NCBI RefSeq assembly: GCF_000148645.1
Contig: NC_014541.1
Coordinates: forward strand, 372,001-436,000
Reading direction: 5' to 3'
Source: Ferrimonas balearica DSM 9799
Lineage (GTDB): Bacteria > Pseudomonadota > Gammaproteobacteria > Enterobacterales > Shewanellaceae
DNA: 64,000 bases
The position numbers and the translations under genes were made by a program. A model generated the notes under the pieces. The model did no database searches. It saw nothing but the letters and a program-made list of their open reading frames with translations, and was not told where the DNA came from. Shown here piece after piece: positions 1 to 64,000 of this stretch. How positions within the stretch are numbered: position 1 is the first letter of the stretch; the number at the start of each line of letters is the position of its first letter.

Positions 1-1703
1 GCCTGGTGACCTTTGCCATCGCGCTGGTGTTCAGCGGCATCGTGGCCCGGGCGGCTTACATCCAGGTGATCGCGCCGGATCGCCTGCGTCACGAAAGTGA
101 CCTGCGCACCCTGCGGCTGGAAACCCGCGATGTGCAGCGTGGCATGATCACCGATCGTAACGGCGAGATGCTGGCGGTCAGTGTGCCGGTGCAGGCGGTG
201 TGGGCCGATCCCAAGCGGGTGTTTGAAGGCAACGGCTTTGACGATCCGCGCCGCTGGCGTGCGTTGGCGGACGTGCTGGAAGTGCCGGAAGCCGAGTTGG
301 TTGAGCGGGTTAAACAGGATCCCAAGCGCCGCTTCCTCTACCTGCGTCGTCAGGTTACCCCGGCCGTGGCCGAGTACATCGCCAAACTGCGCATCCCCGG
401 TGTGGGCCTCAAGCCGGAGTCACGCCGTTATTACCCCGCCGGTGAAGCCACCGGCCAGTTGATTGGCCTGACCAACATCGATGATAAGGGCATCGAGGGG
501 CTGGAGCGCAACTACGACGACTGGCTGACCGGTTCGCCGGAGAAGGTCCGGGTGCGTAAGGGGTTGGGCGGTGAAGTGGTGGAAAACCTCTCTGTTGTTG
601 CCGAAGGCGAGCATCCGAACGACCTGGTGCTGAGCCTGGACATGCGCCTGCAAAGCCTGGCTTACCGGGCGCTGAAGAAAGCCACCCAGTACCATATGGC
701 CACCTCCGGTTCACTGGTGATCATCGATATCCCCACCGGTGAAATCCTGGCCATGGCCAACACCCCCAGCTTTAACCCCAACCAGCGCAGCGGCATCCAG
801 GCATACCAGATGCGTAACCGCGCCATCACCGACGCCTATGAACCGGGCTCCGTGGTGAAGCCGCTGGTGGTGGCTGCCGCCATGGAGAAGGGGCTGGTGA
901 CCCCGGATACCGTGATGGACACCAGTCCGGGTTGGATGCGCGTCAGCGGTGGTCTGGTGCGGGATACCCGAAACTTCGGTAAGCAGGACGTCACCCACCT
1001 GCTGGTGAAATCCTCCAACATCGGTATGGCCAAGATGGCGCTGCAGATGGAGGTGGACGAATTGCTGGCCTTCTACGCCGACTTTGGCCTTGGCACCTAC
1101 AGCGGCATCAACCTGGATGGGGAAACCACCGGTAACGTGCCCAAGCGCCGCCGCTGGTCTGAGCATGAGCGCGCCACCCTGGCCTTTGGCTACGGTCTGA
1201 CCTCCACGCCGCTGCAGTTGGCCCGGATGTACGCCATTCTTGGCGCCAACGGCGTGGCCCGCCCGGCGTCGATTCTGAAACTGCGTGACGGTCAGGTACC
1301 GGAAGGGGAACAGGTGTTGTCTCCCAAGGTGGCCAAGCAGATGTTGGCGATATTGACTCAGGTGACCGAGCCCGGTGGCACCGCTACCCGCGCGGCGATC
1401 GATGGCTACAAGGTGGCGGGGAAAACCGGCACCAGCCGGAAAGCGGTGGCCGGGGGCTACGGTGAAGATTACGTCTCTCTGTTCGCTGGCCTGGCGCCGT
1501 CGGACAATCCCCGCCTGGCGATGGCGGTGGTGATTAACGAGCCACAGGGCGACGCCTACTACGGCGGTGTGGTGGCGGCGCCGGTGTTCTCTGAAGTGAT
1601 GGCCGGGGCCCTGCAATTATTGAATGTGGAACCAAGCCAGCGCAGTCCCGAACTGGGCACGCTGGCCTCAGTATGGGGGAGCGATAATGTCGTCACTCGA
1701 TGA
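1..1703 (+). CDS. ftsI: Peptidoglycan transpeptidase FtsI (PBP3), 5' end outside window
   Basis: Septal class B penicillin-binding protein that cross-links peptidoglycan at the division site from the periplasmic face of the inner membrane. The reading frame is open through base 3, so the true start and probably part of the N-terminal membrane anchor lie upstream. Visible are the end of a hydrophobic segment, the dimerisation region (RGMITDRNGE) and the transpeptidase domain with its three hallmark motifs: SVVK (active-site Ser, in EPGSVVKP), SSN (in VKSSNIG) and KTGT (in VAGKTGTS). It is the first visible gene of the dcw cluster, and its last 17 bases overlap the murE start. The motif order and the following murE leave little doubt. 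Confidence 0.97.
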   Translation, partial: LVTFAIALVFSGIVARAAYIQVIAPDRLRHESDLRTLRLETRDVQRGMITDRNGEMLAVSVPVQAVWADPKRVFEGNGFDDPRRWRALADVLEVPEAELVERVKQDPKRRFLYLRRQVTPAVAEYIAKLRIPGVGLKPESRRYYPAGEATGQLIGLTNIDDKGIEGLERNYDDWLTGSPEKVRVRKGLGGEVVENLSVVAEGEHPNDLVLSLDMRLQSLAYRALKKATQYHMATSGSLVIIDIPTGEILAMANTPSFNPNQRSGIQAYQMRNRAITDAYEPGSVVKPLVVAAAMEKGLVTPDTVMDTSPGWMRVSGGLVRDTRNFGKQDVTHLLVKSSNIGMAKMALQMEVDELLAFYADFGLGTYSGINLDGETTGNVPKRRRWSEHERATLAFGYGLTSTPLQLARMYAILGANGVARPASILKLRDGQVPEGEQVLSPKVAKQMLAILTQVTEPGGTATRAAIDGYKVAGKTGTSRKAVAGGYGEDYVSLFAGLAPSDNPRLAMAVVINEPQGDAYYGGVVAAPVFSEVMAGALQLLNVEPSQRSPELGTLASVWGSDNVVTR

Positions 1704-3150
1704 TTTGCTGGCTCCCTGGATGGCGCTTGATACCGGGGTGGAGTTTCAACAGTTGGTGTTGGACAGCCGACGTGTCCGCCCGGGAGATTGTTTTGTTGCC
1801 GTGGCTGGCCACCAGGTGGACGGCCGCGATTTTATTGATTCGGCGATCGCGCTTGGCGCGGTGGCCGTGCTGGCGGACGCCGATGCGGATGGACGTCAGG
1901 CGGACCGCAATGGCGTGATCGTGGTTGGCGTGCACAACCTGTCCCAGCGCCTGTCGGCGCTGGCCCTTCGCGCCTACCCGGCAGCCACCCGTCCAACCCT
2001 GATCGGCGTCACCGGCACCAACGGCAAAACCACGGTCACCCAGCTGTGTGCGCAGCTGCTGACGGCGCTGGGACACCAGGCTGGGGTGATGGGGACCGTG
2101 GGGAACGGGCTGTGGGGGGATCTGATCCCATCGGTCAACACCACCTCCGACGCCATTACCGTGGCCCGGGAGCTGGACCGCCAGGCCAAGTCCGGTGCTG
2201 AAGCCGTGGCTCTGGAGATCTCCAGCCACGGCCTGAGCCAATCCCGGGTGGCGGCATTGCCGGTTCAGGTAGGGGTCTACACCAACCTGAGTCGGGATCA
2301 CCTCGATTATCACGGCGACATGGCCGCGTACGCTGACGCCAAGCGCCAGCTGTTTGCCCTGCCGGGCCTGCGCCATGGCGTGTTTAACCTGGATGACGAA
2401 ACCGGCTCTCGCTGGCATCGCGAGCTGTCAGGCAGCCTGCTGGCGCTGGGTTACAGCATTCAGGGAGCCCGCTGTGACGGCGCTTATCTGACCGTCGAAG
2501 GGGTGGAGTATCACGACCAGGGCGTGCGTGCCCGGGTGGTGTCCAGCTTTGGTCAGGGCACGCTGAACAGTCCATTGCTGGGCGCATTCAATCTGGCCAA
2601 CCTTTTGGCCGCTCTGGGAGCATTACTGAGTCTCGGTTATTCGCTGTCGGATCTGCTGTCCGTAGTGCCTCAGTTGCACAGTGCCGCTGGCCGGATGGAA
2701 TGTTTCGGCACCGACAGTACCCCGACTCTGGTGGTGGACTATGCCCACACGCCGGACGCCCTCAGTCAGGCCCTGGCTGCCCTACGACCGCACTGTCGTG
2801 GCGCACTGTGGTGCGTATTCGGCTGTGGTGGCGAGCGGGACAGTGGCAAGCGGCCGCTGATGGCGCAAGCCGCCGAGCAGGGCGCCGACCACCTGATCAT
2901 TACCGCCGATAATCCGCGCAGCGAGGCGTTTGCCGACATCGCTGCCCAGATGGAAGCGGGCCTGACCGGTCAGGCAGAGGTGATTGAGGACCGGGCTGCG
3001 GCGGTGCGCCGCGCCTTTGCCCAGGCTCAGCCCGGTGACATGGTGTTGCTGGCGGGCAAGGGCCATGAAGATTACCAAATCATTGGCGGTAACCGCCTGG
3101 ATTACAACGAGCGCGCGCTGGCGCAACAATTGGTGGAGCAGGGCGTATGA
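1687..3150 (+). CDS. murE: UDP-MurNAc-L-Ala-D-Glu:meso-diaminopimelate ligase MurE
   Basis: Cytoplasmic Mur ligase adding meso-diaminopimelate to UDP-MurNAc-L-Ala-D-Glu with ATP. The ATG at 1687 is chosen because a GGGGGA ribosome-binding site precedes it and the product begins MSSLDDLL; an in-frame upstream GTG at 1624 lies deep inside ftsI. The 487-residue product has the ATP loop GTNGKTT near residue 109 and the DNPR motif at 408-411, which in this family recognises meso-DAP rather than lysine, as expected for a Gram-negative wall. It overlaps ftsI by 17 bases and murF by 4, indicating translational coupling. Confidence 0.97.
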   Translation: MSSLDDLLAPWMALDTGVEFQQLVLDSRRVRPGDCFVAVAGHQVDGRDFIDSAIALGAVAVLADADADGRQADRNGVIVVGVHNLSQRLSALALRAYPAATRPTLIGVTGTNGKTTVTQLCAQLLTALGHQAGVMGTVGNGLWGDLIPSVNTTSDAITVARELDRQAKSGAEAVALEISSHGLSQSRVAALPVQVGVYTNLSRDHLDYHGDMAAYADAKRQLFALPGLRHGVFNLDDETGSRWHRELSGSLLALGYSIQGARCDGAYLTVEGVEYHDQGVRARVVSSFGQGTLNSPLLGAFNLANLLAALGALLSLGYSLSDLLSVVPQLHSAAGRMECFGTDSTPTLVVDYAHTPDALSQALAALRPHCRGALWCVFGCGGERDSGKRPLMAQAAEQGADHLIITADNPRSEAFADIAAQMEAGLTGQAEVIEDRAAAVRRAFAQAQPGDMVLLAGKGHEDYQIIGGNRLDYNERALAQQLVEQGV

Positions 3151-4514
3151 TCCCGGTAACCCTGAGTACCCTGGCTGATGCCGTTGGCGGCACCCTGAAT
3201 GGGGCCGACCTGATGGTAAGCCGGATTGGCACCGACACCCGGGCCCTGGCCGAGGGTGACCTGTTCCTGGCCCTGGTGGGCGACCGCTTTGATGGCCACG
3301 AATTTGTCGCTCAGGCTGAGGCATCCGGCGCCGCGGCGCTGGTGGTCAGTCGCCCGGTCGACAGCGCACTGCCGCAGATCCTGGTGGAAGATACCCTGCT
3401 GGCATTGGGCCAGATGGGGGCGTGGCTGCGTCGTGAATTGGCCCCACGTTGCCTTGCCATCACCGGCTCAGTGGGCAAAACCTCGGTCAAAGAGATGACC
3501 GCCGCCATCTTTGCTCAGGTCGGGCCTACTCTGGCCACCCGGGGCAACCTCAACAACACCATCGGTGTGCCAATGACCCTGCTGGAACTGACCCCGGAGC
3601 ATCGCTTCGCGGTGATTGAGCTGGGCGCCAACCATGCCGGTGAGATCCGTTATACCTCCAGCCTCGCGTTGCCTCATGCGGCGGTGATCAACAACATTCG
3701 CGGTGCCCATCTCGAAGGATTTGGTGGCATCGAAGGGGTGGCCCGGGCCAAGTCCGAGATCTATGAGCATTTGGGTGAAGCCGGTACCGCCATCGTCAAC
3801 CTGGACGATGAGTGGGCCCCCTGGCTGCTGGAACGCCTCGGTGATCAGAACCGCTTTACCTACTCAAGCCGCGGGCCGGCGGATCTGTGGGCGTCCGCCC
3901 TGTCCCGTGATGCCGATGGCTGTTACCACTTCCTGCTGCATCGTGGTGAAGCGGAAGTGCTGGTTCGCCTGCCTTTGCCGGGCCGTCATCAGGTTGATAA
4001 CGCCCTGGCGGCCGCCGCCCTGGCCAGCACCGCTGAACTTTCTCTGGAACAGATCGCCAGCGGCCTGGCGCAGGCGCCAACCGTGGCAGGCCGCACTCAA
4101 ATGACCGCCCTGAGCGGCGAGGTCATGTTGATTGATGACAGCTACAACGCCAATGCCGCCTCCACCATGGCGGCAATCGACCTGATGGCCGAACGGGACG
4201 GCAGCAGTCTGCTGGTGTTCGGTGATATGGGCGAGTTAGGCGAGGAAGCGGAGGCGGAACATCGCACCGTTGGTCGCTATGCAGGGGAAAAAGGGATTGA
4301 CCGTCTGCTGACAGTGGGTACATTAAGCCGCTTTGCCGCGCAAGAGCATGATGCGGCACGTCACTTTGGGGACCAAGCGGAACTGCTCCCCACCCTGATG
4401 ACCGAACTGGCGGCGCTGCCCCGGCCGGTCACGGTATTGATTAAAGGCTCACGCAGTGCCCGCATGGAAAACGTGGCGAAAGCCCTGCGTGAACAATTAG
4501 GGGAACACGAATAA
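3147..4514 (+). CDS. murF: UDP-MurNAc-tripeptide:D-Ala-D-Ala ligase MurF
   Basis: Cytoplasmic ATP-dependent ligase that completes the UDP-MurNAc-pentapeptide by adding D-Ala-D-Ala. The 455-residue length equals the family norm. The ATP loop GSVGKTSVKEM begins at residue 107, followed by the central domain (GANHAGEI) and a C-terminal domain containing DDSYNANAASTMAA and LLVFGDMGELG. The start ATG shares ATGA with the murE stop, and mraY begins at the base after the murF stop, so the three genes are tightly coupled. Confidence 0.97.
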   Translation: MIPVTLSTLADAVGGTLNGADLMVSRIGTDTRALAEGDLFLALVGDRFDGHEFVAQAEASGAAALVVSRPVDSALPQILVEDTLLALGQMGAWLRRELAPRCLAITGSVGKTSVKEMTAAIFAQVGPTLATRGNLNNTIGVPMTLLELTPEHRFAVIELGANHAGEIRYTSSLALPHAAVINNIRGAHLEGFGGIEGVARAKSEIYEHLGEAGTAIVNLDDEWAPWLLERLGDQNRFTYSSRGPADLWASALSRDADGCYHFLLHRGEAEVLVRLPLPGRHQVDNALAAAALASTAELSLEQIASGLAQAPTVAGRTQMTALSGEVMLIDDSYNANAASTMAAIDLMAERDGSSLLVFGDMGELGEEAEAEHRTVGRYAGEKGIDRLLTVGTLSRFAAQEHDAARHFGDQAELLPTLMTELAALPRPVTVLIKGSRSARMENVAKALREQLGEHE

Positions 4515-5594
4515 ATGCTGGTTTACCTGGCGGAATACCTGACACAGTATTACACCGCTTTTAACGTCTTTTCCTACCTGACCTTCCGGGCCATCGTTGG
4601 CCTGCTGACGGCGCTGGCGTTCTGCCTGTGGGCCGGCCCGCGCATGATCGCGTATCTGCAGCGTCTGCAGATCGGACAAGTGGTGCGCGACGACGGTCCG
4701 GAGTCCCACTTCAGTAAGCGTGGCACCCCGACCATGGGCGGCCTGATGATCCTGGCCGGTATTTTCGTCTCCACCTTGCTGTGGGGCGATCTGGGCAACC
4801 ACTACGTGTTGACCATGCTGTTTGTGATCGGCGCCTTTGGCCTGATCGGCTTTATCGACGACTACCGCAAAGTGATCCGCAAGGATCCCAAGGGTCTGAT
4901 CGCCCGCTGGAAGTACTTCTGGCAATCCGCTGCGGCCCTGACCGTGGCGATCACCCTGTATGCCTGCACGGCGCCGGAACAACAGGTGCTGGTGGTGCCC
5001 TTCCTCAAAGACGTCATGCCGCAGCTGGGCCTGGTTTATATCGCCCTGGCCTACTTCACCATTGTCGGCAGCTCCAACGCGGTGAACCTGACCGACGGTC
5101 TGGATGGCCTGGCCATTGTGCCGACTGTGATGGTGGCCGCGGCGTTTGCCCTGGTGGCCTACCTCAGCGGTAACGTGAACTTCGCTCAGTACCTGCATAT
5201 CCCTTACCTGCCGGGCGCCGGTGAACTGGTGGTGGTGTGTACTGCCATGGTGGGCGCGGGCCTGGGTTTCCTCTGGTTCAACACCTACCCGGCTCAGGTC
5301 TTTATGGGCGATGTTGGCTCACTGGCACTGGGTGCGGCACTGGGTGCCCTGGCGGTTCTGACCCGTCAGGAGATCCTGCTGGTGATCATGGGCGGCCTGT
5401 TTGTGGTGGAAACCCTGTCGGTGATTCTGCAGGTGGGCTCCTTCAAGCTGCGCCGTAAGCGCATCTTCCGCATGGCCCCGATTCACCATCACTACGAACT
5501 GAAAGGCTGGCCGGAACCGCGTGTCATCGTGCGTTTCTGGATCATCTCCCTGTGTCTGGTTCTGCTGGGTCTGGCGACCCTCAAGGTACGCTGA
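4515..5594 (+). CDS. mraY: Phospho-MurNAc-pentapeptide transferase MraY
   Basis: Polytopic inner-membrane enzyme transferring phospho-MurNAc-pentapeptide to undecaprenyl phosphate, giving lipid I. The 359-residue protein (360 in E. coli) shows the conserved acidic catalytic motifs: FIDDYRK after the third or fourth membrane helix, [10 protein letters not shown], and [11 protein letters not shown], plus the histidine-rich APIHHHYE segment near the C-terminus. About ten hydrophobic helices are apparent. The start codon abuts the murF stop with no gap, and the murD start overlaps its stop by one base (TGATG). Confidence 0.98.
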
Positions 5595-6895
5595 TGACGA
5601 CACCGGCCCCCCACACCTGGATCCTTGGCCTCGGCATCACCGGCCTCAGTGTGGTTCGCCACCTGGCCGCTGAGTCCGAGTCGCTGGCGGTGTGGGACAG
5701 CCGCGCAAACCCTCCCGGAGCCGATACCCTGGCCCGGGATTTTGCCCATGTGGCCTTGCAAACCGGCCCGTTTGATGGTGACGTCCTGGCTCAGGCCAAG
5801 CGGTTGGTAGTGAGCCCCGGGATTGACCTGCGCACGCCCGCTCTGGCTCAGGCCATTGCCGCCGGGGTTGAGGTGGTGGGCGACATCGAACTGTTTGCCC
5901 GGGCGGCCGATGCACCGGTGGTGGCCATCACCGGCTCCAACGGCAAATCCACCGTAACCACCCTGGTTGGGCACCTGGCCCAAGCCTGCGGCGTGTCGGT
6001 GGGCGTTGGCGGCAATATTGGCACCCCTGCGCTGGACCTGCTGGGTCAGGGGCATCAGCTGTATGTGCTGGAACTGTCCAGCTTCCAGCTGGAGACCACC
6101 CGCTCATTGCCGGCGCAGGTGGGCACCGTACTGAATGTCAGCCCGGACCACCTCGACCGTTACGACAGCTACGAAGCCTATCGTGACGCCAAACTGGCGC
6201 TCTATCCGCAGTGCCGGATCGCCCTGTTCAATCGCGCCGACCACAACACCCTGCCGTCATCGCACCCCCGCACCCTGAGCTTCGGCCCGGATGCGCCGGA
6301 CGGTGACAACTTCGGTGTGGTTGGGGATTGGCTGATGCAGGGTCAGACCCGGCTGAAACGCCGTGACCAGCTCACGCTGGTAGGCGCACACAACGAACAG
6401 AACGTGCTGGCGGCGCTGGCGCTGGGTCAGGCTGCCGGACTGGAGATGGACGCCATGCTGTCCGCGCTGGACAGCTACCGTGGCCTGCCGCACCGCTGTG
6501 AACTGGTGGCGGAGCGTGCGGGGGTTCGCTACGTCAACGATTCCAAAGCGACCAACCTCGGTGCCACTCAGGCGGCGCTGGACGGGTTGGAGCTGGGTCG
6601 GGTCTGGTTGATCGCTGGTGGCGACGCCAAGGGCCAGGATCTGTCGGTGCTGGCACCGGCGCTGAATCAACTGGCAGGCCTGATCACGCTGGGGCAGGAT
6701 GGCCCCGCCATTGCGGCGCTGCGCAGCGATGCCACCGAGGTGGTGAGCATCGAGTCGGCGGTGGCCGTTGCCGCTGACCAGGCCCGCGCCGGTGACATTG
6801 TGTTGCTGTCGCCCGCCTGCTCCAGTCTCGATATGTTCGCCAGCTTTGAACAGCGCGGTGAGTGTTTTGCCGCTGCGGCACGGGGGCTGCGGTGA
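5594..6895 (+). CDS. murD: UDP-MurNAc-L-Ala:D-glutamate ligase MurD
   Basis: Cytoplasmic Mur ligase adding D-glutamate to UDP-MurNAc-L-alanine. The chosen ATG gives a 433-residue protein starting MTTPAPHTW, with the N-terminal UDP-binding Rossmann motif [10 protein letters not shown] immediately after; an in-frame upstream start at 5552 would lie within mraY and adds no conserved sequence. The ATP loop GSNGKST is at about residue 114, and the C-terminal domain contains YVNDSKATN. It overlaps mraY by one base and ftsW by four (GTGA). Confidence 0.96.
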
Positions 6896-8112
6896 AGGCC
6901 CCGGCGGTGCAGCTGAGCCTGTTCAGTGACCGTTGGGCGGCGCTGTGGAGCAACCTGTTCCCGCGCAAAGCCCCGGGTATGCAGCTGTATGACCGTACCC
7001 TGCTGGTGTTGATCCTGACTCTGGCGATCACCGGCCTTCTGATGGTGACTTCCGCCTCCATGGCCGAGGGCGCCAAACTTACCGGCGACCCATACCACTT
7101 TGTTAAACGCCAGCTGCTGTTTCTGGGCACCGCCATGATGATTGGCGTTGCGGTGCTGCAGGTTCCGATGCAACGCTGGGAGCAGTTCAGTTGGGCCCTG
7201 ATGCTGGCGGCGCTGGTGTTGCTGGTGGTGGTGCTGATTGGTGGGCGCACGGTAAACGGTGCGACGCGCTGGTTGCCGTTAGGGCCCTTTAACCTGCAGG
7301 TGGCCGAGGTGGCCAAACTGGCCCTGTTCGTGTTCCTGGCCGGTTACCTGGTGCGACGCCATCAGGAGCTGCGTGAAGAGATCAAGGGTTTCGTTAAGCC
7401 GGTGGCGGTGCTGGCGGTGTACGCCGGATTGATTCTGCTGCAGCCGGACCTCGGCACCGTGGTGGTGATGTTCGTGACCGTGATGGGCATGTTGTTTCTG
7501 GCCGGCGCCAGCCTCGGTAAGTTCATTACCCTGGCACTGGTGGGCGTTGGACTGGTGGTGCTGCTGATCGTGGTGGAACCCTACCGCATGGCGCGGGTGA
7601 TGAATTTTATGGACCCCTGGGAGGATCCGTTCGGCAGTGGCTACCAGTTGACCCAGTCGCTGATGGCTTATGGTCGTGGGGATTGGCTTGGGCAGGGCCT
7701 GGGCAACAGTATCCAGAAGCTGGAGTACCTGCCTGAGGCCCATACGGACTTTATTTTTGCAGTGCTGGGCGAAGAGCTCGGCTTTATCGGTGTCGTTACG
7801 GTGCTGGCGTTGTTGCTGGCGCTGGCGTTTCGGGCCTTGTGGATTGGCCACCTGGCACTTAAACAGGAGCAGGCGTTTGCCGGCTACCTGGCGTACGGCA
7901 TTGGCATCTGGTTCAGTTTCCAAACCGCGGTGAACGTGGGTGCCAGCGTGGGCGTGTTGCCCACCAAGGGCCTGACTTTGCCGCTGGTGTCATACGGTGG
8001 AAGTAGTTTATGGGTGATGACCGCGGCTTCGGCCATGTTATTGCGGATCGATCACGAGCGCCGGGTTGCGCAATCGCAACCGGCCAAGGTTACGGAGGCA
8101 AGCGATGAGTGA
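6892..8112 (+). CDS. ftsW: Lipid II polymerase / SEDS protein FtsW
   Basis: Septal peptidoglycan glycosyltransferase of the SEDS family, working with FtsI at the divisome. The proposed start is the GTG at 6892, which overlaps the murD stop as GTGA; this gives 406 residues, close to the 414 of E. coli. A cytoplasmic N-terminus is followed by YDRTLLVL and about ten membrane helices. SEDS landmarks include [16 protein letters not shown] and the C-terminal [10 protein letters not shown]. The use of GTG and the lack of a separate ribosome-binding site suggest translation coupled to murD. Confidence 0.95.
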
Positions 8113-9190
8113 CAATAAGGCGCCTCGCTTGATGGTGATGGCGGGCGGCACCGGAGGACACGTGTTCCCGGCTCTGGCCGTGGCCCGACGCCTGCGCCAG
8201 CAGGGTTGGGAAGTGCTGTGGCTTGGCACCGCCGAACGGATGGAGGCGCGACTGGTGCCCCAGCATGGGTTTGCCATCCGCTTTATCGACATTAAAGGGG
8301 TACGGGGCAATGGCTTGCTGCGCAAGTTGAAAGCCCCGTTCCAGATCTTTAAGGCGATCGCTCAGGCCCGCCGCATTCAGGCGGAGTTCCAGCCCGATGT
8401 GGTGATGGGCATGGGGGGCTACGCCGCCGGCCCGGGTGGCATTGCAGCGTGGCTGCGCCGTACCCCGCTGGTACTGCATGAGCAAAATGCGGTGGCCGGT
8501 GCCACCAACGCGATCCTGGCCAAGTTTGCCAACAAGGTTCTGGTGGCGTTCGACAACGTGCTGCCGGGTGAGCAGCGGGTGGGCAACCCGGTGCGCGACG
8601 AGTTGGTGGCGATTGGGGAAACCCAGCCTGTGGTGCCCGGTGAGCAACTGAAAGTGCTGGTGGTGGGCGGCAGCCTTGGCGCCCAGGTGCTGAACGATCA
8701 GGTGCCTGCAGCGGTTGGCCGTCTGGCCAATGAGGCGGCGGTGACCGTGTGGCATCAGGTCGGCCGTGGCAACGAAGCTGCCGTGACGCAACGCTGGGCC
8801 GAGATGGCGCCGGGCGTTGGCGCCCAGGTGACCGAATTTATTGATGATATGGCGGCGGCTTACGCCTGGGCTGACCTGGTGATTTGCCGGGCCGGAGCCC
8901 TGACCGTCGCTGAACTGGCGGCCACCGGACGGCCGTCTCTGTTGGTGCCGTTCCCCCATGCGGTGGACGACCATCAGACCAAAAACGCCGAAGCCCTGGT
9001 GGCGGCGGGTGCGGCCCGCCTGTTACCCCAGGCCAGCCTGACCCCAGAGCGTCTGGCTGACGAGATGCTGACCCTGGTGCAACAGCCTGACACGCTGGTG
9101 CAGATGGCCGAGGCAGCACGCAACAGCGCCATCCTGGATGCCACCGACAAAGTGGCCGGGATCTGCGCTTCACTGGCACGGAGAGATTGA
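8105..9190 (+). CDS. murG: Lipid I N-acetylglucosaminyltransferase MurG
   Basis: Peripheral inner-membrane GT28 glycosyltransferase adding GlcNAc to lipid I to make lipid II. The start at 8105 has a GGAGG ribosome-binding site and gives 361 residues starting MSDNKAPRL. Visible motifs are the N-terminal glycine-rich loop [12 protein letters not shown], the acceptor-domain HEQNAVAG, the C-terminal donor-domain GGSLGAQ and the UDP-GlcNAc-binding [11 protein letters not shown]. It overlaps ftsW by eight bases and is followed by murC after one base. Confidence 0.97.
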
Positions 9191-9191
9191 G

Positions 9192-10652
9192 ATGAGCAAA
9201 GTACAGGTCTCTGGCGCCAACAGCCCCCGTCCGGGCATGGGGCGCGTAAAACGCATTCATTTTGTCGGCATCGGTGGTGCTGGCATGGGCGGCATCGCTG
9301 AGGTGCTGGCCAACGAAGGTTATCAGGTCAGTGGTTCTGACATCGCTCAGAATCCGGTCACCGAACGACTGGTTCAGGCCGGTGCTGCCGTGCACATCGG
9401 CCACAGTGCCGAGTGGGTGGAAGACGCCGATGTGGTGGTGGTGTCCACCGCCATTCGTGAAGAGAACCCGGAGATCCGGGCGGCCCGAGAGCGGCGCATC
9501 CCGGTGGTGCGTCGTGCTGAGATGCTGGCGGAGCTGATGCGCTTCCGCCACGGCATCGCGGTGGCCGGTACCCACGGCAAAACCACCACCACCAGCCTGA
9601 CAGCCAGTCTGTTTGGCCAGGGTGGCCTGGATCCGACCTTTGTGATCGGTGGCAAGCTCAACAGCGCCGGCACCAATGCCCAACTGGGCCTGGGTCGCTA
9701 CCTGGTGGCGGAAGCGGATGAGTCCGACGCCAGCTTCCTGCATCTGCAGCCGATGATCTCGGTGGTCACCAACATCGAGCCGGACCACATGGACACCTAC
9801 GGTGGCGACATCAACAAGCTGTACGACACCTTTGTGGATTTCCTCCATAACCTGCCGTTCTACGGCGTCGCGGTGTTGTGTCTGGATGATCCGGGAGTGC
9901 AGGTGATCCTGCCCCGGGTAGGCCGTCGCATCGTGACCTACGGATTCCATCCTGACGCCGACGTGCGCGCCGAGGATTTTGTTCAGGTCGGCACCCGCAC
10001 CCAATTTACCCTGCACCGCCCCAACCGTGATCCGTTGCCGCTGGTGCTCAACCTACCGGGCCGTCACAACGTGCAGAACGCGCTGGCGGCCATCGCCGTG
10101 GCGATGGAGGAGGGTGTTGAGGACGACGCCATTGAGGCCGCACTGGACCAGTTCCAGGGCATTGGTCGTCGCTTCCAGCAGTATGGCGAATTCGATACCG
10201 GCGCCGGCAAAGTGTTGCTGGTGGACGATTACGGGCACCACCCCAGTGAAGTGGCGGTGACCATCAAAGCGGCCCGTGCCAGCTGGCCGGATCGCCGTCT
10301 GGTGATGGTGTTCCAGCCCCACCGCTTCAGCCGTACCCGCGATCTGTACGACGACTTCTGCGCGGTGCTGTCGGAGGTGGACTGTCTGCTGCTGATGGAG
10401 GTGTACAGCGCCGGTGAGGACCTGATCCCAGGAGCCGACAGCCGCGCCCTCTGTCGCTCGATTCGACAGCGTGGCATCGACCCGGTCTACGTACCGGGCC
10501 CGGAAGGATTGCCCGCACTGCTGGCCGACCAGCTCCAGGATGGTGATGTCGTGCTGACTCAAGGCGCCGGTAACATCGGTGCCCTGGCGAAAGATCTGGC
10601 CCAGATGGGACTGTCCGTGAACAAGATGAAACAGGAGCGCAGCGGTGAGTGA
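9192..10652 (+). CDS. murC: UDP-MurNAc:L-alanine ligase MurC
   Basis: First Mur ligase of the pentapeptide pathway, adding L-alanine to UDP-MurNAc. The ATG at 9192 follows a GGAGAG ribosome-binding site and gives 486 residues (491 in E. coli). The N-terminal UDP-binding motif is [12 protein letters not shown] and the ATP loop [10 protein letters not shown] starts at about residue 126. The C-terminal domain contains DDYGHHP and FQPHRFSRT. An in-frame start at 9138 lies inside murG and is not preferred. The 3' end overlaps the GTG start of ddl by eight bases. Confidence 0.97.
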
Positions 10653-11565
10653 GGTTGTGAAGCAGGACAAGGTGGCGGTGCTGTTTGGTGGCACCAGCGC
10701 TGAGCGGGAAGTCTCTTTGCGCTCCGGTGCTGCGGTGCTGGCCGGATTGCAGCGTGGCGGCGTGGATGCCCACCCGTTTGACCCGGCAGAGCGCTCGCTG
10801 GATGAACTTAAAGGCTTCGATCGCGCCTTTATCGTGCTGCACGGCCGCGGCGGTGAAGATGGTACCGTTCAGGGCGCGCTGGAGCTGATGAAGATCCCCT
10901 ACACCGGCTCCCGGGTTCTGGGCTGTGCAGTGGCGATGGACAAGGTGCGCACCAAGTGGTTGTGGGCTGGCCTTGGCTTGCCGACTGCGGATTTTGAAGT
11001 CGTTGATAAAGAGTCGTTTAGTCCGAACAGTGCTGAGGATATAATGGCCCGCTTGGGTTCGCCGGTGATGGTGAAACCCGCCTGTGAAGGCTCCTCCATC
11101 GGCATGGCAAAAGCTGAGGATGCGGCGTCTTTGCAGAAGGCGATCGACACCGCTTTGCAGTACGACGATACCGTGCTGGTGGAAGCCTGGGTCCATGGCC
11201 CGGAGTTCACCGTGTCGATTCTTGGCGAAGAGGCGTTGCCGGCGATCCGGATGGAAACCCCCAACGTGTTTTATGACTACGAAGCCAAGTATCAGAGCCA
11301 GACCACCCAGTATCACTGTCCGGCGGGTCTGAGCGACGACGACGAGCAGGCCCTGCGGGCCTTGGCACTGCGCGCTTTCAAGGCGGTGGGTGCCAGTGGC
11401 TGGGGTCGGGTTGACGTGATGCGGGATGCGGATGGCAGCTGGCGTTTGCTGGAGGTCAACACCGTACCCGGCATGACCGAAACCAGCCTGGTGCCCAAAG
11501 CGGCCAACGCTGTGGGCGTGGATTTTGACACACTGGTAGCCCGAATTCTGGCGGCCAGTTACTGA
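10645..11565 (+). CDS. ddlB: D-alanine--D-alanine ligase Ddl (DdlB type)
   Basis: ATP-grasp enzyme making the D-Ala-D-Ala dipeptide used by MurF. The product is 306 residues, the usual length for DdlB. The start is GTG, preceded by AGGAG at 10632 inside the murC end. Characteristic segments are [15 protein letters not shown] at the N-terminus, [21 protein letters not shown] in the ATP-grasp fold and the C-terminal [12 protein letters not shown]. Its position between murC and ftsQ is the standard position of ddlB in gammaproteobacterial dcw clusters. Confidence 0.97.
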
Positions 11566-11575
11566 CGACAAGGCG

Positions 11576-12322
11576 ATGGTGCTGGCGCAATGGCGTGAGA
11601 TTCGGTGGAGCCTGTGGCTGGGGCTCACCTTCCTGTTTCTGGTCCTGATTGGACTGGTGCAGGGCGGGCTCTGGCTCAAGGCCTTTGCCACCAGCGCCGA
11701 TCAGCTGCCGATCGAAGAGGTCGCGCTGATGGGCGAACGGCGCTTTACCGCCGACCAGGAGGTGCGGGATGCCCTGCACAACCTGGAGACCTGGAGTCTG
11801 TTTACCGCCGATGTGGGGCAGATCCGGGACGCGTTGGACGACCTGCCCTGGGTAGACCGGGTCACCGTCCGACGCGAATGGCCCAACCGCCTGCGGGTGT
11901 TCCTGGTGGAGCAGCAGCCGGTGGCGCACTGGGACGGCGAAGGCTGGTTGAATGACCGGGCCGAACCGTTCCAGGCCCCAGTCAGACCTGGGCTGGATGC
12001 CCTGCCGGAACTGCGAGGGCCCCAGGGCAGCGCAAGCAAGGTTTGGCAGATGTGGCAGCAAGTGTCTGAATTGCTGGCATTGAATGGCCACACTGGGCAC
12101 TCTTTGAGTCTCAGCGGGCGCCACGCCTGGCAACTGGTGCTGGATAACGGCATCGCCCTTGAACTGGGCAGAAAAGATACCCTGGCCCGGGTGCAGCGTT
12201 TTATCGACGTCTGGCCCGAGCTACAGCGTGACGGCCGAGTGCCGGAACGGGTGGACTTACGATACGACACGGGATTGGCCGTGCGTTGGCAGCAAAACGA
12301 GCAAGAGAAGCAGAAGGGATGA
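11576..12322 (+). CDS. ftsQ: Divisome protein FtsQ
   Basis: Bitopic inner-membrane protein linking the cytoplasmic and periplasmic parts of the divisome (with FtsL and FtsB). The 248-residue product has a short cytoplasmic N-terminus, one membrane helix at about residues 13-33 and a periplasmic POTRA domain beginning around LPIEEVALMGERRFT, then the FtsQ beta domain (LRVFLVEQQPVAHW, GRHAWQLVLDNGIAL). Sequence similarity in this family is low, so the assignment also rests on position between ddl and ftsA. The ribosome-binding site is weak and the ddl stop is only ten bases upstream. Confidence 0.93.
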   Translation: MVLAQWREIRWSLWLGLTFLFLVLIGLVQGGLWLKAFATSADQLPIEEVALMGERRFTADQEVRDALHNLETWSLFTADVGQIRDALDDLPWVDRVTVRREWPNRLRVFLVEQQPVAHWDGEGWLNDRAEPFQAPVRPGLDALPELRGPQGSASKVWQMWQQVSELLALNGHTGHSLSLSGRHAWQLVLDNGIALELGRKDTLARVQRFIDVWPELQRDGRVPERVDLRYDTGLAVRWQQNEQEKQKG

Positions 12323-13554
12323 CCACGAGCACAGAAACCGGTTTGGTCGTTGGCCTGGACATCGGCACCGCACAAGTCACCGCAGTGATCGGTGAGGTGC
12401 TGCCGGATGGCGAAATCAGCGTTATTGGTATCGGCAGTCAGTTGTCCCGGGGCATGGACAAGGGTGGGGTGAACGACCTCGACTCGGTCGTGCGCTGCGT
12501 CCGGCTGGCCCTGACCCAGGCGGAAAATATGGCCCAGTGTGAGGTGGCGTCGGTGTATCTGAGCATCTCCGGCCACCACATCAGCTGCCAGAACGAAAAA
12601 GGCATGGTCTCCATCGACGGTGCCGAGGTGATGCAGGAAGACGTGGACCACGTGATCCACACCGCGCAGTCGGTCAAGATCCCCAATGAGCGACGCATCC
12701 TGCATGTCCTGCCCCAGGAGTTCACCATCGATGAACTCGAGGGGATCCGCAGTCCGGTCGGCATGTCCGGCATGCGGATGGAAGCGAAAGTGCACATGGT
12801 GACCTGCGCGTCCGACTGGGCCCGCAACATCACCAAGTGTGTGGAGCGCTGTGGCATCCATGTGGATGGCCTGGTGTTCTCCGGCATCGCTTCCGCCGAA
12901 TCGGTACTGACCGAAGATGAGAAAGACCTCGGCGTCTGCCTGGTCGACATCGGTGCGGGTACCACCGACATCGCGATCTACAGCGGTGGGGCTCTGCGTC
13001 ACTGTCAGGTGATTCCGGTGGCCGGCAACCAGGTGACCAGCGACATCGCCAAGATCTTCCGTACGCCACTGAGCCATGCGGAGCAGATCAAAGTGCAGTT
13101 TGCCTGTGCCCGCAGTGGCCTGGTGAGCAGCGAAGACAGCATTGAAGTGCCGTCAGTGGGTGGTCGTCCCGCCCGCACCATGTCCCGCCAGACCCTGGCG
13201 GAGGTGGTGGAACCCCGTTACCAGGAGCTGTTTGAGCTGGTGGCGGATGCCCTGCGTGCCAGTGGCCTGGAAGACCAGGTGGCGGCCGGGGTGGTACTGA
13301 CCGGTGGCACTGCCCAGATCGAGGGCGCGGAAGTGGTGGCGGAGGAGTGCTTCGGCATGCCGGTGCGCCTGGCCCAGCCGCTGCCCCTGAAGGGATTGAA
13401 CGATTACATCCGGGAGCCCAGCTACGCCACGGCGGTGGGGCTTCTGCATCACGGCGCCCAGCAACTGATGGAAAAGACTCAGGAGCGGGCACCACAGAAT
13501 GGCATAAGCCAGCTGCTGACACGCATGCAGAGCTGGTTTAAAGGTGAATTTTAA
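12319..13554 (+). CDS. ftsA: Actin-like divisome protein FtsA
   Basis: Actin-fold ATPase that tethers FtsZ filaments to the membrane and recruits later division proteins. The ATG at 12319 overlaps the ftsQ stop (ATGA), with AGAAGGG upstream, giving 411 residues. Seen are the phosphate-1 motif VVGLDIGTAQVTAVIGE, the phosphate-2 motif LVDIGAGTTDIAIY, the adenosine motif VVLTGGTAQIEG and, at the C-terminus, an amphipathic segment (LLTRMQSWFKGEF) expected to be the membrane-targeting helix. Confidence 0.97.
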   Translation: MTTSTETGLVVGLDIGTAQVTAVIGEVLPDGEISVIGIGSQLSRGMDKGGVNDLDSVVRCVRLALTQAENMAQCEVASVYLSISGHHISCQNEKGMVSIDGAEVMQEDVDHVIHTAQSVKIPNERRILHVLPQEFTIDELEGIRSPVGMSGMRMEAKVHMVTCASDWARNITKCVERCGIHVDGLVFSGIASAESVLTEDEKDLGVCLVDIGAGTTDIAIYSGGALRHCQVIPVAGNQVTSDIAKIFRTPLSHAEQIKVQFACARSGLVSSEDSIEVPSVGGRPARTMSRQTLAEVVEPRYQELFELVADALRASGLEDQVAAGVVLTGGTAQIEGAEVVAEECFGMPVRLAQPLPLKGLNDYIREPSYATAVGLLHHGAQQLMEKTQERAPQNGISQLLTRMQSWFKGEF

Positions 13555-13587
13555 GTTTTTGGACGCGGGCTGAACGGAGAAAAGAGC

Positions 13588-14808
13588 ATGTTTGAGATCG
13601 TGGATTGTCACAATGATGACGCTGTCATCAAGGTCATCGGCGTCGGTGGCGGCGGTGGTAATGCGGTAGAACACATGGTCGAACAGACCATCGAAGGGGT
13701 GGAGTTCATCTGCGCCAATACCGATTCCCAGGCGCTGCGCAAGTCGTCCGCCAACACCACCATCCAGCTGGGTAAAAATGTCACCAAGGGCCTGGGTGCC
13801 GGTGCCAACCCGGAAGTGGGCCGCGAAGCGGCACTGGAAGACCGTGAAACCATTCGTGCCGCCATCGCCGGTTCCGACATGGTGTTTATCGCTGCCGGTA
13901 TGGGCGGCGGTACCGGTACCGGTGCAGCTCCGGTTGTCGCGGAAGTGGCCAAGGAGGAGGGGATCCTCACCGTGGCTGTGGTCACCAAGCCGTTCTCCTT
14001 TGAAGGCAAAAAGCGCTCCGCCTTTGCCGACCAGGGCATCGACCTGCTGTCCAAGCACGTTGACTCCTTGATTACCGTGCCGAACGACAAACTGCTGAAG
14101 GTTCTGGGCGGTCGCACCAGCCTGCTGGACGCTTTCAAAGCGGCCAACAACGTGCTGCTGGGTGCGGTTCAGGGTATCGCTGAACTGATCACCCGTCCGG
14201 GCCTGATTAACGTCGACTTCGCCGACGTCAAAACCGTGATGTCCGAAATGGGTAACGCCATGATGGGTACCGGTGTTGCCCGCGGTGAAGACCGTGCGGA
14301 AGAAGCGGCAGAAGCGGCTGTAGCCAGCCCGCTGCTGGAAGACATCGACCTGTCCGGCGCGCGCGGTGTTCTGGTGAACATCACCGCTGGCCTCGACATC
14401 AGCATCGAAGAGTTCGAAACCGTGGGTAACCACGTGAAGGCTTACGCCTCCGAAAACGCCACTGTGGTGGTGGGTGCGGTTATCGATCCGGAGATGAGCG
14501 ACGAGCTGCGCGTGACCGTTGTGGCCACCGGTATCGGTGCTGAGAAGAAGCCGGACATTCAGTTGGTGTCCAATGCGGTCGCTAAACCTAAGCAGCCGGA
14601 GCCGGCTCGCGACGCTTACACCGCGGAACCGGCAGCGCCGAGCATGACTCGTCCGGCCGTGGAGCCGTCCCACAATGAGCCCGCAGAACCGATGCGGACC
14701 TCTGTGGGTGGCCAGGGTGGCGCGGCAGCCGCCAAGCAGCCCAATGAGAACCTGAACAAGGACAACTATCTCGATATCCCGGCGTTTCTGCGCCGTCAGG
14801 CCGATTAA
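13588..14808 (+). CDS. ftsZ: Cell division GTPase FtsZ
   Basis: Tubulin-like GTPase forming the Z ring. The ATG at 13588 follows GGAGAAAAG. The 406-residue protein has the tubulin signature GGGTGTG at residues 106-112, the T7 synergy loop NVDFADVK at 208-215 that completes the neighbouring active site, a variable Pro/Ala-rich linker from about residue 325 to 390, and the conserved C-terminal peptide [11 protein letters not shown] that binds FtsA and ZipA. The linker is the only part noticeably longer than in E. coli (383 residues in total). Confidence 0.98.
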
Positions 14809-14838
14809 ACCAATCGATCTGACTGGTCAGTCCGGATT

Positions 14839-14866
14839 TTGGCAGTTGGTCAAAATGTGATAGGAT
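14839..14866 (+). promoter_or_regulatory. Candidate lpxC promoter
   Basis: Between ftsZ and lpxC there is a TTGGCA box at 14839-14844, 16 bases of spacer and TAGGAT at 14861-14866, with a TG one base upstream of the -10 (extended -10). A separate lpxC promoter at the end of the dcw cluster is known in E. coli; its use here is inferred from the sequence alone. Confidence 0.5.
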
Positions 14867-14898
14867 GCGCCCCTGAAATGTTAGGAGCAGTGTGCTAG

Positions 14899-15810
14899 AT
14901 GAGTAAACAGCGAACGCTACAGCGCCCAATTCAAGCCACTGGTGTGGGTCTCCACTCCGGTAAAAAGGTGACGCTCGGGATCAAACCGGCCCCGGCGAAT
15001 ACAGGTATTGTATTCCGCCGTGTCGATCTGAACCCCGTGGCGGAGATCCCGGCGCGCGCTGATCTGGTTCGTGAAACCACCCTTTGTACCGGCCTGGTCA
15101 ATGAGCAGGGCGTCAAGGTGGCGACCGTCGAGCACCTGCTGTCTGCCCTGGCAGGCCTGGGTGTGGACAACGCTTTCATCGAGGTGGACGCGCCGGAAAT
15201 TCCGATTATGGACGGCAGCGCCAGCCCCTTCGTCTTCTTGCTGCAAAGCGCTGGTATTGTGGAGCAGTCTGCGTCCAAACAGTATCTGCGTATCCGCAAG
15301 ACCGTGCGTGTAGAAGATGGCGACAAGTGGGCCGAGTTCCGCCCCTATCACGGCTTCAAACTGGACTTCTCCATCGATTTCCAGCACCCGGAAATCAGCC
15401 GCAGTGCCCAGCGTATGACCCTGGATTTCTCCGCCGGGGCATTCAGCCGCAAGATCAGCCGAGCTCGTACCTTCGGCTTTATGAAGGACATCGAGTTCCT
15501 GCGTGCCAACAACCTGGCGCTGGGTGGCAGCATGGAGAATGCCATCGTGCTGGACGAGTTCCGGATCCTGAATCCGGACGGTCTGCGCGACAAAGATGAG
15601 TTTGTGAAGCACAAGATCCTCGACGCCGTCGGTGATCTGTACCTGGCTGGTCACGCCATCCTGGGTGAGTACCGGGCCCACAAGTCCGGTCACGCCCTCA
15701 ATAACCAGATGGTGCGGGCGGTCCTGGCGGATGCCTCGGCCTGGGAGCTGGTGAGCTTTGAACAGGCCCAGGAGGTCCCAATGGACTACCTGGTTCCTGC
15801 GACTGCCTAA
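14899..15810 (+). CDS. lpxC: UDP-3-O-acyl-GlcNAc deacetylase LpxC
   Basis: Zinc-dependent deacetylase catalysing the committed step of lipid A synthesis in the cytoplasm. The 303-residue product begins [10 protein letters not shown], closely following the family. The zinc ligand H79 is in TVEHLLSAL, and the second zinc site is in [14 protein letters not shown], with the catalytic HxSGH segment [10 protein letters not shown] downstream. An AGGAG ribosome-binding site lies at about 14883, slightly far from the ATG. The gene ends tail to tail with the DciA-like gene, their stop codons overlapping within four bases. Confidence 0.97.
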
Positions 15811-16277
15811 TCGGACTTTGATCCTTTATCTGGCCGCCCTGCTTGGGCGGCCAGTCGTTTCAGCTTCTCTCCCAATTCGCCGCCTATATTCTCTGCCAGC
15901 TGTTGTAAGTGCTCGCTCGCTTTGTCGCTTAAGCGGTTGGTATTGGTGGGCTTCTCCGCCTGGAGGCGGGACAGCTGCGGGTTGACTTTAAACTCGATAC
16001 TGGTGAGCATGGGAAACCCCTTGCCCCTCAGCTCTGACAGCAGTTCCAGACGCTGGTACTGCAACCGGGTTGCCCAGGCTGCCGAGCTCACGCCAATCAC
16101 CAGAACGCCGCCGCGCAGATTGGACACCGCACAGTGCGGACGCACTGCCGGATCCAACGCTGCCAGCAGATGCTGGTGTAACTGGGCCAATGTGCCGGAC
16201 TTATCCTGGATCTGCGCAAAACGCTGGCCCATCAACATGGACAGGTCCTGAGGCTTGGACTTCATTTCAGGGATCAT
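15807..16277 (-). CDS. dciA: DUF721/DciA-family protein, probable replicative helicase loader
   Basis: The 156-residue protein matches the DUF721 family, whose studied members (DciA) load or assist DnaB helicase in bacteria lacking DnaC. Seen are a basic N-terminus, the core segment with [22 protein letters not shown] (internal hydrophobic strands followed by a helix ending in [10 protein letters not shown]), then FKVNPQ, and a charged C-terminal tail that looks disordered. Neither ATG (16277, or 16265 giving MKSKPQDL) has a clear ribosome-binding site. It is convergent with lpxC and divergent from the M23 gene, with only 19 bases between the two starts. The family call is firmer than the function. 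Confidence 0.8.
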
Positions 16278-16296
16278 TACAAAAACGAACTAGGCC

Positions 16297-17202
16297 ATGA
16301 GTGTAACAGTCTTTATTCGTGGAAAGCACGGTGTACGCCGTATCGAACCCGGCAAACGTTGGTTGCTGGCGCCGTTGATGCTGGTGGCAGCCGGTGCAAC
16401 CTTGTGGTGGCAGGCAAGGGAAAACGTCTCCACCGTGGAACACCAGTTGGCGGCCGCTTCGGCCTCCACGGAACATCATCAGAATGAGATCGCCGCGCTG
16501 CGCGATCGCACCGAGGCCCAGCTCTCCTTGCTGGCGGCTCGGCTTGGTCGCATGCAGGCCCGCATGAACCGCATCGAATCTCTGGGGATCGCTGTGGCGG
16601 ATCGGGTCGAGCTGTCGGATCAGTTCGACTTCCAAAGCGAAGTGGGATTGGGCAGCAGCGGCGTCGAACCCTCCGAACAAGTGGAGCTCAGTTTGCTGCT
16701 CGAAGAGATGGATCAGATGATGCTTCGACTCGAACGTGCAGATGATCAGCTCGCCCTACTTGAAACTCTCGAACGTCATCACCATATCGATGAGGACACA
16801 TACTTATCCGGCCGTCCGTTATCCAAAGGCTGGCAGTCGTCCTCCTTCGGTTACCGCAACGATCCCTTCAATGGACGTCGTACCTTACACCGGGGACTGG
16901 ATTTTGCCGGACCGGAAGGTGGCGAGGTGATCGCGACGGGGGCGGGAGTGGTATCCTACTCCGGCACCATGTTCGGATATGGCAATCTCGTAGAGATTGA
17001 CCACGGTAACGGTGTGAAAACCCGTTACGGGCATAATAAGGAGAATCTGGTGGAGCTTGGCCAGGTGGTGGCCAAGGGGGAAACCGTCGCGCTTATCGGT
17101 AATACCGGGCGCTCAACCGGACCCCATGTGCATTACGAAGTGATGCTCAACGATCAACAGGTGGATCCTGCGCGGTACGTGTACCGCAAGCCCAGAACTT
17201 AA
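16297..17202 (+). CDS. M23-family membrane-anchored metallopeptidase
   Basis: Probable periplasmic peptidoglycan endopeptidase or amidase activator. The 301-residue protein has a cytoplasmic N-terminus, one membrane helix at about 23-39, a coiled-coil region (about 45-100) and a C-terminal LytM domain. Zinc ligands are intact: H198 and D202 in LHRGLDFAG and the HVH of GPHVHYEV at 277-279, so it is likely catalytically active, unlike EnvC or NlpD. In E. coli this position directly before secA is taken by secM; no SecM-like arrest sequence is visible in the C-terminus. Close relatives sit upstream of secA in other marine gammaproteobacteria (recollection, not checked). Confidence 0.85.
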   Translation: MSVTVFIRGKHGVRRIEPGKRWLLAPLMLVAAGATLWWQARENVSTVEHQLAAASASTEHHQNEIAALRDRTEAQLSLLAARLGRMQARMNRIESLGIAVADRVELSDQFDFQSEVGLGSSGVEPSEQVELSLLLEEMDQMMLRLERADDQLALLETLERHHHIDEDTYLSGRPLSKGWQSSSFGYRNDPFNGRRTLHRGLDFAGPEGGEVIATGAGVVSYSGTMFGYGNLVEIDHGNGVKTRYGHNKENLVELGQVVAKGETVALIGNTGRSTGPHVHYEVMLNDQQVDPARYVYRKPRT

Positions 17203-17227
17203 GGGGTCCTTGGCAGTTTAATTTCAG

Positions 17228-17249
17228 GGCGCTGGCGTTTGCCGGCGCC
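17228..17249 (+). promoter_or_regulatory. Stem-loop in the secA leader
   Basis: GGCGCTGGC (17228-17236), loop GTTT, GCCGGCGCC (17241-17249): nine pairs including one G-U, ending 28 bases before the secA ATG. No T-tract follows, so it does not look like a terminator. It could affect secA translation or the coupling of secA to the peptidase gene; function unknown. Confidence 0.5.
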
Positions 17250-17277
17250 TGCTGTAATTCAGTAGCGACGTAAGGCA

Positions 17278-19995
17278 ATGTTTGGAAAACTCCTCACCAA
17301 GGTTTTTGGTAGCAAAAACGAACGTACTCTCAAGCAGCTGCAAAAGGTAGTTGCCCAAATCAACGCATTGGAAGCGGACTGGGAAGCGCTGAGCGACGAA
17401 CAGTTGAAGCAGAAGACTGAGGAGTTCAAGCAACGCTTGGCCGACGGCACTCCGTTGGACGCCGTGTTGCCGGAAGCCTTCGCCACCGTACGCGAGGCCT
17501 CCAAGCGCGTGTTCGGCATGCGCCACTTTGATGTCCAGCTGGTGGGCGGTATGGTGCTGCAGTCCGGCCGCATCGCCGAGATGCGCACCGGTGAAGGTAA
17601 AACCCTGACCGCGACCCTGCCAGCCTACCTCAATGCCCTGACCGGCAAAGGCGTTCACGTCATTACCGTGAACGACTACCTGGCCCGCCGTGACGCCGAG
17701 TGGAACCGTCCGCTGTTTGAATTCCTCGGCATGACCGTCGGCATCAACGTGCCGGGCCTGTCCCATATGGACAAGAAGGCCGCCTACGAGGCCGACATCA
17801 CTTACGGCACCAACAACGAATTCGGCTTCGACTACCTGCGTGACAATATGGCGTTCTCCGCGCCGGAACGTGTCCAGCGCGAACTGCACTATGCGGTGGT
17901 GGATGAAGTGGACTCCATCCTTATCGATGAAGCCCGTACCCCGCTGATCATCTCTGGCGCAGCGGAAGACAGCTCTGCCCTGTACATCCAGGTCAACACC
18001 CTGATCCCGAAACTGGTTCGCCAGGACAAAGAGGACAGCGAAGAGTTCACCGGTGAAGGGGACTACAGCGTTGATGAGAAGGCCAAGCAGGTCAACATGA
18101 CCGAGCGTGGTCAGGAGAAGGTTGAACAACTGCTGCTGGAAGCGGGCCTGCTCAACGAAGGTGACTCCCTCTACAGCGCCACCAACATCTCCCTGCTGCA
18201 CCACGTGAATGCGGCCCTGCGTGCCCACACCCTGTTTGAGCGTGATGTGGACTACATCGTCAGCGACAACGGCGAGATCGTGATTGTGGATGAGCACACC
18301 GGCCGTACCATGCCGGGTCGTCGCTGGTCTGATGGCCTGCACCAGGCGGTGGAAGCCAAAGAGGGTCAGCGCATCCAGAACGAGAACCAGACTCTGGCGT
18401 CCATCACCTTCCAGAACTACTTCCGTATGTACGAGAAGCTGGCAGGCATGACCGGTACCGCCGACACCGAAGCGTTCGAATTCCAAAGCATCTACGGCCT
18501 CGACACCGTGGTGATCCCGACCAACAAGCCGATGATCCGTAAGGACATGGCTGACCTGGTTTACCTGACCGCCGAAGAGAAGTTCGAGGCGATCATCAAC
18601 GACATCCGTGACTGCATTGAGCGTGGTCAGCCGGTATTGGTGGGCACCATCTCCATCGAATCCTCCGAGCTGCTCTCCAACGTGCTGCGCAAAGCCAAGA
18701 TCAAGCACAACGTGCTGAACGCCAAGTTCCACGAGAAAGAGGCGGAGATCGTGGCGGAAGCGGGTCGTCCCGGCGCCGTAACCATCGCCACCAACATGGC
18801 CGGCCGTGGTACCGATATCGTACTGGGCGGCAGCTGGCAGTCTGAAATTGACGCTCTGGGTGAAGGCGCCACTGAAGCGCAGATCGAGAAGATCAAAGCC
18901 GACTGGCGGGTGCGCCACGAGCAGGTGCTGGAAGCCGGTGGTCTGCACATCATCGGTACCGAGCGTCACGAATCCCGCCGTATCGACAACCAGCTGCGTG
19001 GCCGTTCCGGTCGTCAGGGTGATGCCGGTTCCTCCCGTTTCTACCTGTCCATGGAAGATGCCCTGATGCGCATCTTCGCCTCCGACCGCGTGTCCGGCAT
19101 GATGAAGAAGCTGGGCATGGAGCGTGGCGAAGCGATTGAACACCCCTGGGTGAACCGTGCCATCGAGAACGCCCAGCGCAAGGTGGAAGCCCGCAACTTC
19201 GATATTCGTAAGCAGCTGCTGGAGTACGATGATGTGGCCAACGATCAGCGTCAGGTGGTGTACGCCCAGCGTAACGAACTGATGGACGCCGAGGACATCC
19301 ACGAAACCATCGAAGCGGTTCGTGCTGACGTGCTGGAAGAGGTTGTCGGCCAGTACATCCCGCCGCAGTCGCTGGAAGAGATGTGGGACATCCCGGGCCT
19401 GGAAGAGCGTCTGGCTTCCGACTTCAACCTGAAGCTGCCGATTGGTCAGTGGCTGGAAGAGGAAGACGACCTGCACGAAGAGAACCTGCACGAGCGCATC
19501 GTGAAGGCGTGGGATGATGCCTACGCCGCCAAGGAAGAGCAAGTAGGTGCACCGGTACTGCGTCAGTTCGAGAAAGCGATCATGCTGCAGACTCTCGACA
19601 ACCTTTGGAAAGAGCATCTGGCCGCGATGGACCACCTGCGTCAGGGTATCCACCTGCGTGGCTACGCTCAGAAGAACCCGAAGCAGGAGTACAAGCGTGA
19701 GTCCTTTGCGCTGTTCCAGAGCATGCTGGACAGCCTCAAGACCGACGTGATCAGCATCCTGTCCAAGGTGCAGGTGCAGGCTCAGGCGGACGTCGATGAG
19801 ATGGAAGCCAAGCGCCGTGAGCAGGAGGAGCAGCTGGCCCGTATGCGCAACTTCCAGCACGCCCAGAGTGAAGGTATGGGTGAGGAGGGCGAAAGTTCTC
19901 CTGAGCAGCGTCAGGGCCCGAAAGTCGGCCGTAACGACCCGTGCCCCTGTGGCTCCGGTAAGAAATACAAGCAGTGCCACGGTAAGCTGAGCTAA
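17278..19995 (+). CDS. secA: Preprotein translocase ATPase SecA
   Basis: Motor ATPase pushing unfolded preproteins through SecYEG. The product is 905 residues (901 in E. coli). Walker A is GEGKTL at 105-110 (in MRTGEGKT); Walker B and the following motif are [20 protein letters not shown]2 motifs [10 protein letters not shown] and [13 protein letters not shown] are present. The C-terminal zinc-binding tail [15 protein letters not shown], which contacts SecB and lipid, is complete. TAAGG precedes the ATG at 17278. Downstream, a strong terminator separates it from mutT. Confidence 0.98.
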
Positions 19996-20011
19996 GCCCC
20001 GCGGCAACAAG

Positions 20012-20041
20012 AGGGCGGCCCATCATGGCCGCCCTTTTTTA
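20012..20041 (+). terminator. Rho-independent terminator after secA
   Basis: Inverted repeat AGGGCGGCC / GGCCGCCCT (20012-20020 and 20027-20035) with a six-base loop and a run of Ts to 20041. It starts 17 bases after the secA stop. Confidence 0.9.
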
Positions 20042-20063
20042 TGGCACAAATGAGAGCAATGAC

Positions 20064-20453
20064 ATGGCGATAGTGCAGGTGGCGATTGGTCTGGTGGTGA
20101 TCGATGGGGCAGTACTGGTGGCAAAACGCCACAAAGATCAGCACCAGGGCGGTTTATGGGAGTTCCCCGGGGGAAAAGTGGAGCCCGGTGAAACCCCGGA
20201 GCAGGCGGTGATCCGAGAGTGTCAGGAGGAGGTGGGGCTGACCCTGAGCCAGCCGGAGTTGTTTGATTACATCGAACACGACTACGGCGACCGCCAGGTG
20301 CAGCTGAGTGCGTTCCTGGCCACCGCCGCGGAGGGGGAAGCGCACGGGCGTGAAGGCAACCCGCTGCGCTGGTGTCCGATCAGTGAGCTGGCGCAGCTGC
20401 CGATGCCGGCAGCGAACGGGCGGCTGATTGAGAAGTTGTTGGCGGCGCAGTAA
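20064..20453 (+). CDS. mutT: 8-oxo-dGTP diphosphatase MutT
   Basis: Nudix hydrolase that cleans 8-oxo-dGTP from the nucleotide pool. The ATG at 20064 gives 129 residues, exactly the E. coli length; an in-frame ATG at 20025 lies within the secA terminator and is rejected. The complete Nudix box runs from about G37 to L59 ([21 protein letters not shown]), preceded by LWEFPGGK as in true MutT. The last 74 bases overlap the convergent pglL-like gene, so the two mRNAs would be complementary at their 3' ends. Confidence 0.94.
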
Positions 20454-22071
20454 CCGCGCGCTGGAACTTGGGCTGGTCCCGGAACAGGTATTGGCCGCGT
20501 TGGCGTACCTGCTCCGCCTCATCGTACCGGCCCTGTGCCCACAGGCTGTCCTGCCAGAGCGCGTAGCTGCCGATGGTGGGACGTAACCGGGCCTCCTCAT
20601 GGGCCAGCTGCTCCGCCTGAGCCAGGGCGGTGGGGCTGCCGACGCGCAGCAGCGCCTGAGTGGTGAGGTAGTTGATGTTCCTGGTCTGGCCAAAGGGGTT
20701 CACAATCTCAACCAGATAGTGGGGCTGCTTGGTGGCGTAATATTGGCCAGCCACGTAGGTGGTGTGCAGGTTGGTCAGCATAAAGGCCCACACCAGCACC
20801 ACCATAATGGGCGCACTTAACCGCAACACGCCTTCGCCGCGCAGAGTGAGGCGACGCCAGCGGCCCGGCACCATGGCCGCAACCAGAACGGCAAACAGCG
20901 CCAGATGGGGCGCCGACTGGTACAGCGGATACTCGGTTTGGCTGTGCAGCAGGACAGGCAACAAACAGAGCCACAGCGCTTTGTGGCGCAGACGGCCAGC
21001 CCGCCATACCCGATAGGTGACCCAAAGGCCAAACATCAGAATCGCCACCATCGGCAGCAAGCCGCCTTCAACGCCCCAGAACAGCAGTTCGTTATGGGGG
21101 TGGCTGCTGGCGGTGCTCCAGTAGGGGTAGTCTCCGGCCCCGGCCTGATGCTGCGCCTGTTTCTCCATAAAGGCGGGCTGAAACTGACCGATGCCCACGC
21201 CTTGCCACGGGTGTTCGGCGATCAACTCGGCGGACAAGCCATACAGGGTGGTGCGATACCCGGGCTGCTCCAGATTGTCGCGGGGCGGCGCCTGGTTCAG
21301 CGCCTGCAGCGCTGCGCCCAGAACCACCCCAACGACCAGCAGTGCCCACAGGCGTTTACTGAGGTGCCAGCCCAGCAGTGCGGACAAACCCAATAGCGCC
21401 AGGGTGGTGCCAACCACACCGGTACGGGATTGAATCAGCCACTGCGCCGTCGCCCCCAACAGGATCAGCAGCCAGCTTAACCGGCGCCAGCCCTGGCTGG
21501 TTTCCTGCTGCAGCCGGTAGTAGCTGATGGCCATGGTGGCGCCGATAAAGGTGGCGACCAGATTGGTTTGCTGGAAGATGCCCACGGGTCGCTGGCTTGT
21601 CATCAACGCGGGAAACCATGTGGGACTGAGAAACTGGATCAGGGAGAACAGGGTCTGGATAAGGCCGGCGGCAATCACCAGACGCCAGAACAGACGTTGC
21701 TGTTGGGGACGCAGCGACATCTGTTGCTGGCACAGCAGCAGAGCCAGCAGAGCGAACAGGCCTAAGTAGCGGGGCAGGGCAGTACCGGCCCAAGGGGCGG
21801 GGGACCACAGCAGAGGCAGGCAGAGCGCCAGCAGGCAGAGGGTGGACACCGGCAGCAGGGCGTTGAATCGGAGGCAGCCCCGCCGGGCGGCTTGGTAGGC
21901 GCCAACGGCCAGCACCAGCGCTAACGCCATCCAGCTGGTGGTGTTAAACGCCAGGCTGAGCCCGCTGCCGCCGCCGTTCGGTTGGTAGTAGTGCATGGCC
22001 AGCAGCCATAACAGCCCCCAGGCCCCCAGATACCAACGGTTTAACTGACCCTCCCTGGTCATTGTCATCAT
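20380..22071 (-). CDS. PglL/Wzy_C-family O-oligosaccharyltransferase, probably pilin-modifying
   Basis: A 563-residue polytopic membrane protein with ten or more hydrophobic helices. It carries the hallmarks of the PglL/O-antigen-ligase family: [16 protein letters not shown], a large periplasmic loop with [11 protein letters not shown] and [16 protein letters not shown] (conserved His), and [16 protein letters not shown], followed by the C-terminal domain typical of PglL. PglL enzymes transfer a lipid-linked glycan to Ser/Thr of pilins and other periplasmic proteins. It is the last gene of the pilB-to-yacG run, with a good GGGAG site and TGATG overlap with yacG. O-antigen ligase is the alternative; the pilin genes nearby favour glycosylation. 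Confidence 0.8.
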
Positions 22072-22295
22072 CAGTGCTCCCGGTCCTGTTCGTCCTCGTC
22101 CTGCAGGAAGAAGTCCGGTTCACTGATATCAAACTCGTCCGGCAGTTCCGGTTTGCCGGCGATGGCGTGGCGCTCTTCGGCCCACTCGCCTAAATCAATC
22201 AATTTGCAGCGTTCACTGCAGAAGGGGCGGAAAGGGTGTTGCTCGTCCCAGCTGACTTCAGCCTGGCAGGTGGGGCATTCGACTTTCAGGGTCAT
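22071..22295 (-). CDS. yacG: Zinc-finger DNA gyrase inhibitor YacG
   Basis: Small 74-residue protein with a four-cysteine zinc site, CPTC near residue 7 and CSERC near residue 26, followed by [15 protein letters not shown] and a strongly acidic tail, all typical of YacG. E. coli YacG binds GyrB and inhibits gyrase. It overlaps zapD by four bases and pglL by one, in the zapD-yacG order seen in E. coli. Confidence 0.93.
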
Positions 22296-23041
22296 TTCGG
22301 TTCCATGGAGAGAGACAGGCGCAACGGCAGGTTGCGGTTGTCGGCCTTGCCACTCTCGTAGTTGATCAGGTGAATGGTAAAGCGGTGGCGGTGGGCGCTG
22401 ATGGTGGGGTAGACCCCATACTCCTGCTTAATCTGGACCCGCAGCAGTTCAAGGCCCTGCTCACAGGTTTCCTGATAGCAGCCGTTCATTGCCATCTGGT
22501 CGCCCCAGCGTGCGGTTTCCCGCAGCATGGTCAGCAGCAGGCGGATGCTGTCTAGCATTGGTGCCAGCGCCTTGCGCCAGGCCATGGCCTGGGCTGACTT
22601 GTCGGCGGTGGGCAGGGCTTGCCAGAAGTGCAGCTGAGGCAGGTCGAAGTTGCCGTAGCCCCCCGGAATGTTCATGCGCTGACGCACCGCGGAGAGAAAG
22701 CGGTCGGTTTTCAGTTGCTGGCCGGGGCGGCTGATCTCGTGGAGGCTCTGGAGCAGGGTTTTAAACTGGGATTCCAGCGCGTCCAGTTGGGCCAGATCGA
22801 CGTTGTCCGCCTGGCGCCAAAACGCAATCTGGCCCAGGTGACGTTCCAGATCCTTGAGGATGTCGCTGCGCAGATCGGCGCGCTCGAGCAGTTCGATCAG
22901 CTCAAACAGCGCACGGAAAAAGGCCAGTTCGGCACCGGGGTGTTCAAACTGGCTGTGGGCATCCATCTGGGCCGCAACGGTCTCAATCCGCAGATAGTTG
23001 CGGATCTTTTCGTTCAGGGGTTGTTCATACACCAGTAGCAC
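22292..23041 (-). CDS. zapD: Z-ring associated protein ZapD
   Basis: Cytoplasmic FtsZ-bundling protein. The 249-residue length matches E. coli ZapD (247), and shared segments are clear: [16 protein letters not shown] at the N-terminus, [33 protein letters not shown] with FDLPQLHFW, and the C-terminal [13 protein letters not shown]. The protein is mostly helical at the N-terminus with a beta-rich C-terminus. It lies between coaE (17-base overlap) and yacG (4-base overlap). Confidence 0.95.
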
Positions 23042-23648
23042 TGGAGCGACTCCTCGCCAAAGTCAGGAATTTCTGGTGCAGACGGTGCACCTGCGGCGTA
23101 AGCGCTTCAATCGGACCGCTGTTGTCGATCACCTCATCGGCCAGGGCCAGACGCTCGCTGCGGCTGGCCTGACGGGCGATGATCTTATCCACCTCGTTGC
23201 CATCGGTCTGGTCGCGCAGGGCGGTGCGATGGCGTTGCTGGGACTCCGGTACGTCCACCACGATCAGGCGGTCCACCAGCGCTTGCAGACCATTTTCCAC
23301 CATCAGGGGGACCACCATCAAGGCGTATTCACCGGGGGCTTCCCGGCACTGGCGCTGCATCTCGGTCCGGATCATCGGATGGGTGAGGTTGTTGAGCCAC
23401 TGACGCTCCGCCTCGTCGTTAAACACCCGGCGTCTCAGTTCGGCGCGATTCAGGGTGCCATCGGGGTTCAGCAGCGTTTCGCCAAAGTGGTCAACAATGG
23501 CCTGCAAGCCGTAGGAACCCGGCGTAACCACGTCACGGGCAATGATGTCCGCGTCCACCACGGTGACACCCAGCTGAGCAAACTGGTCGCTCACCTGGCT
23601 TTTGCCGGAGCCGATGCCGCCGGTCAGGCCAACAATCAGGTCGCTCAT
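23025..23648 (-). CDS. coaE: Dephospho-CoA kinase CoaE
   Basis: Last enzyme of coenzyme A synthesis, phosphorylating the 3'-hydroxyl of dephospho-CoA. The 207-residue product starts MSDLIVGLTGGIGSGKS, with the P-loop at residues 10-17; later family segments include VVDADIIARDVV, LTHPMIRTEM and VVPLMVEN. It overlaps pilD by four bases upstream and zapD by 17 downstream, so CoA synthesis is locked into the pilus-division transcript, as in many gammaproteobacteria. Confidence 0.97.
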   Translation of the reverse strand: MSDLIVGLTGGIGSGKSQVSDQFAQLGVTVVDADIIARDVVTPGSYGLQAIVDHFGETLLNPDGTLNRAELRRRVFNDEAERQWLNNLTHPMIRTEMQRQCREAPGEYALMVVPLMVENGLQALVDRLIVVDVPESQQRHRTALRDQTDGNEVDKIIARQASRSERLALADEVIDNSGPIEALTPQVHRLHQKFLTLARSRSSATGV

Positions 23649-24529
23649 ACGCCCACCACGGTGTGCAGATACCAGTTCACGATGTCGGTGCCCCAGACCA
23701 GATAGATCCAGCCACCCAGCACAATCCAGGGGCCAAAGGGCATCGGTTTGCCCCGGCCCAGCTTGCCGGAGACCTGCAGGGTGATACCGACCACCGCGCC
23801 GCCTATTGAGGCGATCAGGATCACCGGCAGCAGGGCGGGGTAGCCGAACCAGGCACCAAACAGCGCCAGCAGTTTAAAGTCGCCGTAGCCCATCCCCTCT
23901 TTGCCGGTCAGCAGCTTAAACAGCTGGAACAGGGACCACAGCGACAGGTAGCCCAGGGCCGCGCCGATAACGGCTTGCTCAAGGGGCACAAACAGGCCAT
24001 TGAGGTTCACCAGCAGGCCCAGCCACAGCAGAGGCAGGGTCAGTTGGTCCGGCAGCAGCATGGTGTCGAAATCGATGGCAGCGAGGCTGATCAGCCCCAG
24101 GGTCAGCACCCAGGCGGCCAGGAACTGGGCACTGGGGCCAAAGTGCCAGGCCAGAAACAAAGTGGCGAGACCGGTCAGCAGCTCTACGGTGGGGTAGCGC
24201 AGGGAGATGGGGGTTTTACAGTGGTGGCAGCGCCCCCGCAGCAGCAGGTAGCTCAGCACCGGAATATTGTGCCAGATCGGAATCGCGGTACCGCAACGGG
24301 GGCAGGCGGAGCCGGGCACCATCAGGTTAAAGCGGTCTGGCAGTTCTGAGGCGGGGGCGGGCATCGAGAGCGCCTCGGCACACTCCTGTTGCCACTCCCG
24401 CTCCATCATCAGCGGCATCCGGTGGATCACCACATTGAGGAAACTGCCCAGGATCAAACCCAGGGCGGTGGTGAGAAGCAGAAATAACCAGGGAAGCTGG
24501 TCAAACAGCGCGATCCAGTGCGTCATCAA
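23645..24529 (-). CDS. pilD: Prepilin leader peptidase / N-methyltransferase PilD
   Basis: Inner-membrane aspartyl protease that removes prepilin leader peptides and methylates the new N-terminal residue. The 294-residue protein has the N-terminal GSFLNVVIHRMP, the cytoplasmic zinc loop with two CxxC pairs (CPRCGT and CHHCKTP), and the two catalytic aspartates in AIDFDTMLLPDQLTLP and in the GxGD-type motif GMGYGDFKLL. Eight membrane helices can be traced. It would process PilA, encoded three genes upstream, and probably other pseudopilins. Confidence 0.97.
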   Translation of the reverse strand: MMTHWIALFDQLPWLFLLLTTALGLILGSFLNVVIHRMPLMMEREWQQECAEALSMPAPASELPDRFNLMVPGSACPRCGTAIPIWHNIPVLSYLLLRGRCHHCKTPISLRYPTVELLTGLATLFLAWHFGPSAQFLAAWVLTLGLISLAAIDFDTMLLPDQLTLPLLWLGLLVNLNGLFVPLEQAVIGAALGYLSLWSLFQLFKLLTGKEGMGYGDFKLLALFGAWFGYPALLPVILIASIGGAVVGITLQVSGKLGRGKPMPFGPWIVLGGWIYLVWGTDIVNWYLHTVVGV

Positions 24530-24562
24530 AAGCCAGAAATGTACGGGAATGTTGAGGCGATC

Positions 24563-25822
24563 CTAGCCGACCACATTGCCCAATTGGAAGATCGGCAGGT
24601 ACATCGCCACCACCAAACCGCCCACCAAGCCACCAATTACCACCATCATAATGGGCTCAATCAGGGTGGAGAGGCCATCCACCGCGTCGTCCACCTGGGC
24701 TTCATAGATACTGGCGACTTTATTGAGCATATCGTCCAGGGCACCGGACTCCTCGCCAATCATCACCATCTGTATGAGCATATCGGGGAACAGCCCGGTG
24801 GTGCGCATCGCCACATTCATCTGCAGACCGGCGATCACCTCCTCTTTGATCTTCATCACCGCATCCCGGTAGAGGGCATTACCGGACGCACCGGAGGCGG
24901 AGTCTAATCCATCAACCAAGGGCACACCGGCGGCAAAGGTGGTGGCCAGGGTACGGGAGAAGCGGGCCACGGCGGCTTTATCCAGAATCGGTCCGACAAC
25001 CGGGATTTTTAACAGGAAGTGGTCAACTTTATCCCGAAACTTCTGTGAGTTTCGGTGGCTGCGGATAAACAGCCATATCACAATCACAATGGCAGCCAAA
25101 AAGTAGTACCAGGACTCCGACAGGAAGCGGGACAGATTAATCACGATCTGGGTAAAGATGGGCAGCTCAGCACCGAAGTCATTAAAGATGGCTTCAAACT
25201 GTGGCACCACAAACAGCAGCAAAAGGACAGTTACACTGATCGCGACAACGACCACCGCCGTGGGGTAAAACATCGCCTTTTTAATTTTGGATTTCAGCGC
25301 TTCCGATTTTTCCCGGTAGGTGGCGATGCGATCAAATACTTGATCCAGGGTACCGGAGTGCTCACCGGCGGCGACCAGATCGCAGTACAGATCATCAAAA
25401 TACTGCCGATGGGGGCGCAGAGCTTTGGACAGCGGCGTACCGGATTGCACCTCGGCCAGAATGATCGCCAGCAATTTGCGGACGGCGTCATTCTCATGAC
25501 TGCGCCCCACCATCTCAATGGCAGTCACCAGTGGTACACCGGCCAACAACATGGTGGCGATCTGGCGGGTCACCACAGCAATGTCCATACCGCGGATCTT
25601 GGCTTTACGCTCAAACAGGGCTTTGGGCTTTTTCTTTACGCTTAACGGCGTAATGCCCTGCTTACGCAGCAGTACTTTTACTTCGGCGGTGGTTTGGCCA
25701 CTCAGTTCGCCTTTTACCGAGTTGCCCTTGCTGTTTTTGCCTTTCCACAGATAGGTCCGGACATCCAGAGCGGGTTTGTCCGGCTCGGAGGTTTTCAGGC
25801 GTTTCTTTGCAGCAATGGCCAT
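24563..25822 (-). CDS. pilC: Type IV pilus inner-membrane platform protein PilC
   Basis: Polytopic platform on which the pilus is assembled by PilB. The ATG at 25822 has an excellent AAGGAAGGG site and gives 419 residues starting MAIAAKKRL; a longer in-frame start at 25972 lies inside pilB. The N-terminal cytoplasmic region includes YLWKGKNSKGNSVKGE, then two GspF domains with repeated signatures (RQIATMLLAGVPLVTAIEM and RTLATTFAAGVPLVDGLDSA) and three membrane helices. It begins 16 bases after the pilB stop. Confidence 0.96.
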   Translation of the reverse strand: MAIAAKKRLKTSEPDKPALDVRTYLWKGKNSKGNSVKGELSGQTTAEVKVLLRKQGITPLSVKKKPKALFERKAKIRGMDIAVVTRQIATMLLAGVPLVTAIEMVGRSHENDAVRKLLAIILAEVQSGTPLSKALRPHRQYFDDLYCDLVAAGEHSGTLDQVFDRIATYREKSEALKSKIKKAMFYPTAVVVVAISVTVLLLLFVVPQFEAIFNDFGAELPIFTQIVINLSRFLSESWYYFLAAIVIVIWLFIRSHRNSQKFRDKVDHFLLKIPVVGPILDKAAVARFSRTLATTFAAGVPLVDGLDSASGASGNALYRDAVMKIKEEVIAGLQMNVAMRTTGLFPDMLIQMVMIGEESGALDDMLNKVASIYEAQVDDAVDGLSTLIEPIMMVVIGGLVGGLVVAMYLPIFQLGNVVG

Positions 25823-25838
25823 TGATCCCTTCCTTGGG

Positions 25839-27401
25839 CTAGTGGGCGATGGTGACCCGGTTAACTTCTGCCAGCGAGGTGACCCCTTCCAGCACCTTAA
25901 GCAGCCCGGAGTGGCGCAGGCTGACCATCCCTTCCCGGTTGGCCTGGGCTTCCAGCTCCAGCGAGGAGCCATTGTTCATAATAAGGTCAGAAATGGCCTT
26001 GCTCATCGGCATCAGTTCATAGAGGCCAACCCGGCCCTTGTAGCCATCGGTGCAGTCGTCGCAGCCCACGGCCCGGTAGATGGTCGGTTGGGTATGCAGC
26101 TGCCCGGGACTGAAGCCTTCCCGAAGCAGCTCTTCGTGAGGGATGCTTTCCGGCTGCCGGCACTTGGGGCAGAGCTTACGGCACAGACGCTGAGCCATAA
26201 TCAGGTTGACCGAACTGGCGATGTTGTAGGCGGGCACGCCCATATTCAGCATCCGGGTCAGGGTTTCGGCGGCGGAGTTGGTGTGCAGGGTGGACATCAC
26301 CAGGTGGCCGGTTTGCGCCGCTTTAACGGCGATCTCAGCAGTTTCCAGATCCCGGATCTCCCCCACCATCACGATATCCGGGTCCTGACGCAGAAAGGCG
26401 CGAAGGGCCGAAGCAAAGGAGAGCCCTGCCTTGGGGTGGATCTGCACCTGGTTGATCCCAGGCAGGTTGATCTCCACCGGATCTTCGGCGGTGGAGATAT
26501 TGCGCTCCTCGGTATTGAGGATATTGAGACCGGTATAGAGTGAGACGGTTTTGCCGGAACCAGTGGGGCCGGTGACCAGGATCATCCCCTGGGGCCGGTG
26601 CAGATTTTTCAGATAGAGATCTTTCTGCGCGTCGCTGAAACCCAGAATATCGATATTCAGCTTGGCGGCGGAGGAGTCGAGAATACGCATCACCACCTTC
26701 TCCCCGTAGAGGGTGGGCAGGGTGGAGACACGAAAATCGATCATGGTTTTTTTGCCCACCTTCAGCTTGATGCGACCATCCTGGGGCAGGCGGCGTTCGG
26801 CCAGGTCCAGCCTGGACATCACCTTAATGCGGGCAGACAGACGGGGCCCAAGCCCCACCGGTGGGGTATTGACGGTGTGCAGCATACCATCAATACGGAA
26901 ACGGATGCGGTACTCGTTTTCGTAGGGTTCAAAATGGAGATCCGAGGCGCCCTTACGAATCGCTTCCGTCATAATTTTATTGAGAAAAACCACAATGGGG
27001 GCATCGTCTGCCCCACTTACATCGTCTTGCTTCTTGTCGTCTTCGGTATCAATGTGAGCAAGATTTTTCTCATCTTCCTCTGTAATCTCGAGCTGTCCTA
27101 AATCTTCTTGAAGCAACTCGGAGATTAATTTGTCGAGAGAATTTTTATCAACCTGAATGGGCTCAGCGTGATATCCAAGATTAAACTTGAAGTCTTCCAA
27201 AGCTTCAAAGTTATCCGGATCTGCGATGGCTATCAGTAATCGGTTGTCCCTTACTGTCAAGGGTACGGCATTGTGTTTCTCAATGAGTTTAGTATTGAGA
27301 AAACTGTCTTCAATAAAGTCAGTCACCAAGTAGCTGACATCCATCTGTGGAATGCCAAAGTTTGGTTTCATTTGGATATTGACGTTAGCTGGTTCGAGCA
27401 T
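25839..27401 (-). CDS. pilB: Type IV pilus extension ATPase PilB, short N-terminus
   Basis: Hexameric secretion-type ATPase powering pilus extension. Seen are part of the N-terminal MshEN-like domain, Walker A GPTGSGKT near residue 277, the Asp box and Walker B ([16 protein letters not shown]), the His box ([15 protein letters not shown]) and the tetracysteine zinc site CRKLCPKC / CDDC. At 520 residues it is about 45-50 shorter at the N-terminus than typical PilB; an in-frame TAA 10 bases before the ATG rules out an earlier start, and no ribosome-binding site is visible. The first 115-130 codons are about 40% GC, unlike the rest (about 60%), suggesting a recombination junction within the gene. 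Confidence 0.93.
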
Positions 27402-27432
27402 ACAGCGACTTTATTGTTAACTAATAAAAGGT

Positions 27433-27465
27433 AAGAGACTCGATGAGTAAGTCATCGAGTCTCTT
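27433..27465 (-). terminator. Perfect hairpin between pilA and pilB (terminator or attenuator)
   Basis: Reading on the minus strand, AAGAGACTCGATGA, loop CTTAC, TCATCGAGTCTCTT: 14 perfect pairs beginning 10 bases after the pilA stop, followed by ACCTTTTATT. The T-tract is interrupted, so termination may be partial, which would fit high pilin and low PilB expression from one transcript. Confidence 0.7.
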
Positions 27466-27474
27466 TGTAACAAG

Positions 27475-27903
27475 TTACGGGCAGTAGCTTGCAGCTTCAC
27501 CAGTACAAGACTTGGCCCAAGTTACCTGGCCAGAGGATGCAACGGTGCCGGTCAGAACATAGCTAACACCAGACGGCACGGGTCCAAGTGCAGCGGTAGT
27601 TAATGCAGTAATCTTTGGGGCATTGCCAGCGGTGTACTTAATGGAGATATTGGGCTGAGTTTGATCTGCCAGTTCGTTAGCCGCAGTACACACAGTGGCG
27701 TAGTTGGTGGCATTCAACTGGAAACACACCTCGGCCGCAGTTTTCATGCCACCGGTAGCGGCTGCCACTTCGGTCATCTTCGCTTTTTTGGTGTAGGTCT
27801 GGTAAGCCGGCAGGGCGATGGCCGCCAGAATGCCAACAATGGCTACCACAATCATCAGTTCGATCAGGGTAAAACCCTGCTGTTTACGTACTTGGCGGTT
27901 CAT
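27475..27903 (-). CDS. pilA: Type IVa major pilin PilA
   Basis: Structural pilin. The ATG at 27903 has a GGAGAG site and gives a 142-residue prepilin with a 10-residue basic leader ([10 protein letters not shown]) cut by PilD before F11, followed by [18 protein letters not shown] with the essential Glu5 of the mature protein. Longer in-frame starts add only MKFAMERQP. The C-terminus has the two cysteines of the disulfide-bonded D-region (CTGEAASYC), then a final Pro. The middle is rich in Thr, Ala and Asn and should be strain-variable. The nearby PglL-like enzyme makes Ser/Thr glycosylation plausible. Confidence 0.96.
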
Positions 27904-27950
27904 GGGTTGTCTCTCCATAGCAAATTTCAAAAGTCGCCAGTCCTGGCCTC

Positions 27951-27970
27951 TACCCCGGCGGGCCGGGGTA
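27951..27970 (-). promoter_or_regulatory. Perfect GC-rich stem-loop in the pilA upstream region
   Basis: TACCCCGG, loop CGGG, CCGGGGTA (plus-strand reading): eight perfect pairs lying 48-67 bases before the pilA ATG. No T-tract follows on either strand. Likely part of the pilA 5' leader if transcription starts further upstream; otherwise a possible protein-binding palindrome. Confidence 0.5.
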
Positions 27971-28096
27971 ATACCGCAGGCCGCTCGGGATCTAAGTTAG
28001 TACAACTTGTTATGCGATCAAAGAGCAAAAGCTCGGAATTTGCTAAGGAAAGGTGTTTTTCGTGGAAATCGGCTGTTGTGGAGTAGAAATGGCGTT

Positions 28097-28117
28097 GCGC
28101 CGTCAAAATGACGGCGC
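28097..28117 (-). terminator. Perfect stem-loop after nadC, possible terminator
   Basis: GCGCCGTCA, loop AAA, TGACGGCGC: nine perfect pairs, 54 bases after the nadC stop. The sequence that follows on the minus strand (AACGCCATTTCTAC) has only a short T-run, so it may be a weak terminator, an mRNA-stabilising end or an upstream element of pilA. The 267 bases between nadC and pilA contain no convincing coding sequence. Confidence 0.4.
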
Positions 28118-28170
28118 TTCAGACGGAAAATTGACGGGCAAATTGAAAGGGTATTGGAGTGAAAATTTAA

Positions 28171-29034
<864 letters not shown>

Positions 29035-29550
29035 TCAGTACTTCCTTAACGTCAGAGTATCTCCCCGCTGGATCAGCTCCAGATCCTTAAGGGCATTCAT
29101 GCCCAGCAGAATGGTGCTGTCCCCGAGGCCAGGGTTAATGTTGGCGTCCAGATCATACAACGTCAGGGCGCCAATGGAGAGTTGGTCAATGCGGGTGTGC
29201 CAGACCGTCACCGTCCCGTTGGCGGTTTCCACCGGGTAGGACTGGCCGCGCCGCAGCGACAGCCGGGTGGCGACGGATTCCGGTATCGAGATGCGGGTGG
29301 CCCCGGTATCCACCATCATCACCACATCATGGCCATTGATCTGGCCGCTGGCCACGTAATGGCCCTGGCGGTTGCGCAACAGGTTAACGGCGATGGATTG
29401 GCCACTGATTTCACTGGCGACCCGTTGGTTGGGATTATATTGGCGCGCCAGTTTGCTGTCGAAGTAGAGGTAGAGCAGGGCGGCCAGCACCAGCCAGGCC
29501 AACACGAACAGTGTCTGGCCGTAGCGACGGGGGGTTGAGGGAGTGCCCAT
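29035..29550 (-). CDS. Retropepsin-like membrane-anchored aspartic protease (TIGR02281 type)
   Basis: A 171-residue protein with one N-terminal membrane helix (about residues 13-30) and a periplasmic domain with a single aspartic protease motif, VDTGATRISIP, the catalytic Asp being D81. A hydrophobic ILLGMNAL segment follows near the C-terminus, as in dimeric retropepsin-like clan AA proteases of bacteria. Physiological substrates of this family are largely unknown. It lies directly upstream of nadC and divergent from ampD, with 69 bases between the two starts. Confidence 0.82.
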   Translation of the reverse strand: MGTPSTPRRYGQTLFVLAWLVLAALLYLYFDSKLARQYNPNQRVASEISGQSIAVNLLRNRQGHYVASGQINGHDVVMMVDTGATRISIPESVATRLSLRRGQSYPVETANGTVTVWHTRIDQLSIGALTLYDLDANINPGLGDSTILLGMNALKDLELIQRGDTLTLRKY

Positions 29551-29619
29551 GGTACGCGTCCTGCCTTCCTGCTAAAGTCTTGCCTTGACACATTATTCGC
29601 GAGTGAGACCGCTTTTTCC

Positions 29620-30222
29620 ATGGCGATCTGCCCCCCAGACGGGGAACCGTCACCTGTTATCCCCTCCTATACCCTTGAACCGGCAGGACGCTGGCTCGAG
29701 CAGGGCACCCACTGCTTCTCGCCATTTCAGGGGCCGCGGCCCGATGCCGGGGACATCAGCCTTCTCGTGATCCACAACATCACTCTGCCGCCGGGCCTGT
29801 TTGGTGCCCCCTATATCCAGCAACTGTTTCTTGGCTGCGTGCAGGCTGACTTTGCCCCACTTTGCGAGGTGCAAGGGCTGCAGGTATCGGCGCATCTGCT
29901 GATTCGACGGGATGGTTCAGTGGTGCAGTTTGTGCCCTTTGACCGACGCGCCTGGCACGCCGGAGTCAGTGAGTTCGATGGCCGTCCGGCCTGCAATGAC
30001 TATTCCATTGGCATCGAACTGGAAGGGACAGACTACACACCTTATAACCTCGTTCAATATCAGGCGCTTGTAAGCGTGACTCGCGCCCTGCTCCGGCAGT
30101 ATCCTTTGTTGACCAAAGACAGGGTCACCGGCCACAGCGACATCGCACCGGGCCGAAAGACCGATCCCGGTCCCGCCTTTGATTGGTCGCTGTTTCACGC
30201 GTTACTCGATAAGGACAGCTGA
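29620..30222 (+). CDS. ampD: 1,6-anhydro-N-acetylmuramyl-L-alanine amidase AmpD
   Basis: Cytoplasmic zinc amidase recycling anhydro-muropeptides, which indirectly keeps AmpR-type beta-lactamase induction low. The 200-residue protein has zinc ligands H52 (VIHNITLPPG), H172 and D182 (TGHSDIAPGRKTDPGP), each offset by 18 from E. coli AmpD H34, H154 and D164. K180 corresponds to catalytic K162. The N-terminus is about 18 residues longer than in E. coli and lacks an internal Met, so the start at 29620 is the only ATG available; its ribosome-binding site is weak. It overlaps ampE by one base. Confidence 0.96.
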   Translation: MAICPPDGEPSPVIPSYTLEPAGRWLEQGTHCFSPFQGPRPDAGDISLLVIHNITLPPGLFGAPYIQQLFLGCVQADFAPLCEVQGLQVSAHLLIRRDGSVVQFVPFDRRAWHAGVSEFDGRPACNDYSIGIELEGTDYTPYNLVQYQALVSVTRALLRQYPLLTKDRVTGHSDIAPGRKTDPGPAFDWSLFHALLDKDS

Positions 30223-31073
30223 TGGCCCTTTTTTCTCTCATTGTGGTGTTGCTCGCCGAGCGCTTGCGCCTGGTGGCCGATGCCTTTCAGTTTGAAGCCT
30301 GGTTTGGCCGTTACCGGCGGCTGATGTTTGACGACCAGGCCCTGCGCAGCCCGCTGCGGATGGCGGTGGCGCTGGTGCTGCCCGCATTAGTGGTGTGGCT
30401 GGCTCAGCGCCTGTTGACCGGCGTCTGGTTCGGTGTGCTTCACTTGGCGCTCTGGATTGGCGTGGGTTTGCTGTTGTTTGCCCATGGCCCTCTGCGACAG
30501 CGCTTCCGCCAATACCTGGAAGCGGCCCGACGCGGTGACACCCAGAGTTGCTTTAATTACGCCGACAGCCTGGATGAAAGCACCGCCATGCAGGCCGCCA
30601 GTGTAGAGGAGCTGGGCCAGCGTATGGGCCAGCTCAGTGCCTGGCTGAACTACCGTTACTATGCGGCAGTGGCGCTGTACTTTGTGCTGCTGGGGCCTGC
30701 CATGGCCACCTTCTACTGCACGGTGCGGGCGTATTGCGACCACTTTGCTGCGCAGGACTGCCGTCGGCCTTTGCTCGGGCCGCTGATGAAGCTGCTGGAT
30801 TGGGTGCCGGTGCGCATTGTGTCGCTCGGCTTTGCCTTGTCCGGCCACTTCAGTAAGGCCGCACCGGTGCTGGTGCCCAAAGTGCTCGACCCGTTTTCCG
30901 ATCCACGGCGGATGATCACTGAGGTGGCACTGGCCGCCGAAGAGGTCCCGGAAACCGCCGGTGAGCCACTTTGTGTGCAGCCCACTTTGGCGTTGCTAAA
31001 ACTGGCAAAACGAAACTTTATTTTGTTGCTGGTGGTGGTGTCGTTGCTCACCATCTTCGGCGTGATCCATTAA
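30222..31073 (+). CDS. ampE: Inner-membrane regulatory protein AmpE
   Basis: Polytopic inner-membrane protein of the ampDE operon; in enterobacteria it is linked to beta-lactamase induction signalling, but its biochemical role is unresolved. The 283-residue product matches the E. coli length (284). Hydrophobic segments are visible at the N-terminus (MALFSLIVVLLAERL), about 50-85, about 145-165 and at the C-terminus (FILLLVVVSLLTIFGVI), with NYADSLDESTAMQAASVEEL in the cytoplasmic loop. It follows ampD with TGATG coupling. Confidence 0.92.
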   Translation: MALFSLIVVLLAERLRLVADAFQFEAWFGRYRRLMFDDQALRSPLRMAVALVLPALVVWLAQRLLTGVWFGVLHLALWIGVGLLLFAHGPLRQRFRQYLEAARRGDTQSCFNYADSLDESTAMQAASVEELGQRMGQLSAWLNYRYYAAVALYFVLLGPAMATFYCTVRAYCDHFAAQDCRRPLLGPLMKLLDWVPVRIVSLGFALSGHFSKAAPVLVPKVLDPFSDPRRMITEVALAAEEVPETAGEPLCVQPTLALLKLAKRNFILLLVVVSLLTIFGVIH

Positions 31074-31095
31074 ATGAGTGAATTCACTCACAATT

Positions 31096-31121
31096 TGGTC
31101 TGACCACTTGGTCAAACTAAC
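31096..31121 (+). promoter_or_regulatory. Two tandem PdhR-like half-palindromes upstream of pdhR
   Basis: TTGGTctgACCAC (31096-31108) and, immediately after, TTGGTcaaACTAA (31109-31121). The first fits the known PdhR pattern TTGGTnnnACCAA well; the second is weaker in its right half. They lie about 160-180 bases before the pdhR start, upstream of the candidate promoter. Confidence 0.5.
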
Positions 31122-31185
31122 AGCCTGCTGTCTAAATCCGCGCCGCATCACGGTGGGGCGGGTTCTGTGAGGCGCATCATACTTG

Positions 31186-31215
31186 TTGCCATGCCATTGT
31201 GTGATCTGCTACATT
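31186..31215 (+). promoter_or_regulatory. Candidate pdhR-aceEF promoter
   Basis: TTGCCA at 31186-31191, an 18-base spacer and TACATT at 31210-31215 with TG one base upstream (extended -10). The predicted start of transcription, about 31222, is just before the operator at 31230, an ideal repressor position. Confidence 0.5.
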
Positions 31216-31229
31216 CCCTGCAGCTTCTC

Positions 31230-31245
31230 AATGGTCATACCAATT
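31230..31245 (+). promoter_or_regulatory. PdhR operator
   Basis: AATGGTcatACCAATT, which departs from the consensus AATTGGTnnnACCAATT by one mismatch in the left arm. It lies 33 bases before the pdhR start codon and just after a candidate promoter, matching the autoregulatory operator of E. coli pdhR, which is released by pyruvate. Confidence 0.75.
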
Positions 31246-31278
31246 AACAAATTAGTTAACCAACGGATAACGAAATCC

Positions 31279-32034
31279 ATGACCTACCGTAGAATCAACC
31301 AGCCCAAGCTGTCCGACGTCATCTTGAAAGAACTGGAAAAGATGATCCTCGAAGGCAGCCTGAAGCCCGGCCAAAAATTGCCGCCGGAGCGTGAGCTGGC
31401 GGTGCAGTTTGAAGTCTCCCGCCCCTCGTTGCGAGAAGCGATCCAGAAACTGGAAGCCAAAGGGGTACTGACCCGGCGTCAGGGCGGCGGCACTTACGTC
31501 AAACAGCAACTATGGAACAGTCTGGCGGATCCCCTGGTGGAACTGTTGGCCAGCAACCCGGAGTCCCAGTACGACCTGCTGGAGTTCCGTTATGCCACTG
31601 AAGGGATGATGGCGTACTACGCCGCGGCCCGTGGCACCGATGCTGACCACGCCCAGATGCGACAGAAGATGGACACCATCAAGTCGGTACAGGGTGACAC
31701 CGAGGCGGAAGCCCAGGCCATCGTGGATTTCTACCGCAGCATTGCGGAAGCCTCCCACAACGTGGCGATGCTGCACCTGGTTCTCAGCCTGACGCCCCTG
31801 CTGGTGCGTAATGTGGCCGAAAACCTGGAGTTGCTGTACCGCCGCGAGCGCTCATCCGAGGTGGCCAACACCCACCGCGAAGCGCTGCTGGAAGCGATTC
31901 TGAAACGCGATCCGGAACTGGCCCGGCGGGCGTCTAACGACCACCTGGCCTACATCGAAGAAGTTACGCTGGAGGTCCGCCAAGAGGACAGCCGGCAGCA
32001 GCGGAGTCTGCGAAGAATGCGAAACGACCTATAA
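31279..32034 (+). CDS. pdhR: Pyruvate-responsive GntR-family repressor PdhR
   Basis: Repressor of the pyruvate dehydrogenase operon; pyruvate releases it from DNA. The ATG at 31279 gives 251 residues beginning MTYRRINQPKLSD, collinear with E. coli PdhR (254). An earlier in-frame start would add 32 residues without similarity. The winged helix covers about 8-70 (KLPPERELAVQFEVSRPSLREAI, LTRRQGGGTYV) and the FCD ligand domain follows (QYDLLEFRYATEG, EASHNVAMLHLV). It is the first gene of pdhR-aceE-aceF, with PdhR boxes in its upstream region. Confidence 0.96.
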   Translation: MTYRRINQPKLSDVILKELEKMILEGSLKPGQKLPPERELAVQFEVSRPSLREAIQKLEAKGVLTRRQGGGTYVKQQLWNSLADPLVELLASNPESQYDLLEFRYATEGMMAYYAAARGTDADHAQMRQKMDTIKSVQGDTEAEAQAIVDFYRSIAEASHNVAMLHLVLSLTPLLVRNVAENLELLYRRERSSEVANTHREALLEAILKRDPELARRASNDHLAYIEEVTLEVRQEDSRQQRSLRRMRNDL

Positions 32035-32101
32035 AAGGTCGTGATCGACTAAGGCCCGGGACAGGGCCCTCAATCACAAGCAACGATGGTGAGAGACAGT
32101 C

Positions 32102-34768
32102 ATGTCAGAACCGATGAATTACGACGTAGACAAGCAGGAAACTCAGGAGTGGCTGGAATCGCTGGCCGCCGTGATGCAAGAGGACGGCCTCGAACGGGCC
32201 CAGTTCCTGTTGGAGCAGATGATCAGCAAGGCCAAGCACGAAGGCGTTGACCTGCCCACTGGCATCACAACCAACTACATCAACACCATTGCTCCCAAGG
32301 ACGAACCGGCTTACCCCGGTGACAGCAGTCTTGAGCGTCGAATCCGTTCCATCATCCGTTGGAACGCCATCATGATCGTTCTGCGTGCTTCCAAGAAAGA
32401 TCTCGATCTTGGCGGCCACATGGCCTCTTACCAATCCGCCGCATCTTTCTATGAAGTGGGCTTTAACCACTTCTTCCGCGCCCCCAACGCGCAGGATGGC
32501 GGCGACCTGGTGTACTACCAGGGCCACATCTCTCCCGGCATCTACGCCCGCGCCTTCCTGGAAGGCCGCCTGAGCGAAGAGCAGCTGGACAACTTCCGTC
32601 AGGAAGTGGATGGCAAGGGCATCCCCTCCTACCCGCACCCGAAACTGATGCCGGAGTTCTGGCAGTTCCCCACCGTGTCCATGGGTCTTGGCCCGATCAG
32701 CGCCATCTACCAGGCTCGCTTCCTGAAGTACCTGGACGGTCGTGGCATGAAAGACACCAGCGCCCAGCGCGTTTACGCCTTCCTCGGTGATGGTGAGATG
32801 GATGAGCCGGAATCCCGCGGTGCCCTCTCCTTTGCTGCCCGTGAAGGTCTGGACAACCTGTGTTTCCTGATCAACTGCAACCTGCAGCGCCTCGATGGCC
32901 CGGTGATGGGCAACGGCAAGATCATCCAGGAGCTGGAAGGCCTGTTTAAGGGCGCCGGCTGGAACGTGGTGAAAGTGATCTGGGGCAACGGCTGGGACAA
33001 GCTGCTGGCCAAAGACACCTCCGGCAAGCTGCTGCAGCTGATGAACGAAACCGTCGACGGTGACTACCAGACCTACAAGGCCAAAAACGGCGCTTACGTG
33101 CGTGAGCACTTCTTTGGTCGTTACCCGGAAACCGCTGCCCTGGTCGCGGACATGACCGACGACGAAATTTTCGCCCTGCAGCGTGGTGGTCACTCCTCTT
33201 CCAAGCTGTACGCCGCCTACATGAACGCCAAGAACACCAAGGGCAAGCCCACCGTGATCCTGGCCAAAACCGTAAAAGGTTACGGCATGGGTGGCGCGGC
33301 GGAGGGCATGAACATTGCCCACCAGGTGAAGAAGATGAATGCCGAGCACGTGCGTCAGCTGCGTGATCGTCTGGGCCTGAAAGATCTGGTGTCCGACGAG
33401 CAACTGATGGACCTGCCCTACCTGAAGCTGGATGAGAGCAGCCCGGAGTACCGCTACCTGCACGCCCGTCGTGAAGCCCTGCACGGTTACACCCCGCAGC
33501 GCCTGCCCAACTTCACCCAGGAACTGGCACTGCCGAAGCTGGAGAGCTTCCAGGGCCTGCTGGATGAGCAGAAGCGTGACATCTCCACCACCATGGGTTT
33601 TGTCCGCGCCCTGAACATCCTGCTGAAGGACAAAGGCATCGGTAAGAACATCGTGCCGATCATTGCGGATGAAGCCCGTACCTTTGGTATGGAAGGCCTG
33701 TTCCGCCAGATCGGCATCTACAACCCGAAAGGCCAGACCTACACCCCGCAGGACCGTGACGTCGTTTCCTACTACAAGGAAGCCACCAACGGTCAGGTAC
33801 TGCAGGAAGGGATCAACGAGCTGGGCGCCATGTCCTCCTGGGTTGCGGCGGCCACCTCGTACAGCACCAACGATCTGCCGATGATCCCGTTCTACATCTA
33901 CTACTCCATGTTCGGCTTCCAGCGTGTGGGCGATATGGCATGGATGGCGGGTGACCAACAGGCTCGCGGCTTCCTGCTCGGCGCCACTGCCGGCCGTACC
34001 ACCCTGAACGGTGAAGGCCTGCAGCATGAAGATGGCCACAGCCACATCATGGCGGGCACCATCCCGAACTGCATCAGCTACGATCCGACCTTCGCTTACG
34101 AAGTGGCGGTGATCATGCAGGACGGCATCCAGCGCATGTACGGTCCGGCTCAGGAGAACGTGTTCTACTACCTGACCCTGATGAACGAGAACTACGCTCA
34201 GCCGGCCATGCCGGAGGGTGTGGAAGAGGGCATCCGCAAGGGCATCTACAAGCTGGAAAGCCATGCTGGCGACAACGGCAAGGTGCAGCTGCTCTCCTCC
34301 GGCACCATCATGATGCAGGTGCGTGAAGCGGCCCGCATCCTGGCGGACGATTACGGCATCGGTTCCGACGTGTTCAGCGTGACCTCCTTCAACGAACTGA
34401 CCCGCGACGGTCAGGACGCTGAGCGCTGGAACATGCTGCACCCGACCGAGCAGGCGCGTGTGCCTTACGTCACCACCGTTCTGGGTGACGCACCGGCCAT
34501 CGCTGCCACCGACTACATGAAGAACTACGCTGAGCAGATCCGTGCCTTTGTGCCGGCGCAAAGCTACAAGGTGCTGGGTACCGACGGATTCGGTCGCTCT
34601 GACAGCCGCGCCAACCTGCGTCGTCACTTCGAAGTGGACGCGGGCTACGTAGTGGTTGCGGCCCTGTCCGAACTGGCCAAACAGGGCAAGCTGGACACCG
34701 CCGTGGTGACCGAAGCGATTGCCAAATTTAACATCGATGCCGACAAGCAAAACCCGCTGTACGCCTAA
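32102..34768 (+). CDS. aceE: Pyruvate dehydrogenase E1 component AceE
   Basis: Thiamine-diphosphate-dependent decarboxylase of the pyruvate dehydrogenase complex; transfers the acetyl group to the lipoyl domains of AceF. The 888-residue homodimeric-type E1 matches E. coli (887). The thiamine and Mg site is seen as GDGEMDEPESRGALSF near residue 229 followed by LINCNLQRLDGPV. Further family segments are MGFVRALNILLKD and PIIADEARTFGMEGLFRQIG. A GAGAG site precedes the ATG. It is 67 bases after pdhR and 14 before aceF. Confidence 0.98.
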   Translation: MSEPMNYDVDKQETQEWLESLAAVMQEDGLERAQFLLEQMISKAKHEGVDLPTGITTNYINTIAPKDEPAYPGDSSLERRIRSIIRWNAIMIVLRASKKDLDLGGHMASYQSAASFYEVGFNHFFRAPNAQDGGDLVYYQGHISPGIYARAFLEGRLSEEQLDNFRQEVDGKGIPSYPHPKLMPEFWQFPTVSMGLGPISAIYQARFLKYLDGRGMKDTSAQRVYAFLGDGEMDEPESRGALSFAAREGLDNLCFLINCNLQRLDGPVMGNGKIIQELEGLFKGAGWNVVKVIWGNGWDKLLAKDTSGKLLQLMNETVDGDYQTYKAKNGAYVREHFFGRYPETAALVADMTDDEIFALQRGGHSSSKLYAAYMNAKNTKGKPTVILAKTVKGYGMGGAAEGMNIAHQVKKMNAEHVRQLRDRLGLKDLVSDEQLMDLPYLKLDESSPEYRYLHARREALHGYTPQRLPNFTQELALPKLESFQGLLDEQKRDISTTMGFVRALNILLKDKGIGKNIVPIIADEARTFGMEGLFRQIGIYNPKGQTYTPQDRDVVSYYKEATNGQVLQEGINELGAMSSWVAAATSYSTNDLPMIPFYIYYSMFGFQRVGDMAWMAGDQQARGFLLGATAGRTTLNGEGLQHEDGHSHIMAGTIPNCISYDPTFAYEVAVIMQDGIQRMYGPAQENVFYYLTLMNENYAQPAMPEGVEEGIRKGIYKLESHAGDNGKVQLLSSGTIMMQVREAARILADDYGIGSDVFSVTSFNELTRDGQDAERWNMLHPTEQARVPYVTTVLGDAPAIAATDYMKNYAEQIRAFVPAQSYKVLGTDGFGRSDSRANLRRHFEVDAGYVVVAALSELAKQGKLDTAVVTEAIAKFNIDADKQNPLYA

Positions 34769-34782
34769 GAGATTGCTGACTT

Positions 34783-36681
34783 ATGACTATTGAAATCAAC
34801 GTACCCGATATTGGTGCCGATGAGGTCGAAGTGACCGAGATCCTGGTTCAGGTGGGTGATCGCGTCGAAGAGGAACAATCCCTGATCTCCGTGGAGGGCG
34901 ATAAGGCCTCCATGGAGGTACCGGCCAGCGCCGCTGGTGTGGTGAAGGAGATTAAGGTAGCGGTAGGCGACAAGGTCGCCACCGGCTCTCTGATCATGGT
35001 GTTCGAGGCCGAGGGCGGTGCTGCCCCGGCCGAGCAAGCGGCTCCGGCTGCTGTTGCTGAAGCCCCGGCGGCGCCAGCTGCGGCCAGTGTACAGGCCGTT
35101 GCCGTACCGGACATCGGTGGCGACGAAGTGGACGTGACCGAGCTGCTGGTTAAGGTGGGCGATGTGGTCACCGAAGAGCAGCCGCTGATCACCGTGGAGG
35201 GTGATAAAGCCTCCATGGAAGTGCCGGCGCCGTTCTCCGGTACCGTGAAGTCCATCAGCATCAATGTGGGTGACAAGGTCTCCACCGGCTCTGTGATCAT
35301 GGAGTTTGAAGTGACCGGTGGCGGCGCAGCCGCTCCGGTGGCGAACGCCCCCGCCGCTGCGCCTGCCGCTTCCGGCAGCGAAGTGAAAGTGGTGGCGGTG
35401 CCGGACATCGGCGGCGACGCTGTGGATGTTACCGAACTGCTGGTGGCCGTGGGTGACCGCGTCACCGACGAGCAGCCGCTGATCACCGTGGAGGGCGATA
35501 AAGCCTCCATGGAAGTACCGGCGCCCTTCGCCGGTGTGGTGAAAGCGATCCGCATCCAGGTGGGCGACAAGGTGTCCACCGGCACTGAAATCATGGAGTT
35601 CGAAGTGGAAGGCGCTGCTCCGGCGGCCGTCTCTGCTCCGGCACCGGCACCGGCGGCTGCCCCGGCTGAGCGTAAGCCGGCCCCGTCAGCGCCGGCGGAT
35701 TCCGCCGAAGTGGCCTCCGTTGAAGCCGCCACCGGCTTTATCGAGAACAGCGCTTACGCCTACGCCACCCCGGTGATCCGCCGTATGGCCCGTGAGCTGG
35801 GCGTTGACCTGTCCAAGGTCAAAGGCACTGGCCGTAAGACCCGAATCCTCAAAGAGGACGTGCACAGCTACGTCAAAGCCGCCCTGGCCCAGGTGCAGTC
35901 CGGTGCTGTGGCCCCGGCTGGCAAGCACGGCGGTGGTCTGGACCTGCTGCCCTGGCCGAAAGTGGACTTCAGCAAGTTTGGTGAAGTGGAAAGCCAGCCG
36001 CTGTCCCGCATCAAGAAGCTGTCCGGTGCCAACCTGGCGCGCAACTGGGCCATGATCCCGCACGTTACCCAGTTTGACGAAGCGGACATCACCGACGTGG
36101 AAGCCTTCCGTAAGGAGCAGAACGCGGTGGTGGCCAAGCAGGAGCTGGGCTTCAAGATCACCCCGCTGGTGTTCATCCTCAAAGCGGTGGCCAAAACCCT
36201 GGCGGACCTGCCTCAGTTCAACAGCTCCCTGTCTGAAGATGGCGAGAGCGTGATCCTGAAGAAGTACATCCACATTGGCGTGGCGGTCGATACCCCCAAC
36301 GGCCTGGTGGTTCCGGTGGTCCGCGACGTCAACAAGAAAGGGATCTACGAGCTGTCCGAAGAGCTGATGGCGATCTCCAAGAAAGCCCGTGCCGGTAAGC
36401 TGACCGCGTCCGACATGCAGGGCGGTTGCTTCACCATCTCCAGCCTGGGTGGCATCGGCGGTACCGCCTTCACCCCGATTGTGAATGCACCGGAAGTGGC
36501 GATCCTCGGCGTGTCCAAGTCTGAAATGAAGCCGGTGTGGAACGGCAAGGAGTTTGCGCCGCGACTGATGTTGCCGCTCTCCCTGTCCTACGACCACCGG
36601 GTGATTGACGGTGCCGACGGAGCCCGCTTCTCCAGCACTCTGGCCGGTTACCTGTCTGATATCCGCAAGTTAGTGCTGTAA
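34783..36681 (+). CDS. aceF: Dihydrolipoamide acetyltransferase E2 component AceF, three lipoyl domains
   Basis: Core of the pyruvate dehydrogenase complex. The 632-residue protein has three tandem lipoyl domains, each with a GDKASME motif whose lysine carries lipoate (K41, K142 and K240), joined by Ala/Pro-rich linkers that act as swinging arms. Then come the peripheral subunit-binding domain around residues 325-365 ([19 protein letters not shown]) and the catalytic domain ending with [12 protein letters not shown], catalytic H605 and D609. The second and third lipoyl domains are nearly identical, pointing to recent duplication or gene conversion. A terminator follows, so lpdA is separately expressed at least in part. 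Confidence 0.98.
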
Positions 36682-36688
36682 CTCCCAT

Positions 36689-36722
36689 AAGGCCGATTTA
36701 TGTGATCGGCCTTTTGTTTTCC
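36689..36722 (+). terminator. Rho-independent terminator after aceF
   Basis: AAGGCCGAT / ATCGGCCTT (36689-36697 and 36705-36713) with a seven-base loop, followed by TTGTTTT. It begins eight bases after the aceF stop. Confidence 0.85.
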
Positions 36723-36723
36723 C

Positions 36724-36752
36724 TTTAGTTTGCTGGGGGGCGGCAGTACAAT
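36724..36752 (+). promoter_or_regulatory. Candidate lpdA promoter
   Basis: A TACAAT -10 at 36747-36752 and a poor -35 TTTAGT at 36724-36729, 17 bases apart, directly after the aceF terminator. A separate lpd promoter makes sense because Lpd also serves 2-oxoglutarate dehydrogenase and glycine cleavage. Confidence 0.4.
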
Positions 36753-36795
36753 GCCGCACGCCCCCAACGGAATACAGAATAATCAGAGGAACATC

Positions 36796-38223
36796 ATGAG
36801 CAACGAGATCAAGACTCAGGTCGTCGTACTCGGCGCTGGCCCTGCAGGTTACTCCGCCGCTTTCCGTGCGGCTGACCTGGGCCTGGAAACCGTCATCATT
36901 GAGCGCTACAGCACCCTCGGCGGTGTCTGTCTGAACGTAGGCTGCATCCCCTCAAAAGCCCTGCTGCACATCGCCAAGGTGATTGACGAGGCCAAAGTGA
37001 TGGCCGACCACGGCGTAACTTTTGGCGAGCCGAACATCGACCTGGACAAGATCCGTGCCCACAAAGAGAAGGTGATTGGTCAACTGACCGGTGGCCTGGG
37101 TGGCATGGCCAAGATGCGTAAGGTCAAAGTGGTTAACGGTAACGCGCAGTTCACTGGTGCCAACAGCATCGACGTGACCGCCGAAGACGGCAGCGTCACC
37201 ACCGTGAAGTTTGACAACGCCATCATTGCTGCCGGTTCCCGTCCGATCCAGCTGCCCTTTATTCCGCACGAAGATCCGCGCATCTGGGACTCCACTGACG
37301 CGCTGGAGCTGAAAGAGGTTCCTGGTCGCCTGCTGATCATGGGCGGTGGCATCATCGGCCTTGAGATGGGCACCGTATACAAAGCCCTGGGTTCCGAAGT
37401 GGACGTGGTTGAGATGCTCGACCAGGTGATTCCGGCCGCCGACAAAGACGTGGTTCGCGTCTTTACCAAGCGCATGAACAAGAAGTTCAAGTTTATGCTG
37501 GAAACCAAGGTGACCGCTGTGGAAGCCAAAGAGGACGGCATCTACGTTTCCATGGAGGGCAAGAAAGCCCCGGCGGAAGCGCAGCGTTACGACGCGGTGC
37601 TGGTGGCCATCGGCCGTACCCCGAACGGTAAGCTGCTGGCGGCGGAAAACGCCGGTGTGGCGGTTGACGAGCGTGGCTTCATCAACGTTGATAAGCAGAT
37701 GCGCACCAACGTACCGCACATCTACGCCATTGGTGACATCGTGGGTCAGCCGATGCTGGCGCACAAAGGCGTGCATGAAGGCCACGTAGCGGCGGAAGTG
37801 ATCTCCGGCAAGAAGCACTACTTCGACCCGAAAGTGATCCCCTCCATCGCCTACACCGACCCGGAGATCGCCTGGGTGGGTCTGACCGAGAAGGAAGCCA
37901 AGGAGCAGGGCCTCAACTACGAAACGGCCACCTTCCCGTGGGCAGCCAGCGGCCGTGCTATCGCCTCTGATGCCGCTGACGGCATGACCAAGCTGATCTT
38001 CGACAAAGACACCCACCGCATCATCGGTGGTGCCGTAGCCGGCACCAACGCTGGTGAGCTGCTGGGCGAAATCGGTCTGGCCATCGAGATGGGTTGTGAT
38101 GCCGAAGACATCGCGCTGACCATCCACGCCCACCCGACTCTGCACGAGTCTGTGGGTCTGGCGGCGGAAGTCTACGAAGGCTCCATCACCGATCTGCCCA
38201 ATCCGAAAGCGAAGAAGAAGTAA
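36796..38223 (+). CDS. lpdA: Dihydrolipoamide dehydrogenase LpdA (E3)
   Basis: FAD- and NAD-dependent disulfide oxidoreductase re-oxidising dihydrolipoyl groups of the 2-oxoacid dehydrogenase complexes. The ATG at 36796, behind AGAGGA, gives 475 residues (474 in E. coli). The FAD motif is VVLGAGPAGYSAAF and the redox disulfide is C45-C50 in GGVCLNVGCIPSKAL. The NAD-binding motif GGGIIGLEMG and the C-terminal HAHPTLHES, with the catalytic His-Glu pair, are intact. An earlier in-frame start at 36730 would lie in the promoter region. Confidence 0.98.
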   Translation: MSNEIKTQVVVLGAGPAGYSAAFRAADLGLETVIIERYSTLGGVCLNVGCIPSKALLHIAKVIDEAKVMADHGVTFGEPNIDLDKIRAHKEKVIGQLTGGLGGMAKMRKVKVVNGNAQFTGANSIDVTAEDGSVTTVKFDNAIIAAGSRPIQLPFIPHEDPRIWDSTDALELKEVPGRLLIMGGGIIGLEMGTVYKALGSEVDVVEMLDQVIPAADKDVVRVFTKRMNKKFKFMLETKVTAVEAKEDGIYVSMEGKKAPAEAQRYDAVLVAIGRTPNGKLLAAENAGVAVDERGFINVDKQMRTNVPHIYAIGDIVGQPMLAHKGVHEGHVAAEVISGKKHYFDPKVIPSIAYTDPEIAWVGLTEKEAKEQGLNYETATFPWAASGRAIASDAADGMTKLIFDKDTHRIIGGAVAGTNAGELLGEIGLAIEMGCDAEDIALTIHAHPTLHESVGLAAEVYEGSITDLPNPKAKKK

Positions 38224-38239
38224 TCGGATAAAGCGCAAA

Positions 38240-38267
38240 AAAAAGGCGGCCTTGTGGCCGCCTTTTT
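38240..38267 (+). terminator. Rho-independent terminator after lpdA
   Basis: AAAAAGGCGGCC / GGCCGCCTTTTT (38240-38251 and 38256-38267) with a TTGT loop, 17 bases after the lpdA stop. The A-run on the 5' side also makes it a potential terminator for the minus strand. Confidence 0.92.
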
Positions 38268-38347
38268 GCGTCTTGCGGTGAACTTTTGGTTGGGATCCCG
38301 TAGAGTATCGTCGATTCGACAATAACAAGAATATGGGACCAGGGTTG

Positions 38348-41300
38348 ATGCGCGTTTTCCTGCTGCTGTGGTTGTGTGTGCTGCAGAGTCTGACGCCTGC
38401 CATGGCCTCGGCATTGCGCTGGGTAAACGCGGAGCAGGGGCTTCAGAACCAGAGCGTGCTGGCGCTGGCGGAAGACAGTAACGGGCTGATGTGGATCGGC
38501 ACCGAGGATGGACTGTACCGCCTGACCGACCGCCGCCTGCGGCGCGTTGACCTGCAGGGCAGCCGACACCTGTTCGGCGAGAGCTTTATCCAGGCCCTGC
38601 TGCCACTGCCCAACCACCAGATGCTGGTGGCCACCGATGAGAGCATCTACCACTTCGACCTGTTTGAGAACCGGGCGGTGCCGTTAGCCGCCAGCCTCAA
38701 ACTGCCTGCCCATACCACCACCACCCGCTTCTACCTCGACACTCAGGACAACATCTGGTTTATCAGCACCGAAGGGGTGGTCTTTCGGCTGGCCCCGGAA
38801 CTGGATCTGTTTGAGGTCATAGGGACGCTGCCCCCGGCCCAACACTGGCGGGAACTCTACCGCGATGAACATGACCGCCTGTGGGCGATGAGTCGCCATC
38901 AGCTGGTGAGCCTTGAGGGGCGTTCGCTGGCCTCCCGAGACAACCTGTGGCCCTCCCAACGGGGCGAGTTGCGTGGCATCGCTGCGGATGGTCAGGGGCG
39001 GGTCTGGCTGGCCAGCTACAGCGGTCTCTATCAGCTCGACGTGGTGCGGGGAGCCGTGGCCCGCAAGCCCTTGCTGGACGTGCCGCTGCGGGACATCGAC
39101 GAGGACGGCAACGGCGGGCTGTGGTTGTTGGGGCGGGGAGAGCTCTATCACTGGGCCGCCGGCGCACCGAGGCCGGTCAAGGTCGAGCTGGATCTGCCCA
39201 GCAATTTTCGCTCAGAGTCCCTGTTTGCAACCCAGGTCGACAGTCAGGGCCGGCTCTGGCTTATCAGCAGCTATGACGGCCTGGTGGGCTACCGCCATGA
39301 CGCGCCTTTCCTGCTGGAGCAGATCAACACCGAGACCCACCCCAACATCGGCCACGACATGACCTGGGACATCTACGCCAAAGGGCCGATGCGATACCTG
39401 GCCACGGATGGCGGCGTGCAGTGGGTCAATCGCGACAGCGGTGAGCATGGCACCGTGACGCTGCCAGAGATGCGGGATGCCGGGGCGGCATTTGCCCTGT
39501 GGCCAATGGATGAACAGACCCTGGTGGTGGCCAGCACCGAGGGGCTGTATCAGCTTGATACCGAGCGTCTCGAGGCGCGCCCCCTGACCGATATGGGCCT
39601 GCCCAACCTGCGCCAGAACCTGGTCTACAACCTGATCGACGATGGCCATCAAGTGTGGATCGTCACCGATCGTTACCTCTATCGCTGGTGGCCCGCACAG
39701 CAGCGCAGCGAACGGTTTGAATTGGATGGCGAGCCTCTGCTGGGGGTTCGCAATCTGGCGCGTGGGCCGGATGGCCGGCTCTGGTTTGGCGGTGAGAACC
39801 TGCTGGCCTACCAAGGCCCGGAGGGGGAGTTTACCCGGGTGCTGACCGCCCGCACGGTGGACCAGCGCAAGCACTCCATCGGTTTTTTGGCGCCCCAGCC
39901 GGATGGCAGCCTGTGGTTTGGCAGCTACGGCCGCGGGGTTTGGATGTACGACCCCCGTTGGCGCGAGTTCCGTCACCTCAGCGAACAGTGGAAGCTGGAC
40001 TGCGACAGCGCCTACTTCGGTGCCCTGGTGGAGGGACAGATGGTGATTGGCTGCAGCCGCAATCTGTTTGTGGTCGAACCGCACCTGCAAACCCTCTACG
40101 GCCTCGACCCCTACGATGGCCTTGGACTGAACGACTTTAACGAAAGCGCGCTGTTCTATGACTCCGAGGCCGGCGGCCTGATGCTGGGCGGTGTCAACGG
40201 CGTGGTGGTGGTGGATCCCAAAGCGTTGGCTCCCCAACCCAAGCACGATCGGGCCATCATCGAATCGCTGGAGGTGCACTACCTGGATGGGCATCGTCAG
40301 CTCTGGCTGCAGCCAGAAGGTCGGCTGATCAACATTGAGCCGGATTACCAGCTGCTGGCGCTGCAGTTCGCCAGCAACCGACAGCTGGACCGCACCCCCA
40401 AGCACTTCCGTTACCGTCTGAACCATAACGGAGTGGTGGGTGAGCTGGTGGATTTCCCGAATCAGGGGCAACTCACCTTCAGTGGCCTCAAGCCGGGCCG
40501 CTATGAGCTGGAGCTGTATGGCGTCAGTCAGGGGATCTGGTCCGTCGTGCCGAGCCGGGTCAGCTTTATGGTGAACCAGCACTGGTGGCAGAGCGAGCCG
40601 GTCAAAGCGCTGGCCGGTTCCGCCCTGGTGGCGTTCCTGATGCTGGGGCTGCTGCAGCGCCAACGTCAGGTGCGTCGGATCCGCCAGTTCAATACTGAGC
40701 TGAGCCAGAGCCAGCAACGCCTGCACCTGGCCCTCAGCGCCGGTCGCTCCGATACCTGGGAGTGGGACAAAGCCAGCAACCGCTTCCGGCTGGAGAACCA
40801 CCAGCGGTGCCTGGGTGAGGATGACGAGCCGCGGCTGCTGGAGATGAACCAGATGACCATCCACCCGGACGATCGCCTCCGGGTCTGGCGCGCCTGGCGT
40901 GAGCACTATCTGGGGCTGTCTGAACACTACGACGTTGAGTACCGGCAAGCTGATCTGCAGGGACGCTGGCGCTGGATCTGGGCCGCGGGCAAAGCGGTAG
41001 AGCGGGACGAGCGCAACGGCCAGGCCCGCCGGGTGGTGGGGATCTACTCCGATATGACGGCACACCGCCGTCTGGAAGAGGAACATGGTCTGTATGCCCA
41101 GGCCATTGAGAACACCGCTGAAGGGGTGGTGATCCTCGACCATCAGCTGATGGTGCAGGGCTGTAACCCGGCGGCAGAGATGATCCTCGCTACGCCCCGG
41201 GCCCGGCTGATGGGCGATCGTTTCCATCACTACTGGTATCGCGAGCAGGGCCCGCAGCTGGATGCCGTTACCCGTGGCAACGCCAGTTGGCAGGGGGAGG

Positions 41301-42745
41301 TGCTGTTGCGCGGCAGCGCTGGTGAAACCGTACCGGTGTGGCTCAACATCAGTCCCATGGGGGACAACGCCCGCCATCTGGTGGCGCTGTTCTCCGACAT
41401 TACCGAGCGCAAACGGGCCGAACTGGAGCTGCGCCGGCTGGCGGACTTCGACCCCCTGACCGGCCTGCCCAACCGCAGCCAGTTCAACACCCGGCTGCAC
41501 GCGGCGGTGCAGGCGCGTGGCCCCGGTGGCCGCCCGATGGCGCTGATGTTCCTCGATCTGGACCGCTTTAAGCACATCAACGACACCTACGGCCACTCCA
41601 CCGGCGATGGACTGTTGGTGCAGGCTGCGCAGCGACTGAAAGGGTTGATGGGGGATTCCGAGCTGCTGTGCCGCTTCGGTGGCGACGAGTTTATTGTGCT
41701 GATCAGTGAATTCCGCACCCGGGCTGAGCTTGAGCGTCTGGCCCAACGGGTGCTCAGCGCCATCGCCGAGCCCTTTGAGCTGGATGGCCAGCTGTTCTAC
41801 GTCTCCACCAGTGTCGGCATCGCCTGTTTCCCTGACGACGCACAGCAACCGGAAACCCTGATCCGCCACGCAGACCTGGCGATGTACCACGCCAAAGAGG
41901 AGGGCAGGGGCCGTTACAGCTTCTACACCCCGCAGCGGGATGCCCAGGCCACCTACCAGCTGGAGTTGGAAAATGCCCTGCGTCAGGCGCTGGAGGCCAA
42001 CCAGCTTGAATTGCACTACCAGCCACAGGTCGACCTGCAAACCGGCCAGGTCACCGGAGTGGAAGCACTGTTGCGCTGGTTTGATGAGGAGAACGGTGCG
42101 GTGCCGCCGGACACCTTTATCACCCTGGCCGAGTCCAGCGGCATCATTGTAAAACTTGACCGCTGGGCCCTGCGTCAGGCCTGTCAGAGCTTTGTCCGCT
42201 GGGGACTCGGAGATGGCATAAAACTGTCCGTCAACGTGTCGGCCAGTCACTTTCACCAGCCGGATTACGTCGATTTTGTCTCCCGGGTGCTGACCGAAAC
42301 CGGCCTGCCCGCCAGTCAGCTTTGTCTGGAGATCACCGAAGGGGTACTGATGAAGCGGGTCAGCCTGGCCCAGAGCCACCTGCATGCACTGCGCCGACTG
42401 GGGGTGTCTGTGGCGGTGGACGACTTTGGCACCGGTTACTCTTCGCTGGCCTACCTGAGTCAGTTCGCGGTGGATTCGCTCAAGATCGACCGCTCCTTTG
42501 TGCATGACCTGCCCGGCAACCTGACCAACGGTGCGATCACCCGAAGCATTCTCGATATGGGGCGCAACCTGGGTCTTCAGGTGGTGGCCGAAGGGGTGGA
42601 AACCGAGGAGCAGGAGGCGTTTCTGCGCCACCAGGGCTGTGCCCGTATGCAGGGCTTCCGCTATGCCCGCCCCATGAACGCCGAGGCGTGTTGCCTCTGG
42701 TTGCAGGAGCGGGCCGAACAGCAGGAGTGCGAGTCGGTCAGTTGA
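38348..42745 (+). CDS. Large sensor diguanylate cyclase/phosphodiesterase (propeller-Y_Y_Y-PAS-PAS-GGDEF-EAL)
   Basis: A 1465-residue membrane sensor that probably makes and/or degrades cyclic di-GMP. An N-terminal signal segment (LLLWLCVLQSLTPAMASA) leads to a periplasmic two-component-type beta-propeller of about 700 residues with repeats such as GLMWIGTEDGLYRL and GSLWFGSYGRGVWMY. A Y_Y_Y-like domain (LKPGRYELELYGVS), a membrane helix at about 754-772, two PAS domains (from about 790 and 915), GGDEF at 1111-1115 and EAL (EALLR at 1239) follow. Both active-site motifs are intact, and no RxxD inhibitory site precedes GGDEF. The ATG at 38348 has AGGG upstream; 38333 is a weaker alternative. 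The ligand is unknown. Confidence 0.9.
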   Translation: MRVFLLLWLCVLQSLTPAMASALRWVNAEQGLQNQSVLALAEDSNGLMWIGTEDGLYRLTDRRLRRVDLQGSRHLFGESFIQALLPLPNHQMLVATDESIYHFDLFENRAVPLAASLKLPAHTTTTRFYLDTQDNIWFISTEGVVFRLAPELDLFEVIGTLPPAQHWRELYRDEHDRLWAMSRHQLVSLEGRSLASRDNLWPSQRGELRGIAADGQGRVWLASYSGLYQLDVVRGAVARKPLLDVPLRDIDEDGNGGLWLLGRGELYHWAAGAPRPVKVELDLPSNFRSESLFATQVDSQGRLWLISSYDGLVGYRHDAPFLLEQINTETHPNIGHDMTWDIYAKGPMRYLATDGGVQWVNRDSGEHGTVTLPEMRDAGAAFALWPMDEQTLVVASTEGLYQLDTERLEARPLTDMGLPNLRQNLVYNLIDDGHQVWIVTDRYLYRWWPAQQRSERFELDGEPLLGVRNLARGPDGRLWFGGENLLAYQGPEGEFTRVLTARTVDQRKHSIGFLAPQPDGSLWFGSYGRGVWMYDPRWREFRHLSEQWKLDCDSAYFGALVEGQMVIGCSRNLFVVEPHLQTLYGLDPYDGLGLNDFNESALFYDSEAGGLMLGGVNGVVVVDPKALAPQPKHDRAIIESLEVHYLDGHRQLWLQPEGRLINIEPDYQLLALQFASNRQLDRTPKHFRYRLNHNGVVGELVDFPNQGQLTFSGLKPGRYELELYGVSQGIWSVVPSRVSFMVNQHWWQSEPVKALAGSALVAFLMLGLLQRQRQVRRIRQFNTELSQSQQRLHLALSAGRSDTWEWDKASNRFRLENHQRCLGEDDEPRLLEMNQMTIHPDDRLRVWRAWREHYLGLSEHYDVEYRQADLQGRWRWIWAAGKAVERDERNGQARRVVGIYSDMTAHRRLEEEHGLYAQAIENTAEGVVILDHQLMVQGCNPAAEMILATPRARLMGDRFHHYWYREQGPQLDAVTRGNASWQGEVLLRGSAGETVPVWLNISPMGDNARHLVALFSDITERKRAELELRRLADFDPLTGLPNRSQFNTRLHAAVQARGPGGRPMALMFLDLDRFKHINDTYGHSTGDGLLVQAAQRLKGLMGDSELLCRFGGDEFIVLISEFRTRAELERLAQRVLSAIAEPFELDGQLFYVSTSVGIACFPDDAQQPETLIRHADLAMYHAKEEGRGRYSFYTPQRDAQATYQLELENALRQALEANQLELHYQPQVDLQTGQVTGVEALLRWFDEENGAVPPDTFITLAESSGIIVKLDRWALRQACQSFVRWGLGDGIKLSVNVSASHFHQPDYVDFVSRVLTETGLPASQLCLEITEGVLMKRVSLAQSHLHALRRLGVSVAVDDFGTGYSSLAYLSQFAVDSLKIDRSFVHDLPGNLTNGAITRSILDMGRNLGLQVVAEGVETEEQEAFLRHQGCARMQGFRYARPMNAEACCLWLQERAEQQECESVS

Positions 42746-43403
42746 GGGTGTCGAGCCAGGACTGGGTGAACTGGCTCAGACTGTCGAGGCGGTGATCGGC
42801 AATCACGAAGCGGGGGTCGTCACGGTGGTGCGGGTCCGGCACCGCCAGCGTGGTCATCCGGGCGGCTTTGGCGGCCAGCAGGCCGTTGAAGGAATCCTCG
42901 ATGGCCATGGCGTGCTCCGGCGCCACCCTCAACTCATCGGCGGCATTGAGGTAAACCTGCGGGTGGGGTTTGCCGTAGCGCAGATGTTCGGCCGAGCAGG
43001 TGACCGCAAAGGCACTGTGCAGACCCAATCGGGACAGCGTCGCTTCCACCAGCCGACTTGGGGAGGAGGTGGCCAGTCCCAGTGCCCAGCCCTGTTGCTG
43101 AATCAGGGAGATGGCACTGTCGACGCCGGACAGGGCCTCCCCCTGCTGGGCGATCAGGTCCACCACACGACTCAGGATCGCATCGGCGACCAGCTCCGGT
43201 GAGGTGCCGGACCAGGGGTGGCGCTGGTACCAGTAGCCCACCACCTGATCGATGCGCAGGCCCTGGGTTTTCAGCGTGTCTTCCAGTGTCAGTGGGACGC
43301 CGTGGTCGCACAATATCTCCAGCTCCGCCTGTTGCCAGAACGGTTCCGAATCCACCAGGACGCCGTCCATATCAAAAATTACTGCTTGGATTTTGTGGGT
43401 CAC
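42738..43403 (-). CDS. hxpB: HAD-family hexitol/sugar phosphatase, HxpB (YniC)-like
   Basis: Cytoplasmic HAD phosphatase. The 221-residue protein has catalytic aspartates D11 and D13 in FDMDGVLVDSEPFW, a four-helix cap with GLRIDQVVGYWYQRHPW, motif II ATSSPSRL, the lysine of YGKPHPQVYL and the motif IV acidic pair in AIEDSFNG. These segments align closely with E. coli YniC/HxpB, which dephosphorylates hexitol phosphates and 2-deoxyglucose-6-phosphate. The 3' end overlaps the sensor gene by eight bases, tail to tail. The exact substrate is inferred. Confidence 0.85.
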   Translation of the reverse strand: MTHKIQAVIFDMDGVLVDSEPFWQQAELEILCDHGVPLTLEDTLKTQGLRIDQVVGYWYQRHPWSGTSPELVADAILSRVVDLIAQQGEALSGVDSAISLIQQQGWALGLATSSPSRLVEATLSRLGLHSAFAVTCSAEHLRYGKPHPQVYLNAADELRVAPEHAMAIEDSFNGLLAAKAARMTTLAVPDPHHRDDPRFVIADHRLDSLSQFTQSWLDTLN

Positions 43404-43480
43404 GATGGTTACTATTCCTTTTTTGAATAAAGTTCAGGGCGATGCGGTCGCTTGAATTTTAGACTGAACCAGATTCTCGG

Positions 43481-43511
43481 TTGGTCAAAGGCTACACTCT
43501 ACCTTTGGTCA
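43481..43511 (+). promoter_or_regulatory. Repeat-flanked -10 upstream of the DUF4382 lipoprotein gene
   Basis: A TACACT -10-like box (43493-43498) is flanked by CAAAGG (43486-43491) and CCTTTG (43502-43507), an inverted repeat, and by two direct copies of TTGGTCA (43481-43487 and 43505-43511). This could be a repressor operator over the promoter; no -35 is convincing. Confidence 0.35.
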
Positions 43512-43545
43512 GCCTGATGATGAAATCGTCTTTGGGGAGTATTTG

Positions 43546-44592
43546 ATGAAACAGATGAAGACACTGGTGGCGGCCTCTCTGATCGGCCTGCTTTCCGCCT
43601 GTGGCGGTGGTGATGACAACAACTCCGTTAACACCGGTACCTTCAATCTGGGTGTCTCTGACGCACCGGTTGAAGAGGCCAGTGAAGTGGTGCTGTTTTT
43701 CAGCCACGTGGTGATGGTTCCGGAAGATGGCGGCGATGCCATCGTGTTCGACTTCGCTGAGGATGAGGGCGCACCGCGCAGCGTGGACCTGCTCGACTTC
43801 CAGGGCAGCAACGCCGACTTCATCATCTCCGAACGTGAGCTGCCGGTGGGTGACTACCGCATGTGCATGTACGCCCTGAATGGCGACGGCAGTGAAGAGC
43901 TCTCCTACGTTAACAGCAAAGAGCAGGGCATCGTGCCGCTGAGCATCGACAGCCAGGGCAGCTGCTACGGCACCAAGCCGGATTTTGAAGACGGTGGTCG
44001 CCTCAAGCTGACCGATGAGCGTCTGGTGAGCATCAATGTCGGCATCAACAGCTTTGTGGCCGAGTTTGATCTGCGTAAGGGCCTGGTGGATCCGAAAAAC
44101 GCCCCGGGCATGAAGATCAAGCCCAATGCCGTTCGTCTGGTGAACGTGTCTGAGATCGGCACCATCTCCGGCACCCTGGCGCAAACCCAGTTTGACGCCT
44201 GTGAAGCGGACTTCAGCAGCCTGCTGGGCGCGTCCGAGTTCAGCCATGCCGCCTACCTGTATGCCGGCAGCCGCGACCGCACCACCATGGGTGACATCGC
44301 CGGTGACCAGGGCTTCCCGGCCGACAGCGCACTGGTTGAGCCGGTTGCCGTTGCCTCCATCAACCCGGTTGAGGTTGCGCAGGAGGATGGCACCACCGCC
44401 ACCGAACTGCAGTACGAGTTTGGCTTTATCGGCGAAGGCACCTACTCCATCGGCTACACCTGTGTGGCCAACGCGGACCTGCCGGACACCCATGAAACCG
44501 ATGCGGAAGGTTTTGCCATCTACCAGCACTACACCCCGGTAGAGGTAGAGGCGAACGAAGAGACGGTTCAGGACCTGGATCCGATTCTCTGA
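43546..44592 (+). CDS. DUF4382 lipoprotein
   Basis: A 348-residue secreted lipoprotein. The signal peptide ends in the lipobox LLSAC, followed by GGGDDNN, which suggests an outer-membrane lipoprotein with a flexible linker. Residues about 30-180 match the DUF4382 pattern (FNLGVSDAPVEEASEVVLFFSHVVM, VDLLDFQGSNADFI); the remainder resembles a surface domain with two or three cysteines. The function of the family is not established. The ATG at 43546 has GGGGAG six bases upstream; a TTG three bases earlier is possible. Isolated gene with its own terminator. Confidence 0.82.
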   Translation: MKQMKTLVAASLIGLLSACGGGDDNNSVNTGTFNLGVSDAPVEEASEVVLFFSHVVMVPEDGGDAIVFDFAEDEGAPRSVDLLDFQGSNADFIISERELPVGDYRMCMYALNGDGSEELSYVNSKEQGIVPLSIDSQGSCYGTKPDFEDGGRLKLTDERLVSINVGINSFVAEFDLRKGLVDPKNAPGMKIKPNAVRLVNVSEIGTISGTLAQTQFDACEADFSSLLGASEFSHAAYLYAGSRDRTTMGDIAGDQGFPADSALVEPVAVASINPVEVAQEDGTTATELQYEFGFIGEGTYSIGYTCVANADLPDTHETDAEGFAIYQHYTPVEVEANEETVQDLDPIL

Positions 44593-44610
44593 ACGTCCTT
44601 TTCTTTGTCA

Positions 44611-44643
44611 ACAAAACGGCGGCCAGATGGCCGCCGTTTTTGT
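44611..44643 (+). terminator. Rho-independent terminator after the DUF4382 gene
   Basis: AAAACGGCGGCC / GGCCGCCGTTTT (44613-44624 and 44629-44640) with an AGAT loop and a T-run, 20 bases after the stop. Confidence 0.92.
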
Positions 44644-44734
44644 ATTTGTGGTTTGTTGTGCTGCTTTTCTCGCCCATTCCTTACGACTTTGGTGTAAATC
44701 GCCACCGAGTTTGACTTCGATCCGTTCGGGCCGA

Positions 44735-44763
44735 TTCAAAAGCGTGCGCAAGATCGCTATACT
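44735..44763 (+). promoter_or_regulatory. Candidate acnB promoter
   Basis: TTCAAA at 44735-44740, a 17-base spacer and TATACT at 44758-44763, the best sigma-70 pair in the 228 bases ahead of acnB. The predicted leader is about 100 bases. Confidence 0.5.
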
Positions 44764-44871
44764 GCGGGCACCCAAGATGTGGCGGCGGTCACAGAAGCGC
44801 GCCAATTTGCCACATCCGTTCACAGGACGTGCAGCTTTATGTGAGCCTGCCAGGAAGAGAGGAAGTGAGCC

Positions 44872-47466
44872 GTGTTAGAAGCCTATCGTGAACACGTCGC
44901 AGAGCGTGCCGCACAGGGAGTGGTCCCCAAGCCACTGGATGCCCAACAAACCAGCGAGCTGGTTGAACTGCTGAAAAATCCCCCCGCCGGTGAAGAAGAC
45001 ACCCTGATTGATCTGCTGGAGAACCGCATCCCGCCGGGTGTGGATGAGGCCGCATACGTCAAGGCCAGCTTCCTGGCAGCCGTGACCACCGGTGAGGTCT
45101 CCAGCCCGCTGGTGTCCGCTGAGCGTGCCACCGAGCTGCTCGGCACCATGCAGGGCGGTTACAACATCGAGCCGCTGATCAAACTGCTGGGCCACGATGG
45201 CCTGGCGCCGCTGGCCGCCAAAGCGCTGTCCCACACCCTGCTGATGTTTGATGCCTTCCACGACGTGGTGGACCTGGCCAACGGCGGTAACGCCTATGCC
45301 AAGCAGGTGCTGCAGTCCTGGGCCGATGCCGAGTGGTTTACCAGCCGTCCCAAGCTGGCTGAAGCCATCACCCTGACCGTATTCAAAGTGCCCGGTGAAA
45401 CCAACACCGATGACCTGTCTCCGGCCCCGGATGCCTGGTCCCGCCCGGACATCCCGCTGCACGCTCTGGCGATGCTGAAGTCCGCCCGTGAAGGCATCAC
45501 CCCGGATGAGCCGGGCGTGGTTGGCCCGATCAGCACCATCGACCAACTGAAAGAGAAAGGCCACCCGCTGGTGTACGTGGGTGACGTGGTCGGTACCGGT
45601 TCCTCCCGTAAGTCCGCCACCAACTCCGTGCTGTGGTTTATGGGTGACGACCTGCCGGGCGTACCCAACAAGCGCGGCGGCGGTTTCTGCTTCGGTGGCA
45701 AGATCGCGCCGATCTTCTTCAACACCATGGAAGACGCCGGCGCCCTGCCGATCGAGATGCCGGTCGACAAGATGGCCATGGGCGACGTCATCACCGTTTA
45801 CCCCTACGAGGGCGTGGTGAAGAACGAAGCCGGTGAGGTGATCTCCGAGTTCGCCCTGAAGACCGACGTGCTGCTGGACGAAGTCCGCGCTGGCGGTCGT
45901 ATCCCGTTGATCATCGGCCGTGGCCTGACTGACAAAGCCCGCGAAGCGCTGGGCCTGGGTCACTCCGACGTGTTCCGCCGTCCCCAGGATGTGGCCGACA
46001 GCGGCAAGGGTTACACCCTGGCCCAGAAGATGGTGGGCAAAGCCTGTGGGGTAACCGGTGTGCGTCCCGGCCAGTACTGTGAGCCGAAGATGACCACCGT
46101 GGGTTCTCAGGACACCACCGGTCCGATGACCCGTGACGAGCTGAAAGACCTGGCTTGCCTGGGCTTCTCTGCCGACCTGACCATGCAGTCCTTCTGTCAC
46201 ACTGCGGCCTACCCCAAGCCGGTGGACGTTAACACCCACGCCACCCTGCCGGACTTCATCATGAACCGTGGCGGTGTTTCCCTGCGCCCCGGTGACGGTG
46301 TGATTCACTCCTGGCTGAACCGCATGCTGCTGCCTGATACCGTGGGCACCGGTGGTGACTCCCACACCCGTTTCCCGCTGGGCATCTCCTTCCCGGCCGG
46401 TTCCGGTCTGGTGGCCTTTGCTGCCGCCACCGGTGTCATGCCGCTGGATATGCCGGAGTCTGTGCTGGTGCGCTTCAAGGGCGAGATGCAACCGGGCATC
46501 ACCCTGCGTGACCTGGTGCATGCCATCCCTTACTACGCCATCCAGCAAGGTCTGCTGACCGTTGAGAAGCAGGGCAAGAAGAACGTCTTCTCCGGCCGCG
46601 TACTGGAGATTGAGGGTCTGGAAAACCTGACCGTCGAGCAGGCTTTCGAGCTGTCTGACGCGTCCGCCGAACGTTCCGCCGCCGGCTGTACCATCAAGCT
46701 GAGCGAAGACTCCATCGCCGAGTACCTGCAGTCCAATATCGTGATGCTGAAGTGGATGATCGCCGAAGGCTATGGCGACCGCCGTACCATCGAGCGCCGC
46801 ATCAACGCCATGGAAGCCTGGCTGGCCAATCCGGAGCTGATGGAAGCCGATGCCGATGCCGAGTACACCGAGGTGATCGAGATCGATCTGGCCGAGATCA
46901 AAGAGCCGATCCTGTGTGCACCGAACGACCCGGACGACGCTCGTCTGCTGTCCGACGTGCAGGGCGACAAGATCGACGAAGTGTTCATCGGTTCCTGTAT
47001 GACCAACATCGGTCACTTCCGTGCCGCCGGTAAACTGCTGGATAAGTTCAAGGGCGCTCTGCCGACCCGCCTGTGGGTGGCGCCGCCGACCAAGATGGAC
47101 CAGCAGCAGCTGATCGACGAAGGCTACTACGGCATCTACGGCCGTGTTGGTGCCCGCACCGAGATGCCGGGTTGTTCACTGTGTATGGGTAACCAGGCCC
47201 GAGTGGCTGACGGTGCCTCCGTGGTGTCCACCTCCACCCGTAACTTCCCCAACCGTCTGGGTACCGGTGCCAATGTGTACCTGGCCTCGGCGGAGCTGGC
47301 GGCGGTTGCCTCCATCCTCGGCAAACTGCCGACCGTGGCGGAGTACCTGGAGTACGCGAAGACCATCGATGCGCAGGCGGCGGACACCTACCGCTACCTG
47401 AACTTCCACCAGATGGAGCAGTACACCAAGCCGGCCGGTGAGGTGATTGTGCAGCAGCCGGCGTAA
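44872..47466 (+). CDS. acnB: Aconitate hydratase B AcnB
   Basis: Main TCA-cycle aconitase, interconverting citrate and isocitrate through a 4Fe-4S cluster; the apo form of AcnB binds mRNA in E. coli. The 864-residue protein matches E. coli (865) nearly throughout, beginning [15 protein letters not shown] with a GTG start behind GGAAG. The cluster ligands are C709 (GSCMTN), C768 and C771 (GCSLCMGN), offset by one from E. coli. The N-terminal HEAT-like domain ([13 protein letters not shown]) is present. It also lies downstream of lpd in E. coli, there without these inserted genes. Confidence 0.98.
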
Positions 47467-47485
47467 GCGCCGACGGCTGAGCATG

Positions 47486-47517
47486 AAAAAACGCCCCGCG
47501 ATTGCGGGGCGTTTTTG
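47486..47517 (+). terminator. Rho-independent terminator after acnB
   Basis: AAAAACGCCCCGC / GCGGGGCGTTTTT (47487-47499 and 47504-47516) with a GATT loop. The A-run on the 5' side makes it potentially bidirectional, also serving rsd. Confidence 0.92.
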
Positions 47518-47571
47518 TGTCGGTGCGTGACGTCGAGCGGGGCGCTACGCCGACTCGCTGCCACTCAATCT

Positions 47572-48048
47572 TCAGCTGGCTTCGCTGTGACGCTCAAACA
47601 GCGCTTCAAGCAAACGGTCTTCCAGTTCGAACCGCTCCTCCATCTTCTGGCCCAGTTCAGACAGATCCTGATCCAGCTCCATCATGATGTCGTCATTGAC
47701 GCCGTTGGTGTACTTGTCGTTGAAATCGAGCGCGGCATCGGTACTGGCGGAGATTTTGGGCACCAGGCTTTGGGCAAGGGCCTTGGCGTGTTCGCCACTC
47801 TGCTCGCAGGCAGTGGATACCTGGTCGTAGACCTCAAAATGCCCCTCAGACATGTAGTCCACCAGCAGATTGCAGAACTGTTGAACGCGGGTTTCGTCCG
47901 GAAGGTGGCCCTTCTCCCCCTCATAGGGCGGTAATCCGGCCAGTTGGCAGTAGTGGATCAGTAACTGACGACGACTTTCCAGCCAGTTATCGATAAGCGT
48001 ATTGGAGCCTCCCCAGGCGTCCACGGCCCTTTCTAACTTTGTCAGCAT
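47572..48048 (-). CDS. rsd: Anti-sigma-70 factor Rsd/AlgQ
   Basis: Binds free sigma-70 and frees RNA polymerase for alternative sigma factors in stationary phase. The 158-residue product equals E. coli Rsd in length, with matching segments GGSNTLIDNWLESRRQLLIHY, FCNLLVDYMSEGHFEVYDQV and the C-terminal ELGQKMEERFELEDRLL. The ATG at 48048 has AGAGGA eight bases upstream; an in-frame TTG at 48066 is rejected. rsd lies beside hemE in E. coli too, but there on the same strand with nudC between them. Confidence 0.93.
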   Translation of the reverse strand: MLTKLERAVDAWGGSNTLIDNWLESRRQLLIHYCQLAGLPPYEGEKGHLPDETRVQQFCNLLVDYMSEGHFEVYDQVSTACEQSGEHAKALAQSLVPKISASTDAALDFNDKYTNGVNDDIMMELDQDLSELGQKMEERFELEDRLLEALFERHSEAS

Positions 48049-48090
48049 GGCACCATCCTCTTGCAAGCCAACCTTTATTGGTATTACCCA

Positions 48091-48119
48091 ATTTAAGTAA
48101 GGGATGGCTCAGGGATCAA
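48091..48119 (-). promoter_or_regulatory. Candidate rsd promoter
   Basis: On the minus strand TTGATC (48119-48114), 17 bases, TTAAAT (48096-48091), giving a leader of about 35 bases to rsd. It lies downstream of the candidate small RNA terminator, so rsd need not depend on that transcript. Confidence 0.4.
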
Positions 48120-48173
48120 CGCTTTTTTAACATCGAACCGAAGATTCTGCTGTGGGGACGGGAGAGGGGAAAT

Positions 48174-48201
48174 AAAAAACCCTGACGCCGAGGCGTCAGG
48201 G
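48174..48201 (-). terminator. Strong minus-strand terminator of the candidate small RNA
   Basis: Ten perfect pairs and six consecutive Ts on the minus strand; on the plus strand no T-run follows, so the terminator has one direction only. No annotated minus-strand gene ends here, which is what flags an unannotated transcript. Confidence 0.88.
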
Positions 48202-48261
48202 CATAAGATTGGGTGTTGCGGGACTCACTGACGTGAGCTTCTTACTTCGTTTTGCTAGCGC
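48174..48261 (-). ncRNA. Candidate trans-acting small RNA (about 88 nt) between rsd and hemE
   Basis: The 385 bases between rsd and hemE hold no credible reading frame. On the minus strand they show a promoter (48296-48268), then about 60 bases with a small hairpin CTCAC-GTCA-GTGAG (48237-48224), then a single-stranded stretch TCCCGCAACACCCAATC, and then a perfect 10-pair hairpin CCCTGACGCC / GGCGTCAGGG (48201-48180) followed by TTTTTTATT. This is the architecture of an Hfq-dependent small RNA. It does not match RyhB, Spot 42 or FnrS from memory. The alternative is a leader with an attenuator for rsd. Expression is not shown by sequence. Confidence 0.55.
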
Positions 48262-48267
48262 GGTATT

Positions 48268-48296
48268 GTTATACCAAAGGCGAATAGGGAGTGCAA
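48268..48296 (-). promoter_or_regulatory. Candidate small RNA promoter
   Basis: On the minus strand TTGCAC (48296-48291), a 17-base spacer and TATAAC (48273-48268), with TG one base upstream of the -10 (extended -10). Confidence 0.5.
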
Positions 48297-48381
48297 ATCT
48301 TTGCCAATTCGGGTCACTACCGGAGGATTCCCTGAATTGTGGGACGGCTCACGCTGGCCTCGTACCAATCCTCGACCGCGG

Positions 48382-48390
48382 TGCTACAAT
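48382..48390 (+). promoter_or_regulatory. Candidate hemE promoter (extended -10)
   Basis: TGC TACAAT at 48382-48390; no good -35 at the usual distance, as is common with an extended -10. The predicted leader is about 37 bases. The same TGCTACAAT is found ahead of ygiQ. Confidence 0.5.
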
Positions 48391-48433
48391 GGCCAGAATT
48401 TTGTTGCGTATTGATGCGTAAGGGATGAACTAG

Positions 48434-49498
48434 ATGTCAGAACTGAAAAACGATCGTTACCTGCGAGCGCTGCTGCGTCAGCCGGTAGATGTGACCCCGG
48501 TTTGGATGATGCGTCAAGCAGGCCGTTACCTACCGGAATACCGGGCCACCCGCGCCGAAGCCGGCGACTTTATGAGCCTGTGCAAGAACCCCGAGCTGGC
48601 CTGCGAAGTCACTCTCCAACCTCTGCGCCGCTTCCCCCTCGACGCTGCGATTCTCTTCTCCGACATCCTGACCATTCCTGATGCCATGGGCCTGGGTCTC
48701 TACTTCGAGACCGGTGAAGGTCCGCGCTTCCAGACTCTGGCTGACAACAAAGCCACCATCGAAAACCTGCCGATCCCGGATCCGGAGCAGGAGCTGGGTT
48801 ACGTGATGGACGCCGTGCGCACCATCCGTCGCGAGCTGAAAGGTGAAGTGCCGCTGATCGGTTTCTCCGGCAGCCCGTGGACTCTGGCCACCTACATGGT
48901 GGAAGGCGGCAGCTCCAAAGACTTCGCCAAGATTAAGAAGATGGCTTTTGCCGAACCGGCTACCCTGCACCTGCTGCTGGACAAGCTGGCGGACTCCGTC
49001 ATTCTGTACCTGAACGCCCAGATCAAAGCCGGTGCACAGGCGGTACAGATCTTTGATACCTGGGGTGGCGCACTGTCCGGCCCGGCGTACCGCGAGTTCT
49101 CTCTGCGTTACATGCACAAGATCGTTGATGGCCTGATCCGCGACTACGACGGCCACAAAGTGCCGGTTGTACTGTTCACCAAAGGTGGCGGTCAGTGGCT
49201 GGAAGACATCGCGGCCACCGGCTGTGACGCTGTGGGTCTGGACTGGACCGTTGACGTTAAGGCCGCCCGTGCCCGCGTCGGCGACAAAGTGGCCCTGCAG
49301 GGCAACATGGACCCGTCCATGCTGTACGCACCGGTTCCGCGTATCGAAGAGGAAGTGGAGCGCATCCTGGGCGAATTCGGCCACGGTGACGGCCACGTCT
49401 TCAACCTGGGCCACGGCATTCACCAGCACGCCGATCCGGAGCACGCTGGCGCCTTTATCAATGCCGTTCACGAGCTGTCTCGCAAGTACCACAAGTAA
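48434..49498 (+). CDS. hemE: Uroporphyrinogen decarboxylase HemE
   Basis: Cytoplasmic enzyme converting uroporphyrinogen III to coproporphyrinogen III in heme synthesis. The 354-residue length equals that of E. coli. N-terminal [17 protein letters not shown] provides the conserved arginines of the active site; [15 protein letters not shown] supplies the catalytic Asp; [17 protein letters not shown] and the C-terminal [15 protein letters not shown] complete the signature. An AAGGGA site precedes the ATG. Single gene with its own promoter and terminator. Confidence 0.98.
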
Positions 49499-49516
49499 GA
49501 CGCTCAGTGCACAGAC

Positions 49517-49545
49517 AAAAAAGCACCCCTCGGGGTGCTTTTTTT
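49517..49545 (+). terminator. Rho-independent terminator after hemE
   Basis: AAAAAAGCACCCC / GGGGTGCTTTTTTT with a minimal loop, 18 bases after the hemE stop. Confidence 0.9.
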
Positions 49546-49579
49546 GATCCCGGTGGTGGTTTCCAACCCGGCACCTCGC

Positions 49580-49585
49580 TACAAT
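49580..49585 (+). promoter_or_regulatory. Candidate psuK -10 element
   Basis: TACAAT at 49580-49585 in GCTACAATCGC; no convincing -35. It predicts a leader of about 27 bases with no ribosome-binding site before the ATG. Confidence 0.35.
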
Positions 49586-49608
49586 CGCAAACATAAGTCC
49601 AATAACCA

Positions 49609-49618
49609 AACATATGTT
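49609..49618 (+). promoter_or_regulatory. Palindrome abutting the psuK start codon
   Basis: AACATATGTT, a perfect 10-base palindrome ending at the base before the ATG, nested in the wider repeat ATAAC / GTTAT (49602-49606 and 49616-49620). Candidate binding site for the winged helix carried by the gene product itself. Confidence 0.4.
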
Positions 49619-50710
49619 ATGACGGAGCGAGAGCAGCAGATCCTCGACCTGATCCGCCAGGATCCCCTGATCCCCCAGCAGGAGCTGGCGGACAAGCTGG
49701 GCATCAGTCGCAGTGCCATCGCGGGCCACATCATGCACCTCACCCAGAAAGGCCACATCCAGGGCAAAGGTTACATTCTTGCCCCTGAGCGCTACGCGTT
49801 GGTGATTGGTGGGGCCAATATGGACCTGTGCGGCGTGGCCGACCGGCCGCTGGTGGACGGTGACTCCACCCCGGGCAGCCTGACTGCCAGCGCCGGTGGT
49901 GTGGGCCGCAATATCGCCGACAACCTGGCTCGCCTGGGCAGCCGCGTCGAGTTTGTCTCTGCCCTTGGTGATGACCGCTGGGCCGAGCAGCTGATTGAAT
50001 CCTGCCGTCTGGCTGGGGTGGGTACAGAGCACTGCCTGAAGATCGCCGGTGCCACCACCTCCAGTTACCTGTCGCTGCACGACAGCGATGGCGAGATGCG
50101 CCTCGCCCTCAATGACATGAGCCTGATTGAGCGCCTCGACGCTGAGCAGATGGAGCGCCGCCGTGGCCCCATCGACCGCGCTTCGGTGGTGGTGCTGGAT
50201 GCCAACCTGTCCGAAGACGCACTGGAAACCCTGTTTGCCCGCCCACTGGATGCCCCGGTGCTGGTGGACCCGGTGTCCCGCGCCAAGGCGCACAAGCTCA
50301 AGCCTTTCCTGGCCCAGATCGACACCCTCAAGCCCAACGCGCTGGAAGCGGAGTTGCTGTCCGGCCATCGTCTCGACAGCGACGAAGACCTGCCTCGTGT
50401 GGCTGATGCGCTGCATCAGTTGGGGGTCAAGCGGGTGCTGCTCAGCCTGGGCAGCCGTGGCGCCTACGCCTCCGATGCGGGGCAGGGCGTCCGCTACCTG
50501 CCGTCCGCCACCGATGTGGTGAACGTCACCGGCGCCGGTGATGCGCTGATGGCGGGCCTGGCCCATGGCCGCCTTGCCGGCTGGTCCTTTACCGAGACCG
50601 TTCCTTTTGCCCTGGCCGCTGCCCGACTGGCGCTGGCGACCAAGACCACCATTAATTCCACTATGTCCGAAGCGGCCGTACGCCGCCTGATGGAGAAGAC
50701 CCCATGCTAG
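49619..50710 (+). CDS. psuK: PfkB-family pseudouridine kinase with N-terminal winged helix (YeiI-like)
   Basis: Predicted to phosphorylate pseudouridine so that PsuG, next in the operon, can split the C-glycosidic bond. The 363-residue protein has an N-terminal winged helix, residues about 1-58 (EREQQILDLIRQDPLIPQQELADKLGISRS trimmed; key segment GISRSAIAGHIMHL), and a PfkB ribokinase domain with SAGGVGRNIADNLARLG and the catalytic NVTGAGDALMAGL. The arrangement matches E. coli YeiI, whereas E. coli PsuK lacks the winged helix. Upstream there is no ribosome-binding site. It overlaps psuG by seven bases. The substrate is inferred from psuG. Confidence 0.85.
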   Translation: MTEREQQILDLIRQDPLIPQQELADKLGISRSAIAGHIMHLTQKGHIQGKGYILAPERYALVIGGANMDLCGVADRPLVDGDSTPGSLTASAGGVGRNIADNLARLGSRVEFVSALGDDRWAEQLIESCRLAGVGTEHCLKIAGATTSSYLSLHDSDGEMRLALNDMSLIERLDAEQMERRRGPIDRASVVVLDANLSEDALETLFARPLDAPVLVDPVSRAKAHKLKPFLAQIDTLKPNALEAELLSGHRLDSDEDLPRVADALHQLGVKRVLLSLGSRGAYASDAGQGVRYLPSATDVVNVTGAGDALMAGLAHGRLAGWSFTETVPFALAAARLALATKTTINSTMSEAAVRRLMEKTPC

Positions 50711-51621
50711 AGAAGTACCTGGATATCCACCCGGAAGTCGCCGAAGCCATCGCCAACAACCGCCCGGTCGTGGCGCTGGAGTCCACCATCATCTCCCACG
50801 GTATGCCTTACCCGCAGAACGTGGAGACCGCCCTGAAGGTGGAGCAGACCGTTCGTGACGCGGGTGCCATCCCGGCCACCATCGCCATCATCAAGGGCCG
50901 CCTGACCGTGGGCCTGACCGAAGAGCAGGTAGAGTTCCTGGGTAAAGAGGGTCTGTCCGTCACCAAGGCTTCCCGTCGTGACATCCCCTTTATCGTTGCT
51001 GCCGGTAAAACCGGTGCCACCACCGTAGCGTCCACCATGATCCTGGCCGCCATGGCCGGCATCAAAGTGTTTGCCACCGGTGGCATTGGCGGCGTGCACC
51101 GTGGTGCCCAGCAGACCTTCGACATCTCCGCTGACCTGCAGGAACTGGCCAACACCGACGTGGCCGTTGTCTGTGCCGGTGCCAAGTCCATCCTCGACCT
51201 GGGCCTGACCCGCGAGTACCTGGAAACCTTCGGTGTGCCGGTTGTCGGCTACCAGACCGACTGCCTGCCGGCGTTCTACACCCGCGAAAGCGATTTCAGC
51301 ATCGACTACCGCCTGGACAGCAGCGAAGCCATTGCCACTGCGCTGAACGCCAAGTGGGGTATGGGCCTGAAAGGCGGTGTGGTGATCGCCAACCCGATCC
51401 CGGAACAGTACGCCATGCCGAAAGCTGACATCGATGCCGCCATCGCTCAGGCGCTGGCGGAAGCGGAGCAACAGGGTGTTGGTGGCAAAGAGTCCACCCC
51501 GTTCCTGCTGGCCCGCGTCTGTGAACTGACCGGTGGTAACAGCCTGGATTCCAACATCCAGCTGGTACTGAACAACGCCCGCCTGGCTTCCGGGATTGCT
51601 CGCGACCTGTGCGCTGAGTGA
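50704..51621 (+). CDS. psuG: Pseudouridine-5'-phosphate glycosidase PsuG
   Basis: Splits pseudouridine 5'-phosphate to uracil and ribose 5-phosphate. The 305-residue protein (312 in E. coli) has VVALESTIISHGMPYPQN at the N-terminus, with the catalytic Glu of this family, GLTEEQVEFLG, SRRDIPFIVA, FATGGIGGVHRGA with the metal-binding and catalytic region, and the C-terminal ELTGGNSLDSNIQLVLNNA. It overlaps psuK and is followed by a terminator, so the two genes form a complete catabolic operon. Confidence 0.96.
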   Translation: MLEKYLDIHPEVAEAIANNRPVVALESTIISHGMPYPQNVETALKVEQTVRDAGAIPATIAIIKGRLTVGLTEEQVEFLGKEGLSVTKASRRDIPFIVAAGKTGATTVASTMILAAMAGIKVFATGGIGGVHRGAQQTFDISADLQELANTDVAVVCAGAKSILDLGLTREYLETFGVPVVGYQTDCLPAFYTRESDFSIDYRLDSSEAIATALNAKWGMGLKGGVVIANPIPEQYAMPKADIDAAIAQALAEAEQQGVGGKESTPFLLARVCELTGGNSLDSNIQLVLNNARLASGIARDLCAE

Positions 51622-51641
51622 TCCTTTATTGCAGGGAAGAC

Positions 51642-51667
51642 AAAGCCGCCGAAAGGCGGCTTTTTTT
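51642..51667 (+). terminator. Rho-independent terminator after psuG
   Basis: AAAGCCGCC / GGCGGCTTT with a GAAA tetraloop and a run of seven Ts, 20 bases after the psuG stop. Confidence 0.92.
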
Positions 51668-51674
51668 GTGCCGG

Positions 51675-52295
51675 TTAACCGGCCATCAACCCTTGTACCC
51701 GCTGACGCAGCGCGGGCACGACGTCGTCGTCGAACCAGGGGTGGCGTTTCAGCCACAGGGTGTTGCGGGGGGAGGGGTGGGGCAGCGGAAAGCGGTCCGG
51801 TCCGAACTCGGCCCAGCGGGCGACGGTGTCGGTCAGGCTGGTAAACCCCTCCAGGTAGTGTTTCTGGGCGTACTGGCCGATATAGAGGGTGAGCTCAAGG
51901 GCGGGCAACTGCGCCAGCAGCGTCGGGTGCCAGCGCGGTGCACAGCGCTTATCCGGAGGGTTGTCGCCACTGCGGCCGCGGCCGGGATAACACAGCCCCA
52001 TGGGGATGATGGCGACCCGGCTGGGGTCGTAAAAGGTGTCGCGATCCATCCCCAGCCAGTGGCGCAACCGGTCCCCGCTGGCGTCATTCCAGGGGATGCC
52101 GCTTTGATGCACCTTGAGGCCGGGGGCCTGGCCGATGATCAGCAACCGCGCGGATGAGGCGAGCTGAACCACCGGATTCGGGTCCAGCACATCCTGACAC
52201 AAGCGGCAGGCATGCACGGTGTGAATCAGTTCACGGGTTGAATCATCGCTGATCGGAATTTGTGCGGCTGATGCCGATGTTGGACAAACTGTCAT
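51675..52295 (-). CDS. Uracil-DNA glycosylase superfamily protein
   Basis: A 206-residue protein with the uracil-DNA-glycosylase fold. Motif 1 is IIGQAPGLKVHQSGIPWNDASG and motif 2 is LPHPSPRNTLWLKRHPWF, resembling family 4/5-like enzymes and their relatives. The single CRLC pair near residue 30 and no further cysteine cluster argue against a full iron-sulfur UDG. Whether it excises uracil is unknown; members of this subgroup are mostly uncharacterised. It is convergent with psuG and divergent from the second GGDEF-EAL gene. Confidence 0.8.
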   Translation of the reverse strand: MTVCPTSASAAQIPISDDSTRELIHTVHACRLCQDVLDPNPVVQLASSARLLIIGQAPGLKVHQSGIPWNDASGDRLRHWLGMDRDTFYDPSRVAIIPMGLCYPGRGRSGDNPPDKRCAPRWHPTLLAQLPALELTLYIGQYAQKHYLEGFTSLTDTVARWAEFGPDRFPLPHPSPRNTLWLKRHPWFDDDVVPALRQRVQGLMAG

Positions 52296-52388
52296 GAAAA
52301 AACCTCAAGATACGTTCCCATCATGCCGTTATTTAGGTAAGTTCAAACCTCTTTGTCTTAGAGCCTGAATCAGGATCTGCGCCGTCCG

Positions 52389-54956
52389 ATGAAACTCTCC
52401 CGTCGATTATTGCTGCTCCTGTTTTGTCTGGCTATCCCCCTGATCCTGACCGCCACCGGCGCCGCCTACTGGATGATCCGTGACGGCTTTGTCGGCTATG
52501 AGCAGCGAACCTACGCCGCCGAGCGGGCGCATCTGCAGATGGATGTGGAGCACTGGCTGACGCAGAACCGCAAATCGATGACGGCGATCCGCACCGCACT
52601 GGAGAGTGAACGCCCGGAAGCGCTGGATTTTCTGGTGGCCCAGGCCCGTCAGCGCGGCCTGATCTCTCTGGTGATGAACCACCACGGTGAGTTGCACGTG
52701 TTGCAGAACCCGGCGTTGCCGGTGGACGGCAACAGCGAAGCGATGCGGGCCCTGCTCGATCCCATTCTCTCCACCGGTACCTTTCAGTACGAGCGCAGCG
52801 GCTTTGCCCGTCTTGGCCATCAGGTGTTTGGGCTGGTGGCCCAGCCACTGAACCATCGCAACTGGCGTGGACTGATTGGCATTCAGGCGTTTGATCAGAC
52901 TCTGCTGGACACCCTCAGCTATCGCCACCACCGCATCCATACCGCCACCCTGGTGGATGCCCCGGAAGGCAGCCCCCTGGCGCTGCCCCATTTCGCCGGG
53001 ACAGCCCTGACCCTTGAGCCGCAGTTTGACCTGACTGAACGTCAGATCCGCACCGAACAGATCCATCGGGTGATGGCGATACTGGCGCTGGTACTGGTGC
53101 TGTTGGCACTGGCCAGTTTCTTTACCTTCCGTCGCATTCTGCTGGGGCCCATCGGCAGCCTGAAGCAGCGCATCGAACAGGGCCTGACTCAGCGCAAAAC
53201 CAGTCGGCCGCTGCCGGAATCCGGGCAGGATGAGCTGTCTGAAATCAGCCAGCTGTGTAATGAGCTGTTTTCCCAACGCCTGCACCAGCGTCAACAGATC
53301 AGCACCCTGCTGCGCACCGTCAGCGATGCGGTGGTGCTGGTTGACCCACAGGCGCGTATCGAGCTGGTGAACCCGGAAGCGGAAAAGCTGCTGGCGGTCG
53401 AGCATGGTCCGGTGCGCCAGTGTGCCCTGGTCAATCTGGTGGCCGGCCCGGCGGGACAGGAACTGCATGCCGCCCTGAAAGAGCTGCTCAGCTCAGGCCG
53501 CATCAGCCTCGAAGGGCGGGTATCGCTGCAACAGGGGGGTCAGAAACGGCAACTGGAGTACCACGCTGCCCGTACGCTGGACCATGAGGGGCATACCCTG
53601 GGGGCGGTCCTGGTGCTGCGTGACATCACCCATTCCGAGCAGATGAAGCGCGAGTTGATGCACAAGTCCCAACGGGACCAGACCACCGGCATCTACAACC
53701 GCCACACCTTTGAACAGCGGCTGGAAGCGCTGGCAGATCTGCCGGGCCAGCACGCCATCTGCTACATGGATCTGAACCGCTTTAAGCTGATCAACGACAG
53801 TTGTGGCCACGAAGCCGGTGACCGCATGCTGCGCGATGTGGCTCAGGAGATGGTGCGGAGCATCCGCCCGGGCGACCTGCTGGCGCGCATCGGCGGCGAT
53901 GAATTCGGCCTGATCATGAAAGACACCTCAGCGCTGGAGACGGCGCGGGTGCTGAAACAGCTGATGGAGCGGGTCGAGGGGATCACTCTTTACTGGGACA
54001 GTGGCAGCTACCGGGTGGGCATCAGCATCGGGGTGGCGTTCCAGCGGGCGGATGAGCAGCGGCCCCGTGAGGTGTTTAAAGACGCTGAAATCGCCTGTCA
54101 CGCCAATAAGGGCAAGGGCGGCGAAAGCCAGATCCACTTCTTCGACTCCCTCGATCAGGATCTGGCCCACCAGCGCAACGCGCCGCAGTGGGCGATGAAG
54201 ATCAACGAAGCGATCGTCAACGACGATCTGGTGCTGTTCTATCAGCCCATTGAGCCGGTGCAGGCCAGCAGTCCCCGTCGCAAGTGCGAAGTGCTGCTGC
54301 GGATCCGCGAAGAGGGCGGCCGCATCCTGGCGCCGGGCCAGTTTATTGCTGCGGCGGAGCGTTTTAACCTGATGCCGGCGGTGGACAAGGCGGTGATCCG
54401 CAAATCCTTTGAGTGGCTGGCCCGCAACAGCCACTTGTGGAATACCCAGGTGCTGTCGATCAACCTCTCTGGCACTACCCTCTCCAACGGCAATCTGGTC
54501 AGCTACATCGATGAGATGTGCGCGCTGTACCGGGTGCCGCCGGAAACCATCTGCTTCGAGGTGACCGAAACCGCCGCCATCGCCAACGAGAACCGGGCAC
54601 TGGAGATCCTCCACGCCCTGCGCCGTCGCGGTTTCGCTTTTGCCCTGGATGACTTTGGCTCCGGCTTTGCTTCCTATGGCTACCTGCGCCAGTTGCCGGT
54701 GGATTACGTGAAGATCGACGGCTGCTTTGTCCGTAACCTGGCCAACAACGCCAAGGATTACGCCATCGTTAAATCGATTCACGATGTGTGCCGGGTGATG
54801 GGCATCGAAACCGTGGCGGAGTTTGTTGAGGACCAGGAAACCCTGTCCCGGCTTCGCGCCATCGGCGTTAACTACGCCCAGGGGTACGGCATCGGCCGAC
54901 CCAAAGATCTGGAAACCTACCAGCCGGTACCGCAGGAGGATGGCGTTAAAGCCTGA
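52389..54956 (+). CDS. Membrane GGDEF-EAL cyclic di-GMP enzyme (CHASE-like/HAMP/PAS)
   Basis: An 855-residue inner-membrane protein with membrane helices at about 7-29 and 228-247 bracketing a periplasmic sensor region of about 200 residues, then a HAMP region (RRILLGPIGSLKQRI), a PAS domain (about 302-420), GGDEF with GGDEF at 502-506 and an EAL domain (EVLLR at 634). RPGD lies exactly five residues before GGDEF, forming the RxxD inhibitory site for product feedback. EAL residues including NLSG, FEVTETA, DDFGSG and VKIDG are present, but the usual AEGVE is AEFVE. Both activities are possible; which dominates is not readable. Confidence 0.92.
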   Translation: MKLSRRLLLLLFCLAIPLILTATGAAYWMIRDGFVGYEQRTYAAERAHLQMDVEHWLTQNRKSMTAIRTALESERPEALDFLVAQARQRGLISLVMNHHGELHVLQNPALPVDGNSEAMRALLDPILSTGTFQYERSGFARLGHQVFGLVAQPLNHRNWRGLIGIQAFDQTLLDTLSYRHHRIHTATLVDAPEGSPLALPHFAGTALTLEPQFDLTERQIRTEQIHRVMAILALVLVLLALASFFTFRRILLGPIGSLKQRIEQGLTQRKTSRPLPESGQDELSEISQLCNELFSQRLHQRQQISTLLRTVSDAVVLVDPQARIELVNPEAEKLLAVEHGPVRQCALVNLVAGPAGQELHAALKELLSSGRISLEGRVSLQQGGQKRQLEYHAARTLDHEGHTLGAVLVLRDITHSEQMKRELMHKSQRDQTTGIYNRHTFEQRLEALADLPGQHAICYMDLNRFKLINDSCGHEAGDRMLRDVAQEMVRSIRPGDLLARIGGDEFGLIMKDTSALETARVLKQLMERVEGITLYWDSGSYRVGISIGVAFQRADEQRPREVFKDAEIACHANKGKGGESQIHFFDSLDQDLAHQRNAPQWAMKINEAIVNDDLVLFYQPIEPVQASSPRRKCEVLLRIREEGGRILAPGQFIAAAERFNLMPAVDKAVIRKSFEWLARNSHLWNTQVLSINLSGTTLSNGNLVSYIDEMCALYRVPPETICFEVTETAAIANENRALEILHALRRRGFAFALDDFGSGFASYGYLRQLPVDYVKIDGCFVRNLANNAKDYAIVKSIHDVCRVMGIETVAEFVEDQETLSRLRAIGVNYAQGYGIGRPKDLETYQPVPQEDGVKA

Positions 54957-55018
54957 GCCCGGCCACCGGCGCAGCGACAGGATGTTCGCGCGCTGCCCTG
55001 CCTGAACAAGGAGAAACC

Positions 55019-55804
55019 ATGGACGGAGAAGTGGTGCTGTTGACCGGCGCCTCAGAAGGGATTGGTCGCGCGTTGGCCCATCAACTCAGTGCCCGTGGCG
55101 CCCGGCTGATGCTGGTTGCCCGCAACCGGGAGCGACTCGACAGCCTGGTGGCCGAACTGCCATCACCGGCCTTTGCCTACCCCCTCGACCTGACCGAGCT
55201 GGACCAACTGCCCAAGCTGGTGGAGGCCGCCCTGGCACAGTTTGGTCGTCTTGACCGCCTGATCCTCAACGCCGGCATCACCATGTGGAGCACGGTAGAG
55301 GCGCTGACGGACCTCTCCGTACTGGAGCGGGTGATGCGGGTGAACTACCTCGCCACTGCTCATCTGGCCCATGCGGCCTTGCCGGCACTGAAACAGTCCA
55401 GGGGCCACATCGCTGTGGTTTCCTCCCTGACCGGACTGACCGGCGTGCCGACCCGCAGCGGCTACTGCGCCTCCAAACATGCGGTGATGGGGTTCTTTGA
55501 TGCGCTGCGGATCGAGTTGCGGGGCAGCGGGGTGGACGTCACCGTGCTCTGCCCCGACTTTGTGGTGACGCAAACCCATAAGCGCGCCATGGGCGCCGAT
55601 GGCCAGCCGTTGGGGCAGACGCCGATGCAGGAGAGCAAGATCATGACCGCCGAGCAGTGCGCGCGGGCGATGGTCCGCGCCATCGAGAAGCGTCAGCGTC
55701 TCTGGCTCGGCTCCTTCCGTGGACGGTTGGGGCGGTGGCTTAAACTGCTGGCGCCGGGTTTGATCGATGGCATTGCGGCGCGGGCGATTGCCCGTCGCCA
55801 CTGA
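55019..55804 (+). CDS. Short-chain dehydrogenase/reductase
   Basis: Classical SDR of 261 residues. The cofactor loop TGASEGIG is at 9-16, NAG at 84-86, the catalytic Ser near 135-136, and Y149 and K153 in the YxxxK motif (GYCASKHA). R35 after the second strand (LVARNRERL) suggests preference for NADPH. The C-terminus ends in a hydrophobic stretch (LLAPGLIDGIAARAIA) seen in membrane-associated SDRs acting on lipids. AAGGAG precedes the ATG. Its last 65 bases overlap the patatin gene tail to tail. Substrate unknown. Confidence 0.9.
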   Translation: MDGEVVLLTGASEGIGRALAHQLSARGARLMLVARNRERLDSLVAELPSPAFAYPLDLTELDQLPKLVEAALAQFGRLDRLILNAGITMWSTVEALTDLSVLERVMRVNYLATAHLAHAALPALKQSRGHIAVVSSLTGLTGVPTRSGYCASKHAVMGFFDALRIELRGSGVDVTVLCPDFVVTQTHKRAMGADGQPLGQTPMQESKIMTAEQCARAMVRAIEKRQRLWLGSFRGRLGRWLKLLAPGLIDGIAARAIARRH

Positions 55805-56648
55805 ACGGTTGCCAACGGGCCATCGCCGCTTCGCCCGCGATCCGGCCCAGCTCATAGCCTCGCTCCAGAGGCTCGGCGTCCCGGGTCAGCCGCTTCAGCC
55901 GGAAGGATTCTGGCGGGCAGATCTCAACGATGTTCACCCCTTCCGGCGGCTGGCGGATCAGGTCGAGCGTCCGGTTGTAGCGTTCCGCCCGGCTCAGCAT
56001 CGGTTCAACCAGATGCGGGGTATCACGCAGCAGCCAGCGTTGCAGGGCGGGCAGGCCGGAAGCGGATTTGCGGTAGCTGGCCGGTCGGCTGCGCAGCACC
56101 ATGATCTGGCGTGCACCGCGACGAATCGCCTCGGCCACCGGCAGCGCATCCGCCACCCCGCCATCAACGTAGGTGTGTTGCCCCAGCCGCACCCCTTTTC
56201 GGTACAGCACGGGCAGGGCACTGCTGGCCTTCATGGTTTCGGCCAGCTGCTCAACGTCGGGGGTGTGGTATTCCGCCTGTCCGCTGTCCTGGCGGGTAAC
56301 CGCCAGAAAGAAGGGACGGGGGTCTGCGGCCAGAACAGCCTTGTCGATGCCCAACTCCGCCAGAGTGATGGTCCACATCCAATCCAGATCCATCAGGTCG
56401 CCGCCACGCAGAAAACGGCCCGGGGTCAGAAACGCCCGGCGGCAGCTGTAGTCGGTGTAGATTTTGCGGTTACGGCCCGGCATCTTGGCCAGGTAAGCTG
56501 CCAGATTGGAGGCGCCGGCCGAGACGCCCCAGAAACTGTCAAAGGGACTGAAGTCCCGGGCCAGAAAGGTGTCCAGTACGCCGCAGGAAAACACCCCTCG
56601 CATGGCGCCGCCTTCCACGATTAATGCGCTTGGCCCTACCTGATCCAT
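55740..56648 (-). CDS. Patatin-like phospholipase, YjjU type
   Basis: Predicted serine lipid hydrolase of 302 residues. The oxyanion loop is EGGAMRG, the nucleophile is S43 in GVSAG and the catalytic aspartate is D162 in YVDGG, so the Ser-Asp dyad is complete. Segments such as RRAFLTPGRFLRGGDLMDLDW and MKASSALPVLYRKGV match E. coli YjjU. The ATG at 56648 has an AGGGA site; a longer in-frame start at 56783 adds no similarity. The 3' end overlaps the SDR gene by 65 bases. Confidence 0.88.
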   Translation of the reverse strand: MDQVGPSALIVEGGAMRGVFSCGVLDTFLARDFSPFDSFWGVSAGASNLAAYLAKMPGRNRKIYTDYSCRRAFLTPGRFLRGGDLMDLDWMWTITLAELGIDKAVLAADPRPFFLAVTRQDSGQAEYHTPDVEQLAETMKASSALPVLYRKGVRLGQHTYVDGGVADALPVAEAIRRGARQIMVLRSRPASYRKSASGLPALQRWLLRDTPHLVEPMLSRAERYNRTLDLIRQPPEGVNIVEICPPESFRLKRLTRDAEPLERGYELGRIAGEAAMARWQPFSGDGQSPAPQCHRSNPAPAV

Positions 56649-56813
56649 ATTCTTTCCCTGTCTTGTGTTTCGGCGGTCAGCCGGTTTGATTGATGAATCA
56701 TACGGAGGATGAAAGTCCCAGGCGAGCGAATGGGGATAGGTGGTATTCCCAAAGCGGCAAATCCACAGGCTTTGTGTGGTCAAAAAACCACCATCGCCTA
56801 ACTCGCGCTAAGC

Positions 56814-56822
56814 TGCTACAAT
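56814..56822 (+). promoter_or_regulatory. Candidate ygiQ promoter (extended -10)
   Basis: TGC TACAAT at 56814-56822 followed by the GC-rich CCGCGGCC; the -35 is poor. The predicted leader is about 40 bases. Confidence 0.45.
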
Positions 56823-56866
56823 CCGCGGCCCCTGCCCATACCGGGTGGGGTGATCTGAGGTTAAGC

Positions 56867-59227
56867 ATGATCCCGACTCCCAAAACCAAGCTGTTCGACT
56901 ATCCCAAGTTCTGGGCTGAGTGCCTGGGCCCGGCCCCTTTTCTGCCCACCACCCGTGCGGAGATGGACCTGTTGGGCTGGGACAGCTGTGACATCATCAT
57001 GGTGACCGGTGACGCTTACGTGGATCACCCCAGCTTTGGTATGGCTGTGATTGGCCGCATGCTGGAATCCCAGGGGTTCCGCGTGGGCATCATCGACCAG
57101 CCGGACTGGCAGTCCAAAGCGCCCTTTATGGCGCTGGGCAAGCCCAACCTGTTCTTCGGCGTGACCGCCGGCAACATGGACTCGATGATCAACCACTACA
57201 CCGCCGATCGCCGTCTGCGCCACGACGACGCCTATACCCCGGACAACGTCCACGGTAAGCGTCCCGACCGGGCCACCGTGGTGTACACCCAGCGCTGTAA
57301 AGAAGCCTACAAAGATGTGCCGGTGATCCTCGGCGGCATCGAGGCCAGCCTGCGCCGTATCGCGCACTACGATTACTGGTCCGATAAAGTGCGCCGCAGC
57401 GTGCTGTTTGATGCCAAGGCGGACATGCTGATCTTCGGCAACGCCGAGCGTCCGCTGGTGGAGGTGGCGCATCGCCTGTCCCAGGGTGACGACATCAAGA
57501 GCATGCGCGACATCCGTGGCACCGCTTTCCTGGTGCGTGAAGCGCTGCCGGGCTGGAACGGTGTGGACTCCCGCACCCTCGACACCCCCGGCAAGATCGA
57601 CCCGATCCCGAACCCCTATGGCGCCGACGATATGGGCTGCGAGCTGGGCTCCAAGTTTGAGGATGCCCCGGTGCAGCAGCAGGCTCAGCCGATTACCCTG
57701 CAACCGGCGGGCGCCGGTCGCAAGCTGAAGCCGTGGGAGCAGCAGTACATCCTGCTGCCGGATTACGAGCAGGTGCGTGCCGATAAGGTGCTGTACGCCC
57801 ACACTTCACGCCTGTTCCACCTGGAGACCAACCCGGGTTGTGCCCGTGCGCTGATGCAGCGTCACGGCGATCGCTATGTCTGGATCAACCCGCCGGCGAT
57901 CCCGCTGGAAACCGATGAGATGGACGGCGTGTTTGCGCTGCCCTATGCGCGGGTGCCCCATCCTAAGTACGACGGCAAAAAGATCCCGGCGTACGACATG
58001 ATCAAAACCTCCATTAACATCATGCGGGGCTGCTTTGGTGGCTGCTCCTTCTGCTCCATTACCGAGCACGAAGGGCGCATCATTCAGAGCCGCAGCCAGG
58101 AGTCGATCCTGGATGAGATTGAGCAGATCAAAGAGAAAGTGCCCGGCTTTACCGGGGTGATCTCAGACCTTGGCGGCCCCACCGCCAACATGTACAAGCT
58201 GCGTTGTAAGAGCCCCAAGGCGGAGGCCACCTGTCGCCGTTTGTCCTGCATCTATCCGGACATCTGCGGCCATATGGATACCGACCATACGCCGACCATC
58301 GAGCTGTACCGCGCTGCCCGGGAGATCCCTGGAATCAAGCGCATCTTTGTGGCCTCCGGGGTGCGTTACGACCTGGCGGTGGAAGACCCGCGTTACGTCA
58401 AGGAGCTGGTGCAGCACCACGTTGGCGGCTACCTCAAGATCGCCCCGGAGCACACCGAAGAGGGCCCGCTGTCGATCATGATGAAGCCGGGCATGGGCAG
58501 CTACTACCGCTTTAAGGAGATGTTTGATCGCTTCTCCAAAGAGGCGGGCAAAGAGCAGTACCTGATCCCCTACTTTATCTCGGCCCACCCCGGTGCCAGC
58601 GATGAAGATATGGTGAACCTGGCGATGTGGCTGAAGCGCAACAAGTTCCGCCTCGACCAGGTGCAGAACTTCTACCCGTCGCCGCTGGCCAACGCCACCA
58701 CCGTCTGGCACACCGGTAAGAACTCGCTGCGCAAGGTCACCCACGACAGTGAGGATGTGCCGGTGGCCAAGGGCGGTCGCCAGCGTCGTCTGCACAAAGC
58801 GCTGCTGCGCTACCACGACACCGATAACTGGCCGATCATCCGTGAGGGCCTGCTCAATATCGGCATGGGCCACCTGATTGGCAGCGGCCCGGATTGCCTG
58901 GTACCGGCGGAAGGCCGTCGTCCGGCCCACCGTGGTGGCCGTACCCAGCCGGCGCTGACCAAACACAGCGGCCAGGGCCAGTTCCAGTCCCGCAGCCTGC
59001 CGGGCAAGAGCAAGCCTGCGGCCAAGGGCAAAGGCAGTGGCAACGGTAAGGGCAACAACGCCTCCGGCCAGGGTAAACCGGCCGGTAAAGGGCAGGGCAG
59101 TGGTCGCGGCGGCAAACCGCAGCAGGGCCAGGCCAATGGCCGCGGTGGCAAGCCGCAACAGGGCCAGCAGGCCGGTCGTGGCGGCAAGCCCCAGTCGGGC
59201 CAGCGCAAAGGCCCCAAGCGCAAGTAA
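56867..59227 (+). CDS. ygiQ: Radical SAM protein YgiQ (UPF0313) with a basic low-complexity tail
   Basis: A 786-residue radical SAM protein of the UPF0313 family; the reaction is not established. The iron-sulfur motif CxxxCxxC is at 389, 393 and 396 ([10 protein letters not shown]). N-terminal [20 protein letters not shown] and [10 protein letters not shown] are family hallmarks. The last 75-85 residues are rich in Gly, Lys, Gln and Arg, with three copies of a GRGGKPQxGQ-like unit, probably a disordered RNA-binding tail. The ATG at 56867 is preferred for the AGG site and similarity; a longer frame from 56690 crosses the promoter. Confidence 0.94.
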
Positions 59228-59236
59228 CGGGTCAAT

Positions 59237-59268
59237 AAAAAAACGGGACGCTGAGCGTCCCGTTTTTT
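59237..59268. terminator. Bidirectional terminator between ygiQ and phaJ
   Basis: ACGGGACGC / GCGTCCCGT with a TGA loop, flanked by seven As on the left and six Ts on the right, so it can act on both converging transcripts. Confidence 0.92.
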
Positions 59269-59281
59269 GTGTGTCAGAGCA

Positions 59282-59674
59282 TCAGACTTTGACCACCGCC
59301 TCCCCCTGCACGCAGGGCTCCCCTTTGGCGTTCACCACCTCGGTGGTCAGGGTGACGATGGGCTTATCGTCACGCACCTGCGCCACGGTAACCCGTGCCG
59401 TTACCGCTTCGCCCACCAGCACCGGGCGGACAAACTTGAGGGTTTGTCCCAGGTAGATGGTGCCCTGACCCGGCAGGTGTTGCCCCAGTAAACCGGACAG
59501 CAGGCTGGAGAGCAGGATGCCGTGGACAATGGGGTGGCCGAATGGGGTTTGCGCGGCGAACTCGGCGTCCAGATGGATCGGGTTGCGGTCTTCCGACAGT
59601 TCCGCGAAGGCCGCTACTTCGGCGGGGCCAAACACTTTCTGTATTTCGGCACTCTGGCCCGGCTGCAGAGTCAT
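59282..59674 (-). CDS. phaJ: MaoC-family (R)-specific enoyl-CoA hydratase PhaJ
   Basis: Hydrates trans-2-enoyl-CoA to (R)-3-hydroxyacyl-CoA, supplying PHA synthase from fatty acid oxidation. The 130-residue hot-dog-fold protein has the catalytic Asp-His motif SEDRNPIHLD, then FGHPIVHGIL, as in PhaJ. It overlaps phaC by four bases, which strongly supports a PHA role over other MaoC functions. Confidence 0.9.
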   Translation of the reverse strand: MTLQPGQSAEIQKVFGPAEVAAFAELSEDRNPIHLDAEFAAQTPFGHPIVHGILLSSLLSGLLGQHLPGQGTIYLGQTLKFVRPVLVGEAVTARVTVAQVRDDKPIVTLTTEVVNAKGEPCVQGEAVVKV

Positions 59675-61437
59675 GCCGCGTCTCCCTTGGCGGTGGGGTT
59701 CAGGCGCACCTGAACATAGTCACCGGGAGCCGGTGCAATCCCCTTATTGATGTTGCGGGCGGGCACCGGTTCGGCGCCCTGTCGCTCGCTCAGCCAGCCT
59801 TGCCAGTGGGTCCACCAGGAGCCCTCCTGGTGGCTGGCTTGCTCCAGCCAGTCTTCGGCGGCGTCCGCCAATGGGCCGGTGTAATGGCCGTATTTGCCAC
59901 CGGGCGGGTTGATGATGCCGGCGATATGGCCGGATTCGCCCAGCACAAAGGTGGGCTCGCCAGCCAGGCACTGCATCCCCTGATAGGTGCCTTGCCACAG
60001 GGCGATATGGTCATCCATGGTGGACACGAAATAGGTGGGGACGGTGATCTTACCGAGGTCGATTTTGCTGCCCCGGACGGTGAACTCACCGGGCTGGATC
60101 AACCGGTTTTCCAGATAGAGCTGGCGCAGCATGGTGGAGTGGGTTGGCCCCGCCACGTTGGTGCTGTCGCAGTTCCAGTGCAGCAGGTCGAACGCCATCG
60201 GGCTTTGTCCCTTCAGGTAGCCGTCGATGTAGTAGTTCCAATAGAGGTTGTTCTCCCGCAGCAGCGAGAAAGTGACCGCCAGTTGGCGCCCATCCATCAG
60301 GCCGTTTTCCGCGTTCTGGGTCTCCATTGCCGTGACGATCTCGTCATTGATAAAGGCCCCCAGTTCGCCGGGCTGGCTGAAATCCAGAATGGTGGTGAAG
60401 AAGGTGGCGGATTTGACCCGCTGTTTCATCCGCCGGCCCGCCATGTAGGCCATGGCGGTGGCCAGCAGGGTGCCGCCGATGCAGTAGCCCACCGCATTGA
60501 CTTCTCGCTCGCCGGTGGCGGCTTCCACCGCATCCAGCGCGGCCAGTACGCCGTCCACCACGTAATCTTCGAAATCCACTTGAGTGTGGCGCTGGTCCGG
60601 GTTGGCCCAGGAGATCATCAGTACGGTATGGCCCTGGTCCACCAGGTATTTGACCAGTGAGTTTTCCGGCCGCAGGTCGAGGATGTAGTACTTATTGACG
60701 AAGGGCGGGACGATCAGCAGCGGCCGCTTGGCCACGGTGTCGGTGCTGGGGCGGTACTGAATCAGCTCAAACAGGGGGGCCTGGTGAATCACCTCGCCCG
60801 CTGTGGTGGCCAGATCCCGCCCCAGTTGGTAGGCGGATTCGTCGGTCATGCGAACATTGAGGGTACCGGCACTGCGTTCAATGTCCTCAGTCAGCAGTTT
60901 CAGCCCATCCAGCAGATTGTGGCCGCCGCTCTCCAGTGTCAGTTTCAGCAGCTCCGGGTTGGAGGCCAGAAAATTACTCGGTGCCAGCGCGTTAACCATC
61001 TGGCGGGTAAAGAAGCGCAGGCGATCCCGCTCGGCATCGGTCAGGTCGGGAATGCGATCCACCTGCTCCAGCATCTGCCGGGCGGTCAGCAGGTAGGATT
61101 GCTTGATGTAGTCGTACCAGGGGTGCTCCTGCCACTGGCTGTCCCGGAAGCGGCGGTCACCACGCTCCGGCTCAACCATCGGGGCCACCTCCTGGCCAGC
61201 CTGTTTCAGCATGGCATTCTGGAACAGCTGAAGCTGAGACTGCCACCAGTTGGCTTGTTGGGTCAGCAGGGCGGCGGGGTCCTCCATGCCTTTATTCAGG
61301 GCATTGGAGAGATCCTGCATCTGCATCTGCAGCAGTGCCTGGGTGGTGGGTTGGCTCTGTTTCGAGGCCAGCTCAAACAGCTGCTCGTTGCATCGGATCA
61401 GGCTTTCCATCAGCCGTTGATAGGATCCCTGGTTCAT
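59671..61437 (-). CDS. phaC: Class I poly(3-hydroxyalkanoate) synthase PhaC
   Basis: Polymerises (R)-3-hydroxyacyl-CoA at the granule surface. The ATG at 61437 has an AAGGAG site and gives 588 residues; the in-frame start at 61479 is rejected. The lipase-like box GYCIGG carries the nucleophile C319, with the Asp in STMDDHIALW and the His in GESGHIAGI. The N-terminal domain (QWQEHPWYDYIKQSYLL) and SWANPDQRH are typical. Class I is inferred because no phaE or phaR partner is adjacent. Only phaJ is co-encoded; phaA, phaB and phasin genes are not in the window. Confidence 0.95.
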   Translation of the reverse strand: MNQGSYQRLMESLIRCNEQLFELASKQSQPTTQALLQMQMQDLSNALNKGMEDPAALLTQQANWWQSQLQLFQNAMLKQAGQEVAPMVEPERGDRRFRDSQWQEHPWYDYIKQSYLLTARQMLEQVDRIPDLTDAERDRLRFFTRQMVNALAPSNFLASNPELLKLTLESGGHNLLDGLKLLTEDIERSAGTLNVRMTDESAYQLGRDLATTAGEVIHQAPLFELIQYRPSTDTVAKRPLLIVPPFVNKYYILDLRPENSLVKYLVDQGHTVLMISWANPDQRHTQVDFEDYVVDGVLAALDAVEAATGEREVNAVGYCIGGTLLATAMAYMAGRRMKQRVKSATFFTTILDFSQPGELGAFINDEIVTAMETQNAENGLMDGRQLAVTFSLLRENNLYWNYYIDGYLKGQSPMAFDLLHWNCDSTNVAGPTHSTMLRQLYLENRLIQPGEFTVRGSKIDLGKITVPTYFVSTMDDHIALWQGTYQGMQCLAGEPTFVLGESGHIAGIINPPGGKYGHYTGPLADAAEDWLEQASHQEGSWWTHWQGWLSERQGAEPVPARNINKGIAPAPGDYVQVRLNPTAKGDAA

Positions 61438-61650
61438 AGCGACTCCTTTGCGTCGACGGTGGGCCGCCCTGGCCCGCATCTGGCGATTCTGCGCCCAGAC
61501 TCTAGTTGGCTAAAATGACAACACCTTGACGATATTATGAGCATATTGTGCGCTGCACAAGAAGCTAGACCAAGGTGTTATTGCCCGATAACCGCAATGA
61601 ATTGATGAGGGCGGGCGATCGCCATCACACTGTCATCAAACTGTCACTGA

Positions 61651-61706
61651 ACATATGGATAAACGAATATATGATTTGTCGCATATCCGTTTTGGCGTAT
61701 ATCCTT
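61651..61706 (+). promoter_or_regulatory. Candidate arsR promoter and operator
   Basis: TTGTCG (61676-61681), 16 bases and TATATC (61698-61703). The region is AT-rich, with GGATA (61657-61661) and TATCC (61684-61688) as inverted arms and a near-repeat of GTATATCC at 61697-61704. An ArsR-type repressor would be expected to bind here. The remaining 61438-61650, between phaC and this element, shows no reading frame or clear structure. Confidence 0.4.
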
Positions 61707-61719
61707 ATGTGAGGTGCCC

Positions 61720-62067
61720 ATGTCCCAGTCTGTTGCCCAGCTTAAGTCGCTGTCAGACGAAACCCGTCTGAAGATCCTGCTGCTGATACGGCAGGAGACC
61801 GAGCTCTGCGTCTGTGAGCTCACCTGCGCCCTGGATGAGAGTCAGCCCAAAGTGTCCCGCCACCTGGCGCGTCTGCGTGCCGACGGCTTGCTGGAAGACC
61901 GGCGCAGTGGCCAGTGGGTTTACTACCGTCTGGCCGCCCTGCCTGACTGGATCGTGGGGGCCCTCGAGGGGATCGCCGGGTCCGACGTCGAACTGATCGA
62001 TGCCTGCGCTGAGCGCCTGGCCAATATGGGCGACCGCCCGCAACGTCAACAAATCTGCTGTGCCTGA
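61720..62067 (+). CDS. arsR: Arsenite-responsive repressor ArsR
   Basis: Winged-helix ArsR/SmtB repressor of 115 residues. The metalloid-sensing cysteines C30 and C32 sit in ETELCVCELTC at the start of the DNA-recognition region, just as in E. coli ArsR (ELCVCDLC). QPKVSRHLARLRADGLL is the recognition helix and DRRSGQWVYYRL the wing. A GAGG site precedes the ATG at 61720; an in-frame GTG at 61714 is rejected because it overlaps that site. First gene of the arsR-acr3-gapdh operon. Confidence 0.95.
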   Translation: MSQSVAQLKSLSDETRLKILLLIRQETELCVCELTCALDESQPKVSRHLARLRADGLLEDRRSGQWVYYRLAALPDWIVGALEGIAGSDVELIDACAERLANMGDRPQRQQICCA

Positions 62068-62076
62068 GGAAACATC

Positions 62077-63144
62077 ATGGGCAATTTCGAGCGTTACTTA
62101 AGTGTATGGGTGGGCCTGGCGATCGTCGCCGGTGTGGCGTTGGGCCATGCCTTTCCCGTTGTATTTGAAACCCTGGCGCAATGGCAGATGTTCCAGATCA
62201 ACGGCGTTATCGCGGTGCTGATCTGGGTCATGATCTACCCGATGATGATCCAGGTAGACTTCCATTCAGTGCGCAAGGTGGGGCAGCAGCCTCAGGGCCT
62301 GTGGCTGACCCTGGTGGTTAACTGGCTGATTAAGCCGTTCTCCATGGCGGCCATCGGGTGGCTGTTTTTCAGAGTTTTCTTTGTCGATCTGGTGTCGCCG
62401 GAAGACGCCAGCCAGTACATCGCCGGGATGATCCTGCTCGGGGTCGCGCCCTGTACCGCCATGGTGTTTGTCTGGAGCCAGCTGACCCGGGGCAATCCGG
62501 CGTACACCCTGGTTCAGGTGTCGGTGAATGACCTGATCATGGTGGTGGCGTTTGCCCCCATTGCCGCCCTGTTGCTGGGGGTGTCTGAGATCCTGGTGCC
62601 CTGGGAAACCCTGTTGCTGGCCACGCTGTTGTATGTGGCGCTGCCATTGGTGGCGGGCATCCTGACCCGTCATCTGCTGATGAAGCGCGGCGAGGCGGCC
62701 CTGAACGGTTTTGTTCAGCGTCTGAAACCCGCCTCGATGGTGGGCTTGCTGGCCACCGTCGCCATCTTGTTTGGCATCCAGGCGCCGACCCTGCTGGCCA
62801 AGCCGATGGTGATTGGGCTGATCGCCATTCCGCTGCTGCTGCAAACCTACGGCATCTTTGCCATCGCCTATGGCAGCGCCAGGGTGATGAAGCTGCCGCA
62901 CAACGTGGCGGCACCGGCGGCGATGATCGGCACCTCAAACTTCTTTGAACTGGCGGTGGCGGTTGCCATTGCCCTGTTTGGCCTGCACTCCGGTGCGGCC
63001 CTGGCGACCGTGGTGGGGGTACTGGTGGAGGTGCCGGTGATGCTCTCCCTGGTGGCCTTTGCCAACCGGACCCGCCACTGGTTTCCCGCTTCGGCCGATG
63101 CGCCGGACACCCTTAACGCTAATGCACAGAGAGACGCAGCATGA
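62077..63144 (+). CDS. acr3: Arsenite efflux permease, ACR3 family
   Basis: Inner-membrane arsenite exporter of the BASS superfamily with about ten helices in 355 residues. The conserved cysteine C126 is in [15 protein letters not shown], essential for As(III) transport in this family; other markers are [13 protein letters not shown] and [29 protein letters not shown] site precedes the ATG. It follows arsR after nine bases and shares ATGA with the GAPDH gene. Confidence 0.95.
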
Positions 63145-64000
63145 CCATCAAGATTGGCATTAACGGCTTTGGTCGCATGGGCCGCCTGGCGCTTCGCTCC
63201 GCCTGGGACTGGGCCGAGTTTGAGTTTGTTCAGATCAACGATCCGGCGGGTGGTGCCGCCGCTTTGGGCCACCTTCTGGAATTTGATTCCGTCCACGGCC
63301 GCTGGGGCAAGGATGTGGTGGTGGACGATGATGCCCTGATCATCGATGGCAAGCGCATTGCGGTGAGCAGCAACACTGAGCTTGAAACCACTGACTGGTC
63401 CGGCTGCGACATGGTGATTGAGGCGTCCGGCAAGTTTAAACGCAAAGAGGTGTTGCAGAAGTACCTCGACCAGGGCGTCAAGAAGGTGATTGTGACCGCC
63501 CCGGTCAAGCAGGAAGGGGTATTGGATGCCGTTTATGGGGTCAACCACCACTGGTATGACAAAGCCAAACACGACATCGTGACCGCCGCGTCCTGCACCA
63601 CCAACTGTTTGGCGCCGGCGGTGAAGGTGATCCACGAGAAGCTGGGCATCAAGCACGGCTCCATGACCACCATCCACAGCATCACCAACACCCAGACCAT
63701 CCTGGATGCGCCGCATAAGGATCTGCGTCGGGCCCGCGCCTGCGGTGAGAGCCTGATCCCGACCACCACCGGTTCGGCCACCGCCATCACCCACATCTTC
63801 CCGGAGCTGAAGGGACGACTGAATGGTCACGCCATCCGGGTGCCGTTGTGCAACGCCTCCATCACCGATTGTGTGTTTGAAGTAGAGCGTGCCACCAGCG
63901 CGGATGAGGTCAATGGGCTGCTGCAGGAGGCCGCCGAAGGCGAGCTGAAAGGGATTCTGGGCTACGAAACACGCCCGCTGGTGTCCATCGACTACCGCAC
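63141..64000 (+). CDS. ArsJ-associated glyceraldehyde-3-phosphate dehydrogenase, 3' end outside window
   Basis: The first 286 codons of a GAPDH. The NAD-binding start is [16 protein letters not shown] with D34 in QIND, indicating NAD use; the catalytic cysteine C152 is in [15 protein letters not shown], and its partner His is probably in [13 protein letters not shown]. It overlaps acr3 by four bases. GAPDH genes inside ars operons make 1-arseno-3-phosphoglycerate from arsenate, exported by ArsJ. Housekeeping GAPDH is the alternative, but the overlap with acr3 makes that unlikely. The gene runs past base 64000. Confidence 0.92.

Follow-up and report, generated by a model that had tools for sequence, protein, structure and literature searches.

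A probable small-RNA gene in the rsd-hemE spacer of Ferrimonas balearica and its relatives

The spacer between rsd and hemE

The window that we analysed is a stretch of 64,000 nucleotides from the genome of Ferrimonas balearica DSM 9799, which consists of a single contig of 4,279,159 bases. Within this window, the gene for the sigma D regulator Rsd (47572 to 48048, minus strand; NF008723, 204.5 bits; PF04353; the ATG at 48048 is taken as the start) and hemE, the gene for uroporphyrinogen decarboxylase (48434 to 49498, plus strand; TIGR01464, 451 bits), enclose a gap from which a small RNA of 88 nt (48174 to 48261, minus strand) would be transcribed divergently from hemE. The covariance model R1, built from 29 sequences, matches this RNA with 65.7 bits (E = 3.8e-11), a score that has to be read in the knowledge that this very sequence belongs to R1's own set. 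The interval from 48174 to 48296 delimited in the initial annotation corresponds to the RNA together with its promoter.

The promoter comprises, on the minus strand, the -35 element TTGCAC (48296-48291), a spacer of 17 bases and the extended -10 element TGGTATAAC (48268 to 48276), made up of TG at 48276-48275 and TATAAC at 48273-48268; transcription would start at G48261 after a discriminator of 6 nt. A simple promoter scan did not pick up TTGCAC/TATAAC because just three of the six letters of the -35 hexamer agree with the consensus. Despite this miss, the element is kept across species. Among 81 distinct relatives (taken from 96 matches after exclusion of L163, L165, L166, L223 and one reverse match), a hexamer beginning with TTGC occupies the fixed positions -35 to -30 in at least 62, TATAAA or TATAAC is found at -12 to -7 in 68, and 37% reach a promoter score of 10 or higher versus 0.6% of composition shuffles. 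The extended -10 promoter with a 17-base spacer that the initial annotation had described is hence both present and retained in relatives.

At its 3' end, the RNA is predicted to finish in the T run (48179-48174) that follows a stem of 10 pairs closed by a 4-base loop (48202-48179), an arrangement typed as an intrinsic terminator with U6 (48174 to 48202). An earlier description of this element as ten perfect pairs plus T6 holds for the 10-pair stem and the T run; the pairs themselves are not all perfect, nine being Watson-Crick and the outermost one G.U. Three terminator-like sites were detected in the 1.6 kb scanned, and only the one at 48202-48179 exceeds 5 pairs; shuffled sequence yielded a mean of 1.5 such sites. 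The fold of the RNA (computed on 89 nt) has an energy of -31.8 kcal/mol (z = -4.3), and none of 200 shuffles was equally stable. Judged by its sequence, the RNA would thus possess a promoter and an intrinsic terminator of its own. That simple scans meet such sites in shuffled sequence could be taken to mean that a chance terminator and a promoter-like sequence happen to share this spacer; against the conservation across families and the covariation described below, we give this explanation practically no credence.

Four elements precede the terminator. The 5' element GCGCUAGCAA (48252 to 48261), the proposed seed, takes part in two weak pairs and is otherwise unpaired. It is followed by an A-rich spacer (48239 to 48251; 64% A in 80 relatives), whose A-R-N triplets are a candidate contact site for Hfq, by hairpin 1 (GCUCAC-GUCA-GUGAGU; 48223 to 48238), whose GCTCAC/GTGAGT arms are present at 48238-48223, and by the C-rich linker UCCCGCAACACCC (48211 to 48223).

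Conservation, distribution and changing neighbours

When a query of 367 bases was searched against 60 genomes, it matched 14 of them (the own genome counted), the short matches being centred on the RNA; rsd and hemE flank the RNA in all 14 loci. Mean pairwise identity across these loci is 0.81 for the 5' end plus spacer (48238-48261), 0.70 each for the promoter and the hairpin, 0.63 for the terminator and 0.60 for the C-rich linker, with 0.50 and 0.49 in the two flanks, so that the identity peak of the syntenic loci falls on the RNA and its promoter. This alignment had been suggested as a check at the outset, and in it the promoter, the hairpin and the RNA proved better conserved than their surroundings. 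It speaks against the proposal that the C-rich segment TCCCGCAACACCC is the pairing region: this segment is kept in 4 of the 14 loci (L001-L004, the only ones with the linker form CCCGCAACACCC), whereas the 5' end GCGCTAGCAA is the most conserved part.

A second conserved block (48087-48126; identity 0.65-0.67 in the 14 loci) lies 3' of the RNA terminator. On the minus strand it contains TTGATC-17-TTAAAT (48091 to 48119); TTGAT is present in 14/14 loci and is followed 17 bases further by TTAAAT or TTAAAC in 10 of them, the other four carrying TTAACT, CTACAT, CTACAG and TACATT there. This promoter-like block is positioned such that it may serve rsd from beyond the terminator of the RNA.

The two helices are also conserved as pairs. 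In the MAFFT alignment A1, the paired share of cells is 87.2% and two-sided changes affect 10 of 16 pairs, while controls in which the structure was slid along gave 30-45% paired cells and 3-5 two-sided pairs; one of five covariation measures in A1, that for further pair types, was equalled by 160 of 500 shuffles. Alignments fitted to the structure, and hence biased in its favour, raised these values to 97.5% of cells and 15/16 pairs (A3) and to 96.8% and 15/16 (A5; slid controls 27.9-52.5%), with two-sided changes at 11/11 model pairs of the terminator in the structure-fitted A5. A terminator stem covaries of necessity, and hairpin 1 is therefore the helix that counts independently: its cells are paired to 99.3% in A1 and to 97.1% in A5, and two-sided changes affect two of its five pairs in A1 and four of five in A5. 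RNAalifold applied to A1 recovered hairpin 1 and missed the terminator, a part that MAFFT had misaligned between clades. Spacer lengths in relatives differ by indels that are not multiples of 3, which argues against a peptide encoded by this region.

To follow the RNA beyond these loci, we used covariance models that were grown stepwise from earlier matches, all of which include the 5' word. In the family, R1 found the RNA in 85 of 96 genomes, once per genome. The 11 genomes without a match are G001, G010 and G011 of Ferrimonas, all five of genus g4, two of g3 and one of the two of g5; the 5' word is absent from the spacers of G001, G010 and G023. When 10 of the 11 were searched again under laxer settings, just three weak places turned up, all within two genomes (E 0.024-0.057); one of these places was inspected and found to be unrelated. 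The large sister genus, g2, we take to be Shewanella, and we expect the RNA to occur in S. oneidensis MR-1 as well.

Across the order, R1 matched 36 of 295 genomes and R2 62 of 394, one of the latter probably by chance, and the absences are not firm because searches over 40 genomes ran with strict filters. The R2 matches are distributed over f1 (32), f6 (9), f7 (9), f20 (6), f13 (3), f4 (2) and f3 (1), and R3 added one further genome, from f14 (L229). A class-wide model search with strict filters gave matches in 2 of 369 genomes, both of this order. We put the single f3 match (L223) down to chance, along with L163/L231, L165, L166 and L232-L234, and discarded a reverse-strand match in L022; a match in f17 (L230/L254) lies near dsbB, and its 5' word is not clear. 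Six of a total of 15 weak places were examined. In Escherichia coli, hemE alone matches (5370 of 5426 genomes), and the hemE, dsbB and yhgF regions of MG1655 gave a top model score of 11.9 bits. Four viral contigs fit a pattern with a top model score of 21 bits, which we regard as chance, and no plasmid matched when the RNA of one relative served as the query.

The genes that accompany the RNA differ between families. In all, the RNA adjoins hemE in three families, and tblastn placed hemE beside it in 9/9 loci of f6 and 6/6 of f20. In f7, tex is present in 9/9 loci and dsbB in 8/9, and both genes occur in the 3/3 loci of f13, the 2/2 of f4 and the single locus of f14; Pfam confirmed Tex in the one protein submitted and DsbB in 4/4.

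This distribution bears on the possibility, raised in the initial annotation, that the RNA is an attenuated 5' leader of rsd, starting at 48261 and with its terminator deciding on rsd transcription. In its favour, the RNA shares contig and strand with rsd in 85/85 family genomes, 102-588 nt upstream of it (median 135), and rsd is found in the same stretch in 5/6 loci of f20 and 2/9 of f6. In the f4 genome G038 (L162/L188) the genes are arranged tex - small RNA - dsbB - rsd, so that proximity to rsd is not wholly limited to f1 and f20; this gene order may link the tex-dsbB and rsd-hemE addresses. A leader would lie directly upstream of the gene that it leads and share its promoter, and this arrangement is not what we found. 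The promoter-like block stands between the terminator and rsd. Within stretches of about 2.8-7 kb, beyond which an rsd gene may lie, rsd was not found in 7 of the 9 f6 loci, all beside hemE, and appears in 0/9 loci of f7 and 0/3 of f13, yet the promoter and RNA are still kept there. We accordingly consider the leader improbable, if slightly less so in the light of G038. Since the neighbours change and rsd has a promoter-like block of its own past the terminator, 48261-48174 (minus strand) is most likely an independent small-RNA gene. The promoter and the 5' end persist while the companionship of rsd is frequent without being constant, which marks the RNA itself as the conserved unit. Conservation, covariance-model matches and covariation together uphold the initial proposal that the rsd-hemE gap harbours an unannotated gene for a small RNA, equipped with a promoter and a terminator of its own.

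The 5' end and the search for partners

Our reading of the locus as a whole, to which we assign a probability of roughly 0.72, is that of an independent small-RNA gene whose product is an Hfq-dependent, trans-acting regulator with its seed at the 5' end. A conserved extended -10 promoter of the sigma-70 type would drive synthesis of the 88-nt RNA up to the intrinsic terminator, Hfq would hold the RNA at its 3' U tail, its A-rich spacer or both, and pairing with mRNAs would take place through the unpaired 5' end GCGCUAGCAA. Conservation, the promoter and terminator sequences, the covarying helices, the change of neighbours and the hfq gene of the host genome (TIGR02383, 100.3 bits) are the observations from which we infer expression, start site, Hfq binding, action through a 5' seed and the existence of any target.

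The conserved parts of the RNA are the unpaired 5' end GCGCUAGCAA, the A-rich spacer, the small hairpin and the covarying terminator. GCUAG, almost unpaired in the fold, occupies RNA positions 3-7 in 80 of the 81 distinct relatives, the full GCGCUAGCAA is present in 57 of the 81, and GCGCTAGCAA opens the RNA in 47/47 of the loci L045-L091, counts that are not independent because the searching models already contain the word. An accessible 5' end under strict conservation is typical of seeds. The linker is similar inside lineages and different between families. Relatives at the tex-dsbB address (L208, L210, L213, L216-L218, L221, L224, L225 and L229) have a further stretch in common, UGCAGACUGGAAA, which lies between hairpin and terminator and is missing from the hemE group; pairing specific to this lineage may take place there.

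Sites complementary to the proposed seed are rare. In the host genome (G000), the anti-seed TTGCTAGC occurs at 10 sites, one of which is the RNA gene itself, versus 50 for the reversed control. Avoidance of CTAG is general, and the rarity of TTGCTAGC would make a seed built on CUAG specific. We searched for TTGCTAGCG in 8 genomes, for TTGCTAGC in 5 and for TGCTAGC-N0-22-ATG in 14. Neither TTGCTAGCG nor TGCTAGC-N0-22-ATG revealed a conserved partner among the matches listed. For TTGCTAGC, 74 of the 80 sites in the five genomes were compared, the gene's own site (four of five genomes) and two sites of G009 being excluded, and no orthologous perfect 8-base site was found beyond three close Ferrimonas genomes: the same position recurred between genomes in three pairs, all within G000, G004 and G007. 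One of these positions is in the leader of a gene that by eye looks DUF1302-like; TGCTAGC is kept there roughly 100 nt ahead of the gene (L177, L139 and L247). TGCTAGC is likewise kept upstream of a gcvR-like gene, again so named by eye, in the close Ferrimonas genomes G000, G003 and G004 (L235, L236 and L237). Both are weak candidates for targets, and neither is convincing.

One could accordingly suppose that the small RNA is real and that its 5' GCGCUAGC does not act as a seed for mRNAs, the lineage-specific linker doing the pairing instead and the 5' word serving initiation, 5'-end protection, self-pairing (through the palindrome GCUAGC) or contact with a protein. The outcome of the anti-seed searches, in which no conserved perfect site was found, is consistent with this, as is the likeness of linkers within lineages, for instance UGCAGACUGGAAA in the tex-dsbB group. 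That linkers diverge between families where the 5' end scarcely varies argues in the other direction, and we hold this version to be rather unlikely.

A further proposal concerns haem. An hfq mutant of Shewanella oneidensis suffers from a haem shortage that arises at the gtrA step, for which the 2014 study offered an unidentified small RNA as one possible cause (PMC4214671). The RNA described here could be conceived of as this missing regulator, which would depend on Hfq and promote haem synthesis in Shewanella by activating hemA (gtrA) mRNA, and its position beside hemE in three families would fit. When 58 nt of the RNA were paired with the hemA leader, one of 20 genomes (G060) beat all 80 shuffles and three more ranked in the lowest 3; yet the mean z was just -0.67, with shuffles that preserve base composition only. 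With the 5' 22-24 nt, none of the 20 genomes paired better than the best of 60 shuffles, G005 coming close. The relatives at tex-dsbB have no evident link to haem. Taken over the 20 genomes, hemA/gtrA received no consistent support as a target; as the gtrA regulator the RNA is conceivable yet unsupported, and we judge the proposal very improbable.

Relation to described RNAs

Rfam 15 gave no match at gathering score in the whole window or in six relatives, and weak matches only at a relaxed E-value. The sole likeness to Hrs10 (RF02632) is a weak full-length match on the opposite strand (18.2 bits, E = 0.12; the gathering score is 108), which we attribute to chance. With no Rfam 15 family matching, the RNA is left unannotated by Rfam-based pipelines in Ferrimonas, the sister genera and the further families. 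Literature searches, judged by titles and the openings of abstracts, brought up no description of a small RNA at either rsd-hemE or tex-dsbB. A comparative UTR screen of Shewanella piezotolerans WP3 and relatives proposed 193 trans small-RNA candidates in WP3; as far as its main text goes, 'heme' and 'rsd' are absent, and given the size of this candidate set the RNA could be among them (PMC5471319).

Conservation this deep is unusual among uncatalogued small RNAs. A broader interpretation, which we advance only tentatively and think doubtful as a whole, would see in it an undescribed small RNA that belongs to the core of several families within a single gammaproteobacterial order. Its seed, containing the rare word CUAG, would restrict it to very few partners, and its gene is found at two recurrent addresses, hemE and tex-dsbB, near both of which rsd is found (once in the case of tex-dsbB), with promoter and 5' end kept. 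If true, functions in respiration, haem or the envelope might be tied to the growth state.

With regard to its architecture, the independent small-RNA gene that we favour resembles two kinds of known regulators. ChiX and MgrR are Hfq-dependent small RNAs rich in A-R-N (class II-like). They share with the RNA studied here an A-rich spacer with A-R-N triplets close to the 5' end; unlike theirs, the spacer here comes after a strongly conserved 5' word, and its contact with Hfq is putative. A-R-N has been described as an Hfq motif (PMC4104026). The other likeness is to a type represented by three RNAs, of intergenic origin, with a sigma-70-type promoter of their own, a length of about 90 nt, a hairpin, a terminator with U tail, and an unpaired 5' end as the most conserved part. 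RybB, FnrS and SdsR, which make up this type, are Hfq-dependent trans-acting small RNAs with a seed at the 5' end; the RNA of the rsd-hemE spacer agrees with them, as predicted from its sequence, in origin, promoter, length, hairpin, terminator and 5' end, and differs in that it has no Rfam match, that its binding to Hfq and its targets are hypothetical, and that its proposed seed is built on the rare CUAG.
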